Source: Schizochytrium sp. TIO01 (lineage: Eukaryota > Sar > Bigyra > Thraustochytrida > Thraustochytriidae). Taken from it: a stretch of DNA of 64,000 nt. Of this stretch, positions 1 to 64,000 are shown one piece after another. The notes below the pieces were generated by a model. The model was not told where the DNA came from and made no database searches. It saw only the letters and a list, made by a program, of their open reading frames with translations. Numbering within the stretch: position 1 is the stretch's first letter; each line of letters begins with the position of its first letter. The position numbers and the translations under genes are program-made. Location: assembly GCA_004764695.1 (NCBI GenBank), contig SMSO01000031.1, forward strand, positions 8,928,761 to 8,992,760. Reading direction: 5' to 3'.

Positions 1-1139
1 CGCAGAGAGGTTCTTTAAGAGGAATATGTACAATAAGTCAAATCTTAGAGGAACTGGAAATGCAAATGAGCAAGAAAATGATTCAAAATGCAGACAGACT
101 GTATTATTGCATTCGCACACCCATAACATGGTAGACCTATAGATTTTTTTTGAAGCTTTCCTTGTTGCTGTTATCCCTATTACCATAATTCGATTAACCC
201 TGATAATCCAAACCCCAGATTCTTGAAAAACATCATTGTATTGTTGTAATTTAAAAGAAAATATTAATTTTGAAAGCAACAACAATGAGAACATTTAAAT
301 AAAAAAATTAACATTTATTTTTTATTTTTTTGTATAACAAGTTATAGGTTGTATGCCAGCATGTTTATGCAACTCTCTATTCGGAGAATCTTGCTCCGAC
401 AAGGTTCTTTGATCCTCAACTCGTTCTATTTTAAGTTGAACTTTAAGAACTCGCTCGCATTGATGAGGGGTTCGAGACTTTGCATGGCATAGCAGTAAAT
501 AATCTTCGAGTAAATAATTTATGAAGGTTGGTCCGCGCGTTGTTTAAATTTCGCCGGTCTTGCGGAACGTGCGTCAGCCCCCAACTCATACTACTGATGG
601 TCTTGCCTGAGTTTTTACTCGAGTTACAAAGATTTCAACTCGTTAGCCCCCAGAAGTTAAAATCTTTTATCTTCAAGTTGGTTAAAACAATAACCAATGA
701 CACGATCAGTGATTGTTTTAGCTTGCTTTTTGTTTTTTGTTTTAAACCTGAGATTGATTACCTCTGACCAATGAGAGTGTTACGCGGGTGCGTACTAGAT
801 ACCGAAGTACTTACGGCTATGCTGCCATTCGTAAAATCTTATTCATCAATGAATTAAAAATAGCAAGAGAATGATCAGACAAAAAGAGTGCTGTGTTTCG
901 GGCAGGTTTGATACTCAATTGTGGAAAGCGCCCTTGCATTTATTGCTCCATAGTAGTTTGACCTGTTTTATTGCTGCGAATACTATTTTCTTACAAGTGC
1001 GCCATGGTTACTGTTATCATTGGAATGAATAGCGATGGCGCTCTCTCTCTTAAATTCTGAAGTCTAAACAAAAGAAGACAGCAAGAGAATTAGATCGTGT
1101 AGAACCCTTGAACCAAGCTGGAGAATTTACCGACTTGTA

Positions 1140-1184
<45 letters not shown>

Positions 1185-2469
1185 TCTTTTCATAATTGTA
1201 GTCTTTCTCTGCTCGAGGCTTGTAACTGTTGCGATCAACATCGATAATAACATCAGAATAATTGCGCACGCCAAAGAAGTTGGAACTCGCCGGGATTCTA
1301 TTGATTTGAAAAAAGCAATATATCTAGATAATCTATCTCAGGTTTTCTCGTTCAGATCTATCTCTTCTTGTTTCAGGAGTGAGAGGTTAGTACATTATCT
1401 TTTCAACCAGAGCCCTACCTTGCTGCAATTGGATCTCCATCTTCCCCACTCTCGACTATTTAGGACAAGTGACGAAAGGCTAAGATCTTCATAAACAGGG
1501 TTCTGCAGAGTCGGTGTTCGGATTGAACCAAGAGCTTACAGAAGAAATTCACATATGAACCAAGTAGGAGCAGCTTAAGGTAGAGCGAGTATTGCAGACA
1601 ACTCTCGCAAGTTTCAATTTGCCTAAGATTTTTCTATCGTTCGTACGTTTTTTTTTTGGAATTGGCATTCGAGGTACCGAATGGCTCATCCACCATCAAC
1701 GGCAACTTGAAGAGTCGACATGAGAACGGACCTGGAGAGAGTTTTTTTCAACCTAGTATCTGGATTTTGCAAATAAAAAAGCATCGCATGTGCTTCATAT
1801 GATAAATCGTGGGATGAATAATCTTGATTGTTTCTTTAGGAATGAAATCAGGGTAGTCTAGTCGTCAGAGGCTACTCCTGTCTAGAAACTAATCGTTCCA
1901 CTTGTTGTGGCAAATTCACTTTGATCAGGAAAGTACAAGAAAACAAAGACGAGTACACCCAATATCTCAGGTAGATAGAAAACGTTCTTCAGTTTTACAA
2001 ATGCCATTTTTTTTTCCCATTTTTTTTTTAAATTAAAAAGGGAAAAAAGCCCACCCCCGATGGAGAGTTCAAATGTCAACAAATATTATGCCCAAAAGTG
2101 ATAATAAAAGATAAGCTTCGTTGAGCGATGACCTGGAGAAGTTCCGCGTCTCCTGAAGAATTTGCAACAGCTTAAGACTCCCAACAGAAGTGTCAAAATC
2201 CCAGTCAGGGTTGAGCAAGCAGCAAGGAAAGTAAGTCAGTGGGGAGTTGACAAGAAAACTAAAAGCGATGATGGCATGGCTTTCGCACTATGCTGAAAAG
2301 TTGGTGCATTAGATGGTTGTATTTCTTAGGTTCTCCAGAAATGTACTGGTACAGTATATAATAAAAATCTTGTGGAGCAGGCCACGCATAATAGGTTAGC
2401 ATGAGGTGTTTCCATCATTAGAAAGATGTGGTACACTCCCTCGTATAGGTCAGTAAGCACCTATATGTT
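1..2469. other. Intergenic, no gene recognised
   Basis: AT-rich DNA. Short open stretches exist on both strands, but none carries a recognisable domain or a convincing coding run. Poly-T/poly-A runs lie near 300-330 and 2007-2035, and a pyrimidine microsatellite lies near 1140-1186. No tRNA or rRNA was seen. An unrecognised non-coding RNA cannot be excluded. Confidence 0.6.
1139..1186. repeat. (TC)n followed by (CA)n microsatellite
   Basis: A run of TC dinucleotides with a few T interruptions passes directly into about six CA units. It is a simple repeat in a non-coding stretch. Confidence 0.9.
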
Positions 2470-3726
2470 CGTTCCTTTGAGACACCGCCTACCCGCTCAT
2501 TCTCCACCTGCACGCCCGCTCGCCCCTGGCGCCAGGCGCATGCCGAGAGGACAAAGCAAGGAGCGCGCCGTCTAGGCTTGCTCCAGCGCTTCACCTAGCA
2601 AGCAAGATTAGACTTGCTGCAAACGAGGGAACCAGGAGAAGAAGGATACGGAGGCGGCGCCATGAGCAAAAATGAACTGCTCGCCGCCAGCAAGAGAGCA
2701 AGCAACTCCGTCACGTTCATCTAGACTGACTCGACTCCGAAGAGTGGGCTAGCGAGACGCGTTGCTTTGCTCCCTTCGAGCCAGTGCCGGGCTCGGCCCA
2801 AGGCAGCCAGTCAGCTCGGAGCAAACAAACAAACAAGCAGGCAGGCAGGCAGGCGAGCGAGCCAGCGAGTTCTCGCGGCATGCGGGGATAACTTACGAGA
2901 ACCACGAGGGGATCCTCCGGTTCTCCGTGAACGACGACGGCGACGGCTACTACGGCAACGACAGCAACAACGACAACCTCATGGCAATCCTAGACTTCCC
3001 CAGGCAAGTCAGCATCAACCGCAGCCAGGGACGATCTTGATGCCTTCTTCCTCGCGCAGACTCCACGTGGGTGGCAGTCAGTGGTCCTGCGCCGCTAGAG
3101 GCGTCTCTAGAGCCCAATAGAAGTCTGACGGCAATTCGGGTGGTCGCATGTGATCGGAAGCCTCAGCGAGGCCGGGACACGTCCCATGACCATCACACGC
3201 CCACCTCTGCTGCGCTCTCAACGGAGCAGTCGGTCAGTATCTCTGTGAGTGTGTGTGTGTGTCCAGGGACGATGGATGGATGGCTATAGCTGCCTGCGTG
3301 ATGGTCCGTGCATCGGCGCCGAGGCGGGTCGAATTAATTGCCAGGTGCTGCTCGGTCTCTATCTATCTAACTATCTATATTTGTCTATCAATCCTGTGGG
3401 TCGGCGCAATCTTCTGCATAATAGGCCACTTCTCAAAGGGCTATCTAGCTGGCTATGGACTCTTGCGATGGGCTGATAGACCCATAGATAGATAGATAGA
3501 TAGCATCTTCAGCGTCTGCCTCTAGCTGGCTGGGATCTCGAGCATCGCGGGTCACATGGTTGAGCGGGCGGGTCGGGACGAAGAACTTGAGCGGAGTGGG
3601 GGCTTGCGATGGGGTATGGAGTGGCGTGGCCTGAATGAGTGTACGTGTGTGTAGGTAGGTAGGTAGGTAGGTATGTATGTATATGTGTGAGTATGTGAAT
3701 GCGAAGAGAAAATAAAGTCTCGAGAT
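2470..3726. other. GC-rich island with tetranucleotide repeats
   Basis: Composition jumps to GC-rich at about 2480 and stays so into the next gene. It carries AAAC-, GCAG-, TATC- (near 3358-3385), TAGA- (3484-3502) and GTAG/GTAT- (3651-3683) type short tandem repeats. Several overlapping ORFs are open in different frames, as expected in GC-rich DNA. The one at 2762-3040 has an acidic Asp/Asn-rich C-terminus but no recognisable domain. The part next to 3727 probably includes the 3' UTR of the adjacent minus-strand gene. Confidence 0.5.
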
Positions 3727-4247
3727 CTAGCATGTGGCGGCAGCGACCTTGCACGACTGTGCGATGGGCTTGACTGCTGCTGCGACTGCAGGCGCCGCGG
3801 AGGTCTTGGGCGCTGCTGAGTTGATTGAGGCCTGGAAGTCTCTGATCATGCGATCGACGTACTTCTTGGAGGCGTGTGTGAGGATGACTCCGTTGACGTT
3901 AATCTCAGCGCTGGCGTGCGAGAGGGCCTCGCTCACGCGCTGGAGCTTGACAACGAGGTCTGCGCGAAGATCCCGCTCGGGCACGCAGTTGAGGAGCTGC
4001 TCTGACGTGGTCACCTGGCCCGTGAACACCGCCAGGATCAAGTTCACCGCATGGAGCGATGCCGAGGCGTCGTACGTCTTGACGCTCTCCGCAAAGACCA
4101 CCGACTTGGGTCTCGGCGAGTCTGCCCTCCGCATCAGCTCCGCAATCATCCTGCCAGACTTGTTGCTCGCTTCGCTCCCTGTGCTTCCGTTGCTCGCCGT
4201 GCGGCTGTAAGTTCGCCTCCTGCTGCTGCTGCTCTTGTCCTCAAGCC

Positions 4248-4336
<89 letters not shown>

Positions 4337-4854
4337 TCTTGGGCCAAGTTTCGAGTTTGCTGTCTCCTCGCTCGACCTTCTTCGCCGCGTCCTGGCCCCG
4401 GGGTCTTGTGCGCCGCCTTTCTCGCCGGGCCTCTGGCACAAGTGCTTTTGCTCTCTGCTGCTGCTGCTGCTGCTGCTGTCTCTAAGGCTGTCTCTGCCTC
4501 TGTTTCTGGCTCTGCTTCTTCCTCCTCCTCCTCCTCCTCCTCTTCGAGTTTGCCTTCCTCTTCTTCCGCACGGCCTCCCTGTTTCCGCACGTATTGCTGC
4601 GGAACGCCAAGGTCGTGATGCGGGTGCGCGTGGAGCGCCTCCCCGCTGTTTCGCGCTTCCTTTGCCTCCACAGTGGCCGCGCTGTGGGGCTGGTTCCGCA
4701 CCAAGTTCTGCCCCGGGTTCTTCTGCCTCAGGCTCTGCGTCACCGCCGCCGCACCCTGCAAGTTCTGCGAGCGCGGGCCCTGCTCGCACTCCAGGTGGGC
4801 CGCCGGCTGGCCGTGCTCCTGCTCCTGGTTCTGCTCATGGATGCGGTAGTGGAC

Positions 4855-4892
<38 letters not shown>

Positions 4893-5390
4893 GCCGAGGC
4901 TGGTACGCACGCCGCTCAGGAGTCTGCTCAAGATGCTGGAGCGGGAAAACAAACTGCTCTCGAAGCTGAGCGGGTCTTTCCCCAGCGCCTCCTCCCTCCT
5001 GCTGCTGCTGAGCGCCCTCCCGCAGCTGAGGGTGGAAATGCTGGAGCTGAGGGTGGCGCTGGAGATGCTGCCACTGCCACAGCTGGGGAACCCCCTCGGG
5101 ACACCTGGAGCTAGTCTCATAGAAGGCACGCCCGTAGTCGTCGTCCTCTGCTCTGAGAGGGGACTCCTGAGGGAGGCTGCGGGGCGAGGCTCTCCTCGGA
5201 AAAACCTCTTCCGCGTGGTCTCCCCGGCGGTTCCGCTCCTCCTGCTCTGCCTCCCGGCGCCTCGCGAGCAGTGCCTCCTCGTGCTGCAGCAGCAGCTGCT
5301 GATGCTGATGCTGATGCTGCTGATGATATTGCTGCTGCTGCTGCTGCTGCTCTAGATCCTGCTGTGGATGCTGCTGATGATATTGCTGCT

Positions 5391-5421
<31 letters not shown>

Positions 5422-6348
5422 CTGATGATAATACTCTTCAACACGATTGACGTGCAATAAGCCCTGTTCTTCCACATGGCCGGGCGCCAGGCTCCACAAA
5501 GCGGGCCCCGCAGCATGCTCCACTGCGGGTCGAACGCCAAGCTGGTGCTGGTGCTGCACGAGGAGCTCCTGCTGCTGCTGGTGCTGCTGGTAGAGGTTCT
5601 GCGAAACGGGCTGCAGGTGCTGCACGGGGTTCGGGTTCCCGCTCTCCGAGTAGTACAGCTCGTGTTGGCGCGGCTCATAGAAGAACTGCTGCTGGTGCTG
5701 CTGCTGCTGATACTGCTGATGCTGGTGCTGAGGCGAGTTCTGGCGGGCTTCAAACTGGGAATGAACCTCGAACTGGGAATGATGCTCAGGAGGTAGTTGG
5801 TGCTGCTGGTGCTGCTGCTGCTGTTGCTGATGAAGGTAGGCGTCCTGCAGAAGCGGTGCTTCGTACTGTTGTGGCGGCAAGAACTCCGGCTGCGCAGGTC
5901 CCAGGTGCACTGCATGAAGACGTTGCTCGAGGTCCTCCATGACGCCGCCATGACGCGGTACGGGCTGGACCTGCTGAGGCTGGTGGTAGTATTGGGCGTG
6001 AGCCTGCTGTTGATGCTGGTGCTGGTGCTGGTGCTGGTATCGCTGGCGTGATCTTCGCGATGGCTGCGGCTGCGGTTGTTGCTGCTGCTGCTGCTGCTCC
6101 GGTCGCGTGGCCTCTTGGCGAGAGCGGCGAGCCCTTGTCATGAGCGGGCGCCCAGTTTCTCCGTTTTTTCCGATGGGTGCTTTCTGTGCCATTCCCGCAG
6201 CCTTCCTCGAGTGAGCCCTGCTACTTGCCCCTGTGCCTTGTACCAGACCCGGTGTCTGCGTCTCTTTCCTCCTCCGCTGACCCCCAAGAACCAGCCCGGC
6301 ACCCTCAAGGAACTGCCGAGGTGACTTGCCCGAGCGCTTCGAGACCAT
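3727..6348 (-). CDS. Glutamine/histidine-rich protein with long polyQ tract
   Basis: An 873-residue ORF. I do not recognise its family, so no function is assigned. The start at 6348 is the first ATG after an in-frame stop at 6385-6387. The N-terminal ~370 residues are very rich in Gln and His. The middle has a polyE run, a polyA run and an 11-Gln run, followed by a pure 28-Gln tract encoded only by CAG (4249-4332). The last ~170 residues (about 4230 down to 3727) are not low-complexity. They read as alternating amphipathic helices and are the best candidate for a folded domain. Long polyQ/H proteins are often transcriptional co-regulators or condensate proteins, but that is only an analogy. 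Opposite-strand and shifted frames also stay open, as polyL, polyC or polyA, because of the CTG repeats. This frame is by far the longest and has the sensible C-terminus. An intron inside the repeats cannot be excluded. Confidence 0.6.
4249..4332 (-). repeat. Pure (CAG)28 trinucleotide repeat, polyQ coding
   Basis: Twenty-eight uninterrupted CTG units on the + strand (CAG on the coding strand) encode 28 Gln within the 3727-6348 ORF. The absence of CAA interruptions is typical of length-unstable tracts. Assembly length may be unreliable. Confidence 0.95.
4858..4890 (-). repeat. (CAG)11 trinucleotide repeat, polyQ coding
   Basis: Eleven CTG units on the + strand encode 11 Gln in the same ORF as the 28-unit tract. 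Shorter CTG runs interrupted by GTG/ATG codons recur from 5285 to 6090 and encode mixed Gln/His segments. Confidence 0.9.
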
Positions 6349-6441
6349 CCTGCCTTTATCCTGTTCTTGTCTCTTTATAGTGCGTCAAAGAGTGTATGTA
6401 TGTATTCTCCTGCTCGCAGTTCCGGCTGCGTTGTTGCTGCC

Positions 6442-6444
<3 letters not shown>

Positions 6445-6480
<36 letters not shown>
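6445..6480. repeat. (GCT/CTG)12 repeat upstream of the polyQ gene
   Basis: Twelve GCT units lie about 100 bp upstream of the start codon of the polyQ ORF and outside its reading frame, which an in-frame stop at 6385 closes. It is therefore probably in the 5' UTR or promoter. Confidence 0.85.
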
Positions 6481-6482
<2 letters not shown>

Positions 6483-6843
6483 GGCTGCTGCTGGCCGGGA
6501 CTCGCGTCTGGGCAGCGAGGCACTGGCTCTGGCTGAGGCTTGGCTTGGCCTGGCCTGGCCTGGCTGATCTCTGGAGCGAGCGAGCTAGCTAGATAACTAC
6601 AGTCAATGCTCGACCCCTGTTGCTGCTGCCTTGGGGTCAGGACCGCAAGCGATGGCGGGCGGTCTGCAGGCAGTTGAGGCGGGGAAGCGGCCGTAGCTTA
6701 GCTTGCGGATTCGGTGTGCCTGCGCAGCCTCGGCCTGCGACCAGGCGGAGCTCGTCTCAGCCGATTGAGGCGGCACGAAATAAATGAATGAATGATTGAA
6801 TGAATGAGCGTCTGAGTGAGTCTATGTTTTCTTCTTTCTCGAC

Positions 6844-6866
6844 GATCGATCGATCGATCGATCGAT
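6844..6866. repeat. (GATC)n self-complementary microsatellite
   Basis: A 23-bp run of GATC units. Each unit is its own reverse complement, so the tract can form a hairpin and is a dense cluster of Dam/DpnI-type sites. Confidence 0.9.
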
Positions 6867-9800
6867 TTATTTGAACGCGGTTTCGGTCGATCGATGTGCC
6901 ATAAAAGTTTCTTTTACCCTCCCCTGTTCCCTTAATGACTAGTATAGTATCCCCTAACCAGGGCGCTTCTTACTTTCTCCTTTTAAATCTTGAACACAAA
7001 TTGAAAGATAAGTTTTAAAACTGTTTTACTTTCTAAAGTTGGTAGATCTCCCACATCAATAACAAATGCAGTAAAGGGGGGAACCGCAAAAAAACAACGT
7101 TTTGTTCACTTTACTGGCTCAAGTGAAAACGTTTTCTTTTCTTTTTTCCAAAGTAAATCAATAATTAATAAAAAAATAAAAAAAAAAATGAAATGCTGCC
7201 ATCTGCTTACAAAGAATTAATTCATCACTCATCTGCGCATGTTTTGTGAGACAGAAGAACTCGAAGAACCAGCCACAGTCTGATGAAGACCATCCTTCGC
7301 TTTGCGGCTTCGAAGGTCCATTTTCAGGCCGCAGGTAAGTGCTTTGAAGCCTGCCACTTTCAGTACACCCTATCGTCCCATCGCTCTGATGACTCTGCGC
7401 AGCGGCTCAAACGAGTTATTGGCACAACCGTATCCTCGCTGGCTACAATCTCTTTCAAGGTGGCGCTACGCTGCTGGTTCTTCATGTGCGCTAGTCACTG
7501 CCTAAGGCTCCGCTAGAGTTCCAGGTGGAGTCTTCTTTTCAAGTCGCGCGAAAACCCAATCACTCGTTGGTGAACCTATCCTCGAAGGAACTAGTGGACG
7601 CCAATATTGACTTGTCGATGGATGAAAACTCGTCGCGCTTACTTTGGGTGCTTGCTTCAATGAAGCTTTCATGAGCCTTTCATCAGTCTGTCTCAATCAT
7701 GCGCATTATTCAAGTTCGATCATAAGTTCTTACTGCAGAGCGATTTTCACATTATATGTATTTAGTTCTTTTTAATTTAAATTTTAGAGTATGGCTACTA
7801 GTACTAACTTAGAAGTTCAAAGATTGATTGATTAAATCCACCTAAAAGAAGTAAAACATCAATCCCTACTCCTAACACTACGACTTCTACTAAACTTACT
7901 ACTTCTACTGATCGTGTGCAATACAACAATAGAAATCAACTCCAGTGTCCCTTCCAAAAGTGTGAAAGTGTTCGCCTGCTCGAGGTTTTGACTCAGCAAA
8001 GAGGGCGAGGCAGCTACTAGGGCTCACCTATGCGATTGGGTAGGAGATGGGATTTGAAAAACCGGAGCGAGGGGCCTAGTAGGTAGATAGATCCTTGTAG
8101 GAGGTCAAGTTGTTCTGTCTGTTCTGTCTGTCTGTTTTCCATGCATTGAGCGATGTCGATGCTCTGATTGATTTGGAGATTGGGCCGATGTTGAGGCGCT
8201 GGTGAATGGGTGGTTTGATCCGTTTGGAGGGCCTTCAAAGCTCTGATTTGGCGGCTAAAGGCCGGCTTTCTCAGGAAAGCAGGCTTTCTTGCCGCAAAAC
8301 AGGCTTCCTTGTTTGCTGCTGCATGCTTTACAAATTAGAATTGCTGATTTATAATCGTTCTATTTTGCTTTTCCTTTTTCCTTCTTCAACTCGAAAGAAG
8401 AAAGAAAGTAAGTAAGTAAGATAGGGTACATAGCTGAGGCTACCTCTTTTTTTTCCTCTTTTTTTTTTTTTTTTTTTTTTTTTCCTTCCATGTTATTCTA
8501 GCTAGCTCGTTTCTTTTTCGCGGTAGGTAACGAAGGGCAGGATTTTCTCTTTTACTTTCGAAGGGTGCAATGCGAACGGACGCAGCACCGCTTGAAAACG
8601 AGAGGGCCTTTCGGTGCCGGTTTGGAGGAGTTTCTTGGCCTTTGCCCATACTCGCATCGTGAAGCGATCTCTTCGAGGCGTGCGAAAGAAGGCCAAAGCC
8701 GCACGTTGATGCCAAGAGGCCGCCGCAGCAGAGAGTCGAGGCGGCGTTGGCCTCCCTCGTTCTCCTCGCCGGTTCTTCGAGCCTCGAGCTGTTTAGTATC
8801 CAGTGTCTTTGATTTGAATTCAAGTTACTAGGCTAGTTTTTTAAGTCAATAAACAAATAAATAAATTAATAAATTAATTAAAATTAAAGAACTATACAAT
8901 CGATCATTTTTATTATTATTTTCTTCTCTTTTCTTCTCTTTTCTTTTCTTTTCGTTCTTTAATTGGCAAATCAGCAGCATATATCATCGGCACTCGAAAT
9001 AACTCACAGAACACGCCCCTCGTTCATACTCTGGGCGGGCTCCCTCCCATCTATCTAGTATATCTGACCTCGATAGGTGGTTAATTAGTCAATGATTGTT
9101 TTATTATTATTTTCGATCTCCGGAGGAGGTGTAATATAAAATAAAATAAAAACTTTAAAAACTGCACTAAACCATGGCATTATGCGGATTCCTGTTTATT
9201 TGTTTGTTTCTTTGTTTATTTGTTTGTTTCTTTGTTTGTTTCTTTGTTTCTTTGTTTGGCTCCTTCGAAGCTAGGAAAAGTCCTGGGTTGGCTTGGAAAT
9301 GACCGCCGCTCTCGAGGCAGATACTTCGACTGCCACGACCGCCTTCGCAGGAATCTCGAGCGAAGAAGCGGCTTAAGGCGGAGGCGCTTCTTGAGCAGCT
9401 TCTCAAACCCAACATTTCCAAGCTGCGCTTCACTTTTGAATGCGCTGACGATGTTTTAAACTCACTCATCACAGCAGTTCTCCCAGTTTTACTTTCTCTT
9501 TTGTTGGATCTAAAGCAGTATTAACCGCGCATAATGGTTTCTGGTCATGATGATCAAGTGTGAGCAAGTCGCGGGTCAGGAACTTAATCCCCTGCTCCTT
9601 CCTTTAATAAAAGTTCGAGAGAGATAGTAGTTTTAGGGCGACTGTCATATTTAGCCTCCTAAGCTATACAGTAGGGGGGTCAGGAGGGCACGCGGGGCGG
9701 AGGACGGACACCGCTCGTTCGACGTGGAGTGGGTTGCAATTTAAAATTCTCCCGCGAAGTCCCTGTGTACCTCCTTCCTGAAAAGGAAGCAGACCAGCGA

Positions 9801-10262
9801 GAGGCAGACAGGGTAACCTATTCCCCTAAGCTGATACCACGTACTATAGTTTGATGTGAATATTGGCCTCGAGAATAGCTCTATCACAAGACACAGTATC
9901 AAAACGTTGCACAAGAACAAGAGGTGTCACCTCTACTTGATAGAGCAAGGGGAAGTGTTGCTCTTGTCCACTTTAAAGTGCCTCCTTTCACTTATGAGCT
10001 GATGTAATGTTATTTCTTGATATCATAGATATAGGGTCCTACTAGCACTAAAGATGTTTTTCTCTTCAAGCTCTTTTTTTCTTTCCATTAATAAGTAAAT
10101 TTGTTCAGTTGCCCGCCTTCGAAATGGAGAAAGAGGAGGTATTAAATTTCAAGACTCGGAAGGGCTCTTCTTCCAAAGTACCTACTCTTTTGGAAGATAG
10201 GTCATCTGTTTAGAAACAAGACCAGGAGTTACGCGCCCTTCGAGTTGCTTCAACATCATAGA

Positions 10263-11251
10263 CAATCTATACCTTCTGTAGATTAGAAGCCGTATCTTCC
10301 CTCGCCGCAAGCGTGTCGAAGCAAAGCTTTCGAAGGCTTTCTGTATCAGCAACTAAAGTTTCAGAGCGAAGGAGGACAGCTTTCACATATTTCTGCACAC
10401 CATCTCTGTTTGAAGGAGTTCCGGAGGCCAAAGGATCCCAAGTTGGTCGCTTTGCTTCTTCTGTCTCTAGCAGAACTGCCGAGGCGGTGAGCGAGTAGTG
10501 ACTCAGCGTTTCCACAGCGGGCCGGAGCTGTGGGAAAGTTCTCCCCGCATCTGCCTGGGGTGTGGGTCACCCTGGAGTTCTGAGAGCGCTGTGCTCATCG
10601 AATCGCAGCGTTCATTTGCTTCGATGGCTTCTTCTTCGCCCTCTTCTTCGCTCATTGACAGCCTCAAAGACCTTTCTGTGCGAAGCGAAGAAGAAGAAGG
10701 CGCAAGCTCTCGCTCAGACGGGAGCACAAAATACGCGCTGTCGAGTGCTGGCTGCATTCGAATTTGCAGGTAGGTTTCCCTGGAGCGCAGCGAGAGCGTT
10801 CGGAGACAGCTTTGAGGCGCAGAAGCTGTAGCTCAAGGCTGTGAGAGCGGTTCGCGAAGTCTGCCGAAGTTTGAGCCGGAGCGGTGCTGCAGAAGGCCAC
10901 GCCGGTGTGGGCATCGATGGGCTTCGAGCGAGTTTTTGGCTTACAGCTTCCCTGCACAGAGCTTACAGGGAAGCACACCATATTGTGGAGCCGCCGTAAG
11001 CACGGGTTCTGCGTGCGGCTTCAACACAGCAGTGCTGTGTTAGGGCCTCAAGGAAGCTATTCCCTCGAGGCAGGGCGTCGATCAGAGGTTGCTGCCGCTT
11101 CCCTGGAATCCGGTCGAATGTTTGCTTCCTTGTCGAGGTGGCTTGGAAAGTCGTTGTGCTGTTTGTTGTTTGTAACAACCGGAAGAAGTTTGCGTGCTGG
11201 CCATCGACGGCCATGGGAAACGTAAGGAGGAAGCGTTGAGGATAGATGCAA
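10263..11251 (-). other. Possible decayed or intron-split gene
   Basis: Four minus-strand open stretches follow one another (about 11214-10963, 10981-10664, 10757-10503, 10515-10267) in changing frames. Each gives an even, protein-like amino-acid composition. The last contains a long predicted helix rich in Leu, Val, Asp and Thr. No domain is recognised and no convincing splice junctions join them. They may be a pseudogene, a gene with short introns, or chance ORFs in a GC-rich island. Confidence 0.2.
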
Positions 11252-11566
11252 GTGTCATGGAATTACTCAGTGGCCTGCACGAAGGACTGGCCTGGACAAA
11301 ACAATAAATCAAACGGCATCGCGCAGCTGCCATTTATGGATCAGCACGAGGAGAAGCCAAGGGCTTGCTTGCTTGCTTGCAAGTCCATTCTCTGTGCGCT
11401 CCACGATTCTCAAAGGGAAAAGACGTGGGATGAACCTCGCAATATGAGGTTCTAACGCGACGTAGGTTTTCTAGCACCTCGCGATTTTAAGTCGCATTTG
11501 TTATTGTTCTCTAACTTGAACATTAATTTTTTTTCTTCTCTCCCTCTCTCTCTCTGTTTGAATAAT

Positions 11567-11580
11567 AATAGTAATTAATA

Positions 11581-11615
<35 letters not shown>

Positions 11616-11649
11616 TAATTATTATTATTATTATTATTGTTGTTGTTGT
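11567..11649. repeat. (AAT)n-(ATT)n inverted microsatellite palindrome
   Basis: AAT units run into ATT units and then GTT units. The centre, between 11616 and 11617, gives perfect 22-bp arms (11595-11616 and 11617-11638) with no spacer. It is therefore a hairpin- or cruciform-forming AT palindrome. Confidence 0.9.
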
Positions 11650-12468
11650 TAGTTTTAAAATTTCAAAACATTTATACCTCTATATACACTCACTTTATTC
11701 AGCTTTCCTTTAAAATATTAAGAAGAAGAAGAAGAAGAATCAGTTATTTAATTTTTAAAAGATAGCTGAAAAATTTCTGACTAGAATTTTGACCATGAAT
11801 AGGAAGGAACGCAAAATAAAACTTATTCTGTTGGGAGTCAGCGAATAGCTTGCTATTAGCGGCTCAAGTCTATCGAGGCAGGTACGTTGCTGGCTTGAGA
11901 CTTGAGGTAGCACAAAATAAATTGTTTGGTTCATGCCGTCGTATTCAAGTTACATTCCTGCAATAAACTGCCATTTTTATTTTTATTTTAAAAATAAATA
12001 AAGCATAGTTAGAGTGTGGTTGGTAGCATTGAAGTTTCGATGGCAGAATCAGCATACGGCATTCTGTTCTTGCTTCAGCAACTTACAAGAGCTGCCACGC
12101 TTGATTTCTTTTTTGAAAAGAAAAGAGAGGAGAGAGAAGGATGGATGTGTTTTTGCCAATAGGGTTGATTGGCTCATGGCGAATTGCAACTGCAGCTGTT
12201 GACCTACCTGTATCTAGGATCAAAATCATCAGCGGCGTCAAGATCCATAGTCAACACACCCCAAACGCTGATGATGGACAACTTTTAGATGGATGACGCG
12301 ACGCTTACGACAGGAGGAGGGGTGTTTGAAGGCCACGAAGCATATAGCACCGACTCCAACACTATCTTTGATGCAATCTATCAGGACTAGTGTCGAAATA
12401 AACAGCAGAGTTATGTTTTAATACTACATATAATGGTAGGCTACTTTGTTTTACTAAAATAATCTGTT

Positions 12469-15400
12469 TCAATTTGTAGCCTTGATGTCTCTTTTTTTGG
12501 CATCCGCGGCAGCGACAAGCACAGCATCGGGTTCCACTCTAGTTCTACTGATGGAACTCCCCCGTGCCTTCAAAGTACTCCCTGAAATGTCGTATGGGTA
12601 TGAATTGTCATTCGAGACAGCACGTAATTTACAAGAATATTGAGGAGGATCCTCATCCTCATTTGTTTCTGGTTCGAGACGACGAAGTTGAGCTTTATCA
12701 ACATTCGACGGCGCCCGCATCAGCACTTCGAGCGTACGGAGATAAGGAATTATATATGACTCGCGGTTCGAACAGAAACGAAAGTAAAACTCCTCTGCAA
12801 AACGTATATAGCCAACCCATAGCGCTACAATATTCCACTGGAAAAGCATCAAAACAAGTGTACATGCAATGAGTAAAGCAATCACTGTGCGTGTCAGTAA
12901 AGGCACAGAAAAATTAGCAATGTTGCTCGCCCGCTCAAAAATTGACGCCGTCACCTCTAAAATTTCTTGTACATGTTTGCCAATCCGAAACATTAAACGC
13001 GCTTGTTCAGACCATGACTTGTGCATAGCAAAGTCCCCTTCTGGCAAAGCAGCATTAAGAGAATCTTGCATACCATGAACACCCCGCTTCATGGCTGATG
13101 CTAGACTTGCCAAAGAGGCTAACGGGTTCGATTTCGAAGAGCGCTTACTGCTGCGCCTTCTCCCATTATATTTGTTGTCACTATCTGCGTCCACAACCTC
13201 TACTTGCTCGCTATTTTTGTCGTGAATTTCAAAGGATTCATCATCTTCTTTGTCTGAAGATTGACCCGCTTGCCGACTAGGGAAGAAGAACTTGTTGCCG
13301 CTCTCTTCACCGCTACTTGTACTTCCACTCCGGCTAGCAACAATAGCGTCCGCACCTTTGGGTGCAGCCCTTAACAGAAAACGGTGTGGAATCGACAAAT
13401 GTGCATCACTCACCACTCGTTCCTGTGAGGGAGTCTTTTTAGTACTATCAGAGAGGACATCTCGCGAAATCCACTCGATGCCCTCAAAGTCGCTATCCAC
13501 ATCATCATCTAGATCAAAATCTTCTATTGCAGAGCGCAGAGCTGCCCGGGAGCTCTCTTGATCGGTAAGACCTGGGCGCACTTCACCACCTTCCTCTACA
13601 GTTGTCTGAGCCATGTCCAAATTCATGAAATTATACATGCCAATAAGCAAAAGACCAGACAACGGAATCATCCACGCACGGAAGTATAAACAAAAAATAG
13701 TCCACATCAATATGGCGATGAGAGTATGATGCAATTCTCCGCGCCAGCTTATCAGACGGTTCAGTGTAATAAGCACACGAAGAGTAAACAAAATGAACGG
13801 TTCATTGCGGTTGAAAGCATTAATCAAATGGCGAGGTGAAAAACTTGTCTTCTTGCGCATGGGGTCTCGCTCACGAGCGAGAATCAGCCCAAATGCCGCA
13901 CGCCAAGGTTGATAAGATAGCTCCGCCGCAATCATGAGCTCACCCTGACCGCGTGCAAGGAGGTCCCGAGTCTTTAACGGATACCACCTCATTTGGCCTT
14001 GAAAAGAAGACTCCGGCCCAAATTCAAGCAGAGGAATCCGCACTGCGCCTAAGAAATCTGGTCGACTCATGCGATCGTAGTCATACACTTGCAGATCGAC
14101 ATGTGCATAAACATCCTTTACTGGGAGTTCGAACATGCGATCCCACGCTGGGGTAAGAGTATCATGTTCAACGTGCGTGCGGACGCGTGTGTTGGATAGT
14201 TTTATCTCTACGAAAGGATCAGACTTGCCATCCAGATCAGAGGCTTTGAGGTTCTTTGCACGTACAATGTGCAGGCGCAGCATCCCTACCTCTTGATCGG
14301 TAGTCTGTGGTACTGGTGTGAGAGCTTCATGGCTGCCGAATATAGTCAGATTAATGTTAAGCTGCCCTGCTGGCTTGCCGCCCAAATAAATTGGTAGCCA
14401 AAAGTTCCGCACACTATTGGATGGGAGATCACGAACATCAATTCTCGCCTCGCCCATCTCCTCATTAGCAGAGAACAAATCACGATCCTTGATTTGAAAG
14501 TGTAACCATGTGTCGTCATCCCTGCCGAGAAAAAACTCAAATCGCTGTTTCCACTTAGGGTGCAGGGTACGGTAAATCGTGCGACTTTTTCGATGCATCT
14601 TGTTCAAGCGGATTTTTACATACGGATCACGATGATCTTTACCTCTTTTTGTAACTAGACCATGAGCACGAACCAACTCAACAACCACGGTGCGTTGATC
14701 TGTGTCCTGAATCCACCCGTTCTTGAGATTGTGCGAGTTAAGATCCTCGCGAGGGCGAAAAGCACGCTTAATTCGCATATAGAGCTTACCAGCCTCCTGC
14801 TCATGCTTACGGCGACGCAGCGTAATGACCATATCCTGAAAAGTATCATCCTTTATTTTATACAGAGTCTCAAACCCAACTTCTGCAGAGCCTAAAAAGT
14901 CGTCACAGAAGAAGTCTTTATCGAATACCTCGACTACGAGTGGAATTGATGTATTCTCTGGAACAGGCACAAAGAGTTCCTCGCCATCCCAGCTCGGGTT
15001 CAGTGTCTTCTTTCTCACTGATGATTTCTTCTTTGTGACGCGCCCATGCCGCAGTACCACATATGGATCTGACTTTCCATTGAGGTCTGACGCTGGCAAG
15101 CCTTCTGCTCTCTCCAACTGCACCAGAAAGCCCGGAATATCCTCCGCCTCTTGCTCCTTCTCATCATCTTTGTTTGAATCGGCGTTGGTATTAGGCGGAC
15201 TATCCAAGTCATTACCCTGGTCGTTTCCATGTGATCTGTTGGTGTCGGGCTTATGGATACGTGCGATCTCTTTTGCGTTGCCATGGGTCTTTAGGAAAAC
15301 ACCATCGCGCACGCTTGCCTGACCGTGCTTGAGTACTTCGCTCGCTCGGCGTGGACCTTTGCTGCCCTCTTCCTTCCTCGCTGTCGCTACCGCTCTCGAC

Positions 15401-15808
15401 AGCAAAATTTCCGAAATTATTGGCATTCCCAGATTGATTGTCGTAGTTGTTGTTGTTTTTGTTGTCATTGGGGGTATTGTTCGCAGTCTTCGTTTTAGCA
15501 AGAGCCAACTTTGAAGAGACAGCTTTTCGGTCTTTATAGCTCTCAGCTTCACTTGAGGATGACTCCGACCCCGACCAAAGGTCTGCTGCACGATCCTTGA
15601 TGTCCTCCATGATTTTGCGTCCCTTTCTCAGTCCTCTTCGGAGTCGCCTGCGGAGTCGATGTCTTTCTTCGTGCTGCCCATGGGTTTCCTGAGACTCTCT
15701 CTGGTTGAGACCGTCTTGCTCCTCATCGTGAGCACTGCAAATCTCACGGCCGGCGTTCGAGGTGCCAGAGGTCGCACCAGGCGCCTCGAGGGCGTCCCCG
15801 CTTCCCAT
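12469..15808 (-). CDS. MCTP-type multiple C2 and transmembrane protein (frame break)
   Basis: A membrane-anchored C2-domain protein of the MCTP family. These proteins bind phospholipid in a Ca2+-dependent way and tether ER to other membranes. Three C2 domains run from about 15145-14790, 14710-14330 and 14300-13890. Domains 1 and 3 keep the Asp-bearing loop SDPYV/SDPFV and the second Asp loop (for example DKDFFCDD). Domain 2 keeps DPYV. Paired hydrophobic segments follow at about 13800-13620, then an acidic Ser-rich linker. The C-terminal hydrophobic pair (12930-12790) resembles the PRT_C region of MCTPs. The main frame is open from about 15370 to the TGA at 12469. Upstream, a different frame carries a credible N-terminus (ATG 15808; basic RRRLRRGLRKGRK, then acidic/Asn-rich) that meets the main frame near 15375. 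A 1-nt indel there, or an intron, must join them. Coordinates assume the ATG at 15808. Confidence 0.85.
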
Positions 15809-17568
15809 GCCAAAACCGCCGCTGACGAAGCAGCAGCAGCAGCAGCTGCAGCAGGGTGCTGCGCGAGGCCCGAAAGCGCTCTGGCGATGCGAACGTATCA
15901 CCTTGAGAAGCACAAATTGAATTTGAATTCTAATTTCGTCTAACTTTTTATTTTTTTTAATTCGAAAAGGGACAATCATAGTCAGTCACAGCGGATCATA
16001 GGTACTGATAAGATTTTACTTTTTTTTTATACAAAGACTTCATTTTGGCTGATTATGGTCAATGTGGTGGCTTGAGGCTAACCAATGACCCTTGCTCTGA
16101 GTGCCTGGTATCCGCCATCACCACATAAGGGTGAGTTTTGACCTAAGCCAAAACTGAAAGCAATTGTATTACCAACCACAGAGTCATAGAGAAGTGGAGA
16201 TGTATATAATCGATATTAACGACGGGTACATAAGTTGATAGTCTTGCGTTCGGATGTTGAAAACCAGACAAAAACTTGTAAGTACATTCCGTGAGACACA
16301 ATCGACCTAGTGCAGGTTATTTGGTGCACAGCAACCAGTTAGTCGAGCGGTAGTCAGAATATGCACGTGAGAAAATGTATAGTTTAAGCTTCATGCAAAG
16401 GGGCTTGTTAATTGAATGTGTTTGAGCGAGTGTGTATCCCCATGGCCAAGGTTCAGATGTATAGGAGAATCCTGAGCCATAGACGACGCGGAGTTTGTTT
16501 TATAGATCAACCTTGATTTCGCATATATATATATATATATGACTTTCTGAGAGGTTTGAATTGTAATGACGGGAGGTTTTTACAAAAGTCAAATGAGGTT
16601 ACCACAGATCTTTCACATTTTATTTCGTGACAGTGTCTTCCGCCATGATGAATGAAATCTATACCAATGAAGCTTAACATCTTTACCAACAGGTAGCAGA
16701 GAACAGGAGGCATTCTGCTGATCAACCAATGATTAGACCTGCCTGGTTCATAAACTTCGTGTCAGATTCTTCAACTTGGCGAACCCCCAACAGCACGGTG
16801 GCTGTTTTGCATTACCAAACGCTAGAGCCCATGTCTTCACCATGTGTCTCACTGTTCCACTGCAACTTCCTTCGTCCAGCCCTGTCCTTTCCCACGCACA
16901 TACCGCGACGAAACACTTGACGAGTAAGAGTACGCACGTTCTTGTCAAATAGAGTCTTGAACTCAAAGTTAGCAAGTGCCGTGCCTGACGATGCTTTCAT
17001 TCTTTGGGACGAAACCAAAGTCACAGCAAGCACACTCGTAGGTAGCCTCTGAGAATGATAGACAAATAAAGGACTCCAAAAATGCTCTTGTATATGAGTT
17101 TTACCCGGTCACGTCGATCGATGTCTCTGGGCCTCACAAGTGGAAAGCAGGAAATTGGCCGTGCATGGGCATCTCTTTTACCGCCTACAGAGGCAGCGAG
17201 CTGGCTAATAAGTTGAGTCCCCAAGTTAGCGACGTGTAATCCAAAGGATGGATAATTTGATGTGAATTGAAAATCGAAAACCGAGTTTGGAATCTGAGTT
17301 TGAGCTTTGTATTATTATATTCTTGAAGAAAAAACCAAAAAACTAAAAAAACTAAAAAAACTAAAAAAACTTTCAGCTAAAGTTTCTTGTGACCTTGAAA
17401 AATTGAGATTGGGAAAAGATCAGAATTGGAAAACAAATACAGTAAGCGTGATATCTTGCTGCTACCACCGCCGCCACCACCGCTATCGGTGGCAGCGCAG
17501 CGGAGGGTCTTGGCTCTCATTTTAACCCTCTCCCCTCCCCCTCCCCTTTCTACATCTTTTCTTAAGCA
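15809..17568. other. Divergent intergenic region between MCTP and seipin genes
   Basis: About 1.8 kb with no supported gene. It must hold the promoters of the minus-strand MCTP gene and the plus-strand seipin gene. It includes an (AT)n run (16522-16540) and an A-rich 9-bp tandem repeat (17337-17371). A pyrimidine-rich stretch at about 17525-17560 immediately precedes the seipin start. Confidence 0.6.
17337..17371 (+). repeat. AAAAAAACT nonamer tandem repeat
   Basis: Nearly four copies of a 9-bp A7CT unit, 200 bp upstream of the seipin start codon. It is a poly-A-like, potentially nucleosome-excluding tract. Confidence 0.85.
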
Positions 17569-19182
17569 ATGTCAGCCCGCCGCAGAGGCCCAGTCTACGG
17601 TGGTGTGAGCTCCACGTCTCGCGGAGTTTCCAGCAGCCTAGCTTTTGACGATGGGGCCTCCGACGAGGATGCAGATGCCGATGGTTTCCTACACCTCAGA
17701 AGATCCCGGGTTCCTACGGCCACAGCTACTGCTCCCAGCCGCCGGGATGCCTTTATGGCCAACTGGGCTTCAACCCACGGCGGCTCCATGCCTCATTTCC
17801 GTCGTGACGGTTTCGATCCCGACTCTCGCTCTCAATCGCTACCATTCCTCCCTTCACCACTCCTCATGCGTGGGCTGAAACGACTTTTCCTCCGCGGCTT
17901 CGCAGCTTTCAGTGTGGCCTCCGCGCTGCTGGCTATGGCAGTCTCTTCAGCTGCTCTCGTGTACGCCGGTGTTTACATGAACCTTATGCCACCTTCTCTG
18001 CAGATTGAAGCACCAGTCTTCTTCGACTTTGATCTCGCCGACGCCGGTCAATCAGGTCTTAGCCGCATCGCGCTTGGTAACCCTCGTGACCAGGGTGTGT
18101 CGCTGCCTGCTGCTGACCTCGACCTGCTCCGCGCTGGCCGGCAATGGGTGCCTCGTCCAGGCCTCGAGGAGACCACAGACTTCAAGGCTGACAATTCCTT
18201 AGCTCCAGGATTTCTATACAACATTGGGCTGAGGCTGTATCTTCCCGAGGCGGACGATCATCTAAGAAACGTGGGTAACTTTATGGTCTCAGCTAGGCTT
18301 GAGTCTCGACGTCGCGTGGAGCTCGCCAGATCAAAGAGGCCTGCATTAGCGAGATCGAGGCCCCAACCAAAAATGTGGAGGGTCCGCTCGTGGCTTTCTT
18401 GGGCGACAATGCTTATCCCTCTGTGGCCAATTTGGGGAGGAGAGGAATATGATCCGGCCTTAGAGCTCGCACTTAAGGAACAGGCCTTCCAGCTCGTCGA
18501 TGTCTCGCTCTTTGAGGGGTTCAGGGAACGGTATGAGAATGATCTTCGAGTCAGATTCACTAAGCTACAACTGTCTAACCCCATGGTTCAACTCTATGGA
18601 GCCAAGATTGTATTTGATTGTCAGTTGGAAGGACTGGCGTACTATATGTACCACTATTTTTATTCCGCTTTTGCGATCTACTTATTCGCCATTTCAGGTA
18701 CAATTGCATTTGGATTGTACGGCGTTGCTGCTGCCTTTAGCCTTTTTACAGCCGTTTCGAGTTTCGCCGGTGATGATGAACCCAAGAGCTTCCGTGCCCC
18801 AGAAGGCGAGTTCTTTGATTACTATAATGGTTCAGGTGGTGGGCTTAACGATACGGTCAACATGCAACCTGGCCTTGGAGACATGAGTGCGCCATTTGCT
18901 CGCCGATACTCAGACTCAAGCTTCGATGATATGCTGCGGACCCCGAGCCCAAATGTGTCTACCCAGCGCCGGGCTCGTAGCCCTGCCGAACGTGTACGGA
19001 GTCGGGGGCGAAGTGCAAATCGCCAACAGCGACGAAGCCAGAGCATGCAGACTGGGCGTGCACGGGCGCGTATCCAGGAGCAAGGAAGGCGGCGTGAACA
19101 GCAAACACCACTTCCTTCGCCTCCAGCATCTCCTCTTTTTGGTGAAACCGGAGCAGAAAGCCTCCCGCATGCTGACTCATAG
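17569..19182 (+). CDS. Seipin-family ER lipid-droplet protein
   Basis: Seipin-like protein of 537 residues. Seipins are oligomeric ER proteins that organise lipid-droplet budding and triacylglycerol flow. The architecture fits: a cytosolic N-terminus with Ser/Arg-rich and acidic segments (1-100), TM1 at about 107-137, and a luminal domain at about 138-360. That domain carries the family signature YNIGLRLYLPEADDHLRN followed by GNFMVSARL, then a stretch ending FTKLQLSNPMVQLYGAKIVF. TM2 lies at about 367-395. The family's usual luminal fold begins right after TM1, as here. A loop at about 245-300 is Arg-rich with a hydrophobic patch (WSLSWATM-like region) and looks like an insertion. The ~140-residue tail is Ser/Arg-rich with repeated RARSP/RSRGRS-type motifs, which are likely phosphorylation sites. 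The start follows a pyrimidine-rich leader (AGCAATGTC). The stop is TAG. Confidence 0.88.
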   Translation: MSARRRGPVYGGVSSTSRGVSSSLAFDDGASDEDADADGFLHLRRSRVPTATATAPSRRDAFMANWASTHGGSMPHFRRDGFDPDSRSQSLPFLPSPLLMRGLKRLFLRGFAAFSVASALLAMAVSSAALVYAGVYMNLMPPSLQIEAPVFFDFDLADAGQSGLSRIALGNPRDQGVSLPAADLDLLRAGRQWVPRPGLEETTDFKADNSLAPGFLYNIGLRLYLPEADDHLRNVGNFMVSARLESRRRVELARSKRPALARSRPQPKMWRVRSWLSWATMLIPLWPIWGGEEYDPALELALKEQAFQLVDVSLFEGFRERYENDLRVRFTKLQLSNPMVQLYGAKIVFDCQLEGLAYYMYHYFYSAFAIYLFAISGTIAFGLYGVAAAFSLFTAVSSFAGDDEPKSFRAPEGEFFDYYNGSGGGLNDTVNMQPGLGDMSAPFARRYSDSSFDDMLRTPSPNVSTQRRARSPAERVRSRGRSANRQQRRSQSMQTGRARARIQEQGRRREQQTPLPSPPASPLFGETGAESLPHADS

Positions 19183-19818
19183 TCCCACTTTACATTTCTC
19201 AACTCCGCGTTGATTATTTTTTAAATAGTAATATGTGTAGCGAAGTAAGTTCATAGAGAGTTGATCATGTGTCATTTCCTGACTCTAGGTTTTAAGCAAA
19301 CGATGTTCTGTAAACTGTCCAAAAAGATTTTACTCTTTTCTTTAGCGTCTGGTTTCAATTCTTCACTCCTTAAAACCCTTCTCCTCATTTTCTATGTTGT
19401 TGTTGCTGTCGGGCAAGAAGAAAACAAATAGCTTAGAAAGAATACAGCCACCAATCTGTATGCAATTCAAAATTTAAGCATATATATATATTCACTCTTT
19501 AAATGGAGAATTTAGTCCTTATGACCGACCTTTACGCATTATACAATGCGTACTAACACACTCAACCATTGCGGATCTCGCTTTAAAGACCCTTCCATTC
19601 CGTTTTCGGACAGCAATAGAAAATTGCATAATGACGATAATCTTGCTTTCGCGCGATCTCTGTAATATTTAAATTTTAAAAAAAAAAGAGCTTTAAAACA
19701 TGAAAATAACAATCATATCTATCTCAGACTTCGCAGTCAAAACCACAACCTAAGCTAGCTTCTGTTTTTCTCTTCTGTTGCCTAAGTACGATATTCTCTG
19801 GCAAATTGTGAGAGCAAA
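19183..19818. other. Convergent intergenic region
   Basis: About 640 bp between the 3' ends of the seipin and ALG1 genes. AT-rich, with a short TA run near 19484-19491 and no ORF of interest. It should hold both polyadenylation regions. Confidence 0.6.
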
Positions 19819-21267
19819 TCAGGCCGAGGATGGCACATGGTAGAAGTTTGTGTAGCAAAGGTAAATCGCCTCGATGAAGACAAAAAAGCAAAGAACCCAA
19901 AACATTGGAAAGGGTTTCTTTCCTAAACCCTGAATTGCAGGAGCAGCGTTTGCCTCCCAATAAGCATCCCAGCGCTCTTTAGTGGAATTTGCAACACCCT
20001 GGCGAAGTTTTTTGAGTTTTGCTTCCGAACCATCCTCAAATAATACACTCTTCATTTGGTCTGCTAATTCCGTTTCTGTACGAAAAACTAGACCATTTTC
20101 TCCATGTTGCACCAGCTCATCTAAGCAAGGATAGTCAACAGCACATACGGGTAGACCCGCACCGAACATATCCACAACCTTCATTGGCAAATCGAGACCA
20201 GAAGATGATGTGTGCAAACAAACGCCAAGATCCATACAACTAAGAAGCAGAGGATAATCTGCGTGCTCCAACCACACGGATCGAACAGAGACGTGCTTCA
20301 GACCCAAACTTTTCACCTTGTCCATGTACATGTCACGCTGTGGCCCTTTGCCAGTAACAACACAAATAATACCTCGAGAGGACACGGATGGGTCTTTATC
20401 CAAGGTAGCTAAGGCTGCAAGGAGGATGCCAAAGTCTTCATCGGGAGTCCAGCTTGTTGAAGACACAATTAAAGCCGGGCGGTCTTCCCTAATAACTGCA
20501 TCTCGACCTTGCTTAGTTGTGAATATATTACCTTGGCCGTCGGAGATAGAATTCCCTAATCTTTGCCAAAACTGATGTTGCTCCTGTATCTCTAAAGGTC
20601 GAAAAATTGCTGGCGGTTTGTCGTAAAGCACGCTGACAAGTTTGCTCGAAAGGCTAAATTCGGCTTCCAGCCACTGCTTTAGTGCAGAAGTAACACATAA
20701 GTGAGCATCACCAATCCAGCGACCGAGTAACTCTTCATACAACCGCGCCCCACGCACAGCTGGGTGTTTCGTGCCAGTACGGAACGAAAGCGCGAGAATT
20801 GTAAAGCCAAGGTTATGCCAGTCAATTACTACACGGGTGCCTCTGATGAGCCTTAGGAGCGCAAGAACCAGAAATGTGGGGATACATGGTGGGTTTTGCA
20901 CAAGTACTACATCAAGGTCTGGGATCCGAACCAAACTGACCAAAAGCTGAGCTATCTGCTCTACAATCTTTACTGGTGCGTACAAGAGCAAGAACTTTCG
21001 TGGGAGACCTGCGGTAATCGATTCTGCAAGCCTAATTTCTTGAATCTTGTCTTGTTCCTGAACACCGGCAATACATGCGCTACCTTGAGTACCCACAAGG
21101 GAGATCTGCTCAACCCAGTCCTGTTTTGCCAAGGATACTGCATGAAATTGCATCCGAGGCGACCTTCCTACATCACCAAGCACCAGCACCGCAACATTCA
21201 TCTTCACGGCCTGTGCTTTAGCTTCTGCAACGTCAGTTTGATTTGCCGCCTCAGCCTTGGAAGGCAT
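19819..21267 (-). CDS. ALG1: Chitobiosyldiphosphodolichol beta-mannosyltransferase (ALG1)
   Basis: Adds the first mannose from GDP-mannose to GlcNAc2-PP-dolichol on the cytosolic face of the ER, an early step of N-glycan precursor assembly. The GT33/GT-B hallmarks are in order: VLGDVGRSPRMQFHAVSL near residue 30-45, a QNPPCIP motif, VIDWHNLGFTI, VLYDKPPAIFRPL, an STSWTPDEDF motif opening the second Rossmann half, VVTGKGP, and the nucleotide-sugar loop LPMKVVDMFGAGLPV with a downstream E in DELVQHGENGL. Length is 482 residues, near the usual ~450-465. ATG 21267 is chosen because the only longer reading starts at a non-ATG codon (21456) and runs into transposon-derived DNA. Unlike yeast and human ALG1, this start gives no N-terminal TM. 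A hydrophobic C-terminal segment (about 455-475) could anchor the protein. The codon frame upstream of 21267 is open and mildly hydrophobic, so an upstream exon supplying a TM is possible. Confidence 0.92.
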   Translation of the reverse strand: MPSKAEAANQTDVAEAKAQAVKMNVAVLVLGDVGRSPRMQFHAVSLAKQDWVEQISLVGTQGSACIAGVQEQDKIQEIRLAESITAGLPRKFLLLYAPVKIVEQIAQLLVSLVRIPDLDVVLVQNPPCIPTFLVLALLRLIRGTRVVIDWHNLGFTILALSFRTGTKHPAVRGARLYEELLGRWIGDAHLCVTSALKQWLEAEFSLSSKLVSVLYDKPPAIFRPLEIQEQHQFWQRLGNSISDGQGNIFTTKQGRDAVIREDRPALIVSSTSWTPDEDFGILLAALATLDKDPSVSSRGIICVVTGKGPQRDMYMDKVKSLGLKHVSVRSVWLEHADYPLLLSCMDLGVCLHTSSSGLDLPMKVVDMFGAGLPVCAVDYPCLDELVQHGENGLVFRTETELADQMKSVLFEDGSEAKLKKLRQGVANSTKERWDAYWEANAAPAIQGLGKKPFPMFWVLCFFVFIEAIYLCYTNFYHVPSSA

Positions 21268-21380
21268 TATTGGTAACCTTCCTTGCCCTCGCAAGCGAGA
21301 AGCGTTGACAGTCGTGGCTCGAAGGTTGGTGATCTGTCTCTGGCCATTCTTGCCGTAGATATATATAGAGTATATTACTA

Positions 21381-22175
21381 AGGTATTTGTTAAGAAGTAG
21401 AGTTTAGGTAAGAAAATGGAATGGCCAAGGAACCACCAAGGCTTCAAAAACTCCAAGTGAAGTGAAACTTCAAGTCAAATTATCAAAGTACTTTAACTAG
21501 AAGTTTGACATCTCAGCAAGGACTTTGATCGCTTCCTCAGAGACAATCGCGAATACGCAAGTGAAGATGTTGAGCGCACCTATGGCAGCACTGACTTCTG
21601 AGAACCATTTTCTACGCCAGAGTGTCCTTCGCCAAGAAAAAAGAGAATGTCAACTGCCAGATTGGTGATCTCCAGCATGGCTATCCAGACGCCTCCGTAT
21701 TCTACAAAGACATCGGTAGAGGGGTTAACTTCTAAAGGCCGAGCTTGCGCAACCTACTGGACTACTGAGATTCACCATAAGCTTGCACTTTGGCTCTGTG
21801 AAAACTACCGTATCCTTTTGCATAAATTTGAAAACTTAACAAGTTAATAAGACGGACCAAAATCAAGGCAGCTCGAATGTTGTGTCGTTCGTTGGTTTCC
21901 AATAAGGTCTCATTCACAAAGCCGAGTTTTCCCCCAGCAAGTGATTGAACTAAGTGTGATTTGCCGAGAGGATTGCACCTCAAAAATATGCAATTTACGT
22001 GATTCCATTCACGACAAGCTCGGAACATCCAAGGTTTCCGAATGCCCAAAATGCAAACACGTAGCTGATCGTGATATCCACGCCGTCAAAGGCATTCATT
22101 TGCGCTACTTCTTATTCAAGGACATGATCTAAGAATTCTCTTTGAGTCATGGGTTAGTTTTTAGCCCGCGAGTGT
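21381..22175 (+). mobile_element. Degenerate Fanzor/TnpB-type element, copy 1
   Basis: A relic of a transposon-encoded, RNA-guided-nuclease-family (OrfB/TnpB/Fanzor) gene. Reading across frames shows the family's C-terminal blocks in order. First is TTEIHHKLALWLCENYRILL near 21765-21825, which matches the conserved iH-x-x-lA-x-wLc-x-nY-x-x-ill-P-x-F block. Then comes EDCTSK(I)C near 21970-21995, where TSKTC precedes the zinc ribbon. Next is LGTSKVSECPKCKHVADRD, then IHAVKGI, at about 22019-22095. This is the second zinc-knuckle CxxC plus the RuvC-III DRDxHA motif. The frame is broken by stops and shifts, and the first knuckle has lost a Cys. The whole segment aligns with copy 2 at 61192-62020 from a shared 5' block (AGGTAAGAAAATGGAATGG) to a shared 3' hairpin. 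No active protein can be made. Confidence 0.8.
22151..22167 (+). other. Conserved 3' hairpin of the Fanzor-type relic
   Basis: A GGGTTA stem pairs with TAGCCC through a short T-rich loop, just after the stop codon of the relic. The same structure, with TAACCC in place of TAGCCC, sits at the matching place in copy 2. In TnpB/Fanzor elements the guide-RNA scaffold overlaps the 3' end, so this may be the remains of an omega-RNA stem. That is inference. Confidence 0.4.
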
Positions 22176-22679
22176 GCCTGGAACTCAACTATGTCACCAT
22201 AGGAAATGTTACTCTAACAAACTTTATAGGTTAATTTCTACATGATTGGTTTAGGTGGGACGAAATAGTAGTGACAACAGCAATATTAGGTGTCTGTTTT
22301 GGGCAGAGCATCAAATGTATTCATGCTCTCGTCAGTTAAGGCCTCTAAACTAGTGCCCTGTTCTTTTCGTATATGTATGCTGCTAGTACCTACTGATGCT
22401 GTAAATTTATGGTTTTTTCTGAAGTGCTTGCAGAAGCATGTCAGTTGCTAGCTAGAAGAAATCGAACTTTTCAATAGAGAAGGCCAACTTGAATTTTCAT
22501 TTCATGGAGCATCAGGTTCTCCATAGACCTTGGCTCAACTCCCATGATTTCTCTTCGAAATGTATTGGTCTATTGCCTAAGGCAGATAATGAGAAACGAC
22601 GGGCGAAATTGCAGCCGCCATTGTGAAAAAGATCAAAGAGAAAATATAGGGAAAATATAGGCTACTATGTTAATCATAT
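22176..22679. other. Intergenic, nothing recognised
   Basis: Five hundred bases of AT-rich sequence between the transposon relic and the 3' end of the MFS gene. No repeats or ORFs of note. Confidence 0.6.
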
Positions 22680-24308
22680 TCACTCAGTCAAGCCCATGCC
22701 TGAAAGCATAGCAGGATCACGAGGCAGCATCAGGTGCGGACCAAAAAAGGTTTCAAAGACACCATGTGCCAAGAAGATACTCGCAGTGATAATGAGAGCC
22801 ATGGAAAACTGGGCGTCCTGGCACTCGACGTCATTCTTGTCGATACACTTGCTCTTGGTCATACTGAACGCAAGTGAGATTGCCATCACAACTATGGAGT
22901 CAATGATAGAAATGAAAGGACCAACGAAGCCAAAAATTTTGCCGCTGCCTTCGACAGATGTCACCATGCCTTGAAGGAGAGTTTCAAAGCCAATCTTGGG
23001 CGCAGTGGAGAGCAAGAAGAAGAGGATAACAGCTAGAAAAACCAGGCCACGTGAAATATATGCTGTAGTGGAATGCAGATCGTGGGGGTTACTGCGCTCC
23101 AGTCCATAGGCGAGCAACAAAATCCATACCGAAGCACTAGCCATCAACACAGACACAAACAACGGGCGGAATCCTGCCTTCTTAGTCGGAACCTTCCAGC
23201 ACGAGTGCATAAAAAAACCTGCAACTACGGCACCAAGCTTACCCACAGCAACAATAAGAGCAGTGTATAGGTTTGTCCTCGTAGGGTCTCCGTTACCAAA
23301 GAATCGTGAGGTGTACGCGTACTCCGTGGCCACAACAGCAACCATCGCATCCTCGATAGCAACCTCCAGGCCAAGAAACAAAAGACGCCAGCGGATGGGT
23401 CGCGTCTTCCACGTGAGCACAGCACCCTCCCACAGAGACTTGAGGATACCGCTGTTCTCCTGAGAAGCTGCCGCCTCTTGCGCTTGCTCCTGTTGGGAAC
23501 CATCGGCCTCGGTGTCGGAGGGAGCAACAGAGGAGCTCGCATTGGGCGTGTTTCCAATAACGTTCATGTAGCAGTAGAGTGAAATGGCAGAGGTGACGAG
23601 GAAGACGACCGCGAAAGTAAACACAAGGATACCAGATTTCAGAGCATTCTCGTCTTCCTGGGACATGTCCTTTTGGGTGGCCTTCTCTCCGATGAACCAG
23701 GCGAGCAGAGCAACAGCTGGCGTGAAGATGAGAAAACTCGTGTCAAAGGCAATGTGGAAGGTAGAGTTGAGCTTGTTGCGCATAGCATCTGTGACGGTGA
23801 GGCCCTTTTGACCGCCAAGGATATCTGTCCCGCCCATGTCAACGTCAACGACGTTCGCAAAAGCGACTTGAACGCCATCGATAAAGCAGAGCGCCACAAC
23901 AACGAGAAAGAGAGCCTCAGAGGAATCCACAACACGGTAGGATGACACGAAGAGAAGCCATACAAGCGGAAGGAGGAGTCCGAAAATGGCAAGGCGTCCA
24001 AAGGTGGTCCAAGAGAGGATTTTCTCCATCTTCATCCTCTCGGCGAACACGCCAGCAAAGGGACTGATGAGGAGGAGGGCCACGTTAAAGGCAACGCGGG
24101 AAGCTCCAAGGACATTCTCATTGCCTACGAGAGCAAGAGCAAGGGGCGAGAGACCCACCCACCACAACGAGACGCGTAGCCCATAAGCGCACTGACCAAC
24201 AAGGTACGCGCGGAACACGGGGCCCAGACGGCCATCCTCAGCGGCAGGGGGCGTGCCAGAGCCCAGGAGCGGCTCAAGCCCCGAGTTCCGGTCTCCGTCC
24301 TCCGTCAT
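22680..24308 (-). CDS. Major facilitator superfamily transporter, substrate unknown
   Basis: A polytopic membrane protein of 542 residues with about twelve hydrophobic segments. These are split by a central cytosolic, Ser/Gln/Glu-rich loop (near residues 260-290), the classic 6+6 MFS layout. The loop after TM2 (FAGVFAERMKMEKILSWTTFGR) matches the MFS loop 2-3 pattern, with basic residues and a conserved Gly/Arg. The second half has NLYTALIVAVGKLGAVVAGFF and PFISIIDSIVV helices. I do not recognise a substrate-defining signature, so sugar, drug, siderophore or lipid transport cannot be separated. The start is the ATG at 24308 (GCGCCATGACG context). The longer reading to 24326 begins at TTG. The N-terminal ~35 residues are acidic with a di-leucine-like EPLLGSG motif that could direct sorting to endosomes or vacuoles. 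Confidence 0.8.
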   Translation of the reverse strand: MTEDGDRNSGLEPLLGSGTPPAAEDGRLGPVFRAYLVGQCAYGLRVSLWWVGLSPLALALVGNENVLGASRVAFNVALLLISPFAGVFAERMKMEKILSWTTFGRLAIFGLLLPLVWLLFVSSYRVVDSSEALFLVVVALCFIDGVQVAFANVVDVDMGGTDILGGQKGLTVTDAMRNKLNSTFHIAFDTSFLIFTPAVALLAWFIGEKATQKDMSQEDENALKSGILVFTFAVVFLVTSAISLYCYMNVIGNTPNASSSVAPSDTEADGSQQEQAQEAAASQENSGILKSLWEGAVLTWKTRPIRWRLLFLGLEVAIEDAMVAVVATEYAYTSRFFGNGDPTRTNLYTALIVAVGKLGAVVAGFFMHSCWKVPTKKAGFRPLFVSVLMASASVWILLLAYGLERSNPHDLHSTTAYISRGLVFLAVILFFLLSTAPKIGFETLLQGMVTSVEGSGKIFGFVGPFISIIDSIVVMAISLAFSMTKSKCIDKNDVECQDAQFSMALIITASIFLAHGVFETFFGPHLMLPRDPAMLSGMGLTE

Positions 24309-25506
24309 GGCGCAAGGTGACCTCAAATGTGTCCTGCCTAGGTTACGCGGGTCGCCAGAGCAAGGAGCTCTGTGCGGAAGAAGGTTTGCTGCTCAGATCG
24401 AACTTGAACTATTTCGCCATTTGACAACGATTTGGAGATCTTCTAAAAGAGGGAGAAAAAGAGAATCTTTCCCCCTTTCTCTTCTTTCCTTTCATGATAG
24501 GCTCACTAAACATTTTCTATCGATTTCCTTTTTGGAGACGGCATCGTGCGTAGAATCAATCCTCTGCGAAGACACTGGAGATAAAGCTAGCGCTTGCGGT
24601 ATCTGTGAACTCAGAAGCGCGAGTCTATAGCACAAGAGCCTTCGCCTGCAGAAGAGGTGCTTCAGGCTCAACCTCTTAGAATTCCTCATCGAAGATCTCT
24701 CTATCGCTTTTAGCTTTCAGGCTGTTTTCTTTTATTTTATAGTCGAAGAGACTCGTGTGGAGGAGAAGAGTTGACAGAAGAAAGCAGCAAGGCACGCACG
24801 AGAGTGGCGAAGCTGTGTGAGGTGAATCGATCACGTGCTCGAGAGGGACGCAAGAGCCTCGCGAGGGTGGTTGCTTTAAGCGTTGGTGACGTTTGGGTTG
24901 ACGAACGCGAGTCGAAACTATTTATGATTCCTCAACTCAGGATCCCACGCACCGCTTCAGATCTTTTGATCTCTTTTACTTTTTCTTGTCCTTCTCTTCT
25001 TTTTGCATGTTCTTTTTCCTAATTCCTTTTTCTTTTTCTTGGCGACAAACTTAACTTGAATTGAAAAGGTAACTTGAACACCATGTTATCCCTTAGGTTA
25101 AACATCATCATGCATTCTCTAGAGCTACTTTATTCCCTCTTAGCCACGACCTTCTCAGGCTCCAATCAAGTTGGTCTTCAGACCCTGCAGCTACTGAGGT
25201 ACCATGCCTATTGCCGCATGTGGAGTTAATCCTGAGCAAAGTATACCTGTCCAGAGCTTGAGGTCCACCCCTTCATCGGTTCCATGAATGCGTTCACATA
25301 TCCCTCGAATCCCTCGAAGATCGCAATAGTTCTACTTTCATTCAGGACTTCAGGTTCTTAGTGTATAGGAGTAGGTTAGTGCCCGCTACACGCCACTTCA
25401 GTGGGTAAACGTGCATGCTACATAGGTATACGTGCTGCGCCCTACTCACTATGTAATGTAGTAGATACGGGTGGTACATTCCCGTTCAGCTTACGGGAAG
25501 TTTGCA

Positions 25507-25815
25507 ATGGGTGCAAAGCCACTACTAAGCACTGCGCAGGCCACCCAGTCAGTCGTGCTCGCAGCCAGTCACTTTGGCGACCCAAGCAACCAAGCACAGC
25601 ACGAGTTGGGCCGAAAAGCACTCCGCTACGAAGTCAAGGTGTTGCTTGTCAATTCGAGGTCAGTGCAGAACGTAAGGAGGACACTCCAGCTAGCCAGGTT
25701 CAAGTTCTCACGTTCGCGAGCAGTTCAAGCTGCCCTTGAGACTTCTGTTGGAGACCTGAACCACGATGATATCTACCATATGCAAAAGATCAGCTTTGAT
25801 GACAAGAATGGTTAG
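25507..25815 (+). CDS. Hypothetical small helical protein or exon
   Basis: An ATG-initiated ORF of 102 residues, not recognised. Composition is balanced and mostly helical, with an Ala/Gln/Ser-rich first third (QATQSVVLAASHFGDPSNQA) that vaguely recalls four-helix rod repeats of talin/vinculin type. That resemblance is weak. The open frame continues upstream to a GTG at 25471. A GTTAGT sequence just at the stop could be a splice donor, so it may be an exon of a larger gene. It may equally be a chance ORF or relic. Confidence 0.25.
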   Translation: MGAKPLLSTAQATQSVVLAASHFGDPSNQAQHELGRKALRYEVKVLLVNSRSVQNVRRTLQLARFKFSRSRAVQAALETSVGDLNHDDIYHMQKISFDDKNG

Positions 25816-26944
25816 TAAAAACATAGGTAGGTACCTACCCTACCTACCTCTAGAGGCTATTCAGGATCAAGGATTATATGGTAAAGCTTATTTGGCGAGA
25901 ATGTGCTCTTGGGCGCAATTGAACCAATCAATATACTAGTAGGGACTGTGGCTTGGAGCTCACTTGTGGTATTCAGAGAAGCATGTTGGAAGAGAAACCA
26001 CCAAAGATAAATTGACGTACCTAGGTACCTAGAATATATGAGGTGGTGCGTCACTACAGTCCAATCCTTATATATAGGTATAATAGTACAAATCACTTTG
26101 CTGTCGTACCAAAGGCTGTTTCCGTCCTGTGGAATGAAACTGAATTTTCTCTAATTTTGCCTTTTCACAAAAGTACCAACGACTCTAAATTTGAAATTTA
26201 ATACTATTGTTGCTGCAGAGAAGAATACTTGAAGAAGTTGGACAATACTTAGCTTTGGAAAAAGAAGTATGACTTCCATGTTGGTCTGTAGTGCTTAGTC
26301 CAATCTCCTATGCATTCAAATTTTAAAATACTCCATATCTACATCATCACGAATTTTTCATCACGAGTTTTTCATCACAAATTGTGTGAGATTTTGATTG
26401 GACATGTTGGCATAAATTACTCATAAGCTAAGTAGGTTTTGTGAACTTATGTTGGTCAGAATTTGATGACGGAGTTGAGTGATTGAAGTGATTTTTATCT
26501 TTTGTTTCAATTCATGATGCTAACGTAGACCCATAATTAGTCAGCACTCTTGTCCTGCTTAAATAACAATCCCAATCCATGTAGAACTGCCATATACTCC
26601 ACACGACAGAACAGGAAATAGTCTTCTCTGTCAGACTAGCTTAGAGAGCATTCGCATAGAAGCAGTACTCCGCTTTGGTATTACAATAGAAGCACATATC
26701 AACCAGACGATCAGCTGTACTTAAGGCAATCTAAGACAAGAAGTTTACATATTAGGGGGCATCAGGGATGCGTAAGAAATGAATAATCACCCCAGATCTT
26801 CTTTTATTAAGACAATAAACTAAAGTAGAATTTGTCAAACGCCATGAATATAAATGAGGAAGCTATTCGTCATCGCGACAACTTCGTTGAACCTATGTCT
26901 GCAAGAGCAAGCCTTTCCACTACATTGAGTGAATTTTGAATTTA

Positions 26945-28300
26945 TTAATCAATGAAGAAAAGAGCCACAATTCTCTGCTCGAAATTCACAACGCAAACCC
27001 ACAGCATATAGTTAACAAAATAGGAAGCCAATGCTTGTTCAAATAATCCAAGATATGACCGTGCTCCATACGCAGTTCCATTAGCTCGCCACACTTCTTC
27101 GCCAATATCAGGCAGCGTTACACTCTTTTGCATGCGGGATAACTTAAATATATATATTTCTGAACTTTAATTAACAGTAGATGTCGTTCAACAGCATGTT
27201 TTGAGCGGATATTTCACCAATCAAGAAGTCTGCACTTCACAGACCTAGATAATGAGCTTCTCACCTATTTTCTATTCTCCAACATAAAATATGGCTGTTC
27301 TACACATATAGAATGCTTGATGTAATGACTGAAGAAATTTCAGAGTACTGACACTACACGGAGAACCAGAAAAGTTGCGCACTGGTAGTACCAGCAATTA
27401 GAACAGTAAATGTAAATTCCAGCAAATGCCAGTAAATAACTCTTCAAGGCGGCCTTGCTCACCGTGAGGATCAGCAAACTGGTAGCTTGGTGTGTGTGTG
27501 TGTAAGCTCAGAAATATCTGCAGTGTCCGCACTGAGTCTCCATGTATATAGTCAAACAACTTCAAATGATGGCCCCACTTCATAATATCTTTATCTGTAA
27601 CGGATAAATTGAAGTATTCTTTACATTGCTGGTTACGTCAAGGCTATTGAATGCTTGCTTTGCTGTATCGAGCTGGTGCTTAGGCTACTTCATAACCTGC
27701 AGAAATCGTTTTATAACGTTGAAAGCCCGGCCCGAGACGTTTCTCCTTCCTTTAAACTTAATACCTACTGCTAGCTTCCTGCACCGCGCGCTGGTGAACC
27801 AAATGCCCTGCAAAAGTGGTAACGAATGTAAGAAAGGCAATGCAGACAGCAATTCTGAGTCCGACTTTGAGCTGTATTCTTGCAAGTCTGGCTTGGTTTT
27901 CTGGCAGTGAAACTTGCGAAAGGTTCGTTTTATTCTGCAATGTGGTACTTTGTCGACGAGAAGCACGCAAAACCCGGAGTGCTGTAGGTTTGCCTGCAGA
28001 TACGACGGGGAAAAAAATTGTATGGCTTGCATTTGCCTTTGCTTCCAGGCAATCGGCGTTTTCCAATCATGCTTGAATACCCAACCATTGTCCATCGACC
28101 AAGTCCCAAGATACTGAAGGTGTTAAAACCGTAAGCTCACATCGCATAGTGCAGATCATGCCATGCTTCGTCGACTATGTATGGAACGAAGAGAAATCAA
28201 TACCAGAATCCCATCACTGGCTGGCATTTTCAGAAATATCACCTCATTGGTATGCACATCATACAACGTAGTCTGAACTTCGAGGCTTTCGTCGACTCTC
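26945..28300 (-). pseudogene. Fragmented membrane-protein gene (exons or relic)
   Basis: Coding-like pieces occur in order on the minus strand but in different frames. About 28285-28205 reads TLYDVHTNEVIFLKM. About 28105-28040 reads GTWSMDNGWVF. A Lys-poor stretch ends in a clear hydrophobic helix (GLRIAVCIAFLTFVTTFAG) near 27870-27800. The next piece is about 27583-27420, and the last, 27133-26945, holds a second hydrophobic stretch (ASYFVNYMLWVCVV). GT-AG pairs of 40-90 nt could join some of them (for example GT near 28220 with the AG near 28112), but not all junctions keep frame. I cannot name the family. It is either a multi-intron gene or a decaying one. Confidence 0.3.
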
Positions 28301-29847
28301 TGCTTCTTTTCTTTTCTTTTCTTTCTTAATAGAGAGCAATTAGATCAAAAAGCCACGCGGCACTCTTATGCAATTTTTGATGTCTCGCTTGGCCGTTGGT
28401 CGAAAGCACCTTTCTACCTGACATTACGTTCTTTTTTTCTTTTCCTTTTTTTTCTTAAAAAATAAATAATCATATTATTATTTTAGTATTATTAATGAAA
28501 TTTTATAAATTAGGTAGCACCTAGTAAGCAAATAAATGCACCGAAGGGGAAGTTTGAATTATTCTTGTGTCATACCTAGACATAAAGAACATCAAAGGAT
28601 CAAACTTATCAAATCCTATTACTTGGTTTTCAAGATATGCGTTTTGTCATGAAAAAAACAACAACAGCGTCCCTCGAGTTCAATGACCTACCTGCCATGG
28701 CCACAACATAAGAAGGTCTTCCAGCACCTGCTCAGAGTGGCTACCAAGTTTATTACTACATGGTAATAACTCGACATTACTTGAGGATCAAAAGTACCGT
28801 TAACCACCTGTCACCTTGTGATCACCAATGTTCGAGCCAATCTTAAAAGTTAGTCGATCCCCTTGCTTTCCTTTCTGAAATTCACTGGTATACTTCCACT
28901 GATGGACTACAGTTGCTTGCAGGCTTCCTTTCTCAACCCCCCCCCCACCTTAACCCCCCTTCTATCCACTGAGGTATTAAGGTATCAAGACAAAAAGCCA
29001 AGTCGCAGCTCAGAGGTTGAAAAATCACTTCTGCTGCAAGGAAAATTACAACACACAAGAACGTAACTAAATCCCCGAGGAAAACACATTAACTACAGTT
29101 AGAACCTTAGAGATGCCTCAGAGATGTCACTTCCATATGTCAGGTATACCAGATAAGAAATAAAAACTAGAAAATTAAATTCGTTGGATATCGAAATTAC
29201 TGCAGGGAAGTACTCCAGAGGTTTACTTACTGGAAACTCGATGACTATCTTAAGTAAAATTAGTGCTTATTTAACAGCTACTCACTTCGTTGAAGCGTTC
29301 TAGTGCGTGTGTGGCCGTCGCAATTTTTATAGAGCTTTGCCTACCACCTTGCTTGAAGAGAATTCTGTAACATGTAGGGGGAAGCAAACCGCGGGTAATA
29401 GATCTCCCATACCAGTGCAATTGTAAGACTTGCAAGTGTCAGATATATGGACCATCGCGGCTTCAATTTGAAAGCAACGGATGCTGAAATAGTGCGTTTT
29501 TCTTTCATTTAGAGAGGGGTCTTGTGGAAATTCTACCACCTAAATTTGTTGACCTTAAATAATGATTAGTATTATCTTGAACAGGTGACAGCGGTTGTGA
29601 AATACTTTAACACTATGCCAAGAAATAATGATTGTCTTTCTTTTAACTCGACTTACTCTTACGATGAAGCTAATGTCTTGGACTCAAATACTCCTTGCAA
29701 ACCCCAAACAAGCGTATCTGAGTTTCAACTATTCCGGAGTTGCTCATCTGCGCCTTGTTTTGATCTGAAGAGTTACGAATTGTGGTTTAGGTACAAGGAT
29801 CTAGGTGCCAAGAGGGTGGTAGCAAGTAGTTGGTGCTCCTCTATAAA

Positions 29848-31987
29848 ATGCTTCTTAACGAGCCTTCAAGGCAAGCAAAAATCCTAGCAATATGTTGGAT
29901 TGCTCTTTATGCTAGCGTATCATGTCATTTTTCACAAGCTCTTGAAAGCCATTCTGGAGGTTCTTGCGTTGAGTATCCTGATGATGGGTGGTGCTCAGAG
30001 TTTGGTTTCTCAGGAAAAACGATATTTCAGTGGGACAACACATCGATTGCATATCTTGATGCTTATATTGATGCCCGGTATTCAGCTATACGCCAATCAA
30101 TCTCTAGTATAGCCTCCAACGACTGTATTACACATTTTTACAGAACCATTTGTCTGGGATATTTCCCACTTTGTGACTCAAGTACTGGGGTACCTCGACG
30201 TCCTTGCGCCTCGTACTGTGAGGATGTTCATGACAATTATTGCACTGCAGCATTTGGTAAGTCCGCTCTTGAACTTGTGGTCAAATGACTTTTTCTATCT
30301 CATAGATGCTAACTCACCTTGTAATCTACGAATTGTAATCATAGCCATCGTGGAAAGTTTAGGCTTGTCAAGTCTTGTGTACCAGTGCACAGATACCATT
30401 GGAACGGCGGCTCCGTCGACCTCTCATTCAGCCATTACAGGATTATTTTATCACTATCTCGAGGACTGGGATGGAGAGCCTATCTTTGAGGAAACTACTT
30501 ACTCAGATATCGACAACTCAAATCTTGAGTGTATTACTGAGACAGAGTTAGAAGTAGACTCTTGCTCTGGCAATGATTGTGCCTGGGGTATGACCAATGT
30601 ATGGTACCCAACTTTGCTTGATGCTACAACGGGTTTGGTTGAGTATAATGATCCTGATGACTTTGATTATTGCTTTTATTCGGGGTCTAACAGTTCTGAC
30701 ATGAACTGCACCCGGTGCGACTCTGTTTGCGACATTGCCTGCCCACTGCCTTTCATCTACACGGACCATCAATACACATCGTTATGGGTAACGACGTGGT
30801 TGCCTGGATTCATTGGTCTTCCGCTCTCTATTAGTGTCGTTTTAAATGAACGAAAGAGAGTGCTTCGTCTGAAGCGTCGCGACTTTACAGACTGGATTGT
30901 TTGCGTAAGTGCAATCATCTGCATCATGTTGTTCTTCTTTGACTCATTGCCAAGCGCCATACTTGCAGAAGATATGCGATGCAATGGATACGATGTTCTT
31001 GACTTTCGTGTCAACTCATATGGAAATTCCTATTGTGAATTTGGAAAAATTAAGCCACACCTCCTACAGGCTTTACTCTTGTGTGTAGCAATTACTTTGT
31101 ATAAGGTGTATCGACAAATTAAAGCATCGCGCGCTATGAGCCGCTATATCCCTTCTCGAGGATTCGTTATCTTCTCCCGACTCGGGCTCATTTTGATTCC
31201 AGGACTCTTGAGCCTTGGCACGTTCCTTTTGGAAGCAGACCAATTATATATGACTTCATATAACTATCGAATCGCTCAAGGTGGAAGCTACTTTGAAGAA
31301 CTGATGTATTTTCCAAACCTCATTCGGTACGCTTATTCATGTGGCCCACTTTTTGAAAGCGAGTTGGAAGAATGGATATTTGTTCAGGGTCCTCTTCTTT
31401 TGATTGGATTGTCATGCGTTTTGTTATCCTTTCTGCTACTGCACAATGTGATGGCAATGGGAGGTTTCACTATATCTTCTCGGGGCAAGGGTACTACTGC
31501 ACCAACGAATAAGGCTAAAACCAACTCGTTATACGCTCTAGCTATCAACATGCTGATTTTTGCGGGTTTCTCTACGATGCTTGTTTTGATCAATGCTATT
31601 GCAACATTCTCATTTCTTCCACATGCAAAATCATTTGGAGTGGAAGTGGACATGTGGGTTCGTTGTGCAAGAACTGGTATCGACTGGAAGACAGCAGTCG
31701 CAGAGAATGCTACAGATGTATCGAATTACGTAAGTACCAACAAAACCAAAGCAGGTGTAATAGCTCATTGTGGAGCCCTGGAAGATCATGCACCTGATTT
31801 CAGTCTCATTATTCTCCAAGCAGTTGCACAAAGTCTCCCTCCTCTTTGCTTTGGCTTTATCTTTGCACTTCCAGTTATTAAACAGATTGCAAAATGCAAG
31901 TTTAACAAGATTTCTCCTAAAGTCGAAGCTACCTCGGCAGCGCCAACAACAACGACATCACACAACCATAGTATAAGTATGGATTGA
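29848..31987 (+). CDS. Frizzled-like receptor: Cys-rich domain plus 7TM (one intron)
   Basis: Two exons, 29848-30256 and 30306-31987, give 696 residues. An ATG in TATAAAATG starts a hydrophobic signal segment (residues 10-25). Residues ~40-132 form a Frizzled-type Cys-rich domain: eight Cys with the signature spacing THFYRTICLGYFPLCD, then RRPCASYC, then YC. A further Cys-rich extracellular stretch (about 175-290) contains N-glycosylation sequons. Seven hydrophobic helices follow between about 298 and 665, the last ending in a short basic cytosolic tail with Thr/His repeats. CRD followed by 7TM is the class F (Frizzled/Smoothened) layout, also known as fsl receptors in Dictyostelium. The 7TM part was matched by topology rather than by residues, so class F is tentative. 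The ligand is unknown, and Wnt is not implied. The TM5-6 loop has a basic segment. It is convergent with the receptor gene at 32313-36803, 325 bp away. Confidence 0.75.
30257..30305 (+). other. 49-bp spliceosomal intron
   Basis: Begins GTAAGT and ends CATAG after a T-rich stretch. It contains in-frame stops for the upstream frame. Removal joins phase-1 ends into a GAT codon and continues exactly in the downstream frame, uniting the Cys-rich domain with the 7TM part. This is the clearest intron in the window and sets the expected intron size. Confidence 0.85.
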
Positions 31988-32312
31988 GAGGCGAGGTTCA
32001 TTATGTGACGTCCTGAAAGGTTTGTGTAAACATGCAGATTGTGTAAACATGTTTTTTTTTTATAAATAAGGAAATTAGAGCTATGAAACAATTGCGAAGC
32101 AAAACTTCCGAGGTTTGACATGCACAAATATGTTCCCCGTCTTCCTGCACATATAATTCTTGTATTCTAATATTAAACATAATATATTTGAAGAAAGAAA
32201 GCGCTTGCAACGTAAGGGTTGAAACTAATTTACAGATTATCTGTGTAAGTAATATTTAACTTCACCTTGCAGATCTGGTCTCCCAAATAAATGTGGTGAG
32301 AATTGCACAAAG
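31988..32312. other. Short convergent intergenic spacer between receptor genes
   Basis: 325 bp of AT-rich DNA between the stop codons of two convergent 7TM receptor genes. It must contain both poly(A) regions. A T-run lies at about 32051-32060. Confidence 0.6.
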
Positions 32313-35300
32313 TTATGACTTCGACTTCGACGAGGCAGACCCTGGTTTGTTATTATTCGTGCGAAACCCGCCGAAACGACGATTCGAGGGGCTTGATTGA
32401 GCGCCAACCTTTGTTTCAGAAAACGGGGGCTCCGCAATGACCTCCTTGTCACTCTCATCGGAGCTGTAGACGGTTTCTATGGGTGCACAATCGAGAGCAA
32501 CGCGAGGCTCCGGTTTACTATCTGCAATAGCAATGGAATTGTCAGTACTACCATCCTTTGACAGTTTAGATGAGGATGATAACTTCTTTTTTCGAAAGGA
32601 CTTTGGCCTAGAGACGCTATCATCCCACTTTGTTTCGCCCGTATGGGGATGAATAAGATACTTCCGACCGCTTGTTGGATCAAAATTCTCAATCCAGGCG
32701 GCCTTAGTTTTCAGGTTCCTCTTGCGTCTTTTAGAGCTATTTCGCCCGATTAAATCATCTATAGACTCCGTTCGCGAATCTGACTTTTGGAGAATATCGC
32801 TTGAAGGATCTTCCAGCGACAGGTTGATTGGCTCCCTCTTCTCGGCCCCAGGAGGAAGAACAACCTTGGGCGTGGCACTTTCGAGAGACGCTAAAATTGA
32901 TTGTAGCTTGCGAATATGTCCAGGGCGAAGCCCAGCATGTCGCAAATCCTCTTTGCTCGCAAGAATTAGCTTCTCTGTAGAATCTAAACCCTGAGATTTC
33001 AATCCTACAGAGTATTGATCAAGATGGTTTGTTGTAAGGAAAATTTCAAACGGAGGAAGCGTTCCTATCAGTGTGGCTGCCATTCGCTTCGCCTGCTGTT
33101 CGAGCTCTGTCAATTTATGTTCATGAAGTACTTGCTGAGCCTTGAGAATTTCCACTGTATCCGTTTTCTCCTGTTCAATTTGGGATACGTCTGCTTTGAA
33201 CTTCTCAGTGAGATTATGTTTGTCCTGTAGACGTTGCGCTTCAATATTCTCTACCTCCTGCAGATAGTCCTCTTCAATCTGCTGTGCCAGCTCTTGATGC
33301 TCTTTCTTGATACGATGCAAAGCATCCATAAAGTCTTCGTCCATTTCACCAGTCACTGGGTCAATACGATGCTCCTCAATAATTCTAGTTAGTTCTGCAT
33401 TTTCTCTTAGCACGATCTGAATTCGCTTTTCGAGAATCATGTACATCTCAGGGCTCCTATATGCGAGACCTCGCTTCAAGGGGTCGTGCATTTTGTGTGG
33501 ATCTCGTTTCACTTCATCTTCAGGGGCAGGAAAGCTGCTAAGTTTGTTGAGATCAGCAATGTTTTCCAGATGAACTTGGTGCCTACGGGTTATTGGGGTG
33601 GTCATCACTGATCCTCTCGCAATTCCATTGCGAATTACGCTTGGTATTGCCTGGGAAAATCGTCGAACTGCCTGAAGTCGTGCCCCCGGAGCTTTTGCAA
33701 CGCTCACGGCAGCAGAGAGAAACATGCTTGCCCGATTTCGCGGTGGGGAAGTTACACCAATTTCATTATTGCCTGGCACGGAAATTATAGCGCTTGGACG
33801 AGACTGATGAGGTACCACCTGAGAACGCGACCGGTTTGCTTCGGCAAAAACTCTTGGCATATCGGCGACTGGATCACCAATTGCCAATGATGGATCACCT
33901 GTGGGGTGTACCAGACCGAGCTTGAAATTGTTAATCTCAGGGCTATAGAGGTGGATGCGAAGTTTGGGATTAATAAGTAACCCGAGAATCACCCAAATTG
34001 TGGCAAGACAAGAAATAGACACGAGGACAAATTTGGCATTCTCATTTGGGGATACAACCACTTGCGAGGCAAAGTACCCTGTTCCAGCTACCAGTAAGGT
34101 CGCGAAGCTAGTCACCATAAGATGGAACCCCTCATTAAAGTAAGTAGGTTTGAGCCGTAGCTCAACTGCAAGGCGGCAATTCATTAAAAGGAAAGACATA
34201 CAACCTACAAAAAGTAGGGCCTCGAATGCTGAAAGCTGACTACCGTACTCACAGGAAGCGTATTCAAGCCATACACGATCTGTCAAACGTACACTTGCCG
34301 TTCCTGGAGTGAAGAAGAGAAACCACAAACAGAAGAGCCCTACCAAAAATAAACAGATGGGCTTTAATGTCTCCTTGAGATCTTCGGTATTCATAGCCAT
34401 ACGAAGTTTTTTCCGATTTAGCTTCGTGTAAATTGATAACTGGATTATAGCAAAAGGTACAGCTATGAGGATAGGCCGCAGAATACAATGAATTATTGTA
34501 ATCGGCCCTGCCCAAACAAAAGGACCGAGTGCTCCAACAAGTGAGCTTTGCAGTATTAACTCAAGGAACCATGGGTGGGAAGTCTGAAACACGACAGAGG
34601 ACTTTGCATTTTGTCGGATCAGTCGGCGTGCCCATGTTATGTACAGTATTGTAGCTACCTGAAGACCGAATATAGGCCAGAAAAGAAAGCTTTTGCCAAT
34701 TATAACCGTCAGCATATCAGGGTCTACTAAACCTGAGCAGTCATCTCCAACATATCCTTGATCACACTCACAAGAACCTGCATTTGGGTGAAGTTGCAAT
34801 AATTCACTAGTTGAGATGCACGTGCCATGGCCTGAACATGTTTCATTATTTGTCGATGAAGACTCCAAGTCAACAGTCGCAAATGGGTCCTGGAGTTCGC
34901 CTAAACAGCGTACTTGATTTGCCGTTTCAGGGAGCCACGACTGCCAAATATCAGTGTTATTACGAACCCAGTCGCAAACAACCGTTCTTGCACGCGTTGG
35001 CGCTACCATTTCCCTGTAGATAGGGTCATAGTCAAAGGAGGCTAACAAGTGCTCTTGTTGATCCGTTGTCAACTGAAATCGCCGAAGGAAGCGATATGCC
35101 TCGGGTGCATAATTTTGTAGGTTCGCTGCAAAAACCTTGTAGATAATTTCATTTTGGTATCCACATTGTTCCTGTTCTTCCACGTTAGCTGGAGTGCTAG
35201 CATTAGCGGGACAACGATCTTCAAACGATCTTTGGCTCGGCATGCACTCCGCATCTGATGGATAATCTGGCAGTTGCACTTTCGCAAGTTCAAATTCTGG

Positions 35301-36803
35301 ACCAGAATAGTTTCCCCAGGGTTCGTCTCCTAGCATATATTTGTGACGTAGAAATAAACTGTCTGGTCGTGACCAACTGATCAAAACTGGAGATGCATCA
35401 TCGGAATTCTCCTGAAGCAGACGTGCAGAGACCTCCAAGACCTCTTGCACTTCACTTCGCATATTGTAAGGTTGGACTTGTAGATTATATGAATTTACGA
35501 TATCGTAGTCACGGTTTTGGAAGCGACTATACCCGTCTTCACCTTCGTTTAGCCAAGTTAGCCATTCCTCAGCACCTGGAGTGACAGGCATCAAAGTAGA
35601 GTTTGGGCAACTTGTAGATTGCAGGACACCCGTTCCTGTATCATCTACGAAAACACCCTTGTAGAGGAACTTCACATTATCGAAGCCTTCACGGGTAAGT
35701 TCTGACTCAGCAATAGGCAGAGCCGTCTGGAGATCATCTGGCGTAACCCAGTATTGCGTACAAAGAGAATAAAACAAAATCCCAGTTGTTGTATTTTGAT
35801 TCGTTGCACATCTTTCAAGAACAACCTCGCGAGTTGCATGGTACTTGGCGTCAATATTATCTGCATATACAATATTATATTCTGCAAGGAGAGCGTACTC
35901 GAAGAAGAAATGGCAAAAATGTGACGGGGTTGATGCATCAAGCGCAAAGGGGTCATCACTTGAAGCAATATAGCCCCATTCAGACAGTGTTCGTAAACAA
36001 TATTCACCGAAGGTAAGAGGGTATCTAAATACCGCTGTGGAATTCACACCTTTCATTCCACGAAATGAAGAGAGGGTTGGATCTTCGTCAAGAGCGCTTT
36101 TAGTTGCCCACCAACCAAACTCGCCGATTGATCCAAGGCGACCTCCGTCTTCTACTGTTTTACGCTGTAGTACGTATTCATCGTAATTTTCATCTTGACC
36201 GTTAGGCCATACTTCAAGTATGGCATGAGCGCAGGGATAGCAATTATCCTTGCAGCCTGCCTCCTGAAGATCCTGGGGCATTTCAACTCCGTATGTCGCT
36301 TTGAAGCCATCTGAGCAATCCATTGACCCACTCGAAGCTAGGTCTAAAGCATCCCAGCTATATATTCGTCCATCAAGGACATCAAACCTCGAATTATTGT
36401 AGTACCAATATGGTGTGTCGCCCCCATTGACATTTTCGATGCGTACAGGCACTTGAAGCTGCTCTTCAAGTATAATTTGTGCAATCCAGAGATTGTATAA
36501 ACTTGATCTCCAAGCTGCGCCTGTCAAAATAACAGTAGCTCGCTCTAATTGGTTCTTTGAACAAATCTGCGTTGAAGGATCATCTGAAGAATACGGAGTC
36601 TCATCATCCTGACAAACCCGTAATCGATCTGTGCATTGCGGCGCCCACACCATTGCTCCGTTGCTTGCCTGCCCAAGGCTTGCTAAGAGTACAGCTGCAA
36701 GCATTGAAATAAAATAGGGTACCATCGAGGACAATCTCCTGCGTCTTCGCTTTTTAGTATGCATCTCCTCTCTGTTGTTTAGCCTGTCTTGGCTCTTAGC
36801 CAT
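32313..36803 (-). CDS. OpuAC-EGF-7TM-SAM-WW multidomain receptor
   Basis: A predicted plasma-membrane receptor of 1496 residues. ATG 36803 (TTTACCATGGCT) precedes a basic stretch and a signal/anchor helix (28-44). An upstream in-frame ATG at 36980 would add 59 unlikely residues. Residues ~88-530 resemble the OpuAC/ProX substrate-binding fold of glycine-betaine ABC transporters (early block WRSSLYNLWIAQIILEEQL, late block VLISWSRPDSLFLRHKYML), with many sequons. An EGF-like module follows (~655-685, CSGHGTC ... CECDQGYVGDDC). Seven hydrophobic helices span ~690-945 and end INPKLRIHLY, like the PK motif closing TM7 of class C GPCRs. The cytosolic tail has a coiled coil (~1121-1243), a SAM domain (~1254-1307, LDQYSVGLKSQGLDSTEK) and a WW-like motif (~1368-1396, W...GETKWDD). 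Family knowledge: class C receptors use periplasmic-binding-protein-like ectodomains, but normally the Venus-flytrap type. Inferred role: sensing a small quaternary-amine or similar osmolyte ligand. Signalling partners are unknown. Confidence 0.82.
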   Translation of the reverse strand: MAKSQDRLNNREEMHTKKRRRRRLSSMVPYFISMLAAVLLASLGQASNGAMVWAPQCTDRLRVCQDDETPYSSDDPSTQICSKNQLERATVILTGAAWRSSLYNLWIAQIILEEQLQVPVRIENVNGGDTPYWYYNNSRFDVLDGRIYSWDALDLASSGSMDCSDGFKATYGVEMPQDLQEAGCKDNCYPCAHAILEVWPNGQDENYDEYVLQRKTVEDGGRLGSIGEFGWWATKSALDEDPTLSSFRGMKGVNSTAVFRYPLTFGEYCLRTLSEWGYIASSDDPFALDASTPSHFCHFFFEYALLAEYNIVYADNIDAKYHATREVVLERCATNQNTTTGILFYSLCTQYWVTPDDLQTALPIAESELTREGFDNVKFLYKGVFVDDTGTGVLQSTSCPNSTLMPVTPGAEEWLTWLNEGEDGYSRFQNRDYDIVNSYNLQVQPYNMRSEVQEVLEVSARLLQENSDDASPVLISWSRPDSLFLRHKYMLGDEPWGNYSGPEFELAKVQLPDYPSDAECMPSQRSFEDRCPANASTPANVEEQEQCGYQNEIIYKVFAANLQNYAPEAYRFLRRFQLTTDQQEHLLASFDYDPIYREMVAPTRARTVVCDWVRNNTDIWQSWLPETANQVRCLGELQDPFATVDLESSSTNNETCSGHGTCISTSELLQLHPNAGSCECDQGYVGDDCSGLVDPDMLTVIIGKSFLFWPIFGLQVATILYITWARRLIRQNAKSSVVFQTSHPWFLELILQSSLVGALGPFVWAGPITIIHCILRPILIAVPFAIIQLSIYTKLNRKKLRMAMNTEDLKETLKPICLFLVGLFCLWFLFFTPGTASVRLTDRVWLEYASCEYGSQLSAFEALLFVGCMSFLLMNCRLAVELRLKPTYFNEGFHLMVTSFATLLVAGTGYFASQVVVSPNENAKFVLVSISCLATIWVILGLLINPKLRIHLYSPEINNFKLGLVHPTGDPSLAIGDPVADMPRVFAEANRSRSQVVPHQSRPSAIISVPGNNEIGVTSPPRNRASMFLSAAVSVAKAPGARLQAVRRFSQAIPSVIRNGIARGSVMTTPITRRHQVHLENIADLNKLSSFPAPEDEVKRDPHKMHDPLKRGLAYRSPEMYMILEKRIQIVLRENAELTRIIEEHRIDPVTGEMDEDFMDALHRIKKEHQELAQQIEEDYLQEVENIEAQRLQDKHNLTEKFKADVSQIEQEKTDTVEILKAQQVLHEHKLTELEQQAKRMAATLIGTLPPFEIFLTTNHLDQYSVGLKSQGLDSTEKLILASKEDLRHAGLRPGHIRKLQSILASLESATPKVVLPPGAEKREPINLSLEDPSSDILQKSDSRTESIDDLIGRNSSKRRKRNLKTKAAWIENFDPTSGRKYLIHPHTGETKWDDSVSRPKSFRKKKLSSSSKLSKDGSTDNSIAIADSKPEPRVALDCAPIETVYSSDESDKEVIAEPPFSETKVGAQSSPSNRRFGGFRTNNNKPGSASSKSKS

Positions 36804-38154
36804 GGTAAAGTATGTGCTGCCCGTGAGAGCTACTCCACTCCCGCTCTTCCTGCTCTCATCAACAAGACGAGCTTGTTCCGCTGCCTGAAGCGCTGGAGTA
36901 AAGATGAAGACCGTATAAGCACTGCAAGGCGGCTTGGAGGGTTTGCGTACTCCTGTCAGCGCACCCAGACAGGGTCCCATGGAGACACCTTACCTAGATC
37001 GCTACAAGTTCGCTGTGATGTTTTGAAGGGCTTTCGTGCTCCGGTGGTCTTATGGAGGGAGCCCAAGAAAGCATAGAAATGGCCGTTATGAAGATGACGA
37101 AGACTTAGTATAAATAAATGCTAATATATTATACCAATTTGTAGTAGTAGTCCCAGCTATATTAATAGTAGGGATAGTGCACACATGTACCATTCGTACT
37201 ACTGAATCCTGGTATGGTGCCAACATGAGAACCAATATACTACCTTGCACTGCTGCCCTTCTTTACAGCTGGTGGATATTTGCAGTCTTTGATTCATGGC
37301 CACTATCAAGAATTTGTTTGCAACCATTTTACTAGGATTAAAGCTCAAGTAAAATAAATCGGGATCATAGGTAGCTAGTGCGTTAGGTAGGTTGAGGCTA
37401 TGTTTGTTTTGAGGTGAAACATAAATTTAATTGCTTCTTAGTAGTGACAGTGAATCGAGAGCAAAAAAAATGCAAATTCGCATCGTGATCGTACAAAGAT
37501 TCGTAAGATGAAGCCAATGACAAAGATGTCAAAAGTATTTGATTATTGGTTATCTTTATTATCTCATCTTGGAATAGTATATATAATTGTTTGTTTATAA
37601 ACTCCTTTTGAAAGTTGATTTTTCTCGTTTTCTCATTTTCTCAATGCTTTTTTTGTTGTTTTTCTTTTAGCCGACATTTGATCTGATCAGCAGCCAAGTT
37701 AGAGAGGTTTACATTTGACCTAGACTTTAAGCTGCTGCTGCAAAGCAAAAAGTAATGCCAGTGTTTTAATCGAGCAAGTCAGGTTTGCTTGATCGCATAG
37801 GCAGTAGAAATACAAACAGAACGTTATATCCCCCCGTTCCTTGGGGTGGTTTTGGTCGTGCTAGGTACCACCTACATGTTTATCACAACATCTCTCTGGA
37901 GATCAAGAAGGAAGAAGGATATCGCCCAACGACCATGGGGCAGTAGAAACAATGACGAAAGCCGAAAGAAGCCGAAAGAATTGGTATACACAGGATTATG
38001 TTGGTGAAGTTGAAGTAAGGCTATATATAAAAGTTGAGCGAGAGAGCAGAGCTGTGATGGGAAGTAAGCGCCCTAGTAGCAATCCGAGTAGTAGGTATAT
38101 CTCCTCTCGTCATGAAGGTCATGTTGAAGCAGTGCCATCGGTACAAAGACTTAT
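36804..38154. other. Intergenic, nothing recognised
   Basis: AT-rich 1.35 kb containing the promoter of the large receptor gene. GTAGTAG repeats lie near 37141-37150 and TAGGTAGGT words near 37370-37392. No supported ORF. Confidence 0.55.
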
Positions 38155-38691
38155 TTACACAGGAATTGGCGACGTGCGGCGCAGCTCCTCACGACGCTCT
38201 TGACGGCGAGACTGGCGACGGATGAGCTCCTTCTTTGTCTCCTGACGTACATCCTTTTGCACCTCAGGAGCACCGTAAAAGTTCTCGTGGATGCGTGGCT
38301 TGGCCCCCTTGCTGGCGGTACGAACATGAAGACGGCGGATCTTCTCTTGCTGCTCTGGCGTACGGGAATGCATGTAAATATCCGTCGCGGACTGGGCTCC
38401 TGTGGAAGACACGGTATCGAGCACCTTGGGGATTTCGGTCACGCCCATCTTACGAGAGCCGTGGCCGTCCGAGATATCCCAGGCACGCGCAACGCGGCTG
38501 TTACGCCGTGCAAGCAGTCCTGAGCGGTCAGCTCTGTTGAGCATTTGCTCGCAATAGGCCGGGAAGGGTCTGCTGCCCTCCAGATTCTGCTTTAGGTACA
38601 GACATTCGGGCACAGAAACCTGAGCGGCCGCACCACGAGTAGCGCGGCGGTAGATATCGTCTACCTTGGCGTCTTCTGACTGGTTCACCAT
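38155..38691 (-). CDS. Conserved-looking basic protein of unknown function
   Basis: An intact ATG-to-TAA ORF of 178 residues, not recognised. It is hydrophilic and basic with no TM or signal peptide. The N-terminal half has Arg-rich short helices. The middle has a Ser/Thr segment (VLDTVSSTGAQSATD). The C-terminal third is a strongly charged helix (EVQKDVRQETKKELIRRQSR) likely to form a coiled coil. Codon composition is GC-richer than the flanks and there are no low-complexity runs, which supports a real gene. Short basic proteins of this kind are common among ciliary microtubule-associated proteins, but that is speculative. Confidence 0.65.
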   Translation of the reverse strand: MVNQSEDAKVDDIYRRATRGAAAQVSVPECLYLKQNLEGSRPFPAYCEQMLNRADRSGLLARRNSRVARAWDISDGHGSRKMGVTEIPKVLDTVSSTGAQSATDIYMHSRTPEQQEKIRRLHVRTASKGAKPRIHENFYGAPEVQKDVRQETKKELIRRQSRRQERREELRRTSPIPV

Positions 38692-40692
38692 TGTGCTCGT
38701 TTCCTCGGCGTGGTTCTGGTTCTCTGCTTACACCGTAGCAAGGGTCTTCTCAGTAGCAACTTGTTCAAAGCTGGTCTTGTTCGCGTAGAATATACCTTGA
38801 CTTGACTTGACTTGGCTTGATTGATTGATGAACTTGGTGTGTCTTCGCTTGCTGCTCCAAATCTGATTTCGCTTTGAGTTCGAGTTTTGGTTTTGGTTTC
38901 TGGTTTGCTGTTCTGGAGATTCATCTGATCAAACCAAATTTCTTTCAATACTCTGAGAAATGTCTTTTACTCCTACTCTGACCCCAAGCTTCTATAGTTT
39001 CATCTATCGGAACCAGCTCAAACCTTTTTTTTTTTTTTTCTTTCTTTCTTTTAGCTACTTTTCGAGTCTAGACCTACTGCGATAACTATGTTCAGTCTAG
39101 GGTCTCTATGATATATTCACTTTCAGCTTCATTTTGTTTTTCTTAGTGTTTTATTCTTTTAACTACTTACTGCTCTAGAGTACTACGAAGATATTTTAAA
39201 TACATAAATAATAAAAGCTTATCAAAAAACAGAAATAAAAATAAATAAATAAAATCTTTCTCACTTTCCCACTTTCTCACAAATTCCAAGATATCACTAT
39301 TTTCTTTATTCTTTCTATTTTTTAAAGTTACTCTTTCAAACTGAGCATCTCTCAAGAAACATAAAAATTCGAAAGATTTTTGTCTTTGTAAGATAGAGAG
39401 AGCGGTGGAGATATGAACTCGTCAGGCCCAGATCCTACACCTCCTTAGCAGTTTCTGGTAAGCCCACTCCACCAGCTCGAAGACGTCAAAAGACTCACTC
39501 ACTCCCGCCGAGTTCCTGCTTTCTCTCTACCCCTCCGCCTTCAAGACAGCTGAGCACCGCGAAGAAGCCACTCTCCTCGCTCTGCTTCCACGAACATCTG
39601 GCGGTCTAAAGCTTCGAACGCAGGCGGCCGCAGGGAGTCAGTCTCTGCTCCTCCGCAAGCCTCTTCTCAGGTTCTCTCTTTAGTACGTACCCGTAATCCG
39701 GAGTCATCCCTGGCCGACTTGGAAACCCTCAGGTCGAGATCCTCTTCGAGATCAATCAGAAAGCGTCCAACTCGAAGCAAGAGCGAGTGTCCTTCGAGTT
39801 CAGGTTGTCCGTTCAAGCGTTTCATCACATCAGGCCCACGCCATCGAGACCGAGGAGAAACAAGCAATCGAGCAGAACCAGCGACCTCCAAGTGCAGGCG
39901 AACTCGAGTTTCATCTCTTCAAGGTGGCCAGCCAAGCTCAACTGAGGACAACGGGCCAGGCCGCCGCCGCCGATCCCCTGCGAGCTCCTCTCGGGCGAGC
40001 CGCTGGCCACTGGTTCCTGGCGTTATTCGCTCTCCGCCGAGCAGCCTGAGCTCTCGCTGCTCCAGCATCGTCAACGGGGCGCTTCCGGGGCCCGTGTCCA
40101 CAGAGCCGTCTCGAATTCCTCGCCCGCCATTCCCGCTCCCCAAGCACAAGCACTCCATGCGAGCTTGGATTGAAGAAGAAGAAGAAGTTGGAGCTCTCTT
40201 CGAAGCCCCTCTGCAACCCAAGAAGCGCCATCACCCTCGTGACAGCCCGCGCTCTCAAGACGGCCGAGCAGGCTCCTGCCGACGAAGAAGTAGGTGCTTC
40301 CGCTGCGGCTTCGTTCTGGGCCCTCCTCGCCCTCCTCAGGGTTCGCAAGCCCGAGCTCCTTTCGATTTTCGTTCGACGGGCGGCGAGCACTTCGAAGGAG
40401 CAGACGACCAACCGTCTCGACCTCAGCAAGCGAGCAGGCGCCCAACTTGAAGCGCTCGAGCATTTGGAGCAGCGCGGCCTCGAGTGCATTGGCGTTTTCG
40501 CCTTCGCTTTCGCTGCCAGAGCACGCCCCGCGATCCTGGGCGGAGAGCCGCCGCGACCCGCCCTGGCGGTGCCTGGGCGAGCGCCTTACGCTTGCTTCGT
40601 TTGTCCATGTCGAGACTGGAGGCCCTGCTCCCCGTCACGACCTCGAGCGCCTTTGCGCAAGGTTCTTCATGGAAACGCCACCAAAGCGAAAA

Positions 40693-40855
40693 TGGATCCA
40701 AAGCTCGAAGCTCAAAGCTCAAAGCTCAAAGCTCAGAGTTCAAAAGTCCATGGAATCCATAAAATCCAAAATTCAAACATTCAGAAATTCCAAAATTCAG
40801 AACATTCAAAATCCAAAATTCAAAATCCAAGATTTCAAAACTCAAAATTCATTTT
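40693..40855. repeat. AAGCTC tandem units grading into AAATTCAAAATCC-like repeat
   Basis: Perfect AAGCTC copies and then a longer degenerate A-rich repeat. Translated, it gives meaningless KIQN-type repetition, which argues that the ORFs through it are not genes. Confidence 0.8.
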
Positions 40856-41171
40856 TATACTCCACTCCTCTCTTCTTCAAGTTATTTGATTTAAATTTAA
40901 ATAAAAATGATTTTGAAAATATTAAGGAATAACTAGCTCTTCAGGCAAGAATTCAAACCCTCACTCATTTTGATTTCAAATTCTTCGAAGCTCGTCTCTC
41001 ATATGGACGCACAGAAACCCAAACCCGAAGGCAGACGGCGGCAGCGTCGCCGTGCGCGGCTGCACCACTCGCCACACGTCCGTCGCAATCACTGCGAGTG
41101 CGAGTGCTAGTGCTCTCTTCGTCTCTCTCCGTCTGCAAGCGAGCAAGGGCTCCAAAGATCCTGTCTGCTGC

Positions 41172-41200
41172 TCTTCTTCTTCTTCTTCTTCTTCTTCTTC
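41172..41200. repeat. (TTC)n microsatellite
   Basis: About nine or ten TTC units inside a GC-rich island. Confidence 0.85.
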
Positions 41201-42633
41201 GTCTCTAGAACCTCACTCGGGTCGAGTTCGGGCAAGCGGACTTCTTCACGATGGCGATGGATTTCCGCCCTCTCTCGCCTGCTTCCACGTAAGCAAGCAG
41301 GCCCGCGAGCAGGCCTGCGTCGAGCCGAGTCGCGAGCCGAGCGCCGTTGATTCTCTGTCGTTTCGTCGCGATGCGCTAATCTCGCGAAGGACCTCCCGCC
41401 GTATGTATGCACCACGGTTTCAAGCCAAGCTTTCGAATTGCGCCCCTGGGACAGCTCGCTTTGGGTTCGCTGCAGCCCTGCCAGCCTGGGCCAGCTGCTT
41501 GGTCGGTTGACAGCCGCAAGACCACCATCGGCAATCGGCCAACGCGTTTGCGGGCGGCTCCGAGCGCTCTCACAATCATCAGAGGCGCGAATCTCACTTG
41601 GTTAGTTAGTTTTGGAAACACTCCTCCAACTAGTAAGTAAAGAAATCCATAAACTCAATTTCTCGAGATTAGAAAATATCTTTCTTCAGAGAACTTCAAA
41701 AAACAACCAACGATCAGCTTATTAGCCTTAAATGCTGAAAGTTACTCACTCCTATCAACCCAAAACAACAGCAAATGAAAAACACACGCCTACGAGTGGC
41801 TACTTGTACAGGGTAGCAAGAACTCAGCCAGGATATCCATCCCGCATCCCTAACCTAAGGTGGGTGGGTACAGTTACCTACCTCCGTCTACTGGACTGCT
41901 TTCGCACCGTACAGCGAGTCTGAAAGTTTTACATTTTACGCCACTTTCTATCCACCAATACCCCCTCCATCCTCCTTAGGCCTCTTCACTGGTTCTGTTT
42001 GATATAGGAATGCCTGAAATAAAGGGGGGCTTACGGGGACTGTGTGGGCGGCGCCGTTCATCTCTCACAAAAGATCAAGTCCGGGGCCTGCGCCCCTTTA
42101 TCTTGTGAGAGAACTGGAAGGAACGCGCCCAAGCCTGTCCAAATTTCGGATTCGCGTTCGCAGCAGCGTTCCCCTGAGGCACTCTGGGGATTGTCTGAGA
42201 GGCGAGACTGGGCGGCTGGGAGGAGGAAAGATCAGCGGAACGCGAAAGCTCGCCCCTCTGGAGGCGGCATCCGGCCAGTGGCCCTCTGGGTCGCCCACTC
42301 ATTCGCGAGAGGCGGTTAGGCGAAGACTGCGCGAGGAAATGTCTTGCGAATGCGGCGCCCTCCCAAACGGCCCCGCAGCTCGCCGAGGTTCCTGGAGGAG
42401 GAGCCCCGCAGCGGCCCCTGGAGGGGACAGGGGAAGGGAGGCCTCCTCAAGTTGGCTCCTGGAGAAGTTGTAGTTGAAATGGGTTTCACGCATCATTCGC
42501 CGATTCTTCGTTATTCGCTCGCGACGGCTGTGAAGAACAGCACTTCTGAACGGCAGTGGCGAACGATATCGCTTTCGGCTGTCGAACTCAAAGATCAGAA
42601 TGCCTTTTCATGACTGTTCGCTTCAAGAAGGTG

Positions 42634-42752
42634 CATTGATTGATTAATTGAGTGAGAGATTGAGTGAGTGAGCGAGTAATTGATTGATTCATTGAGTGGG
42701 TGAGTGAGTGGGTGAGTGAGTAATTGAGTGATTGATTGATTGATTGATTGAC
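42634..42752. repeat. Degenerate GATT/GAGT tetranucleotide array
   Basis: About 120 bp of GATT, GAGT and GGGT tetranucleotides with a similar short array at 43370-43450. Reading frames through it give INQS-type repetition. Confidence 0.85.
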
Positions 42753-43060
42753 GGTCGGCACCTTTGTAAATGATGGATCGATCCGTCGATCGCATTTTTT
42801 CATTTTTTCATTTATTTTTTTTGAGTGAAATATGATATATGTAAAATTATGAACAGAGGTTCGTCGCTGACTGTGGGAGACGAGGAGATGCCCCAGTGCC
42901 TTGAAGAGCCGTCTGCGGGAATCTTCGTGAGAGGAGACCAAGTTACTTGGCTCTGCAGAGGGAGTGGGCCGCGATGGGTTTTGGACCGAAGCAGGTCGCG
43001 CGTCCTTCTCAAAGAAATAAATAAGCATAGAGATTATTGCTTGTGAGACTGACTGAGTCT

Positions 43061-43134
43061 TCTTTTCTTTTCTTTTCTTTTCTTTTCTTTTCTTTTCTTT
43101 TCTTTTCTTTTCTTTCTTTTCTTTCTTTTCTTTT
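43061..43134. repeat. (TCTTT)n pentanucleotide microsatellite
   Basis: About fourteen units of TCTTT, interrupted near the 3' end by TCTT units. It lies between two GC-rich islands. Confidence 0.9.
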
Positions 43135-45637
43135 AATAGATAGGCGCTGCGGGAATTGGGAGACAGAGAGCTGCGGGAATATTTTGTCTTTAAGGAGAGG
43201 CACACGCCCTCTTGTAGTGTGCAGATTCGCTCATCCCTCTCAATAATGAGCGACTGCTGGCCTTTGGCAGCTTCGAAGATCCAAAGGTCAGCGAAATGTG
43301 GCCCCGCAGCGGCACCTCTTTCGACTTTTCGACATCATGATCTTAGTGGGTTTTCAAACGATTAACTGATTGAGTGATTGATTGATTGATTCATTCATTC
43401 ATTCACTTGGTTTGAAATTGATTGAGTGACTGATTGACTGACTGACTTTAGACAAACACGATTCTCTTTAAACAAACACGTCTCAAGCTATATAGGGTAC
43501 ACACCACGGGCGTTCAAGGCGGAGCTTAGGGCGTTGATTGTCTGTGATTGATTACCTACCGCCACTTTTACAGGCACTTCATCGCAGTTGAACAACATAC
43601 ATGATTTCTTTTAGCGAGGAGCGTTCCGTGTAATATTGGGAAGGCAAGCTCAAGAGAGCGCATTATTTTGCTTTCCTTCATCATTGGCGATGTGCTCAGC
43701 TATTGCGACGATCGTGGCTACGTGAAACCTTGGTCTCGTGCACGAGGAGATACGGCACGACGAGCAGCTAAGAAAGGACTGCAGCGGAATGCTGGTGGTG
43801 AAGCGCACGCGCATACACTAAATTTCGAGTTGAACTTCACGAGTCGTACTGCACTTATTCAATGACTGAAAGCAGATGAACATGGAGTGAGTGCGATGGT
43901 GCTGTGTCGAAAGCGCGCGTCTCAACGGCTCCTTTCTTTCCCTGCTGTTAAAAACTACTAGAGCAGGCAATTACTGCTGAGAGAAAGAACCCCCAAACGT
44001 CGAAGTCGCGTCACTACTGCAAAAGGCGAAGTACTGCGAGAATGGCTGACGCACAGGCTGCGGCAAGGACAACAGAGTAGGAGGGTCGAACTTAGCCACC
44101 ACCAGATGAAAATATATCACGAGGAGATTGGGCCATTGTAGAATCGAGCGTGACGAGCAACTGGAATGGGGGACCGGTGAAAGATTGTGGTGCCATCGTA
44201 AGCTCTATATTCATGTACCTTTGGTTTCCAGACACATGGCGAAGTCGTCGTCTGTCTGCTAAGCTAAATTTCAATAATTGGTCGCCTTTTTATTCGAACT
44301 ATTGTATTTGCACTGTTGTAAAACCCTGGATAAAACCTTGAGAAGTAGCCATACATACGCAGCCAATCTGGAAATGTAACAGTATTTTTGCGCACTGTAT
44401 TTGGAGGTTCTGTCTCTCAAATCGGAGTATCTAAAGTCGTATAAGAGACATCTTTGCTGCTGCATATTGTTATACCAAAATTTATACTTGCCAAAAAAAT
44501 CAGAGGTTGTACCGCTCAATGTATTTCAATACGTTCGTTCATGTTCCCAGCTCGCGGAAGGATACCCTTTTAGACGGCACACAATGACTGCTCGAGTCTG
44601 CCTACGTCTACAATCAGGCGGTGCAGATGTGGCGAACGAAAGGCCCGCGCACGGATTTTAACTTGCCCCGCTTGAAAGCCAAGAGATCATGCTTCGTATT
44701 GAAAAGGGATGAAGCTGGACTACCCTCTAGAATACTGGTTCAGAAAATACCCTATTTACAAAACGTGTAGAATATTTATATTTTAATTTTTAATTTTTTT
44801 TTAATTCAAAATAAGTAAGCATTGAGTGTAACAAATGAAACGGAATTTTCCTGGGTAGTGGACGTAGCGTAGCATTCATTCTGTTGCAAATACTTGCATT
44901 ATACAAGAGACCTTGCGTAAGGTGATACTAATCTAGGAGATTTGCAGGGATTCTATCTTGAGTTATGCAAGTATTGGACGAAAGTTCTCATCTAATCTGT
45001 TAAAAACATATGATTGGAAAACTAAATGAACAAGAGCTAAAACGAACCATGTCATGAGCTTTGATATGATACTCGCATGACAATGTTTATTCTGATGTGA
45101 GCTTGCACTTTTAAATATCTTATGTTTAAGACAGTCAACCATAAACCCTCTCTGCTCATTCCCGAAGGACACACTTCCAACCTACCTACATATAAGAAAG
45201 ATACAATATCACCCCCCTCTCATCTTGTCAGTCATGAGAGACTGAGGTTTCCTCGGGCACCTCAAGTTCCAATTGTGATAAAATCGATTAGAAATGACAC
45301 TCAAGACCGTCGTTGCTAGGTGATATCGTTCGTATTATCGTTACTGGCTTAATGCCTCGAAATGTGAAGTCTAAAGAAACGTTGCCTCTGCCAAAATTCG
45401 AAGTTTCTTTTCCTTTAGTTAGTAGATACTAGTCCCTTAAAAATTTCTCCAGTAACATCTACCTTGGTGCGAAACATCCAAGCAATCGAACAATAATAAC
45501 GTATATGCTCCTTTTATTGTTGAATTTGCTTTACGGCTTGTGAACCAGCACGCGCGAGAATAGTCAGACCTTCTCAAGCAAATTCAAACCCCCTTATCAA
45601 ATCACGTTGAGCTCTTCATATTCATAGGACCAACATC

Positions 45638-46576
45638 ATGTCCTCGAAGACAGATACCCTCAGCCCAGTATGCCTGGTCGATGTTCCGCTCACACCAGCA
45701 GCCCAGGCAATGGATCGCTTTGAGTTATGTCAAACTGGAGCTTTGATGTTGTACCAACATTCAGACTCATTTAAAGCTACAGCTCGTGTTTGCATTTGCC
45801 CATATGCTTCAGAAAGCAAGTTTGATATTTCAAAAATTACTAATAGAGCATTGGATAATGCTAAGAAGACGCAGCCCGGATACTGTTTTCAACCCAGCAA
45901 CCTTCAGTTTAATAATGCTCCAGCCTCAATCTTCACTGAGGAAGAGAGTTCTTTTCTGGTACGATCGTGCTTGGCATGTTTTTCCTGTGCCAATCTTCGT
46001 GCTTTAGAGCTTCATATTGCTGGAAATGGAGCTGAGCACTATCTTATGCAACGTGAGTTTCGTCTTGGAGGGTGGATCTGCTGCAACTTAAACTCGCGCT
46101 TGCTTCGCTCCGACGATGGTACACGATCTCAAGAAATCGGGCGTGTGAAAGAAAACTGTGAACCTTACCCGTGTAGAGCGATGGAGTCCTGTTGTCTTTG
46201 CACCTCATATGATGATGTACAACTAAAAGTTAATGAGACCTACATACAGCGATATCGCATTCGAGAGAATAGAAGTTGCTGCAATGGTTCACATAACAAC
46301 TGTTGTGGAAGCACTTGCATTAACAACGACATAGTCTTCGATATACTTGACTACAATGACAGGAAGGTTGCAGAGGTGTCAAAAACTTTTGCTGGAGGTA
46401 CGGGGTTGGATTTTCTTACTGCAATTTTTCGATGCTGTTGTAACTATTCAAATTATGTTGTAACATTTCCTCCCGGTTCGAGTGAGGAGGATCGCGCGTT
46501 AATACTTGCAGCAGTTCATCACATCGACTACAAGTTCTTTGAGAAACCTGGGCTGAGGACGTTATGTCTCTGCTAG
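45638..46576 (+). CDS. Phospholipid scramblase-like protein, paralogue A
   Basis: 312 residues, ATG in ATCATG. Member of the phospholipid scramblase/tubby-like beta-barrel superfamily (PLSCR type), implicated in Ca2+-dependent transbilayer movement of phospholipids or in membrane-linked regulation. Shared core with paralogues B and C: an N-terminal acidic EEESS; a Cys-rich CFSCANLR; LGGWICCNLNSRL; IGRVKENCEPYPC; SCCLCTSYDD; the box RENRSCCNGSHNNCCGSTC; then AEVSKTF and a hydrophobic C-terminal helix ending VVTFPPG with EDRALILAAVHHIDYKFFE. The last corresponds to the ILAA..IDF helix that ends PLSCRs. The Cys clusters match the palmitoylated Cys-rich regions of animal PLSCRs in position. It is the most divergent of the three, with extra substitutions in the first third and a Cys-rich end (LCLC). 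Confidence 0.8.
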   Translation: MSSKTDTLSPVCLVDVPLTPAAQAMDRFELCQTGALMLYQHSDSFKATARVCICPYASESKFDISKITNRALDNAKKTQPGYCFQPSNLQFNNAPASIFTEEESSFLVRSCLACFSCANLRALELHIAGNGAEHYLMQREFRLGGWICCNLNSRLLRSDDGTRSQEIGRVKENCEPYPCRAMESCCLCTSYDDVQLKVNETYIQRYRIRENRSCCNGSHNNCCGSTCINNDIVFDILDYNDRKVAEVSKTFAGGTGLDFLTAIFRCCCNYSNYVVTFPPGSSEEDRALILAAVHHIDYKFFEKPGLRTLCLC

Positions 46577-49546
46577 AGGGAGACTTGGTATTTCAAGTTC
46601 GTGCTTTGCTCCTGAGCCATCATCATAAATGTTGCGCTGCTCAATTTTTTTCATTGTATAATAGTTTGTGGTTTCGACTCTTACTCAACATTCTTGCTCG
46701 TCCGATCAAATTTCGTATTTGAGCGCTCCAATCCATTCTTACTCATGTTTGCTTAATTGAAGACCATGTCAATAATTCTATCAAGCTTATTGAATAAGTC
46801 TGCAGCTTTGTCTAATAAATGATTAATCTCTAGATCCAAAGACAACCTTCTGGTTTATTTCTCTTGAGTCAACATTATAGACAACACAATCCTAAATAGC
46901 TCCAACAATCACCTCGTGTTAAAAATTAATAATTAAAAATTGTCAGCTGAGACCATCAATCCAAGACTCATGTGGACAGTGCATCGCCAAAATCTACGTA
47001 CATCTAAAAGCCCAAGCGACTGGATCATGTTTTGGAGTATGATTTAAACAATCAAATGCATAGTTGTGGAGATAATGTGTCTAAGTTCGCAAGTTCACAC
47101 ACGTCATGAATAGGAAAAATATGAAATGACGTTGGAGCTCCCTATTTCTGCACAACACCGACCATCTTTGCCTTTATCAATGAATTTTTTTTTATCAAAG
47201 CGATCACTCAGCATTGGAGTTTGTCTCGTAAATCAAGCGATCGTTATCTGTAAATGTCTAAGTTTAGAAACCCTTGTCCGAGTCATCCAAGCCTTCAACT
47301 GTCATGTCTTCATCATGCCAGCCAGCTCTACTTGACCAGATCAGAATCTTCAGTAGCACTTAAAATGTATCTCTTCCAGTTAGAAAAGAAAAAAAAAGAT
47401 GAAGCAGATTACTGGACATGGCAATCAGATTTTAGGATGCAGCAAGTAGGGGAGTTTTTTAACTTCAATTAGAACCACAAACAATAAAAATTACTTACTC
47501 AAATCGACCGACAGAATTTGATCAGTGCTGTGTCCCTAATAGACAGATGCCTTAGTGTTAACAGATATGATTGATACAATTTTCTGAAGGCCAAGTTAAG
47601 GAAGTAATATATTCACAGAGTCACTACGACTTGTCCTAAGGGCCTATTGGTTCCTTGCTTGAATTGATCTTTATCGCTGATTTAATCGTGGATTATATGT
47701 TTTCCTTCTTTCAAGCTAGCTCCAGCTACGATTAATGATGGAATACCAAGCTTCAATACTTAACGCACTTTGTCGTCTTTACAGAGAATCTTCCAACTGA
47801 GTCACCTGTTTCGAATTGCGCTTCAACTAGAGTAAAAACTCAAACTAAACTTGTAATAAACCATCCCGTATTAAACAAAGGTCTATTCTAGACGAAGGGA
47901 TTGCAATATTCGTGCTAGCTTATGCGTTCGTGAGACCCATAGACCTTCACTCTGATTAGACGTAAGTTGTCGAGGTGGTGAGACGGAGAAAGTATCTTGA
48001 GCTCCACCTACTCGAGATAAATAGTTTTAGTTCTTGAATCTTCAAAAGAGCAAAAACACTTGATCATTGAAAAGATCTTCAATAAGTATTGTATAAATTG
48101 CACCAAAAATGCATTTCTTGGTATTTATTCTGCAAGTGCAAGTGATCAACTTAAACAGATATCTACTTGCAATCTACACCATTTTCGTTATTAGAAAGGT
48201 GAAACATACAATACACTTCGTTAGTTTACAAAGGTATGAACCGAAGTTTGAATTTCATTCTGGAGACGTGAGAAGTAGGATTACGGGGGGTGTATATTCT
48301 ACATTTATCTAGGAAATAACATAGGAAAGAATACAAGATGGTGAGTTTGCTCACGCGAGAGAACATATTATTAGCAGCTATACATTTCAAAAACTTTAAA
48401 CTAAAAATGTGATCTTTCCTAGCCATTCTTTTCTCAAGTGCCTCTCAACAGTTCCCACCAAACACACCAATTGAATAGGTTTAAGCTATTTATATTGCAA
48501 TCAACGCAAACTTTAGTCTTCTTTATTTTCATAGATATCATAGTGCTCTGCCTTTATAGTGAAAGGCACTTTATCCTACCATGGTACCTTTGTGCTCAAT
48601 TACAATCCCTAGAAGCGTTGGCTTGTGCTGAATGCGTACTCACCAATCTTCAGCATTGACTACCTTCAGGGGTTTGGTATTTCAGTAGAGTTTCTACTAG
48701 AGACGGCGATTAGAACATGCAAACAGGCAATAGGCACTGGAGGACTCTCTCAGGCGGATATCTGAATAATGTGCTAATTCAACCCACACTGAGTTTTGTG
48801 CACTGCCCAGGCCGGCTGCATCCTCTCAAAGTAACGCTGAGATAAACAAGCGAGTTGATTGGTACGATTGGTACGATTGTATCAACAGGAATTCCAGGAA
48901 ACTGCTTTACACTTTAGATACATCTATTTTAAGGGTACTGGTAGTATTCTTTTAAATAGCAAAAAAAAGTAGTGCATTTAAAAAGATACTTTCAGTCGGT
49001 TCTTTCAATGGGCGTGCCAATGAGCATGTACAATAAATGCAACGGAATGACAAATGCACAGATTTTAATTGCCAAGCTCAGACAAAGCAAAGGATCGGAT
49101 AGTAAATAGAAAACATTTTGCGAGGAGGGACGGTCTCAAGAAGACAGAATTGCATTGTTGTGAAACTATAGTACTAGGGTAGAGTACTAGGTACATAAAA
49201 TTATAACGATTTCCTGAGAAATCCGAAAACAGAAAAAGAGGGGAAAGGATTATGAGGATAGTACCACTCCAAAGCCTTTGGGCCTCGTCGATGATCTATC
49301 AAGTGAAAGTCCCGCAAAGTTAGCCAAAGGGGATACACAAAAAGCCAGAGCAAGAATGGGCCAGGGAATGTCCGTCGTAATGCGCATATGCATTTCACTA
49401 CAGAATAATGAATGACGCAAATGTCAGTAAGTAGAATTCCTATCTTTCCTCAACAGCAAAACCTCAATACAAAACCCAATTCTTAGCAAAAAAAAGAAGC
49501 ACAAACACGCGAGGTCTGCCTCATATACATCTAACTCTTCGGGAAA
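46577..49546. other. Intergenic within scramblase array
   Basis: Three kilobases of AT-rich sequence between paralogues A and B. Only short ORFs without domains are present. No decayed scramblase copy was noticed. Confidence 0.55.
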
Positions 49547-50437
49547 ATGGATGTGCTTCCTGTTAAAGCTGGAGATGTTGATTATACACCAAAAGCCCAG
49601 ACTATGCAACGTCTCGGCCTGTCAAGCTCTCAAGGAGTGACTCTCTATCAGAAAGTTCAGCCAAAGCAAGCCCTATTCGAGTTTTTGCACTGCCCCTGCC
49701 AGGAGGAAAATGAATACAAAGTAGCCCACCTTCCTGAGGGAGCTTTAGCAAGCGGTCGTTACAAACCCAGCAATCAAGAGCTGAGTCGAGCAACAAAGCT
49801 TGCGCATGTGCAGGAAGAGAGCTCTGAAAAGGCTCGTTGCTGGCTCACATGCTGCGGGTGCGGAAACCTTCGCAAGCTTAAGCTGCATATTAATGGTAAT
49901 GGAGGCTCGCAATATGTGATGAAACGCAAATGCCTCCTTGGTGCTTGGGTCTGTTGTAATCTCACCTCCCGTCTTTATGAGGTCGATAATGGCACAGATG
50001 GTCGCAAGGTCGGCCGTGTAAGAGAAAACTGCGACCCTTACTTAAGCAAATGCATGGAGATGTATTGCTTATGTACCAAATACGATGATATCGAGGAGTT
50101 TGCGGATGGCAAATTTGAAGCACGTTACCAAGTTCGCGAAAACCTTTGCTGCTGCAATGGTGCCCACAACAACTTCTGTGGTGGAACATGCTTCAACAAT
50201 GACATGGTGTTTGAGGTCATCGATACCCAAACAGACAAGAAAGTGGCAGAAATCACCAAGACCTTCGGCGGTGGTGATGATGCCCAGGGCTTTCTTGCAG
50301 GTTTTTTTAGAATGATCTGTCATTTCTCATCCATCGTCGTCACCTTCCCAGATGAAACTACAGAAGATCAGCGAGCTCTCATCCTTGCCGCTGCTCATCA
50401 CATTGATTATAAGCTCTTCACAAGAAGCAGTTGCTGA
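49547..50437 (+). CDS. Phospholipid scramblase-like protein, paralogue B
   Basis: 296 residues, start AAAATGGATG. Same architecture as its neighbours: EESSEKARC, CCGCGNLRKLKLHINGNGG, LGAWVCCNLTSRL, VGRVRENCDPY, YCLCTKYDDI, RENLCCCNGAHNNFCGGTC, AEITKTFGGG, and the terminal helix EDQRALILAAAHHIDYKLF. Unlike A and C it has a slightly altered Cys pattern (LSKC in place of PCKC, NNFCG in place of NNCCG), so the metal-binding or acylation pattern may differ. It lies 3 kb downstream of A and 2.6 kb upstream of C, all on the same strand. The intergenic distances argue for separate promoters. Confidence 0.82.
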   Translation: MDVLPVKAGDVDYTPKAQTMQRLGLSSSQGVTLYQKVQPKQALFEFLHCPCQEENEYKVAHLPEGALASGRYKPSNQELSRATKLAHVQEESSEKARCWLTCCGCGNLRKLKLHINGNGGSQYVMKRKCLLGAWVCCNLTSRLYEVDNGTDGRKVGRVRENCDPYLSKCMEMYCLCTKYDDIEEFADGKFEARYQVRENLCCCNGAHNNFCGGTCFNNDMVFEVIDTQTDKKVAEITKTFGGGDDAQGFLAGFFRMICHFSSIVVTFPDETTEDQRALILAAAHHIDYKLFTRSSC

Positions 50438-53018
50438 GACAAATTTCAGACAACGAAACAAGAGAACATGCATTTAGTGATTTATGATCACGATGAAAGT
50501 AAAACAGACTCATAATCATTTTAAAAGCATAACTTCACACTCGTTTTCCTTACTGGACCAAATATTAGTTCCAAGAATATCCAAAACGGAGAGGTTAGTT
50601 CTATTAATCCTTTTCATTCTGTAAGGGCTTACATCTAAATAGATTACTCAGGCAGTCCAATTGCGTTTGGCGTGAATAGGCTAGCTTCTTATTGTTCACC
50701 GGACATTTATCTTCTATTTAGAGTATCGGTTTTACGAGTTAGTTTGAATCCTCACCCGAAGGATTGACCGGATCAACTGTGGCCGGCGATATTTTCAGTA
50801 TATAGGGAACCTTGCTGCTGAGATGCAGGAATTGTCATTTGTTAAAATTGAAGTTAGAAAGGACCCCCCTTTAATTTCTTGATTATAGAAATCCTTTATA
50901 GTGACTTTTCTTCCCCTATTTTAATAATAATAATAATAATAATATAAAAATTGGTGCAGAAAACGCACATTTCTATAATTTAAGTTTTACAAAAAATCCA
51001 AACGTCCCACATTATGTTACTGGAGTACGTATGAATTTTCAAGGATTAGTCTCTGACTGATGATATTCCTCTGTCTCTCTCCAACTCCTACAAGAACTGG
51101 ATGAAACTGGCTGAGTGAAGAACAATATGGGTTTGTACCTGCAATTTGTATTTTTGAGTAAGCCACAGCAAAGAAGCATTCGGTTTCAAGTTTTACGGGT
51201 GTACTCTACCTACTAGTAGGTACTATTATTAGTCTGTTCTGTATTTTTTTCATTTTGCTTTAAAAAGCAATCTTCGACTAGTGAGTACTCAAGCAGTGCA
51301 ACGAGAAAAGAAACATTTATTCGCGGTCACGGGTTATTGATTGTTGTGACTGGAATTTCTACCCCAAGGCAAAGGATTGATAGGAGAAGCCTCTGAATAG
51401 TAAGAGGCAGAGCTTGTTAGAGCTTGTTCCAGTTTAGCAAATACGCGCATGTTTCCAATAGAATCCTTCTTAGTCCGAGGCTATCCAACATGCATCCGCA
51501 AACGATTTTAGAGAACTCGGGTTGCAATTCTTCAAATTTACGCTTGTTTTCATGTTGACAATTGAAAGTCGGTAAGAAAAAAGCACTTAGTGAACCGATG
51601 ATTGCTTAGTTAAAAGCAGTACCTACCATCGCTGCATCGCTGCATCATTTGAAATATTAAATTTTGTTGATGCAACGTCAAAGTCCAAGTTTGACATACA
51701 TTAAAACCTACTAGTCAACGCCTGGGATGCAGGAACATCGACCCGGCATCCTTGACTGAGCGTAACTATTTTCGAGGACATAGTGTTGACCCTACGAGTC
51801 TCAGGAGCTCAATGTGACTTGACTTGGCAAGCGTGCTTGACTTTGTTTGAGACACGAGTTGATTCAGAAACCAAAAGCAAAGATTTTCAAGAATTAAAAA
51901 ATACATATACGTTTTTTGATAAGGTTAGGTATTTGCTTTGCGCCAAGGTAGGATATCACATGAGATTTGTATATACTGATTAAGAAAGTTAAATTAAAAA
52001 TGAAAAGAGTTTGAATTACTGCCCAGGCAAAGTTTCTTTAAGCTACATTCTTCATAGAACCACAATTCTATAAAGTAAGAAAGGATTATACTGAACAAAC
52101 GCAAGCACCTACCAACGACAGTCGTTTCTTCATTTGATGTCCAAACTCAAGTTGCCCGAAGAAATTCAAGTCATCCATGACTGAGAAGCAGGGGGGGTTA
52201 GTTTTTGTAGCCTTTGAGAAAAAGCTCGGGTACCTTCTATGTCTCAGTAGCAGTGATGATTTTGGCTTTAATTTCTACCCATGTCAAAGTTTATAAGAGC
52301 TATCTCAGTGGCAGAGACTACTCTTGATTTTTTTTTCATCTTCTATGAAGTTCGAAACGATTGTACTGAACAAACGCAAGCACCTACCAACGACAGTCGT
52401 TTCATCATCTGATGTCCAAACTCAAGGTGCCTGAAGAAATTAAAGTCATGCATGACTGATAAGGAGGTGGGAGAGGGGGGGGGGGCAATTTTTTGAAGTC
52501 TTTGAGAAAAGGCTCAGCTCCCTTGCACTTCTCAGTAGTAGTGATTGTTTTGGCTTCCGTTTCTACCCATGTCGAAGGATATAGGAGTTACCTCAGTGGC
52601 AGAGGCTATTCTTTAAAAAAAAAAAATCTGCAACTAAAAGTTAGTAGTGTACCAGGTAGGTAGCAGGTGCACACGTGGAAACTGGGCAAAACTCGGATTC
52701 TTCGATGTGCTCCAAAACGCAAAGGTTCAAATCCATATTGCACTTCACCTCAATCCGCTTCATCAGACTTTGATAGGTAGTGGAGAGAGGTAGAGCAAGT
52801 CAACGGTGGCAGAGCAGTACTTACTGTAGCAGCTACGAGACAAGACACTGATCTTGTTCTTCAACCTAGCGCTGAGACTTGACTAGCAAGTTGGTCTCTG
52901 TTGGCTCGGTGCATCCATCACAACTTTGGAGTGTAAGTGAGCTCAAGTCGATTGGTGGAAGTACTTAGCAAGTGCAAAACGTCCCCAAAACCTCTCAAAC
53001 TCTATTTTGCAGGCAACA
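50438..53018. other. Intergenic within scramblase array
   Basis: 2.6 kb without a supported gene. It contains (TAA)n at about 50921-50943 and a 270-bp tandem duplication (listed separately). Immediately before the next start codon is a TTTTGCAG sequence that looks like a splice acceptor, suggesting a 5' UTR intron. Confidence 0.55.
52084..52625 (+). repeat. Two-copy ~270-bp tandem duplication
   Basis: The unit at about 52084-52345 is repeated at 52359-52625. The first 100 bases are nearly identical (both carry ACTGAACAAACGCAAGCACC at the start), and similarity continues through TTTCTACCCATGTC and TCAGTGGCAGAG to a homopolymer end. The units have diverged by point changes and indels. A weaker, shorter third match may lie near 51350-51420. 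It encodes nothing recognisable. Confidence 0.85.
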
Positions 53019-53930
53019 ATGAATCCGGAAATGAAAGGTACCCATCTTGCAAATGTTGTGGTAACGCTTGCACCCGATGCGCAGTCCATGGATAGACTCG
53101 GATTGACTGCGACAAAGGGTGTCATGGTTTACCAGCAAACGCAGGGAGCAGAAGCACTTGCTCAATATATGGGCATTCCATACGAAGCTGCCAACAAGTA
53201 CAAGGTCGCTCGTATATCGGATGAGCTTTTCACAAAGGGCAAGCGCTTCCAGCCAACTGGAGAAGAACTTGAGAAAGCCCCTATGGACATTTTTGTTGAG
53301 GAGGAGAGCTCAGATGGAATGAGAATCTGTTTGACTTGTTGTGGATGTGGCAACCTCCGCGGCCTCAAGCTTCACTTCTATGGAAATGGTGGCGAACAAT
53401 ACGTAATGCAACGTAAATTTCGTCTCGGCGCTTGGATCTGCTGTAACCTTAATTCAACACTCTTTCGAGTCGAGAACGGAAGCTCAACTCAGCAAATTGG
53501 ACGAGTGCGTGAAAACTGCTCCCCATATCCTTGCAAGTGCATCGAAATGTGTTGTTTGTGTACCACTTACGATGATATCCAGGAATACGTTAATGGAAAA
53601 TACGAACAGCGCTACCGTGTTCGCGAGAACCAGGCTTGCTGCAATGGCTCTCACAACAATTGTTGCGGTGGCACTTGTATAAACAATGATATGGTCTTTG
53701 ATGTCTTGGATAAAGAACACAAAGTAGTAGCTCAAATCTCCAAAACTTTCGGTGGAGGTAATGGGATGAGTGGCTGCTGTGCCGCATTATGCAGATATGC
53801 CTTCAAATTCTCGTCTTTTGTTGTTACCTTTCCTGACAACACTACAGAGGATCAACGGGCCTTAATTTTGGCTGCTGTGCATCACATTGATTACAAGCTT
53901 TTTGAGAAAAGTGGCAATGAGAACAACTGA
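53019..53930 (+). CDS. Phospholipid scramblase-like protein, paralogue C
   Basis: 303 residues, start CAACAATGAAT. The reading upstream to 53007 begins at TTG and is preceded by a likely splice acceptor (CTATTTTGCAG), so the true leader may be spliced. It is the most regular of the three paralogues: EEESSDGM, CCGCGNLRGLKLHFYGNGG, LGAWICCNLNSTL, IGRVRENCSPYPC, CCLCTTYDDI, RENQACCNGSHNNCCGGTC, AQISKTFGGG, and the closing helix EDQRALILAAVHHIDYKLFE. By analogy with PLSCRs the closing hydrophobic helix inserts in the membrane and the Cys clusters are acylated. A Ca2+-binding segment is not obvious, so scramblase activity is unproven. B and C are closer to each other than either is to A. Confidence 0.83.
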   Translation: MNPEMKGTHLANVVVTLAPDAQSMDRLGLTATKGVMVYQQTQGAEALAQYMGIPYEAANKYKVARISDELFTKGKRFQPTGEELEKAPMDIFVEEESSDGMRICLTCCGCGNLRGLKLHFYGNGGEQYVMQRKFRLGAWICCNLNSTLFRVENGSSTQQIGRVRENCSPYPCKCIEMCCLCTTYDDIQEYVNGKYEQRYRVRENQACCNGSHNNCCGGTCINNDMVFDVLDKEHKVVAQISKTFGGGNGMSGCCAALCRYAFKFSSFVVTFPDNTTEDQRALILAAVHHIDYKLFEKSGNENN

Positions 53931-54319
53931 TTTAGACTTAAGACTAAAACCATTTTTTCGAGTTCTGCTGAAAGTTATAAAGAAAATGGTGAAGGAAGCA
54001 AACGTCGTAGAATTATAGAATTGTGTACGACTATGCGTGTGTTCCTTCACTTGTGCTAGGCTTTCTACTTTAAATTTCACAGCTTGCTTAGCCCAGTAAC
54101 TATATCCTGAATTTAACTTTAAGAACATGAGCAATTTCTCAGCAATTTTATCATTTCTTGCCCTTTCGATCTTTTTGTCACTCCTATTTGCCTTCCGTCA
54201 TGCTTCCACCATCTGACTTTGGGTTGTGGTTGTTTCTCGCATGGTACGTTGTTGTACAAAACAATTTGAAGGCTTAGCATGTTCAGACATATCCTCACAT
54301 GAGCGAGCCTGAGCGAGGA

Positions 54320-55175
54320 TTTCATCTTCTATTCGTGTTGGGGCAACAAAGCAGATTATGTACTTGAAATCACGGAGGCAACGGCCCTTCCAAGCTCAGA
54401 GTGGGTCGAGACCGAATAACAGGGTAATATTAGAGACATCACCTTAGATGAAGCAAACATCGGACTTATTACTTCTGATGGTCGGTTTCTAGTAGCAGGG
54501 CAAAACAAGGAGCAAATGTTCTCAAAGGATGTTGCTTCAGGTAGTTACATAGAAATTGGACCTGTTGAGGTCTTTGATTCTGGTAACGACAACGCTGCTT
54601 GTATCTTCTTGTATAGAAACTTCTGTCTTCGAAAGACAAATGGCTCTGTTTTTTGCTAGGGTGAGAATGCCTAGAGTGAATATCAAAGTTCCAAAGTGAA
54701 CTCATTTTCCAACTTTGTTGAATCAGACAGTATTACTGCTGACATGGTTCTATCATCAAACTCTCAAGTTCTTTGTGGTCATAACCTGACTGATGATACC
54801 GTCAGGGGCTGGGAAGCTAATATCTACCCCAAATTTGAAGCAAGTGGAGCTGTTCCGTCAACACCAGTTCTGATGGAAGGTGTTTAATGTGCGCCTCTAC
54901 CATCAACTATGGTACCGGCACTTTACCCAACGATGTCTCCATTTGTCTATCCAACGAGAGAACCTACTACACCTTTTCCAGCAAATTCAGAGACAGATGG
55001 CTTGCGGAACGAACATTGAAACAACTAACGCAAGCTCTTCCTACTGTATTAGTGAAGAATGCAACGCCGTATTGACTTACGGCCAAGATAGTAAGGAAGT
55101 TGGAGTGCTGGGTTTTGGAAAAGATGTTGGAGACCTTGACTTTCACTCCCCGGCGAAGATTCCTGGTTCGTATGT
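54320..55175 (+). pseudogene. RCC1-repeat protein pseudogene
   Basis: Successive beta-propeller blade motifs of the RCC1/ATS1 family are visible but broken. One frame carries YSCWGNKADYVL, then a stop, then LDEANIGLITSDGRFLVAGQ. It then reads NGSVFC-stop-GENA near 54645-54675, where the expected Trp codon TGG is now TAG. A second frame continues LSSNSQVLCGHNLTDDTV (about 54735-54800). A third reads SEECNAVLTYGQDSKEVG, then VLGFGKDVGDLDFHSP, to about 55160. At least two in-frame stops and two frame changes exclude a functional product. Homology is lost beyond about 55175. It lies between scramblase C and the ATPase remnant. Confidence 0.7.
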
Positions 55176-55508
55176 TAACTCAGTCCAAATTCCTATTGAA
55201 CCTACCGACAAGTTAGCCTATATTTTTAATGCATGCCTCTCAAATCTTAATTTTTTTGCCCTTATAATATTCGAATTGTGCAACAACACTATATATATAT
55301 ATTCATCAGGTTCGTGTACTATCCATTTATCATTCATTATAAATTGCATTAGACTCAGTTATTGGAGCGAGTTTTGTTTCACGCAGCTGCATGCTCACAA
55401 TTTGACATTTTGTTCTGTTTCTACTTATTTTAAGAAAAACATCACCTTTTCTAGGGAAACAAAGCCTACGCAATCTGAAAGGCATCCAACAACTTGGTGC
55501 GAAAAGGA

Positions 55509-56744
55509 TCACATCGGCAAACGTGGAAGCGTATCTCCAGACCTAGCGTGGTCACTTGGAGGCCACAGTCCCATTTTAACAAGAGAGCCCATGACAGTCT
55601 GGCGCCCAGTACTGACCACAATCGCACGCGCATGACCAGAAATAATCTGGCTTCCAGTGTAAAGGATATTGCGAGACTCCAAAAAAGAATCGCGAGGGTT
55701 ACCAAGGGATGCCGAAGCAGGCAAGGTTATTTCAGTCACTTCAAATGCTTGAATGCTAAGATCCTCGCTACAACTCAGTATGCGGCAGTCCGCGGGTACA
55801 ATTTCGTTCTCTTCAATGTAGACAATATCTCCTACTACAAGGGAGGTTGGATCAGTACATATACACCGGCCACTCCGCATGACCTGTGCACTCTCTGGAA
55901 TACAGCGGCGGTATGTTTGCATGATCGGTGTGTTGCGTAGCCAAGGCAGAAAACAACAAAGCCAGGCAGGGCAAGGCCGTGGTGAAGGTACCAAGTTAGG
56001 TCCAATCCTGTCGAACTTATCGCTGGCAACTGCCATGTCCATCCCGCGCTGCACGTCAGTTTGGAAGCGTTCTTCTAGGTCTTCAATTGACGCGTAGTGC
56101 CAATCAACGCCAAAATACGCGCCATCAAGCTGCTTTACCACGTCATCGTTAAGAACTCTTGCGAGAGCCATCTTTCGCGGCTTGTATTCCTGATCCTCCA
56201 TAATGCCTCTCTGTACGGAGCCCTGCACCACTGCCACCGTCTGGTTGGACTTGGTCAGATTGTCTGTAGTTCCGCAGTGCTCATAAAAGCAAAAACAATG
56301 TTTTCTATTGCTTGCAAGCTCTTTATTTTTTCTGTCAAAGTTGAAATCTTCGTCTTTGACGTAGGCCTTCTGAGACTTTGCAAGTGCAGCAGCTTGACCC
56401 GTGAAGATACCGCTACTATCGAGCTTGTTTTGCGTCTTCTGCACGAGCGCAAGACACTCCTCGGTATTCCCTCTATTAAAGTTTTCCTTGAGATTACCAT
56501 CTTGAGTCGCCAATTTTGCGAATGGCATCGAGTTAGTCCTCAAGCTTGAAGAGGGGAACCCTGTAGAGCTCGTCGCGTTACTGGGAACCGTGGCTTTAGA
56601 TCGTGCATTCTGGCGCTTCTTGGCGGTTGTAGCAGACACTTTCTTCTGGAGTACACCACTGACCACAACTGCCTCTGAAAACCCTTCGGTGAGTAAATCG
56701 CTGGGTTTCTGCTCGCTCAAGTTTTGCATTCGGCTTGCGAGCAT
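55509..56744 (-). CDS. P-type cation-ATPase remnant: N-terminus and actuator domain only
   Basis: 411 residues, intact ATG to TGA. The first ~190 residues are a Ser/Lys-rich extension. Residues ~210-265 match the cation-ATPase N-terminal domain (DWHYASIEDLEERFQTDV, then GPNLVPSP). Residues ~290-405 match the actuator domain of type II P-ATPases (Na+/K+-ATPase-like): LVVGDIVYIEENEIVPADCR at the start, then LESRNILYTGSQIISGHARA, then STGRQTVMG. Several parts are missing. TM1-TM2 are replaced by a short PAWLCCFLPWLR. The catalytic TGES loop reads EVTEITL at residues ~333-339. There is no TM3 onward and no DKTGT phosphorylation domain, and none was found downstream. It cannot pump ions. Either it is a pseudogene whose first half happens to stay open, or it is a repurposed adaptor or regulatory protein. 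An unseen downstream exon is a third possibility. Confidence 0.7.
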   Translation of the reverse strand: MLASRMQNLSEQKPSDLLTEGFSEAVVVSGVLQKKVSATTAKKRQNARSKATVPSNATSSTGFPSSSLRTNSMPFAKLATQDGNLKENFNRGNTEECLALVQKTQNKLDSSGIFTGQAAALAKSQKAYVKDEDFNFDRKNKELASNRKHCFCFYEHCGTTDNLTKSNQTVAVVQGSVQRGIMEDQEYKPRKMALARVLNDDVVKQLDGAYFGVDWHYASIEDLEERFQTDVQRGMDMAVASDKFDRIGPNLVPSPRPCPAWLCCFLPWLRNTPIMQTYRRCIPESAQVMRSGRCICTDPTSLVVGDIVYIEENEIVPADCRILSCSEDLSIQAFEVTEITLPASASLGNPRDSFLESRNILYTGSQIISGHARAIVVSTGRQTVMGSLVKMGLWPPSDHARSGDTLPRLPM

Positions 56745-58916
56745 CTTGCTTACCTGCAGGAAGGTTTGTGGGACGAGCTAAAAGGTCCTTTTACTGGTGA
56801 TTGAAGGATGGGTTACTCCTAGTTCATACAATAATAGTACAATCTACGGATCTTACTCACTGTCACTCCACCAAAAGCAAGCTCTGGGCTAAACTCGCAA
56901 GGTGACGGCGATGCGGAAGAAGATCTGGTCGTGCCCGTTCGTGGAAGCTTTGTATTGATTTGTTTCCAGTTCTTGCTGTTTGACTTAGTATATTTTGACA
57001 AGCTTTACATTTATGATTATCTACGCGAAACTATAATAGTCCCGGTTAGTGACAGTTTCGCTTAGCGGGGTATGCGTTATATCAAAGCCAAATGAGCCTC
57101 GCCCAGAGGCTGCAGGTTCCTGCGAGTATCTAAAGTGCATAGTTGCCCAGGTCACGAGTCTTGGTGTATTCCACTTGACACCAACATTTCGCAGAAAATC
57201 AAAAACACGTGATGATACCTCTCAACTTTCCTCAGCAAGAGCTCAAATCAAACTTTCGCCCTCGCATTTCTCCAATTTCTTTCCCAAAACGAGTTCTCTT
57301 CTTGAAATTCTTTCGCCTTTGCATCCCAAACACTCTCTTCTTCCTCCCATCTCCCCACCTCACTATCTAGTCGCGTCCTTCGCTCCTTTCTACAGCCACT
57401 CTCTTTGCTTGCTTTGCTCTAAACTTCACGCGAAGCCCTTGTTGCAAGCGTAATGAGTGATTGTTTTGGCTTCAAGTTGACGAGCTTATTGCAGCATATC
57501 GCAGCTTATTGCCGCTAAAGCTTCTCATTAAAATAAATCGTCAAAGCTGAGTGCCTCTAACTCCTCTGGAGCCACATAGATATCAGTGGATACTCTATTA
57601 AGGTAATTCTTTCTTTAACTTGCTTAAATTAAAAGCTCAAGTCAAAACAATTAGGCACTTCTACTTCTACCTGCTCATTGTTCGCTGCTCTCTTCGTCCC
57701 ACTTTCCTTCCCCGTATGGTCCTTCAAACCTGTACCGGTACACTCTGCTGTACCACTCTATTTACCCTATAGCACCTCCTAGAGCTAGACTGGTCTCCCA
57801 TCCTCGCTCAGTCCCTGTACCACTATGTAGTACCCCGCACGTCCGCCCGGGCCCCGGAATTCCGGGATATTTGCCTGTAATGCAGAATAAGGCGGCGGCA
57901 GCTGCCACTAGGCCACGGCAGCAACTGCTAACGTTTCGCGTAGGAGGCCCTGCGCTGCTGCTTTGAGGCAGCGGAGCCTTAGCAGAGGTTAGGAGAGCCT
58001 AGGGAGACGAAGTCCGCGGAGCAGACGCCGCAGACTCGAACGACCTCCGCTCGCAAGACTTCTCAGGTACGTGGCGCTCTTCGCAGGCGGGCTGCGGAAA
58101 GCCTGTGGTGGCCAAGGGGACCTCCGCTATCCTCGTTTGCAATGGTGCGGTGCCAGCGCTAAGGGGCGGCAGGGTCCGCTCATGGCCGGATGGCTGGATG
58201 GCTGGGCGCCCTCTCTTTCTGCTCTGTCCTTGTTGCACCTTTAGCTTGCTACTTTTCTCTGGTTTTCTTGTTATCGCTTTTGGTGTTCTCATGGCCACGT
58301 CTGCGGGCGCTAAGGGTCATGCCGTCTATGAACTTTGAGCACGCTGAGGACAACGAGGAAGAGGGATCGGGGCTCGCCTAATTATGCTATACTTTATAAT
58401 AATCATGCTGGTGTGTGTAATAGCAAAAACTGAAAGACTGACGAGAGGATATTGCGTATATTTCTTACCTTGCTTGCTTAATCGCTATGTAATCTTTGTC
58501 TATCAACCTGCATGGACCGGGTGCGTGCGTCTTTGTTACGGTGTTGTCCACTTGCCTGATCTCATGGATATGGTGGTTCACGTGGCTGCTGTTCTGATGG
58601 ATCATTGTACTTTGCAACATTGGTGGGGCTGTGGCTGTTTTCTTTGGGGCTGTATTGGGTTTTAAACACCGCTTCTATGTTCTTCTTCTTCTTGGTTTTG
58701 ACGGAAATGTGCGGATCACCTTCGTATCTTGCGAATTTGTTGGGCATTCTTTGTTCTCTCTGGATGTCATTCAATCTGGGCGATTGTGGACGCTCAATAA
58801 TATGATAACTTTCCCCTTACTACCGCTCGTTGTAACGGCCCGATGCGCTCCCTTCGGTAATCATTCTTTTGTTGGTATACATAGGCACAGCTCGAAGTTC
58901 GCAAACACTTTCCACA
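56745..58916. other. Intergenic with GC-rich patch
   Basis: 2.2 kb without a supported gene. A GC-rich patch at 57830-58240 keeps frames open on both strands. Hydrophobic short ORFs at 58105-58380 and 58384-58665 look like chance reads of T-rich DNA, although a small membrane protein cannot be excluded. The last 100 bp are the QCR7 leader and contain TATACATAG, a possible splice acceptor. Confidence 0.5.
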
Positions 58917-59228
58917 ATGTCTGCTATTTTCAAGTCCCTCGCGCGCATGTACCAGCGCAACGTGCACTCCGCCCTCGCAAAACATGGCCTTCGTTACGAG
59001 GACATCATCATCGCAGAGAACCCCGACCTCCAGAAGGCCGTCCAGTACTTGCCCAAGGCCGAGAAGGTCGCCCGCCAGCGCCGTATCACTCGTGCTATTG
59101 ACCTGAACTTTAAGCACGAGGAGCTCCCCAAGGAGGTCCAGGCTATCCAGGAGCCCGGTAAGATCTACCTTGCCCCCCTCATGGAGGAGTTCAAGAAGCT
59201 TCGCGTGGAGAAGCAGCTCCTCAAGTAG
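58917..59228 (+). CDS. QCR7: Cytochrome bc1 complex subunit 7 (QCR7/UQCRB)
   Basis: A 103-residue subunit of mitochondrial ubiquinol-cytochrome c reductase (complex III), on the matrix side, contacting cytochrome b. The start CACAATGTCT fits. The ORF is open 48 bp further upstream, but that extension looks like leader. Family landmarks are visible: a short N-terminal helix, HGLRYEDIIIAENPDLQKAV near 24-43, a RRITRAIDLNFKHEELP block (~57-73) and a C-terminal helix APLMEEFKKLRVEKQLL. Length is close to the animal subunit (about 110) and shorter than yeast (127). As in the family, there is no classical cleavable presequence. Codon use is strongly biased to C/G-ending codons (AAG, CTC, GCC), unlike most neighbours, which suggests high expression. 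Confidence 0.93.
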   Translation: MSAIFKSLARMYQRNVHSALAKHGLRYEDIIIAENPDLQKAVQYLPKAEKVARQRRITRAIDLNFKHEELPKEVQAIQEPGKIYLAPLMEEFKKLRVEKQLLK

Positions 59229-59723
59229 ATCAACAATTACCCTTACTACCCCTTCGAAAGTACTTTTCTCGATCGACAATAATAATTTGTCCTGTGCCGA
59301 TTTGCCCTTTTTTCTTGTTCCTGTCTTACCCGAACTTACCATATACCTACTGTATTCGCTTCGCAGCTTGTCTGATCATCATTGTTAACTTTAACTTTGC
59401 TTGCAGAATGCATTGAATTCACCTGTGATGAAAACAAAGAAAACTTTTAAAAGCCGGTGTTACCAGCGTTGTAGTTTGCACAGGCATTATATTGCGATAT
59501 TAAATCTTATCGTCTATCTTTCGTCTCCACTTAGATCAGAATTGATGCTAGTATCGACGAATACACCCAAATCTCACTCCCTTGTTCATCACTCTACCCT
59601 TGCGAACAGCAAATATAATTTATAAACATTGTTATCTGTAATAAAGCTTGATGACGAGAGTACTTTACAAAGAGTGTTATAGTCATCACCTTTGTCGTGC
59701 GCCACGAGACAAATAAATTGGGA
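59229..59723. other. Convergent intergenic region
   Basis: About 500 bp of AT-rich DNA between the 3' ends of QCR7 and the glycosyltransferase-like gene. It should hold both polyadenylation sites. Nothing else was seen. Confidence 0.6.
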
Positions 59724-60959
59724 TTAAGGGCTATCATCATCCCCATCCTCGGCTTTCGCAGCGGCACGAAGAAGAGCGTGACGTTCTCGCTCAGCATCGA
59801 TACTTTGTGCGAGGGCATCATGATTTGCTGTTTCGAGAGGCATAGTATCCCCGTAACGGCGCACAATTGATTGTACTCTGCGTTGATTGATGTGCGTAAT
59901 CACCCTATGAGTAGCTCTTAGATGCTTAGGGCGAGAAATAAAGCAGCTTTCGTGCTTGTCTATGTAATGATTAATTCCATACTTGCTGCAACGCGAACCA
60001 GGATAGACTAGTGTGCCATCGTCATCAAAGACAAGTAGATACGAGCCAAAACAATTAAATTCAGTAATCCCTCCTGCCTTAACACGCATATGAAGCAACT
60101 GGCCAAGCTTATCCTCGACAAAGTCTCCTGTTTTCCAGTACCAAGAGCGAAATGGATTAAGTTCACGAACCTGACGCTGAAAACAAAATTGTTTGTAAAA
60201 GTCCACACGACAAATGTGAGTGCTGTCAAACCAAAAAGTAAGAGGGACAACCTTGGCATTAGTACCAGGTATCCGCATTGCATAGTCTCGAACATCAATT
60301 TTGGAACGCTCCACCGACTGCGCAGGAAACTTATAAGTGTTGCTTGTGCCAAGACAAACATAGTTGACAAAGCGAAACGGAAAGGACTCCATTGATTCAA
60401 GTATAGGGCGTAAGAAAAAGGGCTTGAGTGCAAGTCGGTCGTGCTGCACGACCATGACATAAGGTGTCTTCACAAGTTGGATGGCCTCCCGGAGAGCAAG
60501 TGCAAAACCTCTACGACGGTCCATGCGTAATATGAGTGCACCTTCAAGAGGGTGTCCTTGTTTTGCGCTCAATGACTCAAGAGCGCTAACATAGCTCTCA
60601 TACTTTGAAGCTGCCTCATGGGAAACACGACCTATCCTAAACTCATCGTCATTGCCTTTAGTTCGTAAATTGATGCCGTCGCAGACAATAATTTTCTGGC
60701 AGGCCTTCATTTCAGGTTCATGTTCAAGGTATGAGCCAATGACATCCTCTATGAAGAATGTCAGCGGATTTGTCGGGCTTGGGTTCGTCGTCACTACCAA
60801 GGTCAACAACTCGTGCACTGCTGGACGTGCAGTTGAGTTGTGGGTGCCGTTTGCTTCATCAGCAGTGTCTACTTCTGATGAAGCCCATGCTGCTTGTAGC
60901 TCTTCGCTCACATCGATTTCTGGGTCGCCACATGGTTGCTCCAGAGTAGTGGCCGCCAT
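59724..60959 (-). CDS. Putative glycosyltransferase-like protein (GT-A fold, GT2-like)
   Basis: 411 residues from ATG 60959 (AAAGCGATGGCG). An alternative ATG at 61022 would add 21 residues. No signal peptide or TM segment, so probably cytosolic or soluble. The order of elements suggests a GT-A nucleotide-diphospho-sugar transferase: a first strand LLTLVVTTNPSPTNPLTFFI, an acceptor strand KIIVCDGI, RRGFALALREAIQLVKTPYV and then VMVVQHDRLAL. In GT2 enzymes the strand at this last position bears the DxD-like metal site; here it reads QHDR. A later WYWKTGDFVED and an acidic EFNCFGSYLLVFDDDGTLV stretch could form the acceptor side. The C-terminus is Arg/Ala/Glu-rich with an acidic tail. Donor, acceptor and pathway cannot be read from the sequence, and the family call is by pattern only. 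Confidence 0.55.
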   Translation of the reverse strand: MAATTLEQPCGDPEIDVSEELQAAWASSEVDTADEANGTHNSTARPAVHELLTLVVTTNPSPTNPLTFFIEDVIGSYLEHEPEMKACQKIIVCDGINLRTKGNDDEFRIGRVSHEAASKYESYVSALESLSAKQGHPLEGALILRMDRRRGFALALREAIQLVKTPYVMVVQHDRLALKPFFLRPILESMESFPFRFVNYVCLGTSNTYKFPAQSVERSKIDVRDYAMRIPGTNAKVVPLTFWFDSTHICRVDFYKQFCFQRQVRELNPFRSWYWKTGDFVEDKLGQLLHMRVKAGGITEFNCFGSYLLVFDDDGTLVYPGSRCSKYGINHYIDKHESCFISRPKHLRATHRVITHINQRRVQSIVRRYGDTMPLETANHDALAQSIDAERERHALLRAAAKAEDGDDDSP

Positions 60960-61191
60960 CGCCTTTACAAAGCTTTGTGTTGACGGCACTAATTGCCATC
61001 TACTTTGCCTGTGCCACCACATCTTAGGAGTGGCTGACCACTCATACAATGCATTGCACACCGCATACTTAGAGTAGTACTATGATAGCTATTATCTATG
61101 TTAGTACCTAAGAAAACGTTAGAACTTATATAACCTCTAGATGGTGGTGACTATTCCATATAATACATATTTTGATCTATTACGATTATTT

Positions 61192-62020
61192 AGGTCTTTG
61201 GTAAGGGGTCGAGGCGAGGTAAGAAAATGGAATGGCCAAGGAACCACCAAGCTCCAAACACTCCAAGTGAAGCAAACTTTCAATCCAAATTATCGAAGTA
61301 TCTCAACTAAAAGTTTGGCTTCTCAACAAGTGCCCAAAGGGCACTTCCCTAAAGGCAGTCGCATTTCTGCAAGTGACGACGTTGAACACACCTAGGGCTG
61401 CGGTTTGTTCCGGCCGCCGCTCGCACGCAGCACTGACCTTAGCATTATCCACGCCATAGTGCAATATCCGCCAAGCAAACAGAGAATTCCAAATGCTGGA
61501 TTGATGACCTCCAGTGTGTCTACCCAGACGCCTTCGCCGTCTACAAGAACATTTGTAGAGGAGTTAACTTCAACAGACCGGTTTTTCGCGCCCTACTGGA
61601 CTACTGAGATTCACCGCAAGTTTGCACTTTGGCTCTGTAAACACTAATGTGTTATCCTTTTGCCTAAATTTGAAAGGTCAATAAATTAACATGGATCATA
61701 ATCAAGACAACACGAGTGATGTGTTATTCGTTAGCTTCCGACAAGCGCTCATTCCAATAAGCCGAGCTTCTTTCCTGCCTGTGATGTAAACTGGTTATTC
61801 GCCGAGGCACCTCAGAGCCCTGCAATGAATGTGGGTACCATCCAAGACAAGCTCGGAACATCCAAGGTTTGCAAATCCTCCCCAAAAATACAAACAAACA
61901 CGTAGCCGATCGTGACATCCACGCCAGCAGAGCCATCCTTTTGCGCTACCTATCTAAGAACATGGACATGATGTAAGAGTTGTCTTTGAGTCATGGGTTA
62001 TTTTTAACCCGCGATTGGGC
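61192..62020 (+). mobile_element. Degenerate Fanzor/TnpB-type element, copy 2
   Basis: Homologous along its length to the relic at 21381-22175. Its 5' block AGGTAAGAAAATGGAATGG (61217) opens a short frame in both copies. Conserved protein blocks, read across frames, are WTTEIHRKFALWLCKH near 61595-61650 and then, after a stop, VILLPKFER (about 61653-61680). A first zinc knuckle CNECG (about 61823) is better preserved than in copy 1. HVADRDIHASRAILLRYL (about 61900-61955) carries the RuvC-III DRDxHA motif and a Fanzor-like ILLRYL helix. The second knuckle has lost its CxxC, and at least two stops and several indels break the gene. Together the two copies complement each other's losses and define the ancestral family. 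There is no linked serine or Y1 recombinase gene. Confidence 0.78.
61995..62010 (+). other. Conserved 3' hairpin of relic copy 2
   Basis: GGGTTA pairs perfectly with TAACCC around a TTTT loop, just after the relic's stop codon and before CGCGA. Copy 1 has a G-U pair where this copy has an A-U pair, as expected if base pairing was under selection. Confidence 0.4.
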
Positions 62021-63046
62021 CTTAGCCCCACTTTGCCTTCATCAGAATGCAAGTTTTGTAAATTTTAAAGGTTCATCTTTAAGTGTTGTTGAAGTGTAAA
62101 GAACTATGTATAGGCATTATGGCACAAGGATGTCTAAAATAGTTGCCCATTTATGCCAAAGCTGTTCCGAATGACCATTTTAATCAAGCCAAGGGAACCA
62201 AGGCTAGGTAGAATAAAATCACTTCTACTGGTAGTAAAGTAGAATTATCTTTGTAGGCCCACCTTTTATTAGTCACCATAGTCGAAATGAGTTCTTCATT
62301 CTGAAAGCAGATGGCCATAATGAGCGTGTTCTTGCAAATTGGGGCTTCGTAGAAATAAGCTTCCAAAGCTACTCATCTACATTAGGTCCAGGAGTGATTT
62401 TGAGCAGCCCAACTACCTACTATCAGAATCTACATTCTGATTTTTGAAAGGTTTATATATTCTGTTTAGTATGACAAGAGCCCAAGAATGTATTTGCGAG
62501 TCTCTGAAATAGCCACATGGTATAACCTAAGCTCTTGTTCCCTTTTTGTGAAGGAAAGCCAACGAAAACACAGCATAATCAACCTTTGAGAGTTTTGGTT
62601 TTTATTCCTAAGTGTAGTACCTTCTTACCTTACCTTTACGAATGGCCCTCACGCACCCTATAATCACTCTTGGTTCTCTTCTTGTGCCACGCCTGTATTC
62701 ATTATCCCGAACAGATGTGTAGACTACCTACCTATACCTACCTACCTACCCCAACAAGTTTTATAATTAATTTATTGAGCAATAAAGACGAAGAATGTGC
62801 TGAGACGTCTATCACAACTGCTGCACATTTCACCTGGTTCTGTACGAATTACTAAGCCAGAGTCCCTTGTACTTCAGCAATATATGCTCTGGAAAGTGCA
62901 CGATTCTAAGCAGAAATGTAATGTAATGTAATGTAATGTAATGTAATGTAATGTAATGTAATGTAATGTAATGTAATGTAATGTAATGCAATTCCTTTTA
63001 CTATTTGTACCAGATGTAAGCTCGTAGGACTGGATTTCCTCTTTTA
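62021..63046. other. Intergenic with pentanucleotide repeat
   Basis: One kilobase without a supported gene. It holds TACCTACC words near 62725-62750 and a (TAATG)n array at 62916-62988, ending 60 bp before the thioesterase start. Confidence 0.6.
62916..62988. repeat. (ATGTA)14 pentanucleotide microsatellite
   Basis: Fourteen perfect ATGTA (TAATG) units plus a partial unit, in the probable promoter of the downstream thioesterase gene. Length variation could affect its expression; that is inference. Confidence 0.95.
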
Positions 63047-64000
63047 ATGCCAGAAGCAATTCTTCAACTCAGTTCACATTGTTTTGCTCGGAGTCAGTTT
63101 GAGCGCGATCCGGCACTGATCATGGCTGTCTGGAGAGGTGAAGAGGCAGCTCGACGCGTAGCGTTGACCTTTTGGAAATTTTCCGAGCGGTCGCGTTCAG
63201 GCATGTTTGGATCTCTGTTGGGGCTCTTGCCTGAAGAGCATGGAGGTACCACGCGTTTAGAGTCTTTGGGGCAGAACAAAAGCGTGGTGACGACGGAGAT
63301 TCCAGCTTGGTGTTGCCACGGCGGCAGGCTTCGGCTCGATGCTGCGGTGGCAATGTTTGATGAAATAAGCACGTACACTGGTGTCGTATCATGGGATAGG
63401 ACTTGGCGCCCAGGGGTGAGTATCCAACTTGAGGGACGAGCTCTGCGACCTATTGAAGTTGGTGCGGGCGACCGCATCCGCGTGGAGACGAGGTTACAAA
63501 AAGTAGGACGCACAATCGGGTACCTAGAAATAGAAATCCAAGACGAAGACGGGGACGCGTTGATTGCGGGCAGCCACATTAAATTCATGCCAATGGGGCC
63601 ACTATTCGAGATGGCATTCCATCCCATTTGGCAGAACGTGTCCCAGCGCGTGTGGGACGCATATTTAGACAGACAACCGGTCCATACATTTACGATGCCC
63701 AATTCTATCGAAGAGGTGTTTGCGCTTCAAGAGGTTGCACATGCGGCCCACGTGCCAAAGACGTTTGGCAAGGTAGAATATGCAGGCATGCTTCCAATCG
63801 ATCAACGGCATGGTAATCCTTTAGGTTCTATTCACGGAGGCGCCTCGACAATGCTGGGCTCTCTTGGAGCCATGGAGGCGCTACGCAGGAGACCAGAGAT
63901 GGCTCAATCAACAGTCTCTTCCCCGGTCATGGTCAAGGCAAATTTACTCAAGGGTATTTCGACTGCTAGAAAGCAAACAGCGTTTCTTTGTGCTTCTCTT
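63047..64000 (+). CDS. Double-hotdog acyl-CoA thioesterase-like protein (partial, 3' end outside window)
   Basis: The frame is open to the last base of the window: 318 codons from ATG 63047, or 293 from the alternative ATG 63122. An in-frame stop lies upstream. The first hotdog-like domain covers about residues 80-190, with an HGGRL entry and FDEISTYTGVVSWDRTWRPG, then VSIQLEGRALRPIEVGAGDR and IEIQDEDGDALIAGSHIKFM. This is the long helix and strands of 4HBT/PaaI folds. A second begins near NPLGSIHGGASTMLGSLGAM, where the HGG motif before the central helix is the usual active-site region of ACOT13/PaaI-type thioesterases. Such enzymes hydrolyse acyl-CoA to fatty acid plus CoA. The substrate is unknown. 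Fused tandem hotdogs are common in eukaryotic stramenopile-type proteins. Which start is used is unresolved. Confidence 0.75.
   Translation, partial: MPEAILQLSSHCFARSQFERDPALIMAVWRGEEAARRVALTFWKFSERSRSGMFGSLLGLLPEEHGGTTRLESLGQNKSVVTTEIPAWCCHGGRLRLDAAVAMFDEISTYTGVVSWDRTWRPGVSIQLEGRALRPIEVGAGDRIRVETRLQKVGRTIGYLEIEIQDEDGDALIAGSHIKFMPMGPLFEMAFHPIWQNVSQRVWDAYLDRQPVHTFTMPNSIEEVFALQEVAHAAHVPKTFGKVEYAGMLPIDQRHGNPLGSIHGGASTMLGSLGAMEALRRRPEMAQSTVSSPVMVKANLLKGISTARKQTAFLCASL

Follow-up and report, generated by a model that had tools for sequence, protein, structure and literature searches.

Can a class C receptor catch its ligand with a binding fold that serves osmolyte uptake in bacteria? The question is raised by a single open reading frame on the minus strand (32313..36803) of the window, i.e., the whole stretch of 64,000 nucleotides analyzed here, and all features of the receptor described below lie on that strand. 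As a sequence-only reading of the stretch had stated, the frame consists of 1496 codons. A stop codon follows, there are no internal stops, and 1496 amino acids are encoded; a search of the genome (64 Mb, 37 contigs) placed it with 100% identity at G000:C30:8961076-8965563. An in-frame ATG upstream, at 36980, would add 59 codons and may be the true start. The claimed signal helix was recovered by hydropathy as a basic run followed by a hydrophobic segment (residues about 24-46; 36666..36734). No Rfam match was found within 28000-40000 and no tandem repeats within 32000-37500. By sequence, the signal segment is followed by an ectodomain of the OpuAC type, which an EGF module joins to a class C 7TM domain; SAM-like and WW domains come after these in the tail. 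Chance cannot produce a frame of 1496 codons with these domains. Our favored reading, which we hold to be probable, is that of a class C-type GPCR whose flytrap is of the OpuAC/TmoX type (type II) and not, as is usual, of type I (ANF), and which would combine the sensing of onium osmolytes with a scaffold tail.

The 7TM domain (residues about 696-950; 33954..34718) is assigned to class C by the Pfam model 7tm_3, which matches the whole protein with an E of 1.4e-11 and 45 bits against a cut-off of 33.5, covering residues 736-947 and profile positions 35-251 of 251, and reaches 50.5 bits on the isolated 7TM piece. The class C likeness noted earlier is thus upheld by sequence, as is the NPKLR motif at the end of the helices, which starts at residue 945. 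Of the seven hydrophobic helices that had been counted, a hydropathy scan (threshold 1.6) recovered four (residues ~762-795, 811-838, 856-882 and 922-948), while the other three rest on inspection by eye and on the Pfam alignment. Up to E 10, the 7TM piece has 16 matches in the PDB, every one of them an mGluR chain; they are weak (best E 0.02), and the end of TM7 is alike in their alignments. The window 7TM is also very divergent, with an end branch of 4.23 in the 7TM tree. The mGluRs possess a type I (ANF) flytrap and NCD3G, whereas the window receptor has an OpuAC-type domain and EGF in their place. The EGF-like module (residues about 651-692; 34728..34853) is recognized by EGF_Teneurin, EGF_alliinase, EGF_2 and EGF, all above their Pfam cut-offs when the piece is scanned in isolation, but no EGF model passes when the whole protein is scanned.

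The ectodomain (residues about 57-640; 34884..36635) requires a longer argument. A significant direct match to OpuAC (PF04069), which the sequence-only reading had anticipated, was not obtained: the model scored 16.5 bits on the whole protein and 20.1 bits on the ectodomain alone, against a cut-off of 21.2, and the match spans 41-43 residues of the protein. A PDB search with the window ectodomain by itself gave no match. The OpuAC-type assignment is carried instead by five paralogs on contig C7, which holds all seven OpuAC matches of the genome, in five ORFs, each of which (5/5) has both OpuAC and 7tm_3 above cut-off within the same ORF. When the window ectodomain was compared by blastp with 37 ORF records (L001-L037), ten of which represent the five C7 receptors, all ten C7 records were found with E values from 1e-12 to 6e-10, the best other record having 0.54. 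A Hidden Markov Model of the five C7 ectodomains, from which the window was excluded, gave 80.8 bits (E 1.7e-24) for the window and 2.8 bits for the best control, the controls being 27 other 7tm_3 ORFs, most of which start about 500 residues before their 7TM, where they were cut, together with 300 shuffles and 2 reversed sequences. The blastp and C7-model comparisons cover the genome's 37 7tm_3 places except four. By hhalign, the window and C7 ectodomains are related with a probability of 99.0, and the C7-only profile in turn finds TmoX (4xz6, E 9.8e-15), OpuAC (2b4l, 7.9e-6) and DmpX (7yle, 8.7e-6) in the PDB. Every link of the chain from the window through C7 to OpuAC is significant, and by this route the window ectodomain is a homolog of OpuAC and of other bilobed binding proteins of the type II periplasmic kind. 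It also contains an insertion (residues ~250-400) that is absent from the five C7 paralogs.

If the protein were a conventional class C receptor whose flytrap is of type I (ANF/LIVBP), its likeness to OpuAC would be due to chance. This would account for the short direct match below cut-off, and ANF_receptor is indeed found in three of the ten class C receptors of the same genome that were scanned (L008, L013 and L024). Those ANF-type receptors, however, are among the controls that the C7-only profile separates so widely from the window, and the window has no ANF_receptor match at E up to 5; we consider this explanation very improbable and retain the OpuAC-type assignment.

When the genome was searched with the window protein, the protein itself, the five C7 receptors and one further protein, L044, were returned, while searches with the N-terminal lobe returned the protein itself and the five C7 receptors. 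Because the C7 receptors are clustered (G000:C7, about 837-887 kb) on one strand, and because two of them, L034 and L037, have nearly identical 7TM domains, their arrangement suggests a recent tandem duplication. Neither bacterial genomes, searched with the C7 alignment, nor viral contigs, searched with alignment A1, yielded a relative. A search of bacterial genomes with a TmoX fragment kept 80 loci, of which 33 were used in alignment A3, 9 in the C7-route alignment, 20 in direct runs and 19 in fragment runs. The AlphaFold model of the ectodomain made with the 33 bacterial TmoX rows is unusable (mean pLDDT 41.9). The NCBIfam models were uninformative for the window; in the C7 records L001 and L002 they gave only choline- and betaine-binding matches far below cut-off.

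What such an ectodomain might bind can be approached through its best solved-structure relative, TmoX (PDB 4xz6), and through DmpX (PDB 7yle). TmoX is described as binding TMAO via W55, W102, W177, W222, F106, F220 and E131 (the relevant part of PMC8918994), and DmpX as binding DMSP via W35, W84, W152 and W202, with Tyr200 essential (the relevant part of PMC10030565). Both are free ABC-transporter binding proteins for uptake in marine bacteria, whereas the window and C7 proteins are predicted receptors. In the alignment via C7, each of the five C7 receptors keeps all four tryptophans of the box and also has Tyr at the place of F220 and DmpX Tyr200, Ile at that of TmoX E131 (DmpX Glu113), and His, Glu or Gln at that of F106. 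The window receptor shares most of the box. Its W98 (36510..36512), W199 (36207..36209) and W414 (35562..35564) are aligned to W55, W102 and W177, respectively; the fourth tryptophan, W477 (35373..35375), lies one residue before the W222 place, or coincides with it when a gap is introduced. In the C7-route alignment, S476 corresponds to F220 and S478 to W222, with W477 between them, F229 is at the E131 place and Gln at the F106 place. Three of the four tryptophans are therefore kept and the fourth is shifted by one residue or depends on a gap, and the window receptor departs from TmoX at the F220 place and, as aligned via C7, at the fourth tryptophan. The loss of the Glu, which is replaced by Ile in C7 and by Phe in the window, weakens the case for TMAO itself and for the exact DmpX mode of DMSP binding.

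Attempts at a better direct alignment of the window with TmoX failed, and they disagree with the C7 route on the W55, W177 and W222 places. In 96 direct runs, the W55 place was taken by W106 in 81, by W98 in 11 and by A323 in 4, and the W177 place was taken by W417 or I435 and never by W414; W477 was on the W222 place in 96/96, the runs being mutually dependent and poor elsewhere. The fragment-based runs scatter, and alignment A3, with its 33 bacterial rows, puts W106, not W98, on TmoX W55.

Because the C7 paralogs retain the entire tryptophan box of TmoX, sensing of an osmolyte or quaternary amine appears to be a reasonable function for these receptors. We propose that the tryptophans may hold, between the two lobes, an onium osmolyte that is small and methylated, such as glycine betaine, DMSP, choline or a related compound, that lobe closure would be relayed via the EGF module to the 7TM domain, that the latter would signal to a heterotrimeric G protein, and that the long SAM/WW tail could cluster or scaffold the receptor, where SAM might oligomerize and WW might recruit partners, as the sequence-only reading supposed. 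The genome contains 13 G-alpha rows above cut-off, one of them with internal stops, and four ORFs that belong to BCCT, the betaine/choline transporter family. The C7 sister receptors are stronger candidates for the onium ligand class than the window receptor, whose ligand may be a variant. A related possibility, which we think rather unlikely but take seriously, is that the window receptor has kept the OpuAC fold and has lost or changed the binding of small onium compounds; osmolyte sensing would then fall to the C7 receptors, and the window receptor would act as an orphan or co-receptor or would sense some other ligand. The Ser residues aligned to F220 and W222, the Phe aligned to E131, the large insertion, the weak Pfam OpuAC score and the long 7TM branch are all in keeping with such a change; the conservation of W98, W199 and W414 speaks against it, as does the constant position of W477 on the fourth place in the direct runs, which depend on one another and are poor elsewhere.

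The C-terminal tail was described earlier as a coiled coil followed by SAM and WW domains. The stretch at residues about 1113-1245 (33069..33467) is charged and helix-like, but the coiled coil was not confirmed: in our own heptad test, which is not a dedicated program, 980 of 1000 shuffles reached the same heptad score. The SAM-like domain (residues about 1250-1310; 32874..33056) finds mainly SAM-bearing chains in the PDB, led by a two-SAM chain with a chain E of 1.5e-6 (0.13 and 0.56 for its single domains) and followed by a match with E 0.0056; two of the 15 listed chains (4o6m and 1t1h) are not SAM by name. The Pfam model SAM_1, however, reaches just 16.6 bits (E 0.01) on the isolated piece against a cut-off of 23 and is absent from the whole-protein scan at E up to 5. 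An AlphaFold model of the SAM piece alone is unusable (mean pLDDT 43.6). The L044 protein, which contains fn3, WW, EF-hands and SAM, with SAM_1 just above cut-off, is 25% identical over its coil/SAM stretch to the tail of the window receptor. The WW domain (residues about 1367-1398; 32610..32705) passes the cut-off of 26.9 as an isolated piece (28.2 bits) but misses it within the whole protein (23.8 bits). By eye, a WW-like motif is also seen at the C-terminus of L011, L032 and L035, other class C receptors of the same genome; Pfam finds WW among these three tails only in L032, and weakly (19.6 bits, cut-off 26.9).

Could the tail belong to a different gene, the frame being two or more adjoining genes, one for a receptor and another for a protein with SAM and WW, read as one? 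Nothing equivalent to the tail is seen in the five C7 receptors, since their ORFs stop 36-71 residues past their 7tm_3 match, and L044 is an example in this genome of SAM and WW domains together in a separate protein. The frame is nonetheless unbroken over its 1496 codons, and long tails are also found on other class C receptors of the genome, including the one with the weak WW match. We judge a fusion of separate genes in the reading improbable and treat the protein as one receptor with its own tail.

The gene that faces the receptor tail to tail (29848-31987, plus strand) encodes 696 amino acids in two exons, with an intron at 30257-30305 (splice sites by eye). It has an N-terminal Fz-like cysteine-rich domain, which scores 27.5 bits in the spliced protein and 31 bits on exon 1 against a cut-off of 32.1, followed by several hydrophobic stretches seen by eye. 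The Pfam Frizzled 7TM model was not found in this neighbor, and its PDB matches are weak (ROR2, 0.072; Frizzled-10, 0.76). Six Fz matches occur in the genome, two of them above cut-off, and there is perhaps a Frizzled-like family in this probable stramenopile. Farther along the window, three ORFs of the scramblase family stand in a row on the plus strand (45638-46576, 49547-50437 and 53007-53930).

TTA is a stop codon in thraustochytrid mitochondria; in the mitochondrial COX1 of this genome, read from its likely start, TTA is used for none of the 63 leucine codons, although a single TTA occurs in the open frame upstream of it. Together with the many class C receptors and G-alpha genes, this codon usage makes a thraustochytrid the likely source. 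The entries IPR000337, IPR002455 and IPR017978 are class C entries. G proteins and these three GPCR domains are described as enriched in thraustochytrids in the part of PMC6050695 cited here. The core of the window receptor has a precedent. The fungus Allomyces macrogynus has six receptors of the Glutamate family with OpuAC and 7tm_3 (AMAG_01750, 04252, 14324, 14326, 15836 and 17562; PMC3251606), in which OpuAC (PF04069) is N-terminal to the class C 7TM as in the window receptor; the portion of that paper describing them names no EGF, SAM or WW, and the comparison is one of descriptions, not of sequences. The OpuAC-7tm_3 fusion is thus already known from a fungus, and the window receptor is a variant of that kind. 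A limited search of open-access papers, supplements aside, brought up no OpuAC receptor from beyond the fungi, none that bears a SAM/WW tail and no EGF linker combined with such a tail. In a tree of 32 of the 37 7tm_3 places of the genome, from which L031 (partial) and four others were left out, a clade of the window and C7 receptors is not rejected (p-AU 0.355); the tree does not place the window receptor firmly and is compatible with one origin of the fusion or with two.

The animal receptors mGlyR and GPR179 also have a ligand domain and an EGF-like module beside a class C 7TM; their ligand domain is Cache, however, not OpuAC, and a SAM/WW tail is not named in the description cited (PMC12716839). 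The same source, in the part cited, states that no non-metazoan GPCR yet identified has a Cache-EGF layout. In the genome studied here, the class C receptors L009 and L016, and also L010, L015, L020 and L022, have Cache-type ectodomains (sCache_2 above cut-off in L009 and L016) and an EGF-like cysteine pattern before TM1. This pattern is present in six of the eight receptors checked, and no EGF model passes; the layout resembles the Cache-EGF arrangement of mGlyR and GPR179.

The window receptor and its C7 paralogs indicate that class C receptors outside fungi can use the type II fold that bacteria employ in osmolyte uptake. If their pockets work as those of TmoX and DmpX do, these proteins would be specific candidates for a DMSP or betaine receptor in what is probably a marine osmotroph. 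It is conceivable, as a tentative extension, that at least six GPCRs (the five of C7 and that of the window) sense extracellular DMSP, betaine or a related osmolyte via a TmoX/DmpX-like pocket, and that one of them is wired by SAM and WW into a receptor cluster; should this be true, the organism would sense major marine osmolytes through GPCRs.
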